In this document: piece after piece, positions 1 to 46,560 of the stretch
Numbering within the stretch: the stretch's first letter is position 1
How the letters are laid out: every line of letters begins with the position of its first letter
Assembly: GCA_946403625.1 (NCBI GenBank)
Contig: CAMJAP010000013.1
Coordinates: 1 to 46,560 of the forward strand
DNA length: 46,560 nucleotides
Reading direction: 5' to 3'
Origin: an uncultured Lachnospiraceae bacterium
GTDB lineage: Bacteria; Bacillota; Clostridia; Lachnospirales; Lachnospiraceae
Notes under the pieces: model-generated
Database searches by the model: none
What the model saw: the letters and a program-made list of their open reading frames with translations, nothing else
Told to the model about the DNA's origin: nothing
Position numbers and translations under genes: made by a program

Positions 1-2
1 GA

Positions 3-86
3 GGGGATGCGCCGGTGGAACAAACTTCTTGCGAAGGCACCGCGAGAAAACTGTCTTTACCGGCCGGCTCCGATGGAGACAGCTGA
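3..86 (+). CDS. Possible C-terminal tail of an upstream gene (partial)
   Basis: Reading from base 3 gives 27 codons without interruption and a TGA at 84-86. The tail is mixed polar (GDAPVEQTSCEGTARKLSLP and a further seven residues). It is too short to identify. Another frame is also open here up to 246, but that one overlaps the well-supported gene at 146 and looks like a shadow. This is a guess based on gene spacing. Confidence 0.2.
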   Translation, partial: GDAPVEQTSCEGTARKLSLPAGSDGDS

Positions 87-145
87 CCGGAAACTTACAA
101 GCTCCGGGAGCGGGAAGCAGAAACATATAAAGGAATCAAAAGGAA

Positions 146-910
146 ATGAGATTAAAGTCATATTTACGGGGAATCGGAATCGGGGTGGCAGTAACGGCCC
201 TGATCCTGCATTTCTCCGGAAGCGGAAAAAACGGAGAGATGAGTGATGCACAGATCCGGGCGAGAGCGGCGGAACTGGGTATGGTGGAGCGGATGACGCT
301 GGCAGAGACCGGAGGAACCCAGGAAGGGGAGAAGCCGACGGCACCGCCGAGAACGACGGAAGCACCGACCGAAGTGCCTGCGGAACCGACACCGGACGGA
401 AATGAGGCGGAGCCGACCGAAACTCCGGAAACTACGCCGGAGGTGACGGAGAGTCCGACCGCGGAAGCAACGGAAACGCCGACACCGGAACCGACGGCAA
501 CACCGACGCCGGAACCGACGGCAACACCGACACCGGAACCGACGGCAACACCGACGCCGGAACCGACGGCAACACCGACACCGGAACCGACGGCAACGCC
601 GACACCGGAACCGACGGCAACACCGACACCGGAGCCGACAGAAGCTCCGACACCGGCAGCCGCAAATGTGACTTCCGGCTTTGCAATCAATACCGAGGAT
701 GCTATGATCACGGTACGTTCGGGCGAAGGCTCGCTTACCGTGGCGCGCCGTCTGGCGGAAGCGGGAGTGGTCACCTCGGCCAAAGAGCTGGATGATTATC
801 TGTGCAAGCACGGATACGACCGCAAGATCTGCACGGGGGCGCATGTGATCCCGGCGGGAGCGTCTTATGAAGAGATCGGAAAGATCATTACGACACGGAC
901 CGATCGTTGA
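146..910 (+). CDS. Membrane-anchored MltG/YceG-like protein with a Pro-Thr-Glu repeat linker
   Basis: The 254-residue protein has a short basic N-terminus and one hydrophobic segment (about residues 8-24), which should anchor it with the rest outside. Residues 60-175 are a Pro/Thr/Glu-rich linker whose core (111-170) is seven near-identical PEPTATPT-type units. Residues 186-254 resemble the small LysM-like N-terminal subdomain of MltG/YceG endolytic transglycosylases, with a 'VRSGEGSLTVARRLAEAGVV' pattern and a closing 'IPAGASYEEIGKII'. The catalytic domain of MltG is absent, so this is probably a wall-binding or regulatory protein and not an enzyme. AGGAA at 131-135 is ten bases before the ATG; AGGAA at 141-145 abuts it. 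rpsB follows behind its own promoter. Confidence 0.7.
   Translation: MRLKSYLRGIGIGVAVTALILHFSGSGKNGEMSDAQIRARAAELGMVERMTLAETGGTQEGEKPTAPPRTTEAPTEVPAEPTPDGNEAEPTETPETTPEVTESPTAEATETPTPEPTATPTPEPTATPTPEPTATPTPEPTATPTPEPTATPTPEPTATPTPEPTEAPTPAAANVTSGFAINTEDAMITVRSGEGSLTVARRLAEAGVVTSAKELDDYLCKHGYDRKICTGAHVIPAGASYEEIGKIITTRTDR
476..655 (+). repeat. 24-bp tandem repeat encoding a PEPTATPT linker
   Basis: About seven copies of a 24-base unit (accggaaccgacggcaacac plus four bases) lie in frame inside the MltG-like gene. Copies differ mostly at third positions (aca/acg). Each unit encodes one octapeptide of an extended wall-spanning linker. Copy number is likely to vary between strains by slippage. 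Confidence 0.9.
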
Positions 911-958
911 GAACAACGGAACAAGACAGGGAACGGAAAACGGAGTGCGGCGAAAAAT

Positions 959-986
959 TTGCTTGCATTCCGTTTCTTGTTATGAT
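959..986 (+). promoter_or_regulatory. Probable promoter of rpsB
   Basis: TTGCTT at 959-964 and TATGAT at 981-986 are 16 bases apart. This is the best sigma-A-type match in the gap before rpsB and implies a leader of roughly 95 nt. Confidence 0.55.
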
Positions 987-1014
987 AAAGTATGAATGTT
1001 GCAAAAAATCAGCA

Positions 1015-1057
1015 CGCACGGAACCGTTTAGGTGACACTAAAGTGTTTACCCGTGCG
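1015..1057 (+). promoter_or_regulatory. Structured 5' leader of rpsB (candidate ribosomal protein leader)
   Basis: CGCACGG (1015-1021) pairs perfectly with CCGTGCG (1051-1057). Between them ACAC (1035-1038) can pair with GTGT (1043-1046) around a TAAA loop. The stem ends 17 bases before the GGAGG that serves rpsB. Ribosomal protein operons often use such leaders for feedback by their own product. I do not recognise this one as a catalogued S2 leader. Confidence 0.45.
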
Positions 1058-1087
1058 GAAGTCAAACCCAGACGGAGGTAAATCAAA

Positions 1088-1843
1088 ATGGGCGTAATTT
1101 CTATGAAGCAGTTGCTGGAAGCCGGTGTTCATTTCGGACATCAGACCAGACGCTGGAACCCGAAGATGGCACCGTACATCTTCACAGAACGTAACGGTAT
1201 CTACATCATCGACCTGCAGAAGTCCGTAGGTATGGTGGACAGCGCTTACAATGCAATCTCTGACATTGCAGCACAGGGCGGTACCGTACTTTTCGTTGGT
1301 ACAAAGAAGCAGGCTCAGGAGGCTATCAAGTCCGAGGCAGAGCGTTGCGGTATGTACTATGTAAATGAGAGATGGCTGGGCGGTATGCTTACCAACTTCA
1401 AGACCATCCAGTCCCGTATCAAGAGACTGAAAGAGATCGAGCGTATGTCTCAGGACGGTACCTTTGATGTTCTTCCGAAGAAGGAAGTTATCAACCTGAA
1501 GAAGGAATGGGATCGTCTGGAGAAGAACCTGGGCGGTATCAAAGAGATGCAGCGTATTCCGGATGCTATCTTCGTAGTAGATCCGAAGAAGGAGCACATC
1601 TGCATCAGCGAGGCTCAGACACTTGGTATTACACTGTTCGGTATCTGCGATACCAACTGCGATCCGGAAGAGCTGGATTATGTGATCCCGGGTAACGACG
1701 ATGCTATCCGCGCCGTAAAGCTGATCGTTTCCAAGATGGCAGATGCTATCATCGAAGGCAAGCAGGGCGAAGAGAACATCTCCGCTGAGGAAGCTGAGAG
1801 CGCAGCTGCTGAGGAAGAGCAGGCAGCAGAAGGCACTGTATAA
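1088..1843 (+). CDS. rpsB: 30S ribosomal protein S2
   Basis: The 251-residue protein begins [20 protein letters not shown], the conserved S2 start, and continues through '[12 protein letters not shown]', '[12 protein letters not shown]' and '[13 protein letters not shown]'. S2 sits on the solvent side of the 30S subunit between head and body and binds late in assembly with S1. The last 25 residues are Glu/Ala-rich, as is common for S2. CGGAGG at 1073-1078 with a short spacer fixes the ATG. tsf follows after a 123-base gap that contains a hairpin. Confidence 0.98.
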
Positions 1844-1870
1844 ATCATTGTCTTAAGAGTGTTTTAATCG

Positions 1871-1907
1871 GAATGCCTGACGAACGCGGTTCATCAGGCA
1901 TTCTTTA
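1871..1907 (+). terminator. Hairpin between rpsB and tsf (weak terminator or attenuator)
   Basis: GAATGCCTGA (1871-1880) pairs perfectly over ten bases with TCAGGCATTC (1894-1903) around a 13-base loop. Only TTC/TTT follows, so the U-tract is poor. It probably lowers but does not stop transcription into tsf. Confidence 0.55.
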
Positions 1908-1966
1908 AAGAAGAACAGAATGTGGTGAAATCACCGATTACGATAATAAAACAGGAGGAAGAAAAA

Positions 1967-3073
1967 ATGGCAGCAATTACAGCAGCAATGGTAAAAGAAC
2001 TGCGTGAGATGTCCGGTGCAGGTATGATGGAGTGCAAGAAGGCTCTGACCGAGACCGATGGTGATATGGATGCAGCAGTAGAAGTACTGAAGAAATCCGG
2101 TGCGATGAAGGCAGAGAAGAAGGCAAGCCGTATCGCAGCAGAAGGTCTTTGCGCAGTAGCAAAGGCAGAAGACGGCAAGACTGCAGCAGTTGTTGAGGTT
2201 AACTCCGAGACAGACTTCGTTGCAAAGAACGAGAAGTTCAAAGAGTTCGTATCCCGTGTAGCAGCTCAGGCACTGCAGAGCAACGCAGCAGATATGGACG
2301 GCTTTATGGAAGAGAAGTGGATCGATGACGGCGCAAAGACCGTTAAGGAAGCACTGAACGATATGGTGCTGACCATCGGTGAGAAGCTGGATATCCGTCG
2401 TTTCAAGAAAGTACAGAGCGCAGGCCTGGTAGAGTCCTACATCCACGGCGGCGGTAAGATCGCTGTTATCGTAGAGGCAGAAGGCGATGACAAGGCTGAG
2501 GTTCGCGAGGCTATGAAGAACATCGCAATGCAGGTTGCAGCTATGAGCCCGCAGTACGTACAGAGAAGCGATATCTCCGATGAGGCTATGGCTAAGATGC
2601 GTGAGATCGTTATCGACAGCTCCATCAACGAGCCGGATACACTGCCGAAGCCGATCCTGCAGAAGCTGCTTGAGAAGGCAGTAGCAGAGAAGCTGTGGAG
2701 CGAGGAAGACATCAAGGCTTACGAAGAGCAGAAGAACAACAAGTACCTGTTCAACTTCCTGTCTGATGCAGCAAAGGCTACTCTGGCTGCAGAGGCTATG
2801 AAGAACAAGGATGCTTACCTGGCTGACAAGATCTTCGGTGGTCTGGTAGAAGGCCGTATCTCCAAGCAGGTGAAGGAAATCTGCCTGTTCGATCAGGTTT
2901 ATGTAAAGGCTGAGGACGGCAAGCAGACTGTAAAGGCTTATGTGGAAGAGGTTGCTAAGAAGGCCGGTACCGCATTTGCAATCAAGTCCGTGATCCGTTT
3001 CGAGACCGGCGAAGGTATCCAGAAGAAGGAAGAAAACTTTGCAGAAGAAGTTGCAAAGCAGATGAACGGATGA
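1967..3073 (+). CDS. tsf: Elongation factor Ts with an internal insertion
   Basis: EF-Ts is the nucleotide exchange factor for EF-Tu. The chosen ATG at 1967 follows AGGAGG (1953-1958) and gives MAAITAAMVKELREMSGAGM; an in-frame upstream ATG has no such site. The UBA-like N-terminal domain (1-55) and the TDFVAKN element (residues 82-88) that contacts EF-Tu are present. The protein is 368 residues, longer than the roughly 290-310 usual for bacteria. The extra length lies around residues 220-280, between 'SDISDEAM' and 'LVEGRISK', and is helical and charged in character. The gene end overlaps the next reading frame by ATGA, and a strong terminator follows at once. Confidence 0.97.
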   Translation: MAAITAAMVKELREMSGAGMMECKKALTETDGDMDAAVEVLKKSGAMKAEKKASRIAAEGLCAVAKAEDGKTAAVVEVNSETDFVAKNEKFKEFVSRVAAQALQSNAADMDGFMEEKWIDDGAKTVKEALNDMVLTIGEKLDIRRFKKVQSAGLVESYIHGGGKIAVIVEAEGDDKAEVREAMKNIAMQVAAMSPQYVQRSDISDEAMAKMREIVIDSSINEPDTLPKPILQKLLEKAVAEKLWSEEDIKAYEEQKNNKYLFNFLSDAAKATLAAEAMKNKDAYLADKIFGGLVEGRISKQVKEICLFDQVYVKAEDGKQTVKAYVEEVAKKAGTAFAIKSVIRFETGEGIQKKEENFAEEVAKQMNG

Positions 3074-4680
3074 GTTTCAACCAAGAACGATCTGACGGCT
3101 GCGGTTTCCGCAGCCGTTTTTCAAAAGAAAATTTATTAACGGATCGCAGAAGGCTGAATGTTTGTCTGGTATCCGTTCTTTTTTGGGGACTGGCAGCCCA
3201 TGCGTATGTATTTTTTCACAATACATTTTCGCATGATTCCCTGGCAGAGTTTAATGCGGCGGTCTTTGGCAATGAATGGAAGATGCAGCTGGGACGCGTA
3301 TTTGTGCCGGCGTATCGTTTTTTGTTCCGCGGTGATCTGAATCTGCCGTGGCTGATCGGTGTACTGTCCCTGATCTTTTTGTATGGTGCGGTCTATCTGA
3401 CGGTGCGTATTTTTCATATTCACAGAAACATCATTATGTTTTTGCTGGGCGGCATCTACGCGGCAAACCTGACGGTATCGGCCACGGCAGCGACCTATAT
3501 CAATGATCTGGACAGCAATATGATGGCGCTCTTGATGGCGGTGCTGTCCGTGTTTCTTTGGAAAAAGACGAAGCGCGGCTATCTATGGGGCATGGTACCG
3601 TTGTGTATTTCACTCGGGCTGTACCAGAGCTACATTTCAACGGCCATTACCCTGATCCTGCTCAGTATGATCTTGAAACTGTTAAAGGGCGGGGAATTCA
3701 AGACGGTTGTCCGTAAGGGACTGTTAGCTTGTGTGATGCTGATCGGTGCCGGAATACTGTATCTGCTTGCAATGAAACTGTTATTGATGTTCAGCCCGGT
3801 GAAACTCAAATCGGATAATTACAATTCCGTGACCGGCTTTTTGTCCCTGCAGTTTTCGGCATTGCCGAAGCTGATCGGAAAGGATTATCTGCGTACGGTT
3901 TATCGCATTGTTGCAACGGCATCTTCCTATCCGCAATGGATGGTCATCAGTGTACATGCGGTTTTATTGCTTGTGGGCGGAATGAGTTTTGTGATCTCGC
4001 TCTCCAATCCGAAAGTGGGAAAGAAGGAGCGGATCCTGGCGGCGGTACTGCTTTTGCTGGTTCCGATCGCTATGAATGTGGCCTATATCCTGAGCGGCGG
4101 AATGAGCCATGAGCTGATGCACTTCGCGTTCAATCTGATCTATGTGTTCCTGCTGCTTTTGGCGGATCGTATGGAATGGAACCGGCGATTGCTGCAGTTT
4201 CGAGCGAAGAAGGTCCTGGCCGCGCTCATTGTTCTGATGACATTTTTTATCCTGTGGGGAAATGTGCGTCTGGCCAATACACTGTATTTAAAGAAGAATA
4301 TGGAATACGATGCCAACCTGGTCTTTTTTACCGGGGTGGTGGATCGTATGGAGCAGACGGAAGGCTATGAGATCGGAAATACGCAGGTGGTTTTTGTGGA
4401 ATTGCCGGTGATCCAGTTGGAAGATGCTCCCGGTTTTGAGAGTGTCAGCGCGATCGCGGGAATGTGGAGGAACTACGTTCCTTACGGTACGGATCCATGG
4501 AGTTATCAGGCGTATTTCAAATATGTGCTGCTCAATCCGGCCAGAATGGCGGAGCAGGAAGTCTGGAGCGAAATGCAGGACGATCCGCGTGTGGAAGAAA
4601 TGCCGATCTATCCGGCTATGGGAAGCGTGGCTATGATCGATGATGTGATGGTGGTGCGATTCGGCAGAAGGACCAATTGA
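3070..4680 (+). CDS. GtrII-type multipass membrane glucosyltransferase-domain protein
   Basis: The 536-residue protein has about ten hydrophobic segments, an early conserved-looking 'FSHDSLAEFN' with an acidic residue in the first outer loop, and the overall pattern of the GtrII glucosyltransferase family (polyprenyl-phosphate-sugar dependent, GT-C-like fold). Such enzymes decorate surface glycans or teichoic acids outside the membrane. The only in-frame ATG overlaps the tsf stop (ATGA). Translation from there runs through the tsf terminator hairpin, so the first 25 residues may be little used or the start may be atypical; no in-frame GTG or TTG lies before the first membrane segment. The 3' end abuts a promoter for the next gene. 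Confidence 0.75.
   Translation: MSFNQERSDGCGFRSRFSKENLLTDRRRLNVCLVSVLFWGLAAHAYVFFHNTFSHDSLAEFNAAVFGNEWKMQLGRVFVPAYRFLFRGDLNLPWLIGVLSLIFLYGAVYLTVRIFHIHRNIIMFLLGGIYAANLTVSATAATYINDLDSNMMALLMAVLSVFLWKKTKRGYLWGMVPLCISLGLYQSYISTAITLILLSMILKLLKGGEFKTVVRKGLLACVMLIGAGILYLLAMKLLLMFSPVKLKSDNYNSVTGFLSLQFSALPKLIGKDYLRTVYRIVATASSYPQWMVISVHAVLLLVGGMSFVISLSNPKVGKKERILAAVLLLLVPIAMNVAYILSGGMSHELMHFAFNLIYVFLLLLADRMEWNRRLLQFRAKKVLAALIVLMTFFILWGNVRLANTLYLKKNMEYDANLVFFTGVVDRMEQTEGYEIGNTQVVFVELPVIQLEDAPGFESVSAIAGMWRNYVPYGTDPWSYQAYFKYVLLNPARMAEQEVWSEMQDDPRVEEMPIYPAMGSVAMIDDVMVVRFGRRTN
3095..3121 (+). terminator. Intrinsic terminator of tsf, inside the next reading frame
   Basis: ACGGCTGCGG (3095-3104) pairs over ten bases with CCGCAGCCGT (3108-3117) around TTT and is followed by a run of T to 3121. 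This is a textbook Rho-independent terminator 22 bases after the tsf stop codon. Confidence 0.9.
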
Positions 4681-4705
4681 TTACCGGCCGTTTATGGGCT
4701 AAAAT
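4677..4705 (+). promoter_or_regulatory. Promoter overlapping the GtrII stop codon
   Basis: TTGATT (4677-4682) and TAAAAT (4700-4705) are 17 bases apart, close to the sigma-A consensus. It would drive the small protein at 4751. Confidence 0.6.
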
Positions 4706-4750
4706 AACAAGAGAGCAGGTAGTGTTTTTGACAAAAGCGGAGGTGACAGT

Positions 4751-5008
4751 ATGGGGTTATTTGACCGTTTCGGAACCAAACATTCGGAACTGGAGCAACT
4801 GCTTTTCAAAGTGGAGAGCAACATCGCCAACAATTATAAGGATGCGGCGCAGGAAGCATTCGTGATCTTTGAGCAGCATTGTGCCGAACTGGATGCTGCA
4901 GGGAAGCTGAGTGCCAAGCAGAAAGCGCATTACCAGGAGATCATCGGAGATCTGCGGGTACGCCTGAAAGGCTTTACCCACAAGGACCAGAAGCCATACT
5001 GGACCTGA
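4751..5008 (+). CDS. Small conserved-looking protein of unknown function
   Basis: The 85-residue protein is soluble, charged and predicted largely helical, with no signal peptide, membrane segment or Cys pair. GGAGG at 4739-4743 is well placed before the ATG, and it has its own likely promoter. A promoter for the VanW gene follows its stop codon, so it appears to be a single-gene unit. I do not recognise the family. Its composition, with no low-complexity stretch, argues that it is a real gene. Confidence 0.7.
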   Translation: MGLFDRFGTKHSELEQLLFKVESNIANNYKDAAQEAFVIFEQHCAELDAAGKLSAKQKAHYQEIIGDLRVRLKGFTHKDQKPYWT

Positions 5009-5020
5009 GATCCGTTCCCA

Positions 5021-5049
5021 TTGACACCTATTTGGAAAAAGCATAAAAT
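5021..5049 (+). promoter_or_regulatory. Strong sigma-A-type promoter before the VanW/phosphonate genes
   Basis: A perfect TTGACA (5021-5026) is 17 bases from TAAAAT (5044-5049). It lies about 60 bases before the VanW start and is the best candidate to drive the VanW-phnW-pepM-pntC transcript. Confidence 0.8.
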
Positions 5050-5109
5050 AAAGGAAATGTCCCAGCGGCATTTTTTTGTGATGGAATGCGACAAAATAAG
5101 GAGAACCTG

Positions 5110-5958
5110 ATGAAAAAACATTGGAAGAAACTGCTGATCCTGGTTGTTGTGACGCTGCTTACCTGGTGTCCGAGTCCGGCGCCCCATGTATATGCGGGGG
5201 GTGTTCCTACCGGGGATGATGCGGTCGAGATCGTGATGCCGGACGGAACCGTTTTTGATCCGGTATATTATGCCCAGTGGAATCCGGATGTGGCGGCAGT
5301 GATGGGAACCAGCCGTTTTCAGTTGTATAAGCATTATATCGAGCATGGCCGTGCGGAAGGCCGTGTCTTTCATGAAAAGGTGATCAATCAGTATGCGGGA
5401 GCAGACGGCTATCTGTACCGCGATGAGATCGAGCCCAACGGTGTGACGATGCGGACGATCATGGATCCGGCAACCGGGCAGACCGTGCAGGAAGTGATCC
5501 AGCCGCAGCCTATGACTTTTCTTTCGGCAGTATCCACACATTACAATACCCGTATCGCGCGTGCGACCAATGTACAATTGGCATCCAATCGCATTCATAA
5601 TACGATCCTGATGCCGGGACAGGAGTTTTCCTACAGCAAGACAATCCTGCCGCGTACCAAGGCGAATGGCTACGTGATGGCAACCGTATATCTGAATCAT
5701 CAGCATGCGCAGGGCATCGGCGGCGGTATCTGTCAGGTATCGTCCACAACCTATGCAGCGCTTTTGGATGCAGGGATCCCGGTGACCGAGCGGCATGCAC
5801 ATTCTCTTCCGGTCACCTATATCGGAAGGGGCAGGGATGCAACGATCGCCAGCCCCAATCTGGATCTACGTTTTAAGAATGTATATGATTACCCGCTGTG
5901 CATCCAGTCCTTTTATGCGAACGGGGATGTCACGGTAATGCTGGTAGCTTTGAAATAA
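5110..5958 (+). CDS. Secreted VanW family protein
   Basis: The ATG at 5110 follows AAGGAG (5097-5102) and starts a classical signal peptide (MKKHWKKLLILVVVTLLTW, cleavage near 'VYA' at about residue 29). An ORF starting earlier at 5086 is less likely. Residues 45-90 hold a 'DPVYYAQWNPDVAAVMG..HYIEHGRAEGR' type repeat often found in secreted Clostridia proteins. From about residue 125 to the end it matches the VanW domain: 'VQLASNRIHNTILMPGQEFS', 'GGGICQVSSTTYAALLDAGI' and 'ERHAHSLPVTYIGRGRDA'. VanW was named from glycopeptide resistance clusters; its biochemical role is not settled but lies in the envelope. The phosphonate gene phnW starts 15 bases downstream, which suggests co-transcription. 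Confidence 0.85.
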   Translation: MKKHWKKLLILVVVTLLTWCPSPAPHVYAGGVPTGDDAVEIVMPDGTVFDPVYYAQWNPDVAAVMGTSRFQLYKHYIEHGRAEGRVFHEKVINQYAGADGYLYRDEIEPNGVTMRTIMDPATGQTVQEVIQPQPMTFLSAVSTHYNTRIARATNVQLASNRIHNTILMPGQEFSYSKTILPRTKANGYVMATVYLNHQHAQGIGGGICQVSSTTYAALLDAGIPVTERHAHSLPVTYIGRGRDATIASPNLDLRFKNVYDYPLCIQSFYANGDVTVMLVALK

Positions 5959-5973
5959 GGAGATGGAGTAGTG

Positions 5974-7104
5974 ATGGAGATCAAGCGTAATGTTTTGTTA
6001 AATCCCGGGCCGGCAACGACCACGGATACGGTGAAGATGGCACAGATCGTGCCGGATATCTGCCCGCGGGAGCAGGAGTTTGCTTCCCTGATGAAAGGGC
6101 TGCGTCAGGATCTGTTAAAGGTGGTTCATGCGGATCCGGCAGAGTATACTTCCGTACTTTTCTGCGGATCGGGAACCATCAATATGGATGTGTGCCTCAA
6201 TTCCCTCTTACCGGAAGGAAAGAAGATTCTGGTGATCAATAACGGTGCCTATTCGACCCGTGCCGTAGAGATCTGTGAAGGCTACGGACTGCCGCACATC
6301 AATCTGCAGTTCCCGGTGGATGAACAGCCGGATTTGAAGAAAGTGGAGCAGACACTGAAAGAAAACAGCGATATTGCGCTGGTGTATATCACACATAACG
6401 AAACCGGTACCGGACTGTTAAATCCGATCCGGGAGATCGGCGCGCTGGCACATCAGTACGGTGCGATCTTTGTGACGGATACCACATCCACGCTGGCCAT
6501 GCGCCCCATTGATGTGGCAAAGGATAATATTGATTTCTGTATGTCTTCGGCACAGAAGGGGCTGATGGCAATGACCGGGCTTTCTTTTGTGATCGGTCGC
6601 ACCGATATCATCAAGGCATCCAAAGATTATCCGAGACGTTCCTATTACTGCAATATGTATCTGCAGTATGAGTATTTCGAAAAGACCGGAGAGATGCATT
6701 TTACACCGCCGGTACAGACGATCTATTCGTTGATCCAGGCGCTGAAGGAATACTTCGCAGAGGGCGAGGAAGCCAAGTGGGCCAGACATACCAGAGTGTT
6801 CAATGCGATCCATGAAGGTATCGAAAAACTGGGCTTTCGTGATATCATCAAACGCGAACTGCAGGCCGGTCTGGTGGTTTCCGTAAAATATCCGGACGAT
6901 CCGAACTGGGATTTTACCAAGGTGCATGACTATTGCTACGAGCGCGGATTCACCATTTATCCGGGCAAGATCTCCACGACCGATACCTTCCGTCTGTGTG
7001 CACTGGGAGCGATCGATGAAGCGGATATCCGCGATTTCTTTAAGGTATTTGAAGCGGCTTGCAGGGAGTATCAGATTCAGATCCCGGCAAAGTATAACGA
7101 CTGA
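5974..7104 (+). CDS. phnW: 2-aminoethylphosphonate:pyruvate aminotransferase
   Basis: This fold-type I PLP enzyme interconverts phosphonoacetaldehyde plus alanine with AEP plus pyruvate. It carries 'RNVLLNPGPATTT' at the N-terminus, an Asp that contacts the PLP ring in 'FVTDTTST', and the Schiff-base lysine K195 in 'SSAQKGLMAM'. The length of 376 residues is normal for the family. In degradation clusters PhnW runs towards phosphonoacetaldehyde, but here it sits next to PepM and Ppd, so it should make AEP. I chose the ATG at 5974; a GTG one codon earlier (5971) is equally close to AAGGAG (5957-5962). pepM starts 14 bases after its stop codon. Confidence 0.93.
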   Translation: MEIKRNVLLNPGPATTTDTVKMAQIVPDICPREQEFASLMKGLRQDLLKVVHADPAEYTSVLFCGSGTINMDVCLNSLLPEGKKILVINNGAYSTRAVEICEGYGLPHINLQFPVDEQPDLKKVEQTLKENSDIALVYITHNETGTGLLNPIREIGALAHQYGAIFVTDTTSTLAMRPIDVAKDNIDFCMSSAQKGLMAMTGLSFVIGRTDIIKASKDYPRRSYYCNMYLQYEYFEKTGEMHFTPPVQTIYSLIQALKEYFAEGEEAKWARHTRVFNAIHEGIEKLGFRDIIKRELQAGLVVSVKYPDDPNWDFTKVHDYCYERGFTIYPGKISTTDTFRLCALGAIDEADIRDFFKVFEAACREYQIQIPAKYND

Positions 7105-7118
7105 AGGGGGAATATATT

Positions 7119-8411
7119 TTGAAAACTGTTTATACCTGTTTTTGTACGGATATCATTCACGAAGGCCATTTGAATATCATCAACGAGGCACAGAAGTACG
7201 GTGAACTGACCGTGGGCATTCTGGATGACAAGTCCAGTGTGCGTTATAACCGTTTTCCGACCAAGAGTTTTGAAGAGCGTCGGGCGATGGTGGCAGCGAT
7301 CCCGGGCGTGGCAAAGGTGATCACCCAGGACGAGATCTTTTATGATAAGGTGATCGCACAGCTCAAACCGGACTATGTGATCCATGGAGATAACTGGAAA
7401 GCGGAACCGGAGTGCGTGATCCGGGATAATGTAGAAAAACTTTTGCAGCAGTACGGCGGCGAGATCATCGATGTGCCGTATACCTATAATGAAAACGTGA
7501 AGCGTGAGGATGCGAAGATCCGTGAGAAACTGATGATGCCGGAGTATCGCCGCAAACGCCTGCGCCAGCTGCTTGCGCTGGGACAGGTCAAGGCCATCGA
7601 GGTACACAGCGGACTGACCGGCCTGATCGCGGAAAAGACGGTGGTAGAGCGTGACGGTGGTCTGGACCAGTTCGATGCGATGTGGATCTCTTCGCTGTGC
7701 GATTCCACGGCAAAGGGCAAACCGGACATAGAGCTGGTGGATATGACCTCCCGTTTCCGTACCATTGACGATGTGATGGAAGTAACGACCAAGCCGATCA
7801 TCTTTGACGGTGACACCGGCGGGGTGACCGAGCATTTTGTATATACCGTGCGTTCCCTGGAACGTATGGGTGTATCCGCAGTCATTATCGAGGATAAGAC
7901 GGGGCTGAAGAAGAATTCCCTCTTCGGTACCGAGGTGGAGCAGACGCAGGACGATATCCCGCATTTCCAGGAAAAGATCCGTGCGGCAAAGAAAGCACAG
8001 CTGACCGACGACTTTATGATCATCGCACGAATCGAAAGCCTGATCTTAGAGCGCGGTATGGAAGATGCGCTGACCAGAGCACATGCCTTTGTGGAAGCGG
8101 GGGCAGACGGTATCATGATCCACAGCCGCAAGAAGGATCCGGCCGAGATCGTGGAATTCTGCGATAAGTTCCGTGCGGTCAATAAAGAAACACCGATCGT
8201 GGTCGTACCGACCTCCTTTAATGTGATCACGGAAGAAGAACTGGCAGAGCATGGCGTCAATATTGTGATCTATGCGAACCAGCTGACCCGCAGCGCATTC
8301 CCGGCAATGGAGCAGACGGCAAAGGACATTTTGAAATATCACAGAGCGAAAGAAGTGGATGACCGCCTGATGTCAATCAAGCAGGTGATCTCACTGATCG
8401 AGGAGATCTGA
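7119..8411 (+). CDS. pepM: Phosphoenolpyruvate mutase with an N-terminal cytidylyltransferase-like domain
   Basis: PepM forms the C-P bond by converting phosphoenolpyruvate to phosphonopyruvate. Residues 155-430 form the isocitrate lyase/PepM-type barrel with the diagnostic EDKxxxxxNS motif, here EDKTGLKKNS (258-267), and the metal-binding 'IIFDGDTGG' (227-235). Residues 1-125 are a class I cytidylyltransferase-like domain with an HxGH motif (HEGH, 14-17) and 'YVIHGDNWK'. The second nucleotide-binding motif of that family (usually ISSTxI) is replaced by 'YNENVKREDA', so this domain may be inactive. Start is TTG at 7119, preceded by AAGGGGG (7104-7110). pntC follows 12 bases after its stop. 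Confidence 0.95.
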   Translation: MKTVYTCFCTDIIHEGHLNIINEAQKYGELTVGILDDKSSVRYNRFPTKSFEERRAMVAAIPGVAKVITQDEIFYDKVIAQLKPDYVIHGDNWKAEPECVIRDNVEKLLQQYGGEIIDVPYTYNENVKREDAKIREKLMMPEYRRKRLRQLLALGQVKAIEVHSGLTGLIAEKTVVERDGGLDQFDAMWISSLCDSTAKGKPDIELVDMTSRFRTIDDVMEVTTKPIIFDGDTGGVTEHFVYTVRSLERMGVSAVIIEDKTGLKKNSLFGTEVEQTQDDIPHFQEKIRAAKKAQLTDDFMIIARIESLILERGMEDALTRAHAFVEAGADGIMIHSRKKDPAEIVEFCDKFRAVNKETPIVVVPTSFNVITEEELAEHGVNIVIYANQLTRSAFPAMEQTAKDILKYHRAKEVDDRLMSIKQVISLIEEI

Positions 8412-8423
8412 GGAAGAACAGAG

Positions 8424-9119
8424 ATGGAAGAATATGCGATCTTGATGGCGGCGGGCATGGGAACCCGGCTGCGGCCGTATACGGCGACCACCCCCAAGCC
8501 GCTTTTGAAAGTAGGGGATCTTGCGCTGATCGAGACGGTGATCCGGGCATTGCATCGGCGCGGCGTAAAAGAAATCTATATTGTGACCGGGTATCTGGGC
8601 GACCAGTTTAGTATTCTGCAGGAAAAATACGACGGCATTACGATCCTCAAAAATACCGTGTTTGAAACCGTCAACAATATCTCGTCCGTATATGTGGCAA
8701 GAGAAGTGCTGAAGAAGGGGCCGTGCTTTATCTGTGAGGCGGATCTGCTGGTGACCGACGAGCAGCTATTGTGTCCGGAACTTGCGAATTCCTGCTATTT
8801 CGGGCGTTTTGAAGAGGGCTATTCCGACGACTGGATCTTTGAGCGGGATGCAAACGGGATCATCACCCGCGTCGGCAAGGGCGGAACGGATGTGTATAAT
8901 ATGGCCGGCATTTCCTACTGGACGGCAGAGGAAGCGAAGCATCTGGCGGAATGCATTGAGAAAGAGTTCGGTGCCGACGGTTACGAAGAACTGTTCTGGG
9001 ATGATGTGGTGAATATGCACATCGGCGAGTTTGCACTGACGGTACAACCGGTGACGCGCGAGCAGATCACCGAGATCGATACCGTGGAGGAATACGAGGC
9101 AGCGTGCAACAGAGTATGA
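8424..9119 (+). CDS. pntC: LicC/PntC-type nucleotidyltransferase, probable AEP cytidylyltransferase
   Basis: This 231-residue protein has the sugar-phosphate nucleotidyltransferase start 'MAAGMGTRLRPYTATTPKPL' with the GxGTR...PKP signature and a metal-binding acidic pair around 'FICEADLLVTD'. LicC-like enzymes activate phosphocholine with CTP. PntC, characterised from Treponema phosphonate pathways, activates AEP to CMP-AEP. The position directly after phnW and pepM makes AEP the likely substrate; phosphocholine or a sugar phosphate cannot be excluded from sequence alone. It has no membrane segment. A strong terminator follows directly. Confidence 0.82.
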   Translation: MEEYAILMAAGMGTRLRPYTATTPKPLLKVGDLALIETVIRALHRRGVKEIYIVTGYLGDQFSILQEKYDGITILKNTVFETVNNISSVYVAREVLKKGPCFICEADLLVTDEQLLCPELANSCYFGRFEEGYSDDWIFERDANGIITRVGKGGTDVYNMAGISYWTAEEAKHLAECIEKEFGADGYEELFWDDVVNMHIGEFALTVQPVTREQITEIDTVEEYEAACNRV

Positions 9120-9128
9120 GATCATAGA

Positions 9129-9156
9129 AAAATACGGCTTGCGGGCCGTATTTTTT
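9129..9156 (+). terminator. Intrinsic terminator after pntC
   Basis: AAAATACGGC (9129-9138) pairs over ten bases with GCCGTATTTT (9145-9154) around TTGCGG, followed by more T. The flanking A-run would let it work on both strands. Confidence 0.9.
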
Positions 9157-9202
9157 ATGCATTTTTTTGGGTTACATAAAATCCCTGAAACCCCTTTATT
9201 AC

Positions 9203-9231
9203 TTGACGAAAAGGGTATTTCCGACTACAAT
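9203..9231 (+). promoter_or_regulatory. Promoter of ppd
   Basis: TTGACG (9203-9208) and TACAAT (9226-9231) are 17 bases apart. The sequence lies between the pntC terminator and ppd and would give ppd its own transcript with a leader of about 50 nt. Confidence 0.75.
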
Positions 9232-9288
9232 AAATAAGCGTTATTCTGTCCGGACTATGCCCGGGCTTATTTGGGAGGAAATAACATC

Positions 9289-10407
9289 GTGCAGGTGGAA
9301 CGTTTCGTGGAGGTGCTCGGCGCCGATTTCTATACGGGTGTACCCGATTCTCAGTTGAAAGCATTATGTAATTATCTGATGAAAAATTACGGCATTGATG
9401 CGAAACATCATGTGATCGCAGCCAATGAGGGAAACTGTGCGGCTCTGGCGGCAGGTTACCATATGGCTACGGGCAAGGTGCCTGTGGTTTATATGCAAAA
9501 CAGCGGCGAGGGCAATATCATCAATCCGGTAGCATCCCTGTTGCACGATAAAGTATACGGTATTCCGATGATCTTTGTGGTGGGCTGGCGAGGCGAGCCG
9601 GGCGTGCACGATGAACCGCAGCACATCTATCAGGGCGAGGTTACGGTGAAACTGCTGGAAGATATGCAGATCGCAACCACCGTTGTGGATAAAGAGACAA
9701 CGCCGGAACAGCTGGCGGAAGTGATGAAGGGCTATCGCGAGATCCTGGCAAAGGGCGGCGATGTCGCATTTGTGATCAAAAAGGGTGCATTATCCTTTGA
9801 CGAAAAAGTAAGTTACGGCAACGATTATTCGATGATCCGTGAAGAAGCCATCCGCCATATCACACAGGCAACCGGGGAAGATGCGATCGTATCGACCACG
9901 GGTAAGGCCAGCCGTGAGTTGTTTGAGATCCGGGAAGCGCAGGGCGCAGGACACGCACACGATTTCCTGACCGTCGGCTCGATGGGGCATGCATCTTCGA
10001 TCGCGCTGGGGATCGCACTGCAGCAGCCGGAGCGCAAGGTATGGTGTATCGACGGGGACGGTGCGGCGCTGATGCATATGGGTGCGATGGCCGTGATCGG
10101 TTCTTACAAGCCTGCGAATATGATCCACGTGGTCATCAACAACGGCGCGCACGAGACGGTGGGCGGTATGCCGACGGTAGCGAGCGATATTGATATTACG
10201 GCGATCGCAAAGGCGTGCGGATATCCGGAGGCAGTCTGCGTATCCGATTACGATGCGCTGGATGCGGCACTTGCGGAAGCCAAAGCAAGAGGAAGCCTTT
10301 CGCTGATCGAAGTGCGTTGTGCGCTGGGAGCAAGGGATGATCTGGGCCGGCCGACGACAACGGCGAAAGAAAACAAAGAGAATTTTATGGAGTTTTTGAA
10401 GAAGTAA
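9289..10407 (+). CDS. ppd: Phosphonopyruvate decarboxylase
   Basis: Ppd is a thiamine-diphosphate enzyme that decarboxylates phosphonopyruvate to phosphonoacetaldehyde and so pulls the unfavourable PepM reaction forward. The catalytic Glu of the PYR domain is in 'VIAANEGNCAALAAGY', and the ThDP/Mg motif GDG...NN is in 'WCIDGDGAALMHMG' followed by 'VVINNGAHETVGG'. At 372 residues it has the single-chain length of the family. I chose GTG at 9289 because GGGAGGAA (9273-9280) lies just upstream. A TTG start at 9271 would place this site inside the coding region. It is unusual in being split from phnW-pepM-pntC by a terminator and a fresh promoter. Confidence 0.94.
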   Translation: MQVERFVEVLGADFYTGVPDSQLKALCNYLMKNYGIDAKHHVIAANEGNCAALAAGYHMATGKVPVVYMQNSGEGNIINPVASLLHDKVYGIPMIFVVGWRGEPGVHDEPQHIYQGEVTVKLLEDMQIATTVVDKETTPEQLAEVMKGYREILAKGGDVAFVIKKGALSFDEKVSYGNDYSMIREEAIRHITQATGEDAIVSTTGKASRELFEIREAQGAGHAHDFLTVGSMGHASSIALGIALQQPERKVWCIDGDGAALMHMGAMAVIGSYKPANMIHVVINNGAHETVGGMPTVASDIDITAIAKACGYPEAVCVSDYDALDAALAEAKARGSLSLIEVRCALGARDDLGRPTTTAKENKENFMEFLKK

Positions 10408-10437
10408 TCGATTCGGAAAGACAGTAGTTTGGCAGTT

Positions 10438-11445
10438 ATGGAAGACGTAAGAGAAGAAAGCACAAAAGAAAATACGACAGAAAAAAATACAGCGGCGAAA
10501 GGTGCAGAGAAAAAGGCAGAACACAGAAAGCGGATCCGAAACTTAAAGAAGATGATCATCGGTGTGCTGTTATCTTTGTTGTTGCTGCCGACGATCCTTT
10601 CGGTCGTAGCACTCGGACAGATCCATCAGCTCAATACGCAGCTGAACCAGAGCCTGCTGATCCTGGCAGACTTGTCCGTACAGGTACAGGAAGTACGGCG
10701 GATTGCGGAGGAGAACAATTCGCAGGCGGTAGAGATGGAGACGAATGCCTCCAATCCGGTAGAGCAGATTCAGCAGAATACACTGGAACAGACAGAAGTA
10801 CCGGCAGATCCGTATGAAAACATGGTGAAGGTATGTCTGACCTTTGATGACGGGCCGTCCCGCAATACCGATGCGATCCTGGATGTGCTGGCATCCTACG
10901 ATATCAAGGCGACCTTCTTTGTGAACGGGCATCCCGGTTTTGAGGAGCAGTATCAGAGGATCGTGAACGAAGGACATACGATCGGTATGCATTCCTACAG
11001 CCACGTATACAGCGATGTATACGGTGATTTGGACGGGTTTGCACAGGATCTGGATCAGATTCAGTCCTTTGTACGGGATGTGACCGGCGCGGAGAGTGTG
11101 TATTACCGCTTCCCGGGAGGCAGCAGTAATACTGTGCATACAATGGATATGCAGGATTGCATTTCCTACCTGGATGCAAAAGGTATTACCTATTTTGACT
11201 GGAATGTATCGGTCGGGGATGCACTCGGCTATACCCGCAGTGTGAGTGAGATCGTTGAGAGCACCATGGCACAGATCCGTGCACTGGATGCCGATACGAT
11301 CGTGATCCTGATGCATGACGCACCGGGCAAGGAGACCACCGTGGAGGCACTGCCGATTTTGATTGAGAAGATTCAGGCGCTGGATAATGTTGCCATCGTT
11401 CCGATCACGGAGGATGTGACACCGGTGCATCACGTGATCCGATAA
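10438..11445 (+). CDS. Membrane-anchored polysaccharide deacetylase (NodB domain)
   Basis: The protein has a basic N-terminal cytoplasmic stretch of about 35 residues, one membrane segment ('MIIGVLLSLLLLPTILSVVA'), a coiled-coil-like stem, and a NodB domain from about residue 130. The zinc and catalytic motifs are visible: 'LTFDDGPS' (Asp-Asp), 'GMHSYSH' (HxxxH) and 'YRFPGGS'. CE4 enzymes remove N-acetyl groups from peptidoglycan or other wall glycans; the substrate cannot be read from sequence. ATG at 10438 is chosen; a TTG three codons earlier (10429) has a slightly better-placed GGAAAG. It lies 30 bases after ppd and is probably co-transcribed with it. Confidence 0.88.
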   Translation: MEDVREESTKENTTEKNTAAKGAEKKAEHRKRIRNLKKMIIGVLLSLLLLPTILSVVALGQIHQLNTQLNQSLLILADLSVQVQEVRRIAEENNSQAVEMETNASNPVEQIQQNTLEQTEVPADPYENMVKVCLTFDDGPSRNTDAILDVLASYDIKATFFVNGHPGFEEQYQRIVNEGHTIGMHSYSHVYSDVYGDLDGFAQDLDQIQSFVRDVTGAESVYYRFPGGSSNTVHTMDMQDCISYLDAKGITYFDWNVSVGDALGYTRSVSEIVESTMAQIRALDADTIVILMHDAPGKETTVEALPILIEKIQALDNVAIVPITEDVTPVHHVIR

Positions 11446-11484
11446 GATAAAAGTCCCTTGAGGGGGAATACAGGAGGTTACTTT

Positions 11485-13128
11485 ATGGGCTTTTTCCAGA
11501 GTTTAAAGGATGATCTTTCCGAAGCAGTCGGAGAACTGATCGGAGAGGAAGAATTAAACGAAGAAAATACAGAAGATCTGCCGGAAGAAGAGACGGCGGA
11601 AGAGGAAGAACTGCTTTCCGACGAGATGACGGCAGAAGATCTGCTGGCGGCAGCAGAGGGGATGGCAGAGGATACCGACGAAGCCGAAGAAGACGGACTT
11701 GCGGATGTGGATCTGAACAAGATGCTGGAATCCCTGGATCTGGATCTGCCGGAAGAAAAGGAAGAGTCGGCGGAGGAAGCGGACGGTGATTCCGTTGCGG
11801 ATATGGACGCGAACGATCTGATGGCACAGCTCCTTGCGGAAGCCGAGGCAGCAACGGCAGCGGCACAGCAGGAAAAAGAGCAGACGAGCGCAGAGGAAGA
11901 GGCGGATACGGAAGAAGAAACCGGGGAATCCGCAAAAGAGACGGATGCCTTTACGGCAGAACTGGACAGCATGCTGGCGGAACTGGAGCAGAACAAGCCG
12001 GAAGAGACAGACGAAACCGGTACAGACGATGTCGATGATCTGGCGGATCTGCTGAAGGAATTCGGTGCGCCGGAAGAAGAGGCTGTTGAAGAAAAAGCCG
12101 AAGATATCCCGGAAGAAGCGACAGAAGAGCAAACCGAAGAAAAGACGGAAGAAACCGTCGCAGAGGTTGCGGAAGAGATGACGGAGGCGCTTTCCGAAGA
12201 GACGGAAGAGGCAGCTCCGGAAACGGAAGATATCGCAACAAAAGAGCCGGCCGACGAGGTGAACGAGGCTCCGGCGGATGTGCAGGAAACAGAGACACCG
12301 GAGAAGGAAGACGAGGCAGCAGAGGAGATCAACCTGTCGGAGGAATCAGCAGAGACCGAAGCGGAAGAGAACAAGACCGTGGAGATCAATCCGGATCAGA
12401 TCGCGGCAGTGCGGTTTGATGAGTCGGGAGATTTTATAGAGGGATCCGAAAATATGCCGCTTACGGATTTTTCGGAAAAGGCAGAAGAAAGCATGTCGGA
12501 AGAGAATACAGAAGTGATGCAGGGCGGCAGTATGGCCAGCATCTTTGAAGCAGCAAAAGAACCGGAAGAGATCGATGAGGCAGCCGAAGAAGCCAAAGTG
12601 GCAGAGCGCGTGAATGCGCTGATGAATGATGGTCTGCTGCTGGTTTCGGAAGAGACGGCGGTGATCCCGGACGGAATGAAGGTGACCGGTGATATTATGG
12701 CCGGCAGCCATATGAATGTAACCGGTACGGTGGTCGGTAATATCGAGATCGCCGGTAAGTTAAAGGCATCCGGTGTGATCGAAGGTAACATCATCGCCAG
12801 TGAACTGTATGCGGATGGCGCAGAGATCACCGGTGATATTGATTGCAAGGGCAGTGTCAAGGTAGGCCAGAGCAGCGTGCTGATCGGTAACGTGAAGGGC
12901 AGTTGTGCGGTGATTGCCGGTGCGGTAAAGGGCGATATCGATGTGCACGGTCCGGTGATCCTGGACAGTTCCGCGATCGTAATGGGCAATATCCGGTCCC
13001 AGTCGGTGCAGATCAGTACCGGTGCGGTGATCGAAGGTATGTGTACACAGGTTTATGCAGCAGTCAATCCGTCCGCATTCTTTGAAGATTTCAAGAAAAA
13101 CGGCGGAAGAAGAAAGAAGGGGAACTGA
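11485..13128 (+). CDS. Bactofilin-type polymer-forming protein with a long acidic N-terminus
   Basis: The C-terminal part (about residues 390-520) is a bactofilin (DUF583) right-handed beta-helix with regularly spaced short Gly-containing turns such as 'VTGTVVGNIEIAGKLKASGV'. Bactofilins polymerise without nucleotide into cytoskeletal patches, often scaffolding wall enzymes. The first 385 residues are extraordinarily acidic (Glu/Asp/Ala runs) with almost no hydrophobic core and are likely disordered; a short 'MGFFQSLKDDLSEAVGELIG' amphipathic start might bind membrane. AGGAGG at 11472-11477 fixes the ATG at 11485. pyrH starts 2 bases after its stop, so this gene is tightly coupled to the pyrH-frr operon. 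Confidence 0.88.
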   Translation: MGFFQSLKDDLSEAVGELIGEEELNEENTEDLPEEETAEEEELLSDEMTAEDLLAAAEGMAEDTDEAEEDGLADVDLNKMLESLDLDLPEEKEESAEEADGDSVADMDANDLMAQLLAEAEAATAAAQQEKEQTSAEEEADTEEETGESAKETDAFTAELDSMLAELEQNKPEETDETGTDDVDDLADLLKEFGAPEEEAVEEKAEDIPEEATEEQTEEKTEETVAEVAEEMTEALSEETEEAAPETEDIATKEPADEVNEAPADVQETETPEKEDEAAEEINLSEESAETEAEENKTVEINPDQIAAVRFDESGDFIEGSENMPLTDFSEKAEESMSEENTEVMQGGSMASIFEAAKEPEEIDEAAEEAKVAERVNALMNDGLLLVSEETAVIPDGMKVTGDIMAGSHMNVTGTVVGNIEIAGKLKASGVIEGNIIASELYADGAEITGDIDCKGSVKVGQSSVLIGNVKGSCAVIAGAVKGDIDVHGPVILDSSAIVMGNIRSQSVQISTGAVIEGMCTQVYAAVNPSAFFEDFKKNGGRRKKGN

Positions 13129-13130
13129 TT

Positions 13131-13826
13131 ATGGGAAGAATCTTACTGAAATTGAGCGGTGAAGCACTGGCAGATGCGAACCGGCATTATGATGATGCGG
13201 TGATCCTCGGGATCGCAAAACAGGTAAAGCAGATCCTGGAGGACGGTAACCAGGTGGGTATCGTGATCGGCGGCGGCAATTACTGGCGCGGACGTACCAG
13301 CGAAAATATCGACCGTACCAAGGCGGACCAGATCGGTATGCTGGCAACGATCATGAACTGCATTTATGTATCCGAGCTGTTCCGTTCCACGGGCATTGAT
13401 ACACGGATCATGACACCGTTTGCCTGCTCGACTTTTACCGAACTGTTTTCCAAAGATAACGCGATCCGCAATATGGAGAAAGGACGCGTGGTCTTCTTTG
13501 CGGGCGGTACGGGACATCCGTATTTCTCCACCGATACCGGCGTGGTGCTGCGTGCGATCGAAGTAGAGGCAGACGGCATCTATCTGGCCAAGGCGATTGA
13601 CGGTGTATATGATGCGGATCCCAAGACGCATCCGGAAGCAAAGAAATACGATACGCTGACCATCGCGGAGGTGATCGAAAAGAACCTGCAGGTGGTGGAT
13701 ATGACCGCATCGATCCTGGCACGCGATAACAAGATGCCGATGTGGGTATTCGATCTGACGGAAGAGAACAGCATTGTAAAAGCATTGTCCGGTAATTTCA
13801 ACGGAACCAAAGTAACTGTAGAGTAA
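13131..13826 (+). CDS. pyrH: UMP kinase
   Basis: PyrH phosphorylates UMP to UDP in pyrimidine nucleotide synthesis. The 231-residue protein has the amino-acid-kinase features 'RILLKLSGEAL', 'VIGGGNYWRGR' and 'KAIDGVYDADPKTHPEA', all typical of bacterial UMP kinase. It is normally next to tsf; here a block of about 10 kb separates them. frr follows 31 bases downstream. Confidence 0.97.
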   Translation: MGRILLKLSGEALADANRHYDDAVILGIAKQVKQILEDGNQVGIVIGGGNYWRGRTSENIDRTKADQIGMLATIMNCIYVSELFRSTGIDTRIMTPFACSTFTELFSKDNAIRNMEKGRVVFFAGGTGHPYFSTDTGVVLRAIEVEADGIYLAKAIDGVYDADPKTHPEAKKYDTLTIAEVIEKNLQVVDMTASILARDNKMPMWVFDLTEENSIVKALSGNFNGTKVTVE

Positions 13827-13857
13827 TCAAAAACATAGATCAGGAGGGTATTTCAAA

Positions 13858-14409
13858 ATGGACGAGAGAATCAAAGGATATGAAGAGAAAATGCAGAAGG
13901 CATATGACTTTTTGCTGTCGGATCTGGCAACGGTCCGTGCAGGTCGTGCAAACCCGCACGTATTGGACAAGATCCGTGTAGATTACTACGGAACCCCGAC
14001 CCCGTTACAGCAGGTTGGTAACGTTACGGTTCCGGAACCCAGAATGCTGCAGATCGCACCCTGGGAAAAGAAGATGATCAAGGATATCGAAAAAGCGATC
14101 CTGGCATCCGACATCGGCATCACTCCGTCCAATGACGGCAGCGTGGTACGTCTGGTATTCCCGGAACTGACCGAGGAGCGCAGAAAAGATCTGGCAAAGG
14201 AAGTAAAGAAGAAGGGCGAAGAAGGCAAGGTAGCCGTTCGTAACATCCGCCGTGACGGTAACGATGCGTTCAAGAAACTGGCAAAGACCGAGATTTCCGA
14301 GGATGAGATCAAGGGACTGGAAGAGGATCTGCAGAAACTGACCGACAAGTTTATCAAGGACATTGATAAGGCGATCGATGAGAAATCACAGGAGATCATG
14401 AAGGTCTGA
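13858..14409 (+). CDS. frr: Ribosome recycling factor
   Basis: The 183-residue protein splits the post-termination ribosome together with EF-G. The motifs 'LATVRAGRANPHVLDKIRV', 'YYGTPTPLQQVGNV' and 'RRDGNDAFKKL' are the standard three-helix and hinge signatures. AGGAGGG lies at the expected distance (13842-13848). It shares an operon with pyrH and uppS. Confidence 0.98.
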   Translation: MDERIKGYEEKMQKAYDFLLSDLATVRAGRANPHVLDKIRVDYYGTPTPLQQVGNVTVPEPRMLQIAPWEKKMIKDIEKAILASDIGITPSNDGSVVRLVFPELTEERRKDLAKEVKKKGEEGKVAVRNIRRDGNDAFKKLAKTEISEDEIKGLEEDLQKLTDKFIKDIDKAIDEKSQEIMKV

Positions 14410-14443
14410 GAAAATCGAAGAACCCGGAGGGCTCGGAACAGTT

Positions 14444-15154
14444 ATGAGTGAAGAAAAAAAGATTCCCAGGCATCTTGCGGTGATCCTGGACGGGAACGGA
14501 CGCTGGGCAAAAAAGCGTGGCCTGCCCCGTACTGCAGGACATGTACAGGGCGCAAAGAATGTGGAAGATATGTGTGAATGGGTGTGGAACCATGGGATCG
14601 AGTATTTTACGGTCTATGCGTTTTCCACCGAGAACTGGTCCCGCCCTACGGACGAAGTCAACACACTGATGAAGCTTCTGCGCGACTATATGAAGAACTG
14701 CATCAAGCGTGCCAACAACAACAATATGAAGGTGCGTGTGATCGGGGATAAGACCGCACTGGCAGAAGATATTCAGGAAAGTATCCGCAATCTGGAAGAG
14801 GCAACGGCCGGAAATACGGGACTCAAGTTTACGATCGCCATCAATTACGGCAGTCGTGACGAGATCCGACGCGGCGTGCAGAGCCTGGCAAAGCAGGTGG
14901 CGGAAGGAAGCTTAAAGCCGGAGGAGATCACCGAGGAGAAGATCTCGGCTTCGCTGGATACGGCAGGGTATCCGGATCCGGATCTGATGGTGCGCACCAG
15001 CGGAGAGCAGCGGATCTCCAACTATCTGCTGTGGCAGTGCGCGTATACGGAATTCTATTTTACGGAAGTCAGCTGGCCGGATTTTCATGAGGCAGAACTG
15101 GAGAAGGCGATCGAAGCATATGCAAGCCGGGATCGCCGATACGGAAAAGTATGA
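14444..15154 (+). CDS. uppS: Undecaprenyl diphosphate synthase (cis-prenyltransferase)
   Basis: UppS extends farnesyl diphosphate with isopentenyl diphosphate to C55-PP, the lipid carrier for wall glycans. The active-site motif 'VILDGNGRWAKKRGLPR' with its catalytic Asp is present, as are 'HGIEYFTVYAFSTENWSRP' and the C-terminal 'DLMVRTSGEQRISNYLLWQ'. The length of 236 residues is normal. It overlaps cdsA by ATGA. Confidence 0.97.
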   Translation: MSEEKKIPRHLAVILDGNGRWAKKRGLPRTAGHVQGAKNVEDMCEWVWNHGIEYFTVYAFSTENWSRPTDEVNTLMKLLRDYMKNCIKRANNNNMKVRVIGDKTALAEDIQESIRNLEEATAGNTGLKFTIAINYGSRDEIRRGVQSLAKQVAEGSLKPEEITEEKISASLDTAGYPDPDLMVRTSGEQRISNYLLWQCAYTEFYFTEVSWPDFHEAELEKAIEAYASRDRRYGKV

Positions 15155-16104
15155 GTCAGGACGAAAAGAAACCAAACACCATGCTCGTCAGATCCATCAG
15201 CGGAGCGGTGATCGTGGTGGTTATGATGGCATTGATCTGGGCAGGCGGGATCGTCACTACGGTTGGTCTGGGTGTGATCTCATGCATCGCATATACGGAA
15301 CTGCTGGCAGCGACGGGTGTGCGGGAAGCAGGTGCGAAAAAGGCCTGTGTTTTTGATGTGACCGGGATCCTTGCGATCATGGGGTATTACACGCTGATCT
15401 ATCTGCTGAAGGCGACAGAGCCGTTTATCTATATGTTGCAGAGCAGGTCAGAGTTTCTTATGCTGGTCGTGGTGCTTTATCTGGCACTGCTGATGAGCAT
15501 TTTTGTATTTACTTATCCGAAGTATAAGGCACGGCAGATCATCTGCAGCTTTTTCAGTTTTGTCTACGGACCGGTGATGATCTCGTTTGTATTGATGACG
15601 AGGCTGCTGCTTGGAAAAGGGGATGTATATCCGGTGGGATGTTTCGGGAGAGGATACGAGTTTTACAACCTCGGATTCTTTGCGGTATGGATGATCTTTG
15701 TCGCGGCGTGGGGCTCGGATACCTGTGCCTATTTTGTGGGTGTGCTGTTTGGAAAGCACCGTGTGACTCCGAGGCTGAGCCCGAAGAAATCTCTGGAGGG
15801 CTACATCGGAGGTGTGGCGGGAGCCGGATTGCTGGGACTTCTGTACGGATCCATCCTGATGTGGACCGGGCATGTGGGCTCGGATATGCTGTGGTGCTTT
15901 CCGCTGCTTGGTGTATGCGGCAGCTTCTTCGGCCTGGTGGGCGATCTTGCAGCATCCGCTATCAAGCGTGATTTCGAGATCAAGGATTACGGCAAATGCA
16001 TCCCCGGACATGGCGGCATCATGGACCGTTTCGACAGTGTCATCTTCACGGCCCCGATGATCTACCTTTTGAGTATTACCGTTTTATATACGCAGTTTCA
16101 TTAA
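15151..16104 (+). CDS. cdsA: Phosphatidate cytidylyltransferase (CDP-diglyceride synthase)
   Basis: This 317-residue integral membrane protein makes CDP-diacylglycerol from phosphatidate and CTP, the precursor of all phosphoglycerolipids. About eight hydrophobic segments precede the family signature near the C-terminus, here 'CIPGHGGIMDRFDSVIF'. 'SPKKSLEGYIGG' is also typical. The start overlaps the uppS stop codon, so translation is probably coupled. Confidence 0.96.
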   Translation: MSQDEKKPNTMLVRSISGAVIVVVMMALIWAGGIVTTVGLGVISCIAYTELLAATGVREAGAKKACVFDVTGILAIMGYYTLIYLLKATEPFIYMLQSRSEFLMLVVVLYLALLMSIFVFTYPKYKARQIICSFFSFVYGPVMISFVLMTRLLLGKGDVYPVGCFGRGYEFYNLGFFAVWMIFVAAWGSDTCAYFVGVLFGKHRVTPRLSPKKSLEGYIGGVAGAGLLGLLYGSILMWTGHVGSDMLWCFPLLGVCGSFFGLVGDLAASAIKRDFEIKDYGKCIPGHGGIMDRFDSVIFTAPMIYLLSITVLYTQFH

Positions 16105-16112
16105 CCTATAAC

Positions 16113-16164
16113 CCTGTCTTTCCTCCTCCGGGGGGGAAGATGTCGCGAAGCGACGGATGAGGGG
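16113..16164 (+). repeat. Intergenic repeat, copy 1 (GAA-loop hairpin, CGGATGAGG)
   Basis: A C-rich/G-rich hairpin is followed by TCGC-GAA-GCGA (16143-16153) and CGGATGAGG (16154-16162). It shares this design with copies at 24128 and 32361, but the stem bases differ while pairing is kept. It lies between cdsA and dxr. Confidence 0.75.
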
Positions 16165-16191
16165 AGTTTGACTTATTAACGGAGCAAAAAC

Positions 16192-17343
16192 ATGAAACGA
16201 TTAGTCATTTTAGGTTCTACCGGATCCATCGGTACCCAGACCTTGGAAGTGGTGCGCGAGTACCCGGAATTTTTTGAAGTAGTAGCATTAGCCGCAGGCA
16301 GAAGCGTTGCGGCGATGGAAGCACAGATCCGCGAGTTTCATCCGGCGTATGCCGTGATGTGGACAGAAGAAGCGGCAGTGGAATTAAAGGCCAAAGTAGC
16401 CGACCTGCCGGTGAAGGTGCTTTCCGGCATGGACGGATTGCTGGAGATCTCCACCCTTCCGGAATACGATATCCTGGTGACCGCGATCGTAGGTATGATC
16501 GGTATTCGTCCGACCATTGCGGCGATCAAGGCACACAAGACCATTGCACTGGCCAATAAGGAAACGCTGGTGACGGCAGGACATATCATTATGCCGCTGG
16601 CAGCAGAATGCGGTGTTCCCATTCTGCCGGTGGATTCCGAGCACAGTGCGATCTTCCAGTCTTTAAACGGCGAACCGAAGAACCGTATCGAAAAGATCTG
16701 GCTGACATGTTCCGGCGGACCGTTCCGCGGGAAGAAGCGTGAAGAACTGCTGCATGTCGGACCGGAAGATGCCTTGAAACATCCGAACTGGGCAATGGGA
16801 CGCAAGATCACCATTGATTCCGCGACCATGGTCAACAAAGGCCTGGAAGTGATGGAAGCGAAGTGGCTGTTCGGCGTGGATTACGATCAGATCAATGTGG
16901 TGGTGCATCCGCAGTCCATCGTGCACTCTATGGTGGAATATCAGGACGGTGCGGTGATGGCGGAACTGGGGGCACCGGATATGAAACTGCCCATCCAGTA
17001 TGCCCTGTTTTATCCGGATCGTATGCCGCTGCGCGTACCGAGAAAACGGGCGGATTTCTACACCTTAAAATCCCTTACGTTTGAAGAACCGGACACGGAG
17101 ACCTTTACGGGGCTTCCGCTTGCGGTGAAAGCAGGCCGCAGGGGCGGTACCTTACCGACGGTTTATAATGCGGCAAACGAGCGTGCCGTAGCATTGTTTT
17201 TGGACAAACGCATCGGTTTTCTGGAGATCGTGGAGCTGATCGAAAAAGCGATGGAGCACCACAATGTGATCGAAAATCCCGATGTGGATCAGATCCTTGC
17301 TGCGGAGCAGGAGACTTATGAATATCTGGAAGGACTGTATTGA
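16192..17343 (+). CDS. dxr: 1-deoxy-D-xylulose 5-phosphate reductoisomerase
   Basis: Dxr converts DXP to 2-C-methyl-D-erythritol 4-phosphate with NADPH in the non-mevalonate isoprenoid pathway. The N-terminal NADPH-binding 'LVILGSTGSIGTQTLEVV', the metal-binding 'ILPVDSEHSAIFQSL' and 'NKGLEVMEAKWLF' are all present in a normal-length 383-residue protein. It provides precursors for uppS in the same region. rseP begins 3 bases after its stop. Confidence 0.98.
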   Translation: MKRLVILGSTGSIGTQTLEVVREYPEFFEVVALAAGRSVAAMEAQIREFHPAYAVMWTEEAAVELKAKVADLPVKVLSGMDGLLEISTLPEYDILVTAIVGMIGIRPTIAAIKAHKTIALANKETLVTAGHIIMPLAAECGVPILPVDSEHSAIFQSLNGEPKNRIEKIWLTCSGGPFRGKKREELLHVGPEDALKHPNWAMGRKITIDSATMVNKGLEVMEAKWLFGVDYDQINVVVHPQSIVHSMVEYQDGAVMAELGAPDMKLPIQYALFYPDRMPLRVPRKRADFYTLKSLTFEEPDTETFTGLPLAVKAGRRGGTLPTVYNAANERAVALFLDKRIGFLEIVELIEKAMEHHNVIENPDVDQILAAEQETYEYLEGLY

Positions 17344-17346
17344 TCG

Positions 17347-18462
17347 ATGAATTCGCCATTACTTACTATACTTTCATTTTTGATCATCTTTACCGTTGTT
17401 GTGGTGAGCCACGAGTTCGGCCACTATCTGCTGGCAAGACTGAACGGGATCCGGGTAAAGGAGTTTTCCGTCGGTATGGGACCGGCGCTGTTTCGGAAGA
17501 AAGGAAAGATGACCGAGCTGGTGATCCGTGCGCTGCCGATCGGCGGAGCATGCATCTATGAAGGCGAGCCGGGGGAAGAAGCGGAACTTGGACAGATTGC
17601 GCAAAAAGACGCGGAGGAAGAGGAGCGGGATGCGATCCAAAAGGATCTGGCAGGCAAATCCTTTAACGAAGCGCCGGTTTGGGGGCGAATCGCTGCCGTA
17701 GTTGCGGGACCGCTGTTCAACATTATTCTGGCATATCTGCTGGCACTGATCATGGTATGGTTTTCCGCAGAAGACCTGCCGGTGCTCGCAAAAGTAATGG
17801 ACGGCTATCCGGCGGTGGAAGCCGGTATGGAGGCCGGGGATGTGATCACATCCATCGACGGCTACAAGGTGCATCTGTACCGCGAGGCAGCCATCAAGTC
17901 GTACATGAATAACGGCAAGTCTATGCGGATCACATACGCGCGTAACGGTCAGGAGTATGAATGCACGATCATGCCGAAATATGATGAAGCGGCAGGACGT
18001 TATTTCATCGGCTTTTCCGGGCCGGCGGAATATATCGATTGCAACAATCTCAAGGTATTTTCCTACAGCTGGTATGAAGTGCGCTATATGCTGATGGCGA
18101 CATGGGACAGCCTGCTGTATATGGTGAGCGGGCACGCTTCCGTGGATAATCTGGCCGGTCCGGTGGGCGTGGCCAATGTCATTGACGATACGATCGAAGC
18201 CGCGGCGCCGCATGGTGCGATGATGGTTATGATCAATCTGCTCAACATTGCGATATTGCTTTCGGTGAACCTGGGAGTATTGAACCTGCTGCCCGTACCG
18301 GCGCTGGATGGCGGGCGTTTGCTGTTCTTGCTGTTCGAAGCGATCAGCGGAAAGCGGGTACCGCCGGAGAAAGAAGGCATTGTACACCTGATCGGATTTG
18401 TGCTTTTGATGATCCTGATGGTGGTAGTGCTGTTTAACGATATTTCCAGATTTTTCCGATAA
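17347..18462 (+). CDS. rseP: RseP-like site-2 membrane metalloprotease
   Basis: RseP (RasP) cuts transmembrane segments of anti-sigma factors, signal peptides and other proteins. The zinc motif HEFGH is in the first membrane helix ('VVSHEFGHYLLARLNGI') and the third ligand is in 'NLLPVPALDGGRLLFLL'. A single PDZ domain occupies about residues 145-215 ('YPAVEAGMEAGDVITSIDGY'). Its 371 residues are slightly longer than usual because of an acidic loop at about residues 75-105. In many Clostridia ispG follows; here it does not. Confidence 0.96.
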   Translation: MNSPLLTILSFLIIFTVVVVSHEFGHYLLARLNGIRVKEFSVGMGPALFRKKGKMTELVIRALPIGGACIYEGEPGEEAELGQIAQKDAEEEERDAIQKDLAGKSFNEAPVWGRIAAVVAGPLFNIILAYLLALIMVWFSAEDLPVLAKVMDGYPAVEAGMEAGDVITSIDGYKVHLYREAAIKSYMNNGKSMRITYARNGQEYECTIMPKYDEAAGRYFIGFSGPAEYIDCNNLKVFSYSWYEVRYMLMATWDSLLYMVSGHASVDNLAGPVGVANVIDDTIEAAAPHGAMMVMINLLNIAILLSVNLGVLNLLPVPALDGGRLLFLLFEAISGKRVPPEKEGIVHLIGFVLLMILMVVVLFNDISRFFR

Positions 18463-18486
18463 ATTACAGATCAGGAGGACAAAGGG

Positions 18487-20937
18487 ATGAACATAGATGA
18501 GGTGATCAAAGAGTATGACAGCATGTTTGGTGTAAAGCCTCCGCGGGAGATCCTGTCTTACCTGATGCAAAAGATCGATATGTCGCGGGAAGAGCGGGAT
18601 ATCGCATCGGAGATCATACTGCTCAACGAAACCATCGGTTTCTGCCGCGATGCATCCATCGTGGAAGAAGGCGTGCGCTATGCGAAAGAGCTGGAGCATC
18701 TGATGCAGGAACTGGATTTTTCCGGTCGTATCGAGTATGCCACCACGATGCTCAATCTAGCCAATGCGTACCGCGGATTCGGAATGCATGCCGATTCGGA
18801 AAAACGCTATGCCATTTGTGAAGAACTCTACGGACGGATGTTGCCGGAAGGGGACTTTTTGTTCGCGAGCCTGTACAATAACCGCGGGCTGTTGTACCAG
18901 GAGATGAAGGACTGGGATCGTGCGGTGGAGGAATTTCAGAATGCGCTCAAGATCGCAGATGCGCACCCGCAGCACGAGATCGAGCAGGCAACAACGCGTG
19001 CCAATCTGGCGGCGGCGCTGATCGAAGCATCGCCGGAAGGCCGGGCGGCAGCGGAAGACTGGCTGCAGGAAGCCATCGATATCTTTGAAAAAGACGGCGG
19101 CAAAGATTTTCATTACAGCGCGGCGCTTTCGGCGCTGGGGGCATTATATTTCCATAAAAAAGATTATCTGGGAGCGGCAGAATGCTTCCGCAAGGCGATG
19201 AAGCAGCTTTACGAAGGTACCGGTGCTTCAGAGGCCTACCAGAGGGTAAAGGAAAACTACGAGCTGTCCATGCAGATGGCTGGTGTGGAGAAGGAAACGG
19301 CACCGGACGAAGAACCGGCGGTTGCGCGTAGCAGGGCGTTCTATGAGGACTACTTAAAACCGCTGATCGAGGCGGTGTGTCCGGAAGCCATGAACTATAT
19401 TGCGGCAGGTTATGCAGGGGAAGGCTCGGAGCATTTCGGCTTTGATGATGATTATTCCAGGGATCATGATTTTGCGGATGGCTGCTGCATCTGGATCCCG
19501 GCTGTGCAGGCGCCGGTCTTTGGTGTAGCGCTGCAGGATATGTACCGCGCGGCTTATGTGAAATGCTTCGGCACGGAGCCGGATCTTTCCATGTTGCGGC
19601 AGGGCGTGCTGGAGATCGATGATTATTTTGAGCGGCTCACCGGTATCGGCCAGATCACCATGCGCTATTATGCCAAGGGGATCTCGGATCATCTGTATCT
19701 GATGGATGATGAGCAGCTGGCAGGCATCGCGGCGGCAGTCCATGGCGAACTGTTCTTTGATGGGGAAGGTACGATGACAAAACTGCGCAGCTATTTTCTG
19801 GAAGAGATGCCGGAGGAATTCCGCAGACGCAAGCTGGCAACCTTAACGCATCTGTTCTCGCAGGCGGGGCAGTACAATTATCTGAGATCCATGCGGCGTG
19901 CCGACTATGTGACCGCCAGAATGTATGAAGCCAGAGCCATGCAGACCATGCTGCAGATCGTCTTTTATCTGAATAAGAAATATCCGCCGTATCTGAAACT
20001 CCTGCGCCGCGGTGTGGCGGGGCTGCCGCTGCTGCCGGAGGTGGGGGATATCGCGGAAGCCATTGCGGATATGCCGGACGGACGCAACAGTGTGATGCAA
20101 AATGGTACGGATGATAAGGCGCTTTCCTTCGATATTGTGGCTTCACTCATTTTGGATACCATGGTACAGCAGGGGTTGATCGCGGATTATGACAAAAAGG
20201 AACCCTTTGCGGACCGTTACATTGCTGAGATCGCCGGATTGATCGATCGTAAGAACAAAGAAACACAAGCACCGGAAGCGAAGAAACAGGAAACCAAAGA
20301 GCCGCCTGCAGAAGCGGAAGAGAGTGGAGATACTCAAACACAGTTGGTGGAAGCCATTATCAAGGCGGAATGGGAGCAGTTTGACAAGACCAAGAACGAA
20401 GGCGGGCGTGCGGACTGCCAGGACAATTGGAACACATTTTCCATTATGCGGCGCAGCCAGTACCTGACATGGCCGGAAGAACTGCTGGCATCGTTCTATA
20501 CGGACTTAAAGGCTGCAGAAGCTACCGGACGCAATCTGATCACGGAGAAATACGGGCGGATGATGGCATCCACCGCGCCGGAGCGATACGAAGAGATCAA
20601 ACAGTATTTCCCGGAACTTTCGGAAGAACGCATCAAGATCCAGGAAGAGATTATTGCGATCCAGGTGAACTGGATGGAGAGTTTTGCGAAACAGTATCCG
20701 AAGATGGCGGGCAATGCAAGAGTCATTCACACTGCTGAAGATACGCCAAATGAGACTTCTTACGAAACCTACCTGCGGGGCGAGATCGGGACCTACTCCG
20801 ATGCGACGCTTTTGCTCTATGGCAGATTTATCGCGCTCCTGGCACAGGAGGGAAAGAATCTTGCTTATGAGACCATGAACAATACGGCACAGCTACTGGG
20901 ATACCGGGACGTGGCCGATGCCGAAAGCAAATTATAA
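18487..20937 (+). CDS. TPR protein with DUF4037 and DUF4125 domains
   Basis: The 816-residue cytosolic protein has tetratricopeptide-like repeats at about residues 50-260 ('LYNNRGLLYQEMKDWDRAVE', 'LGALYFHKKDYLGAAECFRK'). The middle (about 285-480) resembles DUF4037, with a nucleotidyltransferase-like G-S ... D-x-D pattern in 'GEGSEHFGFDDDYSRDHDF'. Residues 620-816 resemble DUF4125 ('RADCQDNWNTFSIMRRSQYL', 'ETYLRGEIGTYSDATLLLYG'). A low-complexity Glu/Lys/Ala linker (about 585-620) separates the last two. The function is unknown; the nucleotidyltransferase reading is inferred from the motif only. AGGAGG (18473-18478) supports the ATG, and a terminator follows the gene. Confidence 0.8.
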   Translation: MNIDEVIKEYDSMFGVKPPREILSYLMQKIDMSREERDIASEIILLNETIGFCRDASIVEEGVRYAKELEHLMQELDFSGRIEYATTMLNLANAYRGFGMHADSEKRYAICEELYGRMLPEGDFLFASLYNNRGLLYQEMKDWDRAVEEFQNALKIADAHPQHEIEQATTRANLAAALIEASPEGRAAAEDWLQEAIDIFEKDGGKDFHYSAALSALGALYFHKKDYLGAAECFRKAMKQLYEGTGASEAYQRVKENYELSMQMAGVEKETAPDEEPAVARSRAFYEDYLKPLIEAVCPEAMNYIAAGYAGEGSEHFGFDDDYSRDHDFADGCCIWIPAVQAPVFGVALQDMYRAAYVKCFGTEPDLSMLRQGVLEIDDYFERLTGIGQITMRYYAKGISDHLYLMDDEQLAGIAAAVHGELFFDGEGTMTKLRSYFLEEMPEEFRRRKLATLTHLFSQAGQYNYLRSMRRADYVTARMYEARAMQTMLQIVFYLNKKYPPYLKLLRRGVAGLPLLPEVGDIAEAIADMPDGRNSVMQNGTDDKALSFDIVASLILDTMVQQGLIADYDKKEPFADRYIAEIAGLIDRKNKETQAPEAKKQETKEPPAEAEESGDTQTQLVEAIIKAEWEQFDKTKNEGGRADCQDNWNTFSIMRRSQYLTWPEELLASFYTDLKAAEATGRNLITEKYGRMMASTAPERYEEIKQYFPELSEERIKIQEEIIAIQVNWMESFAKQYPKMAGNARVIHTAEDTPNETSYETYLRGEIGTYSDATLLLYGRFIALLAQEGKNLAYETMNNTAQLLGYRDVADAESKL

Positions 20938-20969
20938 TAAAGTAATAACGGAAGAAGAACCATCCCAAG

Positions 20970-21001
20970 GTGTCAAAACGAAAAAACGTTTTGGCACTTT
21001 T
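20970..21001 (+). terminator. Intrinsic terminator after the TPR/DUF4125 gene
   Basis: GTGTCAAAACG (20970-20980) pairs with CGTTTTGGCAC (20987-20997), one G-T pair included, followed by TTTT. Confidence 0.85.
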
Positions 21002-21003
21002 GC

Positions 21004-21032
21004 TATACATCAGAGGAAAAATGCGATATAAT
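21004..21032 (+). promoter_or_regulatory. Promoter of the PAS/GGDEF/EAL gene
   Basis: TATACA (21004-21009) and a perfect TATAAT (21027-21032) are 17 bases apart, directly after a terminator and about 60 bases before the start codon. Confidence 0.6.
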
Positions 21033-21090
21033 AAAATCGTGGGATTATATTCTTGTGTGGAAGAATAGCAGAATATTGAGGGGTGAATCT

Positions 21091-24000
21091 ATGACGGATC
21101 GTGATAATATCTTTCGCAGGATCGCGGGCGCGATGCTGGTCGATTATGTCAATATCTTTTATGTGGATATGACCACCAATGCTTACTACTGGTATTATGT
21201 GGATCAGATCTATCATTCCCTGCAGGTAGAACAGGAAGGCGATGATTTCTTTGCCAGCACAGAAAAAAACGTGGGTAAGATCATTTATGAAGAAGATCGC
21301 GTGCGTGTGCTGGAGAGTCTGCGCAAGGAGCGGCTGTTGGAAAACATTGCCAAAGGCAAGATGGAAGATATCGTCTACCGGCTGATGCTAAACGGCCAGC
21401 CGGTCTATCATAAAATTCGCCTGATCCAGGATAAGAAGGGCGGCGATAACTATCTGATCCTGGGGGTCAAAAATGTGGACGCGGAAGTCCGTGGCGCGCA
21501 GGAACGCGAGCAGTTGGTGAAGGATAAGGAACTGTACAACCATATCGTCGAAAGCCTGGCGGGGCGGTTTGATGTGATCTATTATGTGAATTTTGAGACC
21601 GGTACCTACCGCAGTCTGACCAGAGGCAAGATGTACGGAGAACTGCAGCTGGAATATGAGGGCAATGATTTCTTCGCCGGTGCACAGCGGAATATAAAGC
21701 GCATCGTCGTGCAGGAGGATTGGGACAAGGTATCCCAGGCAATCAGCAGGCTGTTTTTGGAAGAAGAACTGGAAAAGAGCGGACGCTATCTGGTAGATTA
21801 TCGTATGCTGGTGGGCTCGAAAGTGCAGTACACCAGAATGAGTGTAATCTGGGCCAATGACCGTACGCATATGATCTTCGGCGTGGAAAATATTGATGAG
21901 GAAGTGCGCCGGGAAAAGGTAAGATCCCAGGAGATGCAGAAAGCAAATCTGCTGGCACGCAAGGATGCACTGACCGGAGCAAAGAATAAGAACGCGTATC
22001 TGGAAGCGACACAGACGCTGCAAAGCCAGTTGGAAGCGGAAAAGCGTTCCTTCGGTATTGTTGCATGCGATCTCAATAATCTGAAGAGGATCAATGATCT
22101 GAAGGGGCATGCGGCCGGAGATGATTACATCTGTCAGGCCTATCACATGATCTGTACGATCTTTTCGCACAGCCCGGTATTCCGTACCGGCGGAGACGAA
22201 TTTGCCGTGATCCTGACCGGCAGCGATTTTTTTGAACGGGAATATCTGCTCTCGGAATTGCACAATCAGGTACGGGCCAATCTGGCACAGAAGGAAGGCC
22301 CGGTATTTGCTGCGGGTGTAGCGGTCTTTGATAAAGAAAAAGACCACTCGGTTTCGGAAGTCTTTGAGCGTGCGGACAAAAATATGTATGAAGAAAAAGC
22401 GCGCCTGAAGAAAGAAGCAGGAACGGCACCGGTACGACGCGGGGGCGTAGAGGTGACGGTTCCGCACGACCGCAAACGTAAGCTGAATGCGTTGTTTGAA
22501 ACGCTGGAACTGGTGGCGGAAGGTACCCATGTGTATCTGTGCGATATGAAGTTTGATTACTCCAGATGGTCTGAAAGCGCGGTAGAGGCATACGGACTGC
22601 CGGGAACCTATATGTTTAATGCCGGAGAGATCTGGCAGGAATGCATTCATCCGGAGGATCGTGAGCGTTACCGGATCGGCGTGGAAGATATCTTTGCCGG
22701 GCATGCGGCGGATCACGATATGCAGTATCGTGTCCGTAAGACGAATGGAGAGTATACGCTGATCTGTTGTCGGGGGTGCGTACTGTTTGATGCGGAAGGC
22801 AAGCCGGAGTATTTCTGCGGAACGCTTCGGGATCAGAGCGTAAAGAGTGATGTGGATGCACTGACCGGTCTGCGCAATCTGTACGGCTTCCTGGAGGATG
22901 TGCAGATCAAGCTGCAGAGCAAAACGCCGATGAATCTGGGAATGATCGGTATCCGCAGCTTTTCGGAAATCAATGAAGTGTACGGCTATCATTTCGGTAA
23001 CCGCGTGCTGCAGCGTTTCGGCAGACATCTCTATGAGTTCATCGGGGAGTACGGAACGGTATACCGTATGGACGGAACCAAGTTTGCGGTGCTGACGGAA
23101 CGACGGACGATCAAGGAGATCCGCGAACGATATGAGACATTGCGAAGCTATTTCCGTCACGGCATCACGGTAGAGGATAAGAATGTTCTGCTGGATCTGA
23201 ATGCCGGAGTACTTGCGGTAAACCAGTTTGGTGTAGACAATCAGACGGTATATTCATGTCTGAACTTTGCCTACGGAGAATCCAAGATGCGCCGTCAGGG
23301 TGAACTGGTTGAGTTTTACAATAATCTGACGGATGAAAATCGTAACCGGATTGAAAAATTCCATACCATCCGTGCATCCATTATGCGCGGTTATAAGGGA
23401 TTTTTCCTGCTGTATCAGCCGGTGGTGGATGCGAAAGAAGAAAAGCTGATCGGTGCGGAAGCATTGCTGCGCTGGCAGAGTGAAGAATACGGTGTGGTAC
23501 CGCCCAATCATTTCATACCGCTTTTGGAGAGAGATCCCCTTTTTCCGGAACTCGGATTGTGGATCTTAAAACGGGCGTTGATCGACGCGAAAGAGATCAT
23601 GAAGAAGAATCCGGAGTTCAGCATCAGTGTGAATCTTTCCTATACGCAGCTGGAGCGGCCGGACTTTGTGGACAGCGTGCTGCGTATCCTGGAAGAAACT
23701 TCCTTCCCGCCGGGGAATCTATGCCTGGAGATCACGGAGCGCTGCCGTCTGCTGGATCTGGATCTGCTCAAGAACATCATCGTCAATCTGCGCGGCAAGG
23801 GGATCCGCATCGCGCTGGACGATTTCGGCACCGGATTCTCGTCGGTAGGACTGGTAAAGAATCTGCCCTTCGATACCATCAAGATCGACCGCAGTTTCGT
23901 GCTCAAGATCGAGGAAGATGAGAAGGAGCGCGATTTGATGGAGAACTTTACGGGCGTGGCTTCCACCTACGGTGCTAAGGTCTGTGTGGAAGGCGTGGAG

Positions 24001-24120
24001 ACCGCCGGTATGCGCAACATCCTGCTGCAGTACCGCGTCCAGAGCCTGCAGGGCTACTACTACGCAAAACCGCTCAAGATCGAGGACTTCCTGATCTGGG
24101 AACCTAGGATCTCGGGATAA
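21091..24120 (+). CDS. Multidomain PAS-GGDEF-PAS-degenerate GGDEF-EAL cyclic-di-GMP protein
   Basis: The ATG at 21091 follows AGGGGTG (21079-21085); an upstream in-frame ATG at 21055 has no site. The 1009 residues hold two related sensor-like regions (about 10-130 and 145-275; both contain 'GDDFFAS'/'GNDFFAG' and end in 'GV.NVD'/'GVENIDEEVRR'). Next come an intact GGDEF (367-371, 'RTGGDEF'), a PAS-like region (about 465-580), a second GGDEF-like domain in which the motif is DGTKF (661-665) and so is probably inactive, and an EAL domain (about 755-1000). EAL residues look complete: 'GAEALLRW', 'SVNLS', 'LEITE', 'ALDDFGTGFSS', 'IKIDRSF', 'EGVET' and 'LQGYYYAKPL'. It could both make and degrade c-di-GMP. 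No membrane segment is evident, so it is cytosolic. Confidence 0.92.
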   Translation: MTDRDNIFRRIAGAMLVDYVNIFYVDMTTNAYYWYYVDQIYHSLQVEQEGDDFFASTEKNVGKIIYEEDRVRVLESLRKERLLENIAKGKMEDIVYRLMLNGQPVYHKIRLIQDKKGGDNYLILGVKNVDAEVRGAQEREQLVKDKELYNHIVESLAGRFDVIYYVNFETGTYRSLTRGKMYGELQLEYEGNDFFAGAQRNIKRIVVQEDWDKVSQAISRLFLEEELEKSGRYLVDYRMLVGSKVQYTRMSVIWANDRTHMIFGVENIDEEVRREKVRSQEMQKANLLARKDALTGAKNKNAYLEATQTLQSQLEAEKRSFGIVACDLNNLKRINDLKGHAAGDDYICQAYHMICTIFSHSPVFRTGGDEFAVILTGSDFFEREYLLSELHNQVRANLAQKEGPVFAAGVAVFDKEKDHSVSEVFERADKNMYEEKARLKKEAGTAPVRRGGVEVTVPHDRKRKLNALFETLELVAEGTHVYLCDMKFDYSRWSESAVEAYGLPGTYMFNAGEIWQECIHPEDRERYRIGVEDIFAGHAADHDMQYRVRKTNGEYTLICCRGCVLFDAEGKPEYFCGTLRDQSVKSDVDALTGLRNLYGFLEDVQIKLQSKTPMNLGMIGIRSFSEINEVYGYHFGNRVLQRFGRHLYEFIGEYGTVYRMDGTKFAVLTERRTIKEIRERYETLRSYFRHGITVEDKNVLLDLNAGVLAVNQFGVDNQTVYSCLNFAYGESKMRRQGELVEFYNNLTDENRNRIEKFHTIRASIMRGYKGFFLLYQPVVDAKEEKLIGAEALLRWQSEEYGVVPPNHFIPLLERDPLFPELGLWILKRALIDAKEIMKKNPEFSISVNLSYTQLERPDFVDSVLRILEETSFPPGNLCLEITERCRLLDLDLLKNIIVNLRGKGIRIALDDFGTGFSSVGLVKNLPFDTIKIDRSFVLKIEEDEKERDLMENFTGVASTYGAKVCVEGVETAGMRNILLQYRVQSLQGYYYAKPLKIEDFLIWEPRISG

Positions 24121-24127
24121 GAATAAT

Positions 24128-24260
24128 ACCTGCCTTCCCCTTGAGGGGAAAACCAGTTCCTACTTAACGAGGCACGAGTTTAGTAGGACTGTTCGCCGAA
24201 GGCCGGATGAGGGGTAATCCCGGCGGGCGAAACAGAAGCCCGAAGGCCGTACGAGGGGGC
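24128..24260 (+). repeat. Intergenic repeat, copy 2 (extended)
   Basis: The copy begins CCTGCCTTCCCCTTGAGGGG and contains an inserted stem (CAGTTCCTACT / AGTAGGACTG). It then has GCC-GAA-GGC (24195-24203) with CGGATGAGG (24204-24212), and a further similar CCCGAAGGCCGTACGAGGG near 24239-24257. It fills the whole gap between the GGDEF/EAL gene and the next small gene. Confidence 0.7.
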
Positions 24261-24282
24261 AAAATAAACGGAGGAAAAAACT

Positions 24283-24570
24283 ATGGAATTCAACTATAAC
24301 ATCGACCGCTGCACGGAGGATGGCTGGATCTTTATCTCCGGCGGCACCGCCAGCGATTACGGCGAGCAGAACGCCTTTGCTTATTTGCTGAAAAAGATTG
24401 AGAGCGAGACCGGCGGTACGATCGAAGAAGTGGGAGAGCAGCAGTACCGCATCAAAGGGGACGGCATCAAACTGATCTACCAGTGGGACGGGCTGTTCGG
24501 CATCACGGTGATCCGCCCGGATAATGTGGAAGAAGCGGATGCCGTGGCTTTTCTGGAAAAATACTTTTAA
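24283..24570 (+). CDS. Small protein of unknown function (95 aa)
   Basis: CGGAGGAA (24270-24277) precedes the ATG. The protein is acidic, soluble and of balanced composition, with alternating hydrophobic residues that suggest an alpha/beta fold ('GWIFISGG', 'YRIKGDGIKLIYQWDGLFGI', 'VIRPDNVEEADAVAFLEKYF'). There is no signal peptide, membrane segment or recognisable motif. I do not recognise the family. It converges on the 24665 gene with a large hairpin between them. Confidence 0.7.
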   Translation: MEFNYNIDRCTEDGWIFISGGTASDYGEQNAFAYLLKKIESETGGTIEEVGEQQYRIKGDGIKLIYQWDGLFGITVIRPDNVEEADAVAFLEKYF

Positions 24571-24576
24571 AAACAC

Positions 24577-24616
24577 GGGACGGTCCGCTCGGCAGCTTTA
24601 CCGTACGGACCGTCCC
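24577..24616. terminator. Convergent-gene hairpin
   Basis: GGGACGGTCCG (24577-24587) and CGGACCGTCCC (24606-24616) are perfect 11-bp complements around an 18-base loop. It is flanked by A on the left and TAAAA on the right. It lies between two convergent genes and probably serves both. The GGGACGGT core resembles the arms of the inverted repeat at 34357. Confidence 0.65.
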
Positions 24617-24664
24617 TAAAAGGTTATCTCCCCCTGGTAAGGGTCTTTTTTATTTTCGAAACAC

Positions 24665-25150
24665 TTACGCGGGTTGCGCAAGCAGAAGGTTCAAACGTTC
24701 TCTGGCTTCGGATTCACATCTCCCTAATGCCATAATACCACTTACAAGATCTTTTGCAAGGAATCCTTCGTCACCGCGGATCACTGCGATCGCAGGTTCG
24801 TCGGAAGGATGAAACTCCGGCAGATCCAGCACCAGTTCATGCTGGATGACGGGAACTTTCTGATAGACGTATTCGATTTCGGTGTTTTCTGTTTGGTTGT
24901 CTTCTTCAGGCATCATCGTTTCAGTCTCTTTTTCTTCCTTTTGAGCTGCCAGAGCAGCTTCCATTGCGGCTTTGGCTTCGGCTTCCGCTTTTAATTTTGC
25001 ATTGTATGCGTTGATCACATCTTCCGCGGATTCGGCCCGGCCTTTTACAAATTCGAGATCTTCGTCGGAGACATCGGCCGATGGAGCAGAAGGCGCAATG
25101 CTGATCTCGTCCACAGTTGACTTGTGCTTCAGGTTACCAAACAAAGACAT
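24665..25150 (-). CDS. Acidic protein of unknown function with an Ala/Glu-rich coiled segment
   Basis: The 161-residue protein starts MSLFGNLKHKSTVDEISIAP. Residues 45-75 are Ala/Glu/Lys-rich and likely form a helix or coiled coil. They are followed by a Glu/Thr/Asn linker and a more ordered C-terminal part ('IQHELVLDLPEFHPSDEPAI', 'DEGFLAKDLVSGIMALGRCE'). A strong GGGGGAGGAG lies just upstream on the minus strand (about 25156-25167). No family is recognised. It is a single gene on the opposite strand to its neighbours. Confidence 0.7.
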   Translation of the reverse strand: MSLFGNLKHKSTVDEISIAPSAPSADVSDEDLEFVKGRAESAEDVINAYNAKLKAEAEAKAAMEAALAAQKEEKETETMMPEEDNQTENTEIEYVYQKVPVIQHELVLDLPEFHPSDEPAIAVIRGDEGFLAKDLVSGIMALGRCESEARERLNLLLAQPA

Positions 25151-25213
25151 CGTTTACTCCTCCCCCGAGTTTGTAGTATGAAGTTTTATATACAAATACA
25201 CCCGACATAACAG

Positions 25214-25219
25214 AGTATA
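25214..25219 (-). promoter_or_regulatory. Extended -10 element for the 24665 gene
   Basis: On the minus strand TATACT is preceded by TGT, an extended -10, with a weak TGGTCA about 18 bases upstream. It lies about 65 bases before the start codon. Confidence 0.4.
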
Positions 25220-25310
25220 ACATAATATTTTTATGTTGACCAGCATTTTTGCTTGATTTGTAGCAATATTTTCGTTGATCATGTCGAATCGTTAATTCTA
25301 TAAAAAACGC

Positions 25311-25338
25311 TTGCATTATTTTACAGAAGTGCTAAAAT
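25311..25338 (+). promoter_or_regulatory. Promoter of the rimP-nusA-infB operon
   Basis: TTGCAT (25311-25316) and TAAAAT (25333-25338) are 16 bases apart. They lie in the AT-rich gap before rimP and imply a leader of about 68 nt. Confidence 0.65.
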
Positions 25339-25362
25339 ATTTAATCGTAAGATCAAGTATGG

Positions 25363-25389
25363 TAAGAGTAGGTGCTGCACCTACTCTTA
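25363..25389 (+). promoter_or_regulatory. Perfect hairpin in the rimP leader (candidate attenuator)
   Basis: TAAGAGTAGGTG (25363-25374) and CACCTACTCTTA (25378-25389) are perfect 12-bp complements with a CTG loop. A T-rich but interrupted stretch (TCTGTTTATAT) follows, and the rimP start is 24 bases further on. The place and shape suggest transcription or translation control of the operon that encodes NusA. Confidence 0.6.
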
Positions 25390-25412
25390 TCTGTTTATAT
25401 GTGGGAGAATTT

Positions 25413-25880
25413 ATGGCAGGAAAAAAAGAGATCGAGACCAGAGCTGAAGAATTGCTGCAGCCGATCGTGGATGCACACGGTGTACGGATCTACGATGTGG
25501 AGTATGTAAAGGAAGGCAGCGACTGGTATCTGCGGGCCTATATTGACAAGGACGGCGGCGTGAACATTCAGGACTGTGAGAATGTGAGCCGTGCCTTTTC
25601 CGAAAAACTCGACGAGGTTGATTTTATCACGGACGCATATATTCTGGAGGTCAGCAGTCCGGGACTGGGCAGACAGTTAAAGAAAGACCGGCACTTTGCA
25701 AACAGTATCGGTGAGGAAGTCGAGCTGAAACTGTTTGAAGCGGTAGACGGTGAGAAGGAATACACCGGCATCCTGAAAGCCTTCGATAAAGATACGGTAA
25801 CGATCGAAGCGGAAGGCGAAGCGGCAAAAACATTTGAACGCAGCAAGTTGGCGGTCATTCGTTTGACGGTGGATTTCTGA
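25413..25880 (+). CDS. rimP: Ribosome maturation factor RimP
   Basis: RimP helps mature the 30S subunit. The ATG at 25413 follows GGGAGAA; an earlier in-frame ATG (25311) would put the promoter and leader hairpin inside the gene. The 155-residue protein has 'VRIYDVEYVKEGSDWYLRAY', 'IDKDGGVNIQDCENVSRAFS' and 'LEVSSPGLGRQLKKDRHFAN', all typical. It opens the conserved rimP-nusA-rnpM-ylxQ-infB-rbfA order. Confidence 0.95.
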   Translation: MAGKKEIETRAEELLQPIVDAHGVRIYDVEYVKEGSDWYLRAYIDKDGGVNIQDCENVSRAFSEKLDEVDFITDAYILEVSSPGLGRQLKKDRHFANSIGEEVELKLFEAVDGEKEYTGILKAFDKDTVTIEAEGEAAKTFERSKLAVIRLTVDF

Positions 25881-25905
25881 TCCGTACGGATATGGGGGAG
25901 ACGGT

Positions 25906-26160
25906 ATGGGCGATGCGTTGATCGAGATTGTGGTGGAAGTGGCAGCGGAAGGATTGCAGTTCCTGTTTGAACTTTGGTTAAAGGGCAGGGCAGACCGCAA
26001 GGCAGCAAAGAAGATTGCCAAAAAGCAGGTGAAACTTTTGAAAAAAGAGCACCGTGCGCAACGAAGACTGGATGCAAAGCAATCCCGTGAATTAAGGAAA
26101 AAGATCAGAAAATTAAAACTCTCTGATTTTATAGAAACAAACAATAACGAAGTAAATTAA
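25906..26160 (+). CDS. Small, very basic protein between rimP and nusA
   Basis: The 84-residue protein begins with a hydrophobic, amphipathic stretch (MGDALIEIVVEVAAEGLQFL) and continues as a Lys/Arg-rich helix ('KAAKKIAKKQVKLLKKEHRA'). GGGGGAGA lies upstream (25892-25899). It falls inside an operon whose other members act on ribosomes and RNA, so binding RNA or membranes is plausible; no motif proves it. In most Firmicutes nusA follows rimP directly, and I do not recognise this family. Confidence 0.65.
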   Translation: MGDALIEIVVEVAAEGLQFLFELWLKGRADRKAAKKIAKKQVKLLKKEHRAQRRLDAKQSRELRKKIRKLKLSDFIETNNNEVN

Positions 26161-26218
26161 AAACGAAAATCCAATTAGCAAATTCATTAAAAGCAAAATT
26201 CTTTAGGAGGAAAATGAA

Positions 26219-27388
26219 ATGAATTCGGATCTGAAAGTTGCACTGGACATGCTGGAGCGTGAGCGTGAGATCAGCAGGGATGCGCTGTTTGAGGCGATCA
26301 AGAACTCCCTGGTTACGGCATGCCGCAATCACTTCAAATCGGCAGATAACGTACGCGTGGAGATCGATGAGGATACCTGCGAGTTCCATGTGATCGCAAC
26401 CAAGGAAGTCATCGAACTGGCAGATGACGTTATGGACCCTGCGATCGAGATCAGCTGGGATGAGGCGAAAGAGATCGATCCGAATGTACAGCCGGGCGGT
26501 TTTGTAGAAGTCGAGATCAACTCCAAGGAGTTCGGACGTATCGCAACCCAGAACGCAAAGAACGTGATCACACAGAAAATCCGTGAGGAAGAGCGCAATG
26601 TGATCTATAACCAGTTCTTTGAGAAGAAAGCCGATGTGATCACCGGTGTGGTTCAGCGTCGCGTGGGCAAAGGCTACTCCATCAACCTGGGCAAGACCGA
26701 TGCACTGCTTTTGGATACCGAGTGCGTTCCGACCGAGCGTTTGAAGCAGGGCGGCCGCATCAAGGTTTATGTATTGGATGTACTGAGCACCCCGAAGGGC
26801 GCAAAGATCACGGTGAGCCGTTCTCATCCGACTCTGGTAAAGCGTCTGTTTGAGGAAGAGGTTACCGAGATCAAAGACGGTACCGTAGAGATCATGGCGA
26901 TCGCGCGTGAAGCCGGCAGCCGTACCAAGATGGCAGTCGTTTCCCACAACCCGAACGTGGATCCGGTGGGCGCATGCGTCGGCGTGAACGGTTCCCGTGT
27001 CAATGCGATCGTAAACGAGCTGTATGGCGAGAAGATCGATATCATCAACTGGAGCGAGAACCCGGGCGAGCTGATTCAGAACGCTCTGTCCCCGGCAAAG
27101 ATCGTGAACGTATTTGCGGATCCGGAAGAGAGAACCGCAAATGTCGTAGTACCGGATCTGCAGTTGTCTCTGGCAATCGGTAAGTCCGGCCAGAATGCAA
27201 GACTGGCAGCCAAGCTGACCAACTACAAGATCGACATCAAGTCCGAGACACAGGCTAAGGATTGCTTTGGTTTCCGTGTGGAAGACTATATGGACGATGA
27301 CTACGAAGACGGCGAGTATGACGAGGAGTATACCGAAGGCGAATACACCGAAGAGGGCGCTGACGGTTCCGATAACGGAGAGGAGTAA
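26219..27388 (+). CDS. nusA: Transcription termination/antitermination factor NusA
   Basis: NusA binds RNA polymerase and nascent RNA. The 389-residue protein shows the N-terminal RNAP-binding domain (1-125), an S1 domain (about 130-200, '[19 protein letters not shown]') and KH domains ('[19 protein letters not shown]', '[18 protein letters not shown]'). It ends in an acidic Tyr/Glu/Asp/Gly tail instead of the proteobacterial acidic repeats, as usual in Firmicutes. AGGAGG (26205-26210) lies eight bases before the ATG. Confidence 0.97.
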
Positions 27389-27394
27389 ATCCCG

Positions 27395-27682
27395 ATGGCA
27401 ATGATGCCAAAACGGATACCGCAGCGGCAGTGTATGGGCTGCGGAGAACGCAAAGATAAAAAAGAACTGATACGGGTGGTGCGTACGCCGGAAGGTGAGA
27501 TCTGTCTGGACGATACCGGGCGGAAAAACGGCAGAGGTGCGTATCTGTGCAGAGATGTGGAATGTCTGAAGAAAGCGGCAAAGAAACACAGTCTGGAGCG
27601 CAGCCTGCAGGTAAGCATTCCCGCGGAAGTCTATGAGCAGTTAGAAGGAGCATACGAAGAGATTGGGCACTCAGCAGGATAA
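27395..27682 (+). CDS. rnpM: RNase P modulator RnpM (YlxR, DUF448)
   Basis: The 95-residue protein carries the YlxR signature 'PQRQCMGCGERKDKKELIRV' with its Cys pair and 'GRGAYLCRDVECLKKAAKK'. YlxR has been shown in Bacillus to bind RNase P RNA. It begins 6 bases after nusA and overlaps the next gene by 20 bases. Confidence 0.93.
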   Translation: MAMMPKRIPQRQCMGCGERKDKKELIRVVRTPEGEICLDDTGRKNGRGAYLCRDVECLKKAAKKHSLERSLQVSIPAEVYEQLEGAYEEIGHSAG

Positions 27683-28010
27683 GCTGCTTTCGCTCCTCGG
27701 TATGGCGCAGCGTGCCGGAAAACTCGGCAGCGGCGGCTTTGCGGCGGAGCAGAGCGTGAAGGAAGGCAAGTCGTATCTGGTGATCGTCAGCAGTGACACA
27801 TCGGATGCGTCGAAAAAGCATTATCGGGATATGTGCAATTATTATCAGGTGCCGTATTTTGAGTATGCATTAAAAGAAGAATTGGGACATGCCATCGGAA
27901 AGGAATACCGTAGTGTGGTGTCCGTCAATGATAAAGGTTTTGCGGCTTCGCTGCAGAAACTGACAGGTGAGATTAAGGGAGGTAGTGCGATCAATGGCGA
28001 GAATCAGTGA
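27663..28010 (+). CDS. ylxQ: L7Ae-family ribosomal-like protein YlxQ
   Basis: The 115-residue protein has the L7Ae/L30e-like pattern '[20 protein letters not shown]' and '[20 protein letters not shown]', matching YlxQ (RplGA), an RNA-binding protein. The start is TTG at 27663 inside the end of rnpM; the overlap suggests coupled translation. Its last 17 bases overlap infB. Confidence 0.88.
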
Positions 28011-30993
28011 GTTTTCAAAAGATTTTGTGGGCGCGGACGGAACGGCTCCGAAGAATAATCTGATCATCGAACTGCTGGAAAAGCACGGCGCAGGAACCAA
28101 GACTGCATCGAGCAAGTTTCCGGAAGAGTTTGAAAAAAAGGTGACAGATGATCTGTTGGCACAGGGCTACAAGCGTGCCGGAGCAGCAGAGGAAAAGCCG
28201 GCACCCAAATCTGCGCAGGCTCCCGAAAAACAGGTACAGCAGCCGCAACAACAGCAACAGTTGCAAAAGGAGGCACAGGTGACGAAGGACAATGCTCCCA
28301 AGAATACTGAGCAGAAGCCGCAGGTAAACGGCGCACCGAAGAACAACGGCGGAAATGCATCTCAGGGTATGCAGCCGAAAAAGAAAAAAATGATCATTAT
28401 CACCGGTGGAAATGCCGGCGGACCGCAGCGCAGCAGTCAGCCGAACCGTAACGGCAACGGCGGCGGTAACGGCGGATACGGCAGACCGAATCCGAATATG
28501 AATCGCGGACCGATCAAGCCCCGTGACAATATGATCGACCGTGCGGGTGCGATCTCGAATCGTCGCATGGAAGAAGAGCGTGCCAGAGAAGAGGCGGAAC
28601 AGCGTCAGCTGGAGGCAGCACGTGCACAGCAGGCCGCAGAACAGGCACAGCAGGCTGCAGCAGAGCAGGAAAAGAAGAATGCCGCAGAACAGCAGGCCGC
28701 AGCCGAGCAGGCAGCACAGCGCCCGGCACAGCAGGCCAGACCGGAGTTTCCGCAGAGAAACAATCAGAATAACAGCAATAACGGTAACGGATATAATAAC
28801 AACCGTCCGCAGAACGGAGGCAACTTCCAGCGCGGAGACCGTCCGTTCCAGGGAGGCAACCGTCCGCAGAACGGCGGTAACTTCCAGCGCGGAGATCGTC
28901 CGCAGAATGCAGGCGGTTTCGGTGGCCGCGGGGATCGTCCGGGCCAGGGCGGAAACAACGGAAGACCGGGCTTTGGCGGCAACAACGGACGTCCGAGCCA
29001 GGGCGGAAATAACGGCAGACCGCAGCAGGGCGGCCGCGGCGGCAACAGTTTTGCAGCAGCTCCGGTAGTGGAAGCAGGCAAGGGCGACAACCGCAGAGGC
29101 AAGCACAACGACAAGGATCGTGATCGCGAGCAGCGGAAGAATTCCTCGTTCTACGAGGACAATCTCGGTAAGGGCCGTAACTCCCGTGCCGGCAGCTTCA
29201 TCAAGCCGGAAGCAAAGAAGCAGGAGAAGGTCGAAGAAGAGATCAAGGTGATCACTCTGCCGGATAACATCACGGTCAAAGAGTTTGCCGAGAAGATGCG
29301 CATCCAGCCGTCCGAGATCGTAAAGAAACTGTTCCTGCAGGGCGAGATGGTGACCGTAAACCAGGAGATCAGCTTTGAAAAAGCCGAAGAGATCGCTCTG
29401 GATTACGAGATCATGTGCGAGAAAGAAGAAAAGGTAGATGTCATCGCCGAACTCCTGAAGGAGGAAGACGAGGAAGAGAGCAAGATGGTGGAGAGACCTC
29501 CCGTCATCTGCGTTATGGGTCACGTTGACCATGGTAAGACTTCCCTTCTGGATGCGATCCGTAAGACACACGTTACCGATCGCGAGGCCGGCGGTATCAC
29601 ACAGCACATAGGTGCTTATACCGTAAAGATCAACGATCGTATGATCACATTCCTGGATACTCCGGGACACGAAGCATTTACCTCGATGCGTATGCGTGGT
29701 GCAAACTCCACGGATATCGCGATCCTGGTAGTTGCAGCGGACGACGGTGTTATGCCGCAGACCGTAGAAGCAATTAATCATGCAAAAGCAGCCGGCATCG
29801 AGATCATCGTTGCAGTCAACAAGATCGATAAGCCGGGCGCAAATATCGACCGTGTAAAGCAGGAGCTGACCGAGTACGAACTGGTCGCAGAAGACTGGGG
29901 CGGTTCGACCATCTTTGTTCCGGTTTCCGCAAAGACCGGCGAAGGTATCGACAACCTGCTGGAGATGATCCTGCTCTCCGCAGATGTATTGGAACTGAAG
30001 GCCAACCCGAAGCGTCGTGCAAGAGGTCTGGTGATCGAAGCCGAGCTGGATAAGGGACGTGGTCCGGTAGCAACTGTACTGGTACAGAAAGGTACCCTGC
30101 ATGTCGGTGACTTTATTTCCGCCGGTGCATCTCACGGTAAAGTACGTGCGATGGTGGATGATAAGGGACGCCGTGTCAAAGAAGCAGGTCCTTCCATTCC
30201 GGTAGAGATCCTGGGTCTTAACGATGTTCCGAATGCGGGCGAGATCTTTATCGCACACGCAAACGATAAGGATGCAAAGAACTTTGCAGATACCTTCATT
30301 GCACAGAACAAGGAGAAACTGCTGGAGGATACCAAGGCGAAGATGTCCCTGGATGATCTGTTCAGCAAGATCCAGGAAGGTAATCTGAAGGAACTGAACC
30401 TGATCATCAAGGCCGATGTACAGGGTAGTGTGGAAGCCGTAAAGCAGTCCCTGCTGAAGCTTTCCAACGAAGAAGTAGTTGTCAAGGTGATCCACGGTGG
30501 CGTAGGTGCCATCAACGAATCCGACGTGGTGCTGGCAAGTGCGTCCAGCGCGATCATCATCGGTTTCAACGTACGTCCGGATGCAGTAGCAAAGCAGACT
30601 GCAGATCGCGAAGGCGTGGATGTACGTCTGTACAAGGTCATCTATCAGGCAATCGAAGATATTGAAGCAGCTATGAAGGGTATGCTGGATCCGGTATTCG
30701 AGGAGAAGGTCATCGGTCACGCAGAAGTGCGTCAGATCTTCAAGGCATCTGCAGTCGGTAACATCGCAGGTTCCTTCGTGCTGGACGGTATGTTCCAGAG
30801 AGACTGCAAGATCCGTATCACCCGTGAAGGCGAGCAGATCTATGAAGGCAGCCTGGCATCCTTAAAGCGTTTCAAGGATGATGTAAAAGAAGTGAAGGCC
30901 GGTTTTGAATGCGGTCTGGTATTTGAAGGATTTGACCAGATGCAGGAACTGGACCAGGTAGAAGCATACATTATGGTAGAGGTACCGAGGTAA
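27994..30993 (+). CDS. infB: Translation initiation factor IF-2
   Basis: IF-2 is the GTPase that brings initiator fMet-tRNA to the ribosome. The ATG at 27994 follows GGGAGGT (27977-27983); an upstream ATG at 27967 lacks a site. The C-terminal half has an IF2N domain (about 417-475), the G domain with '[16 protein letters not shown]' (near residue 510), '[14 protein letters not shown]' and '[10 protein letters not shown]', and domains II-IV. The first 400 residues are long and low-complexity: Gln/Ala-rich helix at about 190-255, then Gly/Asn/Arg repeats ('[19 protein letters not shown]' type) at about 270-360. At 999 residues it is at the large end for the family. Confidence 0.97.
28800..29060 (+). 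repeat. In-frame Gly/Asn/Arg repeats in IF-2
   Basis: Short repeats of the type CGTCCGCAGAACGGAGGCAA and GGAAACAACGGAAGACCG encode [12 protein letters not shown] and GGNNGRP units. They form an RG-rich disordered segment just before the IF2N domain. Confidence 0.75.
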
Positions 30994-30994
30994 T

Positions 30995-31399
30995 ATGCGA
31001 AAAAACAGCGTAAAAAATACAAGGATCAATTCGGAAGTGCAGAAGATCCTGGCGGAGCTGATCCGAAGCGAAGTCAAGGATCCGCGCGTACCGGAGTTTA
31101 CCTCCGTTACGGATGTGGAAGTGGCACCGGATCTCAAGACCTGTAAGGTGTGGGTAAGCATGCTGGCCGACGGCGAGGATGAGAAGGAAGCACTGAAGGG
31201 ACTGAAGAATGCGGAAGGTTTCTTGAAGCGTCAGCTGGCAAAGGAACTGAATCTGCGTAACACACCGGATCTGACCTTTATCGCAGATCATTCGATCGCA
31301 TACGGCAATCATATGTCCAAACTGATCGATGAAGTGCGTGCGGCCGATGAAAAGGCGAGAGCAGAACATCCGGACAACAATGAGGATGACGGAGAGTAA
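30995..31399 (+). CDS. rbfA: Ribosome-binding factor A
   Basis: RbfA binds the 30S subunit near the 5' helix of 16S rRNA during maturation. The 134-residue protein has 'NTRINSEVQKILAELIRSEV', 'DPRVPEFTSVTDVEVAPDL' and 'TPDLTFIADHSIAYGNHM', all normal for the family. It starts one base after the infB stop. Confidence 0.96.
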   Translation: MRKNSVKNTRINSEVQKILAELIRSEVKDPRVPEFTSVTDVEVAPDLKTCKVWVSMLADGEDEKEALKGLKNAEGFLKRQLAKELNLRNTPDLTFIADHSIAYGNHMSKLIDEVRAADEKARAEHPDNNEDDGE

Positions 31400-31403
31400 T
31401 CAT

Positions 31404-32360
31404 ATGGCATTTGATCTGTTGGCTTTGGTAAAAGACGCAAAGACGATCGGCATCACCGGCCATCTCAATCCGGACGGTGATTGCATCGGTTCGACTTTTG
31501 CACTGGCATTGTATCTGGAAAAGGTTATGCCTGCGGCAAAGGTGGAAGTGTTTTTGGAAAAGCCGGAAAAGGCATTTAACCACATTCCGATGCGGGAGCG
31601 CCTGATCACGGACTTTCCGGAGCGCGATCCCTTTGATGTGTTCATTGTCTGTGATACGAATTATGAGCGCATCAGCGATTCGAAAAAATATTTTGATGCA
31701 GCCAAGCGGACGATCAATATCGATCATCACATCAGCAATGCAAACGGCACCGGAGAATACAATTACGTGATCCCGGAGGCCGCAGCATGTGCCGAGATCA
31801 TCGGTTCCCTGATCCCGAAGGAAATGCTGGACGATCAGATCGCGGAACTGTTGTATATGGGCATTGCACACGATACCGGTGTTTTCCATTTCTCCAATAC
31901 GAGACCGGAGACCATGCGGGTATGTGCCAATCTGCTGGAGTATGATTTTGACTTTTCCAGAATGCTGGATGAGACATTTTACATCCGCACCAATCTGCAG
32001 AACAAGATGATGGGGCAGGCCCTGTTGGACAGCCGTTTCCATCTGGACGGCAAGGTGATCGTCAGCAGCGCCGATCTGGAACTGATGGCGAGAATGGGCA
32101 CCGGTCGTGACGAGACCGGCGGCATCGTAGAGCGCCTGCGCAATACCGAAGGCGTGGATTGTTCCGTGTTCATCTACGAAAAGACCCCGGGACATTTCAA
32201 GGGCAGCCTGCGTTCTTCATCGGATGCAGTCAATGTGGCCAAGGTGTGCGAAGCATTCGGCGGCGGCGGACATGACCGCGCAGCCGGCTGCGAATACGAC
32301 GGCACGGTGGCGGAATTCGAAGAAAAGATAGTGCAAGAGATTGCAAAACAATATTCTTAA
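31404..32360 (+). CDS. nrnA: NrnA-type DHH phosphoesterase (oligoribonuclease/pAp phosphatase)
   Basis: NrnA degrades nano-RNAs and dephosphorylates pAp. The ATG at 31404 follows GGAGAG (31391-31396) and gives 318 residues; an upstream frame extension overlaps rbfA without a site. DHH motifs are visible: 'GHLNPDGDCIGS', 'IVCDTNY', 'NIDHHISN', 'GIAHDTGVF' and the DHHA1 'GGGHDRAAGCE'. nanoRNases of this family can also act on pGpG, which would link it to c-di-GMP turnover here, but that is inference. Confidence 0.94.
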   Translation: MAFDLLALVKDAKTIGITGHLNPDGDCIGSTFALALYLEKVMPAAKVEVFLEKPEKAFNHIPMRERLITDFPERDPFDVFIVCDTNYERISDSKKYFDAAKRTINIDHHISNANGTGEYNYVIPEAAACAEIIGSLIPKEMLDDQIAELLYMGIAHDTGVFHFSNTRPETMRVCANLLEYDFDFSRMLDETFYIRTNLQNKMMGQALLDSRFHLDGKVIVSSADLELMARMGTGRDETGGIVERLRNTEGVDCSVFIYEKTPGHFKGSLRSSSDAVNVAKVCEAFGGGGHDRAAGCEYDGTVAEFEEKIVQEIAKQYS

Positions 32361-32409
32361 ACCTGCCTTCCCCCCCTTTGGGGGGAAGGTGCCCGAAGGG
32401 CGGATGAGG
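32361..32409 (+). repeat. Intergenic repeat, copy 3
   Basis: ACCTGCCTTCCCCCCTTTGG-like arms form a C/G hairpin, then CCC-GAA-GGG (32392-32400) and CGGATGAGG (32401-32409). It is the cleanest copy of the family seen in this window. Confidence 0.8.
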
Positions 32410-32413
32410 ATAC

Positions 32414-32494
32414 ATCTTAGGGAGGGGCCCACGGAGTGGGAAGGTTCCCTGAGATATTCGCAAGGGGGGACCCATTGGGGGGGATTCCTTGCGA
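32414..32494. repeat. Nested inverted repeats before truB
   Basis: ATCTTAGGGA (32414-32423) pairs with TCCCTGAGAT (32446-32455), enclosing CCCAC-GGA-GTGGG. TCGCAAGG (32458-32465) pairs with CCTTGCGA (32487-32494). Together with copy 3 this fills the nrnA-truB gap with hairpins. No clear promoter is visible here. Confidence 0.65.
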
Positions 32495-32524
32495 TGTGGC
32501 GGATAAAAAGGAATTTGGATAAAC

Positions 32525-33424
32525 ATGATCTCAGGTGTGATCAATATCTACAAAGAGGAAGGATTCACTTCCTTTGACGTAGTTGCAAAACTGCGTGGCA
32601 TTTTAAAACAGAAAAAGATCGGACATACCGGAACACTCGATCCTGCAGCGACAGGGGTGCTTCCGGTATGTTTGGGTATGGGCACCCGTTTGGTGGAGCA
32701 TCTGACGGACAAGACCAAAGAATATGTCTGCGAGATGCGACTGGGCGTGACTACAGATACCGAGGATATGACCGGCACGGTGATCACGCAGCGTGAGGTG
32801 AGCTGCACGGAAGCGGAAGTGCGCAGCGTGTGTGAAAACTTTGTCAAGACTTACGAGCAGGTGCCGCCGATGTACAGTGCGATCCGACAGGACGGAAAGC
32901 ATCTCTACGAACTGGCCAGAGCCGGTGTGGAAGTAGAGCGCAAAGGACGCAGTGTAACGATCCTGGCATTGGAGATCCTGCAGATCGATCTGCCGGTGGT
33001 AATGATGCGCATCGAGTGCAGCAAGGGAACCTACATCCGTTCGCTCTGCAGGGACATCGGGGAAGCGCTCGGCTGCGGTGCCAGTATGGAACATCTGGAG
33101 CGTACCCGCAGCGGCGAGTTTACCAAAGAGTCGGCGCTTACACTGGAGCAGGTGGAAAAAATGGTGCGGGCAGGCAAGATTGCGGAGTATGTGCTTCCGA
33201 TCGAGCATTTTTACGAAGACTGTCAGGCACTGTATGTTTTGCCGGAAGAAAAGAAACGTATTGATAACGGAAATCCGCTGACCGATCGCTGTTTTCGCGA
33301 TGCTCCGCTTCGGCCGAAGGATGGTGAGCGCTTTCGCGTCTACAATACCGAATTGGTCTTTTGTGCCATTTACCGATACAGCGAGGAGCGCGGAAACTAC
33401 CGCCCCGAGAATATGTTTTTCTAA
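32525..33424 (+). CDS. truB: tRNA pseudouridine-55 synthase
   Basis: TruB isomerises U55 in the T-loop of tRNAs. The catalytic Asp is in 'KIGHTGTLDPAATGVLPVCL', and 'GVINIYKEEGFTSFDVVAKL' and 'CSKGTYIRSLCRDIGEALG' are typical. The 299-residue length is normal. AAAAAGGAA (32505-32513) is the likely ribosome binding site. Confidence 0.96.
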   Translation: MISGVINIYKEEGFTSFDVVAKLRGILKQKKIGHTGTLDPAATGVLPVCLGMGTRLVEHLTDKTKEYVCEMRLGVTTDTEDMTGTVITQREVSCTEAEVRSVCENFVKTYEQVPPMYSAIRQDGKHLYELARAGVEVERKGRSVTILALEILQIDLPVVMMRIECSKGTYIRSLCRDIGEALGCGASMEHLERTRSGEFTKESALTLEQVEKMVRAGKIAEYVLPIEHFYEDCQALYVLPEEKKRIDNGNPLTDRCFRDAPLRPKDGERFRVYNTELVFCAIYRYSEERGNYRPENMFF

Positions 33425-33446
33425 CAAATAGAAATATATATAACTT

Positions 33447-34358
33447 ATGCAAATTCTGAACAATCTGTCACAAATCCATACCGATTCCCCTACCGCCGTC
33501 GCTATCGGCAAATTTGACGGCGTGCATCTGGGGCACCGCCGCTTACTGGAGGAGATCCTGTCCGCAAAGCAGGATGGGATGCTTGCTGCGGTATTCACCT
33601 TTCATCCGTCCCCGGAGGAACTCTTCGGCGTATCCGACGGTAAAGCGCTGACCCCGCGGGAAGAGAAGCGGAAGATCCTGGAAGCACTCGGCGTGGATGT
33701 TTTGATCGAATATCCGATGACGAAGGAAAGTGCGTCGATCGCACCGGAAGAATTTGTGGAAGAGTATTTGTGCAAACGCCTTCAGGCGCATCTGGTGGCG
33801 GCCGGTACGGATCTGTCCTTCGGCGCGATGGGAAAAGGGAATTTTGCATTGCTGGATGCCATGAAACACAGCGGCGGTTATGAGACGGTGAGCGTCGAGA
33901 AACTGCGTATCGGCGGGGCAGAAGTCAGCTCGAGTCGCGTGCGGGCACTGGTCGAAGCCGGAGAATTAAAGGACGCCAATGCATGTCTCGGGTATGCCTA
34001 TTCCTTCTGCGGGATCGTACAGCACGGTGCACAGCTGGGACGTACGATCGGCATTCCGACGGTCAATCTGATCCCGCCGGAAAACAAACTGTTACCGCCT
34101 TATGGCGTGTATTTTTCGGAAGTACTGCTGGAAGGCCAGACCTACCGGGCGATGACCAATATCGGGACTAAGCCGACGGTGAACGGCACCAAGGCAGTGA
34201 CGATCGAAAGCTATCTGTATGATTACGCAGGGGATGCATACGACCGGGAGATCACGGTTATCCCGAAATATTTCCACCGGCCGGAAATGCGATTTGAAAG
34301 TGTAGAGGCCCTGAAAGCGCAGATGGACAAAGACCTGGCCATCGGCAGACGGGCTTGA
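33447..34358 (+). CDS. ribF: Bifunctional riboflavin kinase/FAD synthetase
   Basis: RibF phosphorylates riboflavin and adenylates FMN. The N-terminal FAD synthetase domain has 'AIGKFDGVHLGHRRLLEEI' and 'SSSRVRALVEAGELKDANA'. The C-terminal riboflavin kinase domain has 'GRTIGIPTVNL' and 'GVYFSEVLLEG...TNIGTKPTV'. The length is 303 residues. No Shine-Dalgarno sequence is visible in the AT-rich 22-base gap after truB, and an in-frame stop lies just upstream of the ATG, so the start is fixed but initiation is probably coupled or weak. Confidence 0.95.
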   Translation: MQILNNLSQIHTDSPTAVAIGKFDGVHLGHRRLLEEILSAKQDGMLAAVFTFHPSPEELFGVSDGKALTPREEKRKILEALGVDVLIEYPMTKESASIAPEEFVEEYLCKRLQAHLVAAGTDLSFGAMGKGNFALLDAMKHSGGYETVSVEKLRIGGAEVSSSRVRALVEAGELKDANACLGYAYSFCGIVQHGAQLGRTIGIPTVNLIPPENKLLPPYGVYFSEVLLEGQTYRAMTNIGTKPTVNGTKAVTIESYLYDYAGDAYDREITVIPKYFHRPEMRFESVEALKAQMDKDLAIGRRA

Positions 34359-34452
34359 ACAAGACAGGGGGACGGTTCTTTTGTCTGATCGGATTACGCG
34401 GAAAAGGATGCCGCTAAACGAAATCAGACAAAAGAACCGTCCCCTTTGTTCA
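34357..34452. repeat. 95-bp imperfect inverted repeat, probable bidirectional terminator
   Basis: GGGGACGGTTCTTTTGTCTGAT (34368-34389) is a perfect 22-bp complement of 34423-34444, with a 33-base loop. The outer edges continue less perfectly (GAACAAGACAGG against CCTTTGTTC). It lies between convergent ribF and the GGDEF-EAL gene. The size and symmetry resemble a REP-derived or MITE-like element; no transposase is nearby. Confidence 0.8.
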
Positions 34453-34456
34453 TTGC

Positions 34457-36208
34457 TCAGATGGTTCCGAATTCCGCAACCACCAGCTTGTCGGCTTCTT
34501 CCGGCGGGAGCGGCTTGCCCCAGATAAATCCCTGGATATAATCACAGCCGATCTCTTTCAGCGTCTTTAACTGTGATTCATCCTCCACACCTTCCGAGAT
34601 CACATCCAGGTTCATGATATGGCCGATGGAGATGATCGTTGCGACATACTGCTTGGAAGACTCGCCCGAGTTCATCTCATCGATGAAGGACTTGTCGACC
34701 TTGAGCAGATCCGCCGGGAACTTGTTCAGGTAGCTGAGGGAAGAGTAACCGGTACCGAAATCATCGATGGCGATCTTGATGCCCATATCTTTGATCTCGC
34801 CGATCACTTCCAGCGCCTTGTCAATGGAGTCGATCATAATGGATTCGGTAATCTCGATTTCAAGATTCTTTGCGGCCAAACCGCTTTTTTCCAAAACATC
34901 ACGGATTTCTTCCATAAAGTTGTTTTTCATCAAATGACGAACGGAGATATTAATGCTGAGCGTGATATCCGCACCGGTACGCTTCAGCAGTTCTCCGAAA
35001 AACATTGCGGATTTGCGGAAAACACTCAGATCCACTTTGTCGATCAGACCGATCTTTTCGGCAACCGGAATGAAGAGACCGGGGCTGATCATACTGCCGT
35101 CGGCATCTTTCATACGTGCCAGAGCTTCGAAACCGCGCAGTTTGTGATCGATATCGTATTGCGGCTGCAGTTGGAAAAAGATGGTATCGTTCTCCAAAGC
35201 ATTGCGGATCTTGCGTTCCGTTGCCAGGTTCTGCTCGATCTTGGACAGATCCTGCGAGAAGTGGAGAATGCGGTCATTCTTAGCAGAATTCTTCACTTCG
35301 TGCATGGCGGTATCTGCATAGGAAACCAATGTGATACTGCTACTTGCGTCGTTCGGATATTCGGCATAACCGAAACTTGCATTCAGGAAATAATCGCAGT
35401 CTTCGATGGTGATCTTTTCTTCCAGAGCACTCTGATAGCGGTGGATCGCTTTCTCAATACCGGCTTCGTTTTCGTAGCCGCGGATGACCAGCAGGAATTC
35501 GTCACCGCCGGGCCTTGCCAAAAAGTCAACGGTTTCCGCATCGGGAGAGGAAGCTATCGCTTTCCAGCGTTCGCAGATCTCGATCAGGATCTCGTTACCG
35601 ATCTCGTGGCCCATGGTATCGTTGATGCTTTTGAAGTTGTTTAAGTCGGTGGATACCAGCACAAAGCGCTCGTGTTTGTCGATCAGGTCATTCATCAACT
35701 CAAAACAGGCAAAACGGTTCGGAATTCCCGTGAGCTGATCGGTGATGGCCTGTTCACGCATTTTGGCCTGATAGGTTTTGAGACGGCGCTGGTTCATAAA
35801 GATGATCACGGATGCAACCAGTGTGAACAGATTTGTGAAAATACCCTGAATGGTAGCGTAATTGTGCGCCATAAAAATGGCCATCAGCAGTCGCGGAAAC
35901 TGAAGTGCCATCAATACACACGAGGTGATGAAACCGAGTTTTCCAAACAGGATCACCAGCAGGATGATGAGGATATTACCCAGCGACGCAAAAACACCCG
36001 AAAGCATGGTTTTCGGAATCTCAAGACCATACAAAAAGAACATATCCGTAGCGGAGGATAGATGTCTGGTCGCGCTGTTTACAAGGAGATACAGAAGCAG
36101 TAACAGAAAATAGGCGCTTTTCGGAACTTCCCTGTTTACCGAAAGATTTGCCAAAGTAGAAGCAAAGTGATCTTTGTTAGATTTACCGGCGGCTTTGTTT
36201 TTCATCAT
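34457..36208 (-). CDS. Membrane GGDEF-EAL cyclic-di-GMP protein
   Basis: The start at 36208 follows AAGGAG on the minus strand, eight bases away. A longer frame up to 36295 lacks a site. The 583-residue protein has about five membrane segments in residues 30-140, then GGDEF with an intact site (GGDEF at 234-238, 'LARPGGDEFLLVIRG'). An EAL domain follows with 'GFEALARM' (EAL 361-363), 'SINISVRHL', 'LEIEITESIM', 'AIDDFGTGYSSLSYLNKFP', 'LKVDKSFID' and 'SEGVEDE'. Both domains look capable of catalysis. No known sensor domain is visible apart from the membrane region. It has its own strong promoter. Confidence 0.93.
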   Translation of the reverse strand: MMKNKAAGKSNKDHFASTLANLSVNREVPKSAYFLLLLLYLLVNSATRHLSSATDMFFLYGLEIPKTMLSGVFASLGNILIILLVILFGKLGFITSCVLMALQFPRLLMAIFMAHNYATIQGIFTNLFTLVASVIIFMNQRRLKTYQAKMREQAITDQLTGIPNRFACFELMNDLIDKHERFVLVSTDLNNFKSINDTMGHEIGNEILIEICERWKAIASSPDAETVDFLARPGGDEFLLVIRGYENEAGIEKAIHRYQSALEEKITIEDCDYFLNASFGYAEYPNDASSSITLVSYADTAMHEVKNSAKNDRILHFSQDLSKIEQNLATERKIRNALENDTIFFQLQPQYDIDHKLRGFEALARMKDADGSMISPGLFIPVAEKIGLIDKVDLSVFRKSAMFFGELLKRTGADITLSINISVRHLMKNNFMEEIRDVLEKSGLAAKNLEIEITESIMIDSIDKALEVIGEIKDMGIKIAIDDFGTGYSSLSYLNKFPADLLKVDKSFIDEMNSGESSKQYVATIISIGHIMNLDVISEGVEDESQLKTLKEIGCDYIQGFIWGKPLPPEEADKLVVAEFGTI

Positions 36209-36309
36209 GGCAGGAACTCCTTTTCCTATATAATGTATGTCGAAATCCATCGACAGCCGTGATTTGGACTGTTTTTCCAATCCTTCATATTGCACAAAAA
36301 TCTTATTTA

Positions 36310-36338
36310 ATTATACTGTTTTATTGTTCAAAAGTCAA
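36310..36338 (-). promoter_or_regulatory. Promoter of the membrane GGDEF-EAL gene
   Basis: On the minus strand TTGACT (36338-36333) and a perfect TATAAT (36315-36310) are 17 bases apart. The implied leader of about 95 nt shows no riboswitch that I recognise. Confidence 0.8.
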
Positions 36339-36355
36339 AGAAATAAAATGCTATC

Positions 36356-36384
36356 TTGCATACTTTTCCACTATCCGTTACAAT
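36356..36384 (+). promoter_or_regulatory. Promoter of the Na/Pi cotransporter gene
   Basis: TTGCAT (36356-36361) and TACAAT (36379-36384) are 17 bases apart. It is divergent from the GGDEF-EAL promoter. The 330-base gap between the two genes otherwise holds AT-rich sequence, a GAATGC-G-GCATTC palindrome near 36466 and the upstream ORF at 36493. Confidence 0.7.
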
Positions 36385-36492
36385 AGACAATGCGCGAGTG
36401 AAATGTTATAAAAATTGGCTACACAATTTGGCAATATTGTTCAATAAATTAGCATTTTAGGCAGGAATGCGGCATTCGGCCGGGGAGGAAAT

Positions 36493-36549
36493 ATGGAACA
36501 GAGCGGTTCCGCGCAGATGAGAAGTGAGGTACGGCAGTCATGGGCGTAA
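36493..36549 (+). CDS. Upstream ORF (18 codons) overlapping the Na/Pi cotransporter start
   Basis: GGGGAGGAA (36482-36490) is directly followed by ATG at 36493. The frame encodes MEQSGSAQMRSEVRQSWA and stops at TAA 36547-36549, ten bases inside the next gene, whose ATG is at 36540. The site is stronger than that of the transporter. It looks like a leader peptide for translational coupling; the peptide itself has no clear regulatory codon run. Confidence 0.5.
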   Translation: MEQSGSAQMRSEVRQSWA

Positions 36550-38180
36550 AAGAGCTGATGTCATTGGCAGGCGGCCTGGGGCTGTTCCTTCTGGGCATGA
36601 CCATTATGAGCGAGGGTATCGAGAAAGCAGCCGGTGCCAAGCTCCGTGGTATTTTGGAAAAATTCACGACCAACCGTTTTTCCGGTTTGTTGGTCGGTGT
36701 ATTCTTTACCGGTATTGTGCAGTCGTCTTCGGCATGTACGGCACTGGTTGTCAGTTTTGTTAACTCCGGTCTGATGAATCTGTATCAGGCAGCAGGAGTC
36801 ATCTTTGGTGCCAATATCGGTACCACCATCACCAGCCAGTTGGTTTCGTTCAATCTGTCGGCGTATGCACCGGTGATCCTGTTGGCCGGCGTGGTTGCTT
36901 CTATGGTGGCGAAGAACCAGACAGTGGAAAAGTTCTCGGATGTCGTTACCGGTTTCGGTGTATTGTTCCTCGGAATTTCCACCATGTCATCGGGTATGAG
37001 TTCCTTAAAAGAATCCCAGATGGTAGTGGATACGCTTGCAAGTTTGAAGAATCCCATGCTCGCCGTATTTGTCGGTTTGATCATCACAACAGTGGTGCAG
37101 AGTTCTTCCGTTACCGTATCCCTTACCCTGTTGATGGCGCAGCAGGGATTGTTTACCGATGTAAATATCTGCCTGTTCATTATCCTGGGCTGCAATATCG
37201 GTGCCTGCACCACAGCGCTGCTGGCATCCCTGGCCGGTAAGAAAGATGCAAAGCGTGCAGCTATGATCCACCTGCTGTTCAATGTGATCGGTACGATACT
37301 GATGTTTGTCCTGTTCCTGGTGGCGATGGATCCGATCGCAAGCGCATTGCATGGCATCTCTTCGGACGACGGTCGTTTCGTGGCGAATGCGCATACGATC
37401 ATCAAGATCGCGCAGGTTATCGTCCTGATGCCGTTCTCCAACCTGATCGTCAAGCTGACGTATCTGGTGGTTCCGGGCAAGGATCAGAAGGTCGGATATC
37501 GCGATACCTTCCAGTTGAAGTATATCGGCGATAAGGTATTGTTCAATCCGTCCACCGCAGTGGTTGACGGTATGAAGGAACTGGAGCGTATGGCAGCACT
37601 GGCCAACGATAACTTAAACCGCGCGATGAATGCGCTGATCACATTGGATGAAGAGGATATCAAGGAAGTCCATGAAATGGAAAAGAACATCGACTTCCTG
37701 AACCATTCGATCACTTCATACTTTATCAAGATCAACACATCGACGCTGCCGATCGAAGACTTGCAGGGCATCGGTTCCCTCTTCCATGTGGCAAACGATA
37801 TCGAGCGTATCGGTGATCACGCAGAGAATATCGTCGGAATGGCAGAGCGACGGAAAGAGGAAGGCGCGGCGTTTAGTCCGCAGGCACAGTTGGAACTTAC
37901 AGAGATGCTGGAGATCGTAAACCAGATGCTTACTACATCTTTGAACTCGATATTGAAGACACCGGATGCAGCGACCATGAAGACACTTTCCGAAATGGAA
38001 AACCGGGTCGATGCAAAAGAGCAGCAGCTGCAGAAGAACCACATCGAGCGTCTGACTCTGCAGGAGTGCACACCGGAAGCCGGTATGATCTTTTCCGATG
38101 TAGTCAGCGCCCTGGAGCGTGTGGCAGACCATGCATTGAATATTGCTTCTTATATCCGTAAGAGAGAAGATATCGTTTGA
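36540..38180 (+). CDS. Na/Pi cotransporter family protein with a PhoU-like C-terminal domain
   Basis: The 546-residue protein has the inverted repeat of the family with two QSSS motifs ('TGIVQSSSACTALVVSFV' and 'ITTVVQSSSVTVSLTLL'), and 'GANIGTTITSQL' and 'GCNIGACTTALL' form the other matching pair. About eight to nine membrane segments precede a soluble PhoU-like helical domain (about 340-546). Sodium-driven phosphate movement is the family role; phosphate efflux or regulation through PhoU is also discussed. GAGGT at 36527-36531 is a moderate site. The overlapping upstream ORF may control it. Confidence 0.9.
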   Translation: MGVKELMSLAGGLGLFLLGMTIMSEGIEKAAGAKLRGILEKFTTNRFSGLLVGVFFTGIVQSSSACTALVVSFVNSGLMNLYQAAGVIFGANIGTTITSQLVSFNLSAYAPVILLAGVVASMVAKNQTVEKFSDVVTGFGVLFLGISTMSSGMSSLKESQMVVDTLASLKNPMLAVFVGLIITTVVQSSSVTVSLTLLMAQQGLFTDVNICLFIILGCNIGACTTALLASLAGKKDAKRAAMIHLLFNVIGTILMFVLFLVAMDPIASALHGISSDDGRFVANAHTIIKIAQVIVLMPFSNLIVKLTYLVVPGKDQKVGYRDTFQLKYIGDKVLFNPSTAVVDGMKELERMAALANDNLNRAMNALITLDEEDIKEVHEMEKNIDFLNHSITSYFIKINTSTLPIEDLQGIGSLFHVANDIERIGDHAENIVGMAERRKEEGAAFSPQAQLELTEMLEIVNQMLTTSLNSILKTPDAATMKTLSEMENRVDAKEQQLQKNHIERLTLQECTPEAGMIFSDVVSALERVADHALNIASYIRKREDIV

Positions 38181-38222
38181 TATGCCTTAATCATCGGAAT
38201 GCGAAGCAATCCGTAAGGCATA
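38181..38222. other. Hairpin between the cotransporter and the NlpC/P60 gene
   Basis: TATGCCTTA (38181-38189) pairs with TAAGGCATA (38214-38222), and inside it CGGA-A-TGC-GAA-GCA-A-TCCG forms a second stem. There is no T-run after it on either strand, so a classical terminator is unlikely. Confidence 0.5.
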
Positions 38223-38247
38223 TAAAAACGATCAGATTAAGTATACT

Positions 38248-39477
38248 ATGGCAAAAAAGAGTAAGAAGACTTCCCGAAAGAAGTCCGGTCAGGGCTCTTT
38301 CGGAAAATATATTATCGTAGGATTGGCAGCGGTTACCGTCTGCCTTTTTTCGCTTCGTGATGTAATATTACCGTTGGATCAGTTCTATGTACCGATTCCG
38401 ATTACCGTGCCGGAGCCCGAGACGGTATCCGCACCCGATGCGCAGATCATTTCGGCAGAGAGCCTCGGTCTGGCAGGAGCAGCCGATGTGGTAGAACTGA
38501 CCGGCAGCCGTGGCATCAATGACGGCACGGAAGAACAGAGCCTGAATCTTGTGCTGGCGGATAAGGTGCTGGTGCAGCTCGGTGCAGAGTATGAGATCGA
38601 AAAGTCCCTGGAGGAATTGGAGATCCCGGAAGAACCGATCACTTATTTCGGCTATAACAATCTGGGAATTGCCGAGGTGAGCAATCACTTAAACATCCGT
38701 GAGAAACCGGTGGACGGCAATCTGGTGGGCAAGATGTCCAATCACGCGGCGTGCGAAGTGCTGGATGTTGAAGACGGCTGGGCACATATCCGTTCCGGCA
38801 AGGTGGAAGGCTATGTCAGCACTGAGTTTTTGCTGACCGGCCCCAAGGCACTGCTGACGGCACAGGAAGTGATCGAGCCGGTGGCGATCGTCAGCGGAGA
38901 CGGTCTGAAAGTGCGGGAGCAGCCGGGTATCAACAATCCGGTCATTACCTTTGTTTCCAAAGGCGAGGAACTGATCGTGCTGGATCAGATGGACGACTGG
39001 ATCAAGGTCGATCTGGATGGCGAAGAGGCCTATGTATCCGCAGACTATGTCACGATCGAAGATAAGCTGCAGACGGCAGTTACCATGAAAGACCTGTTGC
39101 AGGAATATGGTGTGCAGAGTACCCGTGCGCAGCTGGTGGAATATGCAAAACAGTTTGTGGGTAACCGTTATGTCTGGGGCGGCGTGTCCCTGACCAACGG
39201 TGTGGACTGCTCCGGCTTTACGATGCAGATCTACAAGAAATACGGTATTTCCCTGCCACACCACGCGGCATCGCAGGCAAACTACGGTACCAGAGTCACT
39301 GCCGAGACGATCCGGCCGGGCGATCTGATCTTCTATTCCAAGGGCGGACGCATCAACCACGTCGGCATCTATATCGGTAACGGCCAGGTGCTGCATGCAT
39401 CGTCTCCGCGTACCGGTATCAAGATCTCGAGTATGTATTATCGTACTCCGGCACGCATGATCTCATTATTACCCTAG
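38248..39477 (+). CDS. SH3-domain NlpC/P60 cell wall endopeptidase
   Basis: The 409-residue protein has a Lys-rich start, one membrane segment (about residues 20-38) as signal anchor and two bacterial SH3 domains (about 150-195, 'NHLNIREKPVDGNLVGKMSN', and 215-270, 'DGLKVREQPGINNPVITFVS'). The C-terminal NlpC/P60 domain (about 295-409) has the catalytic Cys in 'GVDCSGFTMQIYKKYGI', the His in 'GRINHVGIYIGNG' and a third polar residue near 'LHASSPR'. Such enzymes usually cut gamma-D-Glu to diamino acid bonds in peptidoglycan stems. No ribosome binding site is visible ahead of the ATG. Confidence 0.92.
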   Translation: MAKKSKKTSRKKSGQGSFGKYIIVGLAAVTVCLFSLRDVILPLDQFYVPIPITVPEPETVSAPDAQIISAESLGLAGAADVVELTGSRGINDGTEEQSLNLVLADKVLVQLGAEYEIEKSLEELEIPEEPITYFGYNNLGIAEVSNHLNIREKPVDGNLVGKMSNHAACEVLDVEDGWAHIRSGKVEGYVSTEFLLTGPKALLTAQEVIEPVAIVSGDGLKVREQPGINNPVITFVSKGEELIVLDQMDDWIKVDLDGEEAYVSADYVTIEDKLQTAVTMKDLLQEYGVQSTRAQLVEYAKQFVGNRYVWGGVSLTNGVDCSGFTMQIYKKYGISLPHHAASQANYGTRVTAETIRPGDLIFYSKGGRINHVGIYIGNGQVLHASSPRTGIKISSMYYRTPARMISLLP

Positions 39478-39480
39478 AAA

Positions 39481-39508
39481 ACTTGCCTTCCCCTTGAGGG
39501 GGAGGTGT
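39481..39508 (+). repeat. Intergenic repeat, truncated copy 4
   Basis: ACTTGCCTTCCCCTTGAGGG followed by GGAGGTGT matches the left arm of copies 2 and 3, but the GAA-loop hairpin and CGGATGAGG are missing. Confidence 0.6.
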
Positions 39509-39570
39509 CTTTTGTACTTTATCGGGTAAAGAAATCCACTTTGTCGGAGTTTTTTTGTCCAAAATTCTAT

Positions 39571-39576
39571 TATAAT
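39571..39576 (+). promoter_or_regulatory. Possible -10 box for ppdK
   Basis: A perfect TATAAT occurs about 90 bases before ppdK, but no good -35 is found at the right distance. A TATGAT (39605-39610) is an alternative. ppdK shows highly biased codons, so strong expression is expected. Confidence 0.35.
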
Positions 39577-39665
39577 TTTCGTGCATTATCACTAGAGATA
39601 TGTTATGATGTATTGCATAACATACTAACTTATTTAATCTATGGGAGAAGGAGAAAGACAAAGAA

Positions 39666-42299
39666 ATGGCAAGAAAATGGGTTTATTTGTTCAGTGAAGG
39701 CGATGCGAACATGCGTGAACTCCTTGGCGGTAAAGGTGCAAACCTTGCTGAGATGACCAATCTGGGACTGCCGGTTCCGCAGGGCTTTACGATCACAACG
39801 GAAGCCTGCACACAGTACTATGAGGATGGTCGTCAGATCAACGACGAGATCATGGGACAGATCAAGGAGTATATCGTAAAGCTGGAAGAGATCACCGGCA
39901 AGAAGTTTGGCGATAAGGAAAATCCGCTTCTGGTTTCCGTTCGTTCCGGTGCACGTGCATCCATGCCGGGTATGATGGATACCATCCTGAACCTGGGTCT
40001 GAACGAAGATGTAGTAGCCGTTCTGGCTGAGAAGTCTCAGAATCCTCGTTGGGCTTGGGACTGCTACAGAAGATTCATCCAGATGTATTCCGACGTAGTA
40101 ATGGAAGTAGGTAAGAAGTATTTCGAGCAGCTCATCGACAAGATGAAGTCCAAGAAGGGTGTTACCCAGGACGTTGAGCTGGACGCAGCAGATCTGAAGG
40201 AACTGGCAAATCAGTTCAAGGCAGAGTACAAGTCTAAAATCGGTGAAGATTTCCCGACCGATCCGAAGGTACAGTTGGAAGGCGCTATCAAAGCGGTATT
40301 CCGTTCCTGGGACAATCCTCGTGCAAACGTATACAGAAGAGATAATGATATCCCGTATTCCTGGGGTACTGCAGTAAACGTACAGTCTATGGCATTCGGT
40401 AACATGGGTGATGACTGCGGTACCGGTGTTGCATTTACCCGTAACCCGGCAAACGGCGAGAAGGGCCTGTTCGGTGAGTTCCTGACCAACGCACAGGGCG
40501 AGGACGTTGTTGCAGGCGTTCGTACCCCGATGAAGATCGCTGAGATGGAAGAGAAGTTCCCGGAGGCATTTGGCCAGTTCAAGGATGTATGCCAGAAGCT
40601 GGAGAGCCACTATCGCGATATGCAGGATATGGAGTTTACCGTAGAGCACGGCAAGCTGTACATGCTGCAGACCAGAAACGGTAAGAGAACTGCTCAGGCA
40701 GCTCTGAAGATCGCTTGTGATCTGGTAGATGAGGGTATGCGTACTGAGGAAGAAGCAGTAGCAATGATCGATCCGAGAAACCTGGATACTCTGCTTCACC
40801 CGACCTTTGATCAGAGCGCGATCGTTCGTGCAAGACTGATCGGTAAGGCACTGGGCGCAGCTCCGGGCGCTGCTTGCGGTAAGATCGTATTCACCGCTGC
40901 AGATGCAGAAGAGTGGGCAGCTCGTGGTGAGAAAGTCGTTCTGGTTCGTTTGGAGACCTCTCCGGAAGACATCACCGGTATGAAGGTATCCCAGGGTATC
41001 CTGACCGTTCGTGGTGGTATGACCAGCCACGCAGCCGTTGTTGCTCGTGGTATGGGTGCTTGCTGCGTATCCGGTTGCGGCGATATCGTTATGGATGAAG
41101 AGAATAAGAAGTTTACCCTTGGCGGCAAGGAGTATCACGAAGGCGACATCATTTCCTTCGACGGTACTACCGGTAACATCTACGATGGCGCAGTTCCGAC
41201 CGTGGACGCTCAGATCGTTGGTGAGTTCGGCCGCATCATGGGATGGGCAGATAAGTATCGTACTTTGAAGGTTCGTACCAATGCAGATACCCCGAGAGAT
41301 GCAAAGAAGGCAAGAGAACTTGGCGCAGAAGGTATCGGTCTTTGCCGTACCGAGCACATGTTCTTCGATGAGGATCGTATCGAAGCATTCCGTGAGATGA
41401 TCGTATCCGATACCGTAGAAGAAAGAGAAGAAGCACTTCTCAAGATCGAGCCGCTGCAGCAGGGTGACTTTGAGCAGTTGTTCGAGGCAATGGAAGGCAA
41501 CCCGGTTACCATCCGTTTCCTGGATCCGCCTCTGCACGAGTTCGTTCCGAAGACCGAGGAAGATATTGCAAAACTGGCTAAGGCAAAGGGCAAGACCGTT
41601 GAGCAGATCAAGGCTCGTATCGAAGGCTTGGTAGAGTTCAACCCGATGATGGGTCACCGTGGTATCCGTCTGGATGTCACCTACCCGGAAATCGCAAAGA
41701 TGCAGACCATCGCTGTTATCCGTGCAGCAATCAATACCAAGAAGAATCATCCGGATTGGGAAGTAGTTCCGGAGATCATGATCCCGTTGGTAGGTGATGC
41801 TAAGGAGTTGAAGTTCGTTAAGGATATCGTTGTTAAGGCAGCTGATGACGAGCTGGCAGCAAAGAAGAGCGATCTGAAGTATGAAGTAGGTACTATGATC
41901 GAGATCCCGCGTGCAGCTCTGACCGCTGATACCATTGCTAAGGAGGCTGAGTTCTTCTGCTTCGGTACCAACGACCTGACCCAGATGACCTACGGCTTCT
42001 CCCGTGATGACGCCGGTAAGTTCCTGCAGGCATACTACGAGAGAAAGATCTTTGAGAACGACCCGTTTGCAAAGCTTGACCAGGACGGTGTTGGTGAACT
42101 GATGGATATGGCAATCAAGAAAGGTAAGAGCGTTCGTCCGGAAATCCACTGCGGTATCTGCGGTGAGCACGGCGGCGATCCTTCTTCCATCGAGTTCTGC
42201 CACAAGATCGGTCTGGATTATGTTTCCTGCAGCCCGTATCGTGTGCCGATCGCAAGACTGGCAGCAGCACAGGCTGCTATCGCAAGCAAGAAGAAATAA
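39666..42299 (+). CDS. ppdK: Pyruvate, phosphate dikinase
   Basis: PPDK interconverts pyruvate + ATP + Pi and PEP + AMP + PPi. In anaerobes it serves glycolysis or gluconeogenesis. Here it also makes or uses PEP, the starting point of the phosphonate pathway. The 877-residue protein has the ATP-grasp part ('GGKGANLAEMTNLGLPVPQG', 'SVRSGARASMPGMMDTILNL'), the phospho-histidine in 'GGMTSHAAVVARGMGACC' and the PEP-binding barrel ending in 'IHCGICGEHGGDPSS' with the catalytic Cys. AAGGAG (39647-39652) is the ribosome binding site. A terminator follows. Confidence 0.98.
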   Translation: MARKWVYLFSEGDANMRELLGGKGANLAEMTNLGLPVPQGFTITTEACTQYYEDGRQINDEIMGQIKEYIVKLEEITGKKFGDKENPLLVSVRSGARASMPGMMDTILNLGLNEDVVAVLAEKSQNPRWAWDCYRRFIQMYSDVVMEVGKKYFEQLIDKMKSKKGVTQDVELDAADLKELANQFKAEYKSKIGEDFPTDPKVQLEGAIKAVFRSWDNPRANVYRRDNDIPYSWGTAVNVQSMAFGNMGDDCGTGVAFTRNPANGEKGLFGEFLTNAQGEDVVAGVRTPMKIAEMEEKFPEAFGQFKDVCQKLESHYRDMQDMEFTVEHGKLYMLQTRNGKRTAQAALKIACDLVDEGMRTEEEAVAMIDPRNLDTLLHPTFDQSAIVRARLIGKALGAAPGAACGKIVFTAADAEEWAARGEKVVLVRLETSPEDITGMKVSQGILTVRGGMTSHAAVVARGMGACCVSGCGDIVMDEENKKFTLGGKEYHEGDIISFDGTTGNIYDGAVPTVDAQIVGEFGRIMGWADKYRTLKVRTNADTPRDAKKARELGAEGIGLCRTEHMFFDEDRIEAFREMIVSDTVEEREEALLKIEPLQQGDFEQLFEAMEGNPVTIRFLDPPLHEFVPKTEEDIAKLAKAKGKTVEQIKARIEGLVEFNPMMGHRGIRLDVTYPEIAKMQTIAVIRAAINTKKNHPDWEVVPEIMIPLVGDAKELKFVKDIVVKAADDELAAKKSDLKYEVGTMIEIPRAALTADTIAKEAEFFCFGTNDLTQMTYGFSRDDAGKFLQAYYERKIFENDPFAKLDQDGVGELMDMAIKKGKSVRPEIHCGICGEHGGDPSSIEFCHKIGLDYVSCSPYRVPIARLAAAQAAIASKKK

Positions 42300-42327
42300 T
42301 TGAGAATAAAATAGATTCTTGATGTTG

Positions 42328-42357
42328 CAGGGAGTCCGTTACGGGCTCCCTGTTTTT
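42328..42357 (+). terminator. Intrinsic terminator of ppdK
   Basis: CAGGGAGTCCG (42328-42338) pairs with CGGGCTCCCTG (42342-42352), one G-T pair included, around TTA and is followed by TTTTT. Confidence 0.92.
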
Positions 42358-42419
42358 ATGAAGTCAAGACCATAACGGCAGTAAATGAGATTTACCTGAA
42401 TCAAAGCTGAGAAAAGACA

Positions 42420-42448
42420 TTGACTTTGGGATATTCTGATCATATAAT
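42420..42448 (+). promoter_or_regulatory. Near-consensus promoter of the three-repeat RNA
   Basis: TTGACT (42420-42425) and a perfect TATAAT (42443-42448) are exactly 17 bases apart. It is one of the strongest promoters in the window. The predicted start (about 42455) is the first base of repeat unit 1. Confidence 0.85.
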
Positions 42449-42451
42449 AAT

Positions 42452-42635
42452 AATGAGCAGAGAGGCCAGCTGGATAGTTATTCTATCAAAGTGGCAGTTG
42501 TAAGAGCAGTGAGGCCTACTGAATGGTTTTATGCTATTAAAGTGGCAGTGGTAACAGCGGTGAGTCCTACCGTGAGGGATTTCATCCAACTAAAGTGGAA
42601 GTTGATGGGCTGTTCTTTATGAACAGCCTTTTCTT
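42452..42635 (+). ncRNA. Candidate structured RNA of three tandem repeats ending in a terminator
   Basis: No reading frame explains this stretch. Three units of about 50 nt each (starting near 42455, 42504 and 42556) follow one plan: GCAG-n-GAG, S-C-C, one base, R-C-U, a small hairpin, AA, AGU, GG-S'. The hairpins are GATAG/CTATC, AATGG/CTATT and GGAT/ATCC. The outer pair changes from GCC/GGC (units 1, 2) to TCC/GGA (unit 3). Such compensating changes indicate RNA structure. The third unit runs into a perfect terminator. It could be a free small RNA or a tandem riboswitch/attenuator for the gene at 42650. I do not recognise it as a named RNA class. Confidence 0.65.
42608..42635 (+). terminator. 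Terminator of the three-repeat RNA
   Basis: GGCTGTTC (42608-42615) and GAACAGCC (42621-42628) are perfect complements with a TTTAT loop, followed by TTTTCTT. It ends 15 bases before the next gene. Confidence 0.93.
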
Positions 42636-42649
42636 ATTGTGGAGGTTAC

Positions 42650-43255
42650 ATGGAACAGAAGGGTATATGTGACGTCTGCCATAAAAACCGTATTTTTTCT
42701 TCTCCAAACTTTTACATTGAAGAAAATGGGAAGAGATATGATATGAGTTTTCTTATTGATGACGGGGGAAATATTATTGGTACGCAGAAAATGGTTCATG
42801 TCGCCCAATGTGAGCAGTTTTACGAACAGAGTTATTATACACCGTCAGAAGAAGGATTTTCCGTGTTCGATACAAAGATTGGGAAGATAGGCGTCGTAGT
42901 CTGTTTTGATCGACATTACCCGGAGAGTATCAGGACAGAGGCTTTGCGTGGAGCAGAGCTAATTCTTGTGCCGACAGCAAATACTACGGCTGAGCCGTCG
43001 GAAATGTTTCAGTGGGAAATAAGGGTTCAGGCATTCCAAAACAGTGTGAATATAGCAATGTGCAACCGGGCAGGAAGAGAAGACGTGATGGTATTTTACG
43101 GTGAGTCGTTAGAGAGCGGTTATGATGGAGAATTGGTTGCTGTTGCCGGCCGCGGGGAGGAATTATTGGTTACAGAAATTGACCTCCCCGGGGCATCAGC
43201 GGCAAGAAATAAAAAGCCGTACACTTTGCTCAGAAGAACGGAATTATATGAATGA
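42650..43255 (+). CDS. Carbon-nitrogen hydrolase, N-terminally truncated
   Basis: The 201-residue protein matches the nitrilase superfamily (N-carbamoylputrescine amidase-like) from its lysine region ('GNIIGTQKMVHV') and nucleophile ('IGVVVCFDRHYPESIR') to the C-terminus ('AAR-NKKPYTLLRRTELYE'). Family members are about 270-300 residues. The first 60-70 residues with the catalytic Glu of the Glu-Lys-Cys triad are missing; homology seems to begin near 'CDVCHKNRIFSSPNFYIEEN'. A good GTGGAGG (42639-42645) precedes the ATG, so it may still be translated, but a normal amidase activity is unlikely. Codon use is AT-richer than in the operons to the left. Confidence 0.72.
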   Translation: MEQKGICDVCHKNRIFSSPNFYIEENGKRYDMSFLIDDGGNIIGTQKMVHVAQCEQFYEQSYYTPSEEGFSVFDTKIGKIGVVVCFDRHYPESIRTEALRGAELILVPTANTTAEPSEMFQWEIRVQAFQNSVNIAMCNRAGREDVMVFYGESLESGYDGELVAVAGRGEELLVTEIDLPGASAARNKKPYTLLRRTELYE

Positions 43256-43261
43256 GGTGTA

Positions 43262-43837
43262 TCAGGTGAAGAGGTATGAGTTAATTGCATCAAGAAAATA
43301 CTGGTGGATGCGATTATCTTCTGCGAGTTCAGGATGGAATGCAAGCCCGATCTGGTTTTTGTACCTCACCCCCACAATATGATCATAGGCAGTAGCAATG
43401 ACATCCACATTGTTTGATACTGACTCAATATACGGTGCGCGTATAAATGTCATGTTGAAGTCAGATATATCTCCGACATCGCCTTTGTAATAAAAACTAC
43501 CCAGCTGTCTGCCATAGGCATTGCGTTTTACAAGGACCGGAAGAGTCCCGAACCAGGTGTTTTCATCATTGCTGATTTTATCAGCAAGAAGAATTAAACC
43601 CGCACACGTCGCAAGAACCGGTAAGCCGTTATTTATCATCTCTTTTAATGGATCCAGCATATGCAGATCCTTCAAAAGTTTGCCTTGTACGGTGCTTTCT
43701 CCTCCCGGAAGAATCAAACCGTCCAAAGTTCCTATATCCGATTTCTGCCTGAGAAGAATGGTGTCTGCACCAAGTGACTGCAAAACAGAACGGTGTTCTT
43801 CAAAGGCTCCCTGAACGGCAAGTATACCGATCCTCAT
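43262..43837 (-). CDS. pdxT: Pyridoxal 5'-phosphate synthase glutaminase subunit
   Basis: PdxT hydrolyses glutamine and passes ammonia to PdxS. The 191-residue protein starts MRIGILAVQGAFEEHRSVL and has the nucleophile Cys in 'LATCAGLILLADKI', the oxyanion 'LILPGGEST' and the His/Glu pair in 'AFHPELAED'. Its start codon is two bases away from the pdxS stop, so the two are coupled. Confidence 0.97.
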   Translation of the reverse strand: MRIGILAVQGAFEEHRSVLQSLGADTILLRQKSDIGTLDGLILPGGESTVQGKLLKDLHMLDPLKEMINNGLPVLATCAGLILLADKISNDENTWFGTLPVLVKRNAYGRQLGSFYYKGDVGDISDFNMTFIRAPYIESVSNNVDVIATAYDHIVGVRYKNQIGLAFHPELAEDNRIHQYFLDAINSYLFT

Positions 43838-43838
43838 A

Positions 43839-44714
43839 TCATTTACCTCGTTCTTCCATGATTAGTTGTATTTCATTTTCGTTGATGCCGACCATGGCTT
43901 CACCGAGATTTTTTGACAGTTCCGCAAGAAGGGCAGGATCATCATAATTTGTAACGGCTTTTACAATTGCAGCAGCACGCTTTTCGGGTTCACCGGATTT
44001 GAATATTCCGGAGCCAACGAAAACACCTTCTGCACCAAGCTGCATCATAAGGGCTGCATCTGCGGGGGTGGCTACTCCTCCGGCTGCAAAATTAACAACA
44101 GGAAGTTTTTTGTTCTTATGGACATACTGTATTAATTCAAATGGTACCTGGTATTCTTTTGCGGCTTCGAACAATTCATCTTCTCTCATTGATGATACAC
44201 GGGAGATTTCTGCCTGCATACGTCTCATATGGCGGACAGCCTGGACAATATCACCGGTGCCCGGTTCGCCTTTTGTCCTTATCATGGAAGCTCCTTCGTT
44301 GATTCTTCTCAATGCTTCTCCGAGGTCACGGGCTCCGCACACAAATGGAACTTTAAAGTCACGCTTATTGATATGATATACATCATCAGCAGGGGAAAGA
44401 ACTTCGGATTCATCAATGTAATCTATCTCGATTGCCTGAAGAATCTGTGCTTCTGCAAAGTGGCCGATCCTGCACTTTGCCATGACTGGTATGGACACAG
44501 ATTCCTGAATTCCACTGATCATAGCAGGATCGCTCATTCGCGACACTCCTCCGGCGGCACGTATATCAGCGGGTATCCGTTCCAAAGCCATAACAGCACA
44601 AGCACCCGCAGCTTCCGCAATTTTAGCCTGTTCCGGAGTCGTAACATCCATGATCACGCCGCCCTTCAGCATCTGGGCAAGATTCTTGTTTAATTCATAT
44701 CGGTTATCTGACAT
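43839..44714 (-). CDS. pdxS: Pyridoxal 5'-phosphate synthase lyase subunit
   Basis: PdxS builds PLP from ribose 5-phosphate, glyceraldehyde 3-phosphate and ammonia as a dodecamer. The ATG at 44714 follows AAGGAGG on the minus strand; the frame is open to 44744 but without a site there. The 291-residue protein has '[20 protein letters not shown]', '[20 protein letters not shown]' and '[20 protein letters not shown]', typical of the family. Confidence 0.97.
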
Positions 44715-44728
44715 TATAGTAATCCTCC

Positions 44729-44757
44729 TTGCGTTTTTGTGCATTCTATTGTAAAAT
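44729..44757 (+). promoter_or_regulatory. pdxR promoter overlapping the pdxS promoter
   Basis: On the plus strand TTGCGT (44729-44734) and TAAAAT (44752-44757) are 17 bases apart. On the minus strand TACAAT (44753-44748) can serve pdxS, with TTGGAT 19 bases upstream. The overlap fits the usual model in which PdxR binds between the two genes, represses itself and activates pdxST. Confidence 0.55.
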
Positions 44758-44802
44758 TGGGCATATGAAAATATCCAAAACAGGAGAAAAATATATACCC
44801 AG

Positions 44803-45885
44803 ATGAGTAAAGCAGGTACAATTGATCATTCGCAACCTCTATATATTAAGGTATATGAGCATATAAAAGAGAATATCGTGGCAGGAGCATATCCCTATGG
44901 CCACAGGCTGCCTTCGAAAAGAATTATGGCCGAGGAAGCAAAAGTAAGTATCATCACCGTTAAGCACGCTTACGAACTGCTGTGCGATGAAGGGTATGTA
45001 GAGTCAAGAGAGCGAAGCGGATATTATGTTGCTTTCCGTGAAGAGGATGGTTTTGCTTGTTCGGAGAAAGAAATGATTTCGCATACTCATCATAGGCACC
45101 AGATGCCTGAATTATCCTTTCCGTTTTCTGTATTAGCCAGGACAATGAGACGGATATTGACTGAGTATGGTGAACAGGTATTTGAAAAATCGACTAACAA
45201 GGGATGCGCCCTGCTTCGGGATGAAATACGAAAATATCTGGGACGCAACAGGAGTGTATACGCAGATATTGAACAGATTATCATAGGATCAGGTGCAGAA
45301 TATTTATATAATCTGATTGTTGGCCTTTTTGGGACGGATACAGTTTTTGCGTTGGAGTATCCGTCATATGAAAAAATAGAAAAGGTTTATCGGGCAGCCG
45401 GCGTTCAGGTCGAAAAACTGCCTTTGGGAGAGAACGGGATAGAAAGCAATGCGCTATCTTCATCAAATGCAGATGTTTTACATGTATCACCATATAGAAG
45501 TTTTCCTTCAGGTATTACAGCATCAGCATCAAAAAAACATGAATATATCAGGTGGGCAGGACGATATGGCCGATATATAATTGAGGATGATTTTGAATCT
45601 GAATTCTCAGTTTCCAGGAAACCGGAAGATACCATGTTCGAATTATCGGAGCATGATAATGTTATATATATGAATACGTTTTCAAAAACCATATCGGAGT
45701 CACTAAGAGTAGGATATATGGTGCTTCCGAAACGCCTGGTTCAAAAATTTGATATGGATATTGGTTTCTACTCATGTACAGTGCCGACATTTGAACAGAT
45801 CCTGATTGCTGAATTGATCCGGAATGGTGATTTTGAAAGGCACATTAACAGAGTGAGAAGAAGGAAAAGAAGAGATGGTGAATAA
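44803..45885 (+). CDS. pdxR: PdxR-like MocR/GntR regulator, C-terminally truncated
   Basis: Residues 1-75 form a GntR winged helix ('[20 protein letters not shown]', '[20 protein letters not shown]'). The rest is a fold-type I aminotransferase-like domain with a PLP lysine in '[16 protein letters not shown]'. MocR regulators are usually 450-480 residues. This one stops at 360 directly after '[12 protein letters not shown]', so about 100 C-terminal residues of the effector domain are missing. Orientation and position opposite pdxS make PdxR the likely identity. The truncation coincides with a junction to an hsdR remnant, so regulation of pdxST by PLP may be lost or altered. Confidence 0.82.
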
Positions 45886-45946
45886 GAGCAAGTTTTTCGC
45901 CATCCTGAAAAATGTCCGAAAAACTTTTAGACCTATGTTGACATAC

Positions 45947-46504
45947 TCTGACGAATCGCACAGATCCATATTTAAGAAGTATCGTGCGATCTTTGAATAC
46001 TTTGATGCTATGCTTGTCGGACTGACAGCTACGCCAAAGACCGAGGTGGATCGGAACACCTACGATTTCTTCGAGATGGAATCGGGAATTCCGACCTATG
46101 CATATGACTACGAGACAGCCGTGAATGTCGATCACGTGCTGGTTCCATATTACAATTACGAGGTGAAGACCAAGTTCCTGGACGAAGGGATCACTTATGA
46201 CGATCTGTCTGAGGCGGATAAGGAACGGTATGAGGATGACTTTGAGGAAGACGGCAAGATACCGGATTTCATCCCTTCGGCAGAGTTGAATAAGTTTGTC
46301 TTTAATGAAAAGACCGTAGATCTGGTGCTGCAGGATCTGATGGAGCGCGGGATCAAGATCGACAGCGGTGATAAGCTGGGCAAGACGATCATCTTCGCAC
46401 AGAACAAGCGCCATGCGGAGTTTATCATTGAACGGTTCAATAAACTATATCCGCTGAAAAAGGGAAAGTTCTGCCAGCGTGTGATCTGTGACGATTCCTA
46501 TGCG
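45947..46504 (+). pseudogene. Internal fragment of a type I restriction enzyme R subunit (hsdR remnant)
   Basis: In a frame open from 45875 to 46543, the part from 'SDESHRSIFKKYRAIFEYFD' onwards matches the motor domain of HsdR: DEAD-like motif II (DESH), motif III 'MLVGLTATPKTEVDRNTYDF', then 'NVDHVLVPYYNYEVKTKFLD' and 'KLGKTIIFAQNKRHAEFIIE'. Similarity seems to stop at 'CDDSYA' near 46504. The nuclease domain before motif II and everything after the first part of helicase domain 2 are absent, and no hsdM or hsdS is in view. The start at 45875 overlaps the pdxR end, with 24 codons of no visible HsdR similarity. Confidence 0.8.
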
Positions 46505-46520
46505 ACAAGGAGGCTCGAGA

Positions 46521-46560
46521 GTGGTTACTTATTCAGCACATGAAAAAGAAATAGTCAGAC
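46521..46560 (+). CDS. Start of an unidentified gene, cut by the window edge
   Basis: AAGGAGG (46507-46513) lies seven bases before GTG at 46521. The frame reads MVTYSAHEKEIVR and runs off the window. Thirteen residues do not identify it. A transposase-like HTH protein is one possibility in view of the rearranged surroundings, but this is a guess. Confidence 0.3.
   Translation, partial: MVTYSAHEKEIVR

Follow-up and report, generated by a model that had tools for sequence, protein, structure and literature searches.

The analysed DNA (the window) is a 46,560 nt stretch of a contig from an uncultured Lachnospiraceae bacterium. Beyond a ppdK gene and its terminator it carries, on the forward strand, a promoter, three tandem repeat units, an intrinsic terminator, a ribosome site with the start of a gene and an open frame for part of a carbon–nitrogen hydrolase; pdxT and pdxS, both whole, lie on the minus strand. 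The features are listed below, S1 and S2 being the two stems of each unit and L2 the loop that carries a further hairpin.

42420..42448, forward: promoter, −35 TTGACT and −10 TATAAT with 17 nt spacing
42456..42503, forward: putative antitoxin unit 1
42458-42460/42470-42472, forward: unit 1 S1, CAG/CTG
42465-42467/42493-42495, forward: unit 1 S2, GCC/GGC, preceded by AAAGU
42473-42477/42483-42487, forward: unit 1 loop-L2 hairpin, GATAG/CTATC
42505..42554, forward: putative antitoxin unit 2
42507-42510/42518-42521, forward: unit 2 S1, CAGT/ACTG
42514-42516/42544-42546, forward: unit 2 S2, GCC/GGC
42522-42526/42534-42538, forward: unit 2 loop-L2 hairpin, AATGG/CTATT
42556..42605, forward: putative antitoxin unit 3 (third-type)
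42558-42561/42569-42572, forward: unit 3 S1, CGGT/ACCG
42565-42567/42597-42599, forward: unit 3 S2, TCC/GGA
42577-42580/42584-42587, forward: unit 3 loop-L2 hairpin, GGAT/ATCC (by eye, letters checked)
42607..42633, forward: intrinsic terminator at the boundary of the array and the putative former toxin gene, aligning with the terminators of relatives
42641..42661, forward: ribosome site GGAGG (42641-42645) and putative toxin-gene start (42650-42661), by likeness to loci L077/L015
42659..43255, forward: C-terminal two thirds of a carbon–nitrogen hydrolase (nitrilase/N-carbamoylputrescine amidase-like; PF00795, TIGR03381)

The promoter scores 11/12 against the consensus, which bears out an earlier note on this DNA that had called it near-perfect. 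Promoter-like sites are not enriched as a class in the surrounding 2.4 kb region (three, against a shuffle mean of 3.6); several related arrays are preceded at equal distance by TTGAC-type boxes and an A+T-rich −10 element, as judged by eye. The units are 48–50 nt each with AAAGTGG in 3/3, and the terminator consists of a 9-pair stem (42607-42629) followed by TTTTC, both much as the earlier note had described them. Units 1, 2 and 3 score 66.3, 61.6 and 54.9 bits with model R1, by construction, since they were themselves built into the model; the same holds for R1 hits on the other loci that went into it.

A search of 250 genomes of the family with PF13958 (ToxN) gave 46 matches in 36 genomes, and the DNA upstream was read for 30 of these matches (those with a locus). 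Upstream of one of them, L015, which lies within L077 (one contig, Lachnospiraceae MAG SIG339), the array of the window recurs, with a promoter, three units, a terminator, a ribosome site and a start codon. Window positions 42411-42667 align with L015/L077 over 261 columns (82%), a stretch that runs from the promoter into the toxin start codons, where ATGGAACAGAAG in the window (MEQK) matches ATGGAGCAGAAG (MEQK) in L077; L077/L015 read MEQKRLNLYTV. The L015/L077 frame continues as a 173-residue ToxN (P0001; 152.8 bits with PF13958), which matches the solved ToxN chains 4ato (E = 2.1e-16) and 2xd0 (E = 4.8e-12), also 7d8o, and weakly the AbiQ structure 4glk. It was assigned to AbiQ by PADLOC (E = 2.5e-32), and an NCBIfam search with it returned no family. 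Named genome contigs were then scanned with P0001, giving 32 ToxN-encoding loci. Upstream inspection covered 30 of the 32 (L096 and L106 were left out), and in ten of these 30 (L077-L084, L086 and L103) a hairpin-type array precedes the toxin start. The record titles of the hairpin-type loci name Lachnospiraceae (mostly MAGs), Oribacterium sp. KHPX15, an Oscillospiraceae MAG and uncultured Clostridiales.

The earlier note had known of no class that fits. The ToxI antitoxins of type III toxin–antitoxin systems do fit, as arrays of this kind precede PF13958 genes. Rfam gave no match to the whole window at gathering score, and an E-value search of 42300-42760 (limit 5) had no ToxI family among the matches listed; the same loose search gave two weak matches, with E = 0.094 and 0.81, far below gathering scores and of no use. 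Part of the former, to suhB, is the terminator hairpin. With the ToxIN systems of Pectobacterium atrosepticum, Bacillus thuringiensis and E. coli (and AbiQ/antiQ) the locus shares its order, namely a repeat array of tandem units behind a promoter and a Rho-independent terminator before the toxin start, together with an H-type S1/S2 pseudoknot, AAGU in loop L2 and, in matching loci, a PF13958/ToxN gene. It differs in its units of about 50 nt with a covarying L2 hairpin, instead of the 34–36 nt given in PMC5086642, and in the absence of a toxin gene from the window, where no ToxN/AbiQ-type gene stands directly downstream. The feature is very probably the antitoxin half of a type III (ToxIN-family) locus from which the toxin gene has been deleted. 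It is an antitoxin array derived from a toxin–antitoxin locus and not a complete locus, because four toxin codons remain and the genome holds no ToxN match; the putative antitoxin function rests on homology, with no cognate toxin found in the genome. According to PMC5086642, every unit of a type III antitoxin binds a ToxN toxin and keeps it occupied, and the earlier suggestion of a multi-site titration RNA for a protein was in that sense right in kind.

Covariation against relatives, unlike folding energy, is decisive for the structure. The folding energy of the window array lies modestly below that of shuffled sequences (z = −2.82; 3/200 shuffles equal or better). For covariation, alignment A1 was assembled from 31 units of 11 loci, leaving out L015, a duplicate L086 row and loci without hairpin units; the structure columns counted were S1 3-6/14-17, S2 10-12/42-44 and hairpin 18-22/32-36. 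Overall 88.7% of cells are paired, and double-sided changes occur in 9/12 pairs (57 cells). None of 500 shuffles of A1 reached either the paired fraction or the 57 double changes (shuffle mean 17.1), and two of 500 reached the number of further pair types. Six slid controls (1–3 columns) gave at best 57.5% of cells paired and 17 double-change cells. The 31 units thus keep rather than break both of the pairings on which the earlier note had built.

S2 is paired in 98.9% of cells across A1. Nine third-type units have TCC/GGA in place of GCC/GGC, which upholds the outer pairing proposed earlier, and a further double change, to GTC/GAC, is found in L079 unit 1; one S2 pair is lost in a single unit, L082 unit 2. 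In S1, three pairs form in 90/93 cells and the fourth (columns 6-14) in 20/31 units. The CAGT/ACTG to CGGT/ACCG pairing of the earlier note is therefore real in three of its pairs, but the fourth is inconstant. It had been put forward as an alternative fold, which it is not, because S1, S2 and the hairpin have no base in common and can coexist; with three compatible helices and no pairing conflict found, the proposed RNA switch is not supported. As judged by covariation, S1 and S2 are the two interlocking stems of an H-type pseudoknot, the architecture described for ToxI (PMC8860590; PMC5086642); the inner hairpin is inserted within loop L2, with S1 on one side of it and AAGU on the other.

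The hairpin is paired in 104/105 cells of the 21 first-type units. In the ten third-type units three of its five columns are mostly unpaired in the first-type register, and window unit 3 has the GGAT/ATCC stem further inside instead of the outer hairpin columns. An automatic arm finder chose stems other than GGAT/ATCC for 9/10 third-type units; given this disagreement and the reading by eye, the third-type hairpin is less well supported than the first-type one. The earlier claim that the inner hairpin is kept by compensation therefore holds for first-type units but not, in register, for third-type units. AAGU before S2 is identical in 31/31 units and agrees, by our own mapping, with the loop bases A19, A20, G21 and U22 described for E. 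coli ToxI (PMC8860590). A U directly follows the 5′ strand of S2 in 30/31 units, and window unit 1 has an A; by the same mapping the missing base would be U12 of the ToxI base triple, and its replacement is possibly a first sign of decay.

In the sister ToxN loci L018, L020, L026, L085 and L089 a few bases lead from S1 to AAGTGG (by eye). A tree was built from 39 ToxN proteins without internal stops, so that the window array, having no toxin, is not included; it is weak at deep forks and on long branches. The seven hairpin-type toxins fall into a single group (fork 99/94). L022 and L029 form another, outside the supported 19-row clade (100/100) that holds the hairpin-type toxins; by eye, their units have a hairpin at the same place in L2, S2 of CTC/GAG type and hairpin arms that vary between units (TTATGGT/ACCATAA, ATGAT/ATCAT and CGG/CCG). 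Loop-L2 hairpins are thus seen in two separate ToxN clades, in the second by eye. Clustering of the hairpin labels on the tree beyond chance was not shown against shuffles (47 and 58/500 as low). By eye, too, the single-unit loci L017, L034, L085, L087-L095 and L097-L100 have a second inverted repeat, of AGCGTTAG.AACTC...GAGTT.CTACA type, in the interval between unit and terminator, and L018, L020 and L026 have one of other sequence.

The L2 hairpin goes unmentioned in the sections of PMC4627078, PMC8860590, PMC3475682 and PMC5086642 that were compared, the Blower 2012 survey lying outside this comparison; the word 'hairpin' is absent from the main texts of PMC4627078 and PMC5086642. CptIN of Eubacterium rectale likewise has longer units (CptI 45 nt) and a long L2 (PMC4627078). 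According to the same paper, L2 of CptI is A-rich with an A-minor twist and L1 is one base, whereas the present units have a hairpin in L2 and an L1 of three bases; moreover, a matching locus encodes a toxin that scores as ToxN and AbiQ. The arrays add to type III antitoxins a clade in which a hairpin is inserted into the very pseudoknot loop that, in known ToxI, contacts S1 through its adenines, and they raise the question of how the ToxN–ToxI ring accommodates it.

In the window the toxin start is joined in frame, from AAG/G on, to the carbon–nitrogen hydrolase; the junction lies within 42659-42662, with an overlap of 3–4 nt. The fused frame is open over 201 residues and covers positions 66-255 of 256 of PF00795 and 84-277 of 279 of TIGR03381, the latter at 116.9 bits against a cut-off of 410.25. 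From residue 4 it aligns with L066 (76%, 292 codons) and L067 (72%, 271 codons). The fragment is without the N-terminal third, including the FPE segment present in L066 and L067, which we take to hold the catalytic Glu of the nitrilase-like family. No ToxN remnant above chance was found in the window beyond the four codons (best E = 0.08). In the own genome PF13958 gave no match and P0001 none at E ≤ 10, PF13958 having matched in 36 other genomes; the assembly comprises 195 contigs at 99.19% completeness, and a toxin gene may lie on a missing piece.

A nitrilase relative was found at E ≤ 1e-30 in the own genome only, of 35 genomes of the genus, and at E ≤ 1e-40 in 15/299 genomes of the family, the own included. 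The sequence after ppdK matches the ppdK loci of the genus (n = 28) only through the ppdK terminator (58 nt, L038 and L064), and the nitrilase piece, pdxT and pdxS were not found in the flanks of up to 1.5 kb of these 28 loci. The whole of 42358-46560, just past the ppdK terminator, has no match in those flanks. GC content in 600 nt steps is 0.47–0.54 over ppdK and 0.39–0.47 after it, a modest drop. From the flank mismatches and the GC drop we infer that the sequence beyond ppdK was probably acquired first and trimmed afterwards. Further on, within 44803-46543, a PdxR (MocR-like) match breaks off at position 359 of the 448 in its profile, and directly after it comes a piece of type I restriction HsdR without start and end. 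This makes a second junction inside a gene, near 45872 and 3.2 kb from the nitrilase junction.

The toxin match is whole in seven of the 11 hairpin-type loci (L077-L083). In the other four a damaged or lost toxin stands beside a well paired array: L084 has a broken frame, the L086 match is shortened internally and shifted out of frame, L103 lacks the C-terminal part (from about residue 50), and the window has lost the toxin. Pairing is 33/33 (S2), 35/35 (first-type hairpin) and 32/33 (S1) at the damaged-toxin loci, against 59/60, 69/70 and 58/60 at the intact-toxin loci. Model R1 run over 397 family genomes, with stricter filters at which weak matches are lost, gave hits in nine. Of eight R1 loci, four have a full-length toxin match (G001, G036, G113 and G415), two a broken one (G363, the same locus as L103, and G425) and two none in the stretch examined (G000, the own genome, and G129). 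The match in G138 (L114, E = 8.1e-4) is likely chance, as neither another unit (by eye) nor a toxin match accompanies it. Over the genus at E ≤ 0.01, R1 matched 3/35 genomes (the own, G001 with ToxN, and G004, a weak match without a toxin match and likely chance), and over the order at E ≤ 0.001 it matched 3/392 (the own, G001 and G129). The G129 locus (L113, G129:C29:184752-184785) is a single ToxI-type unit behind promoter-like sequence with no ToxN match in the stretch examined, and so another antitoxin lacking a toxin, this one without the hairpin. Against the 35 genomes of the genus, the DNA of the window array gave, besides itself, short chance-like matches in four (E = 0.013–0.04); it had no match in phage and plasmid records, and two exact array patterns gave 0 and 0 in viral contigs.

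Several other readings of the locus were weighed. The tandem riboswitch that the earlier note had considered, or some other new regulatory RNA, would suit tandem structured units followed by a terminator, with pyridoxal-phosphate synthesis genes nearby; pdxT and pdxS are however on the opposite strand, the units offer no conflict of pairing that would make a switch, Rfam is silent at gathering score, and the same kind of array precedes ToxN genes in ten other loci, so that we give this reading next to no credence. A riboswitch as nitrilase leader was dropped because the same array precedes ToxN elsewhere. Very improbable, too, is control of the nitrilase-like fragment by the array as a cis-acting leader: the fragment stands in frame behind the toxin ribosome site and the terminator, so read-through would express it, but it has lost the N-terminal third with FPE, an array with a nitrilase was met in no other locus, and the units are as in ToxN-preceding loci. 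Should the fused frame be an assembly artefact, the organism would still have its toxin. The incomplete assembly and the second mid-gene junction would allow for this; the join, however, keeps the frame although the overlap (AAG/G) is so short, ToxN is matched nowhere in the genome, and in L103 (Lachnospiraceae bacterium NC2004, whose record carries no MAG label) the toxin has been lost and the array kept. We consider an artefact quite unlikely.

Most likely the array is a recently orphaned antitoxin remnant, because the genome has no ToxN match and the RNA no known resident partner. Protection against foreign ToxN would be the main live alternative to a plain remnant. Judging from the family, such a remnant would remain able to neutralise any matching ToxN that arrives on another element. 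That the array is kept under selection as an antidote against the ToxN of plasmids, prophages or related strains (anti-addiction, or the disarming of abortive infection) is possible though not probable. Such selection would agree with the arrays kept beside damaged or lost toxins in four of 11 hairpin-type loci, with the four full-length, two broken and two missing toxins of the R1 loci, with pairing that is alike in both kinds of locus and with the frequency of ToxN genes in the family (36/250 genomes). There is also a precedent in phage PhiTE, whose pseudo-ToxI arrays, like the present one ToxI-like repeats without a toxin, have been shown to suppress ToxIN and allow phage escape (PMC3475682). 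Those arrays are phage-borne and expanded under selection, whereas the present one lies on a bacterial contig and would have been left by loss of the toxin gene; no array was met in viral contigs by the two exact patterns, nor its DNA in phage and plasmid records. Kept pairing, moreover, is no proof of function, window unit 1 is without the conserved U, and the frame breaks of L084 and L086 may be metagenome assembly errors. The nitrilase fragment is still open, so toxin loss may simply be recent, with too little time since the deletion for visible decay. That toxin-less ToxI arrays in Lachnospiraceae amount to an RNA immunity against the ToxN of mobile elements or neighbours, with the L2 hairpin tuning ToxN specificity, we regard as doubtful.

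From what is known of the ToxIN family, the array would be transcribed as a precursor of about 180 nt, in which each unit would fold as an H-type pseudoknot with the extra L2 hairpin and be able to occupy ToxN. A matching ToxN, if one arrives, would cut between the units and have a unit held against its active site. Known ToxN cut at A-rich sites (PMC8860590), and in the window array GUAAG and GUAAC are found between the units. An RNA that had been left without a class is identified as to its known class, its structural variant and its probable orphaned state. The loci above include antitoxin arrays that no longer have a toxin beside them, and they make it testable whether an RNA antitoxin with no toxin of its own shields the cell against type III systems from outside; if it does, type III antitoxin arrays may outlive their toxins by being useful alone.

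Two minor observations concern other ToxN loci. Among ten partial ToxN matches inspected, L125, L126, L130 and L131 are partial or stop-bearing ToxN of other subgroups with one, three, two and one upstream units, respectively (by eye). In L082 a second ToxN-like frame lies at 3394-3819 on the minus strand (31.5% identity to P0001, E = 3.7e-13), so that two type III toxins stand side by side on a 4 kb contig with a hairpin-type ToxIN locus.
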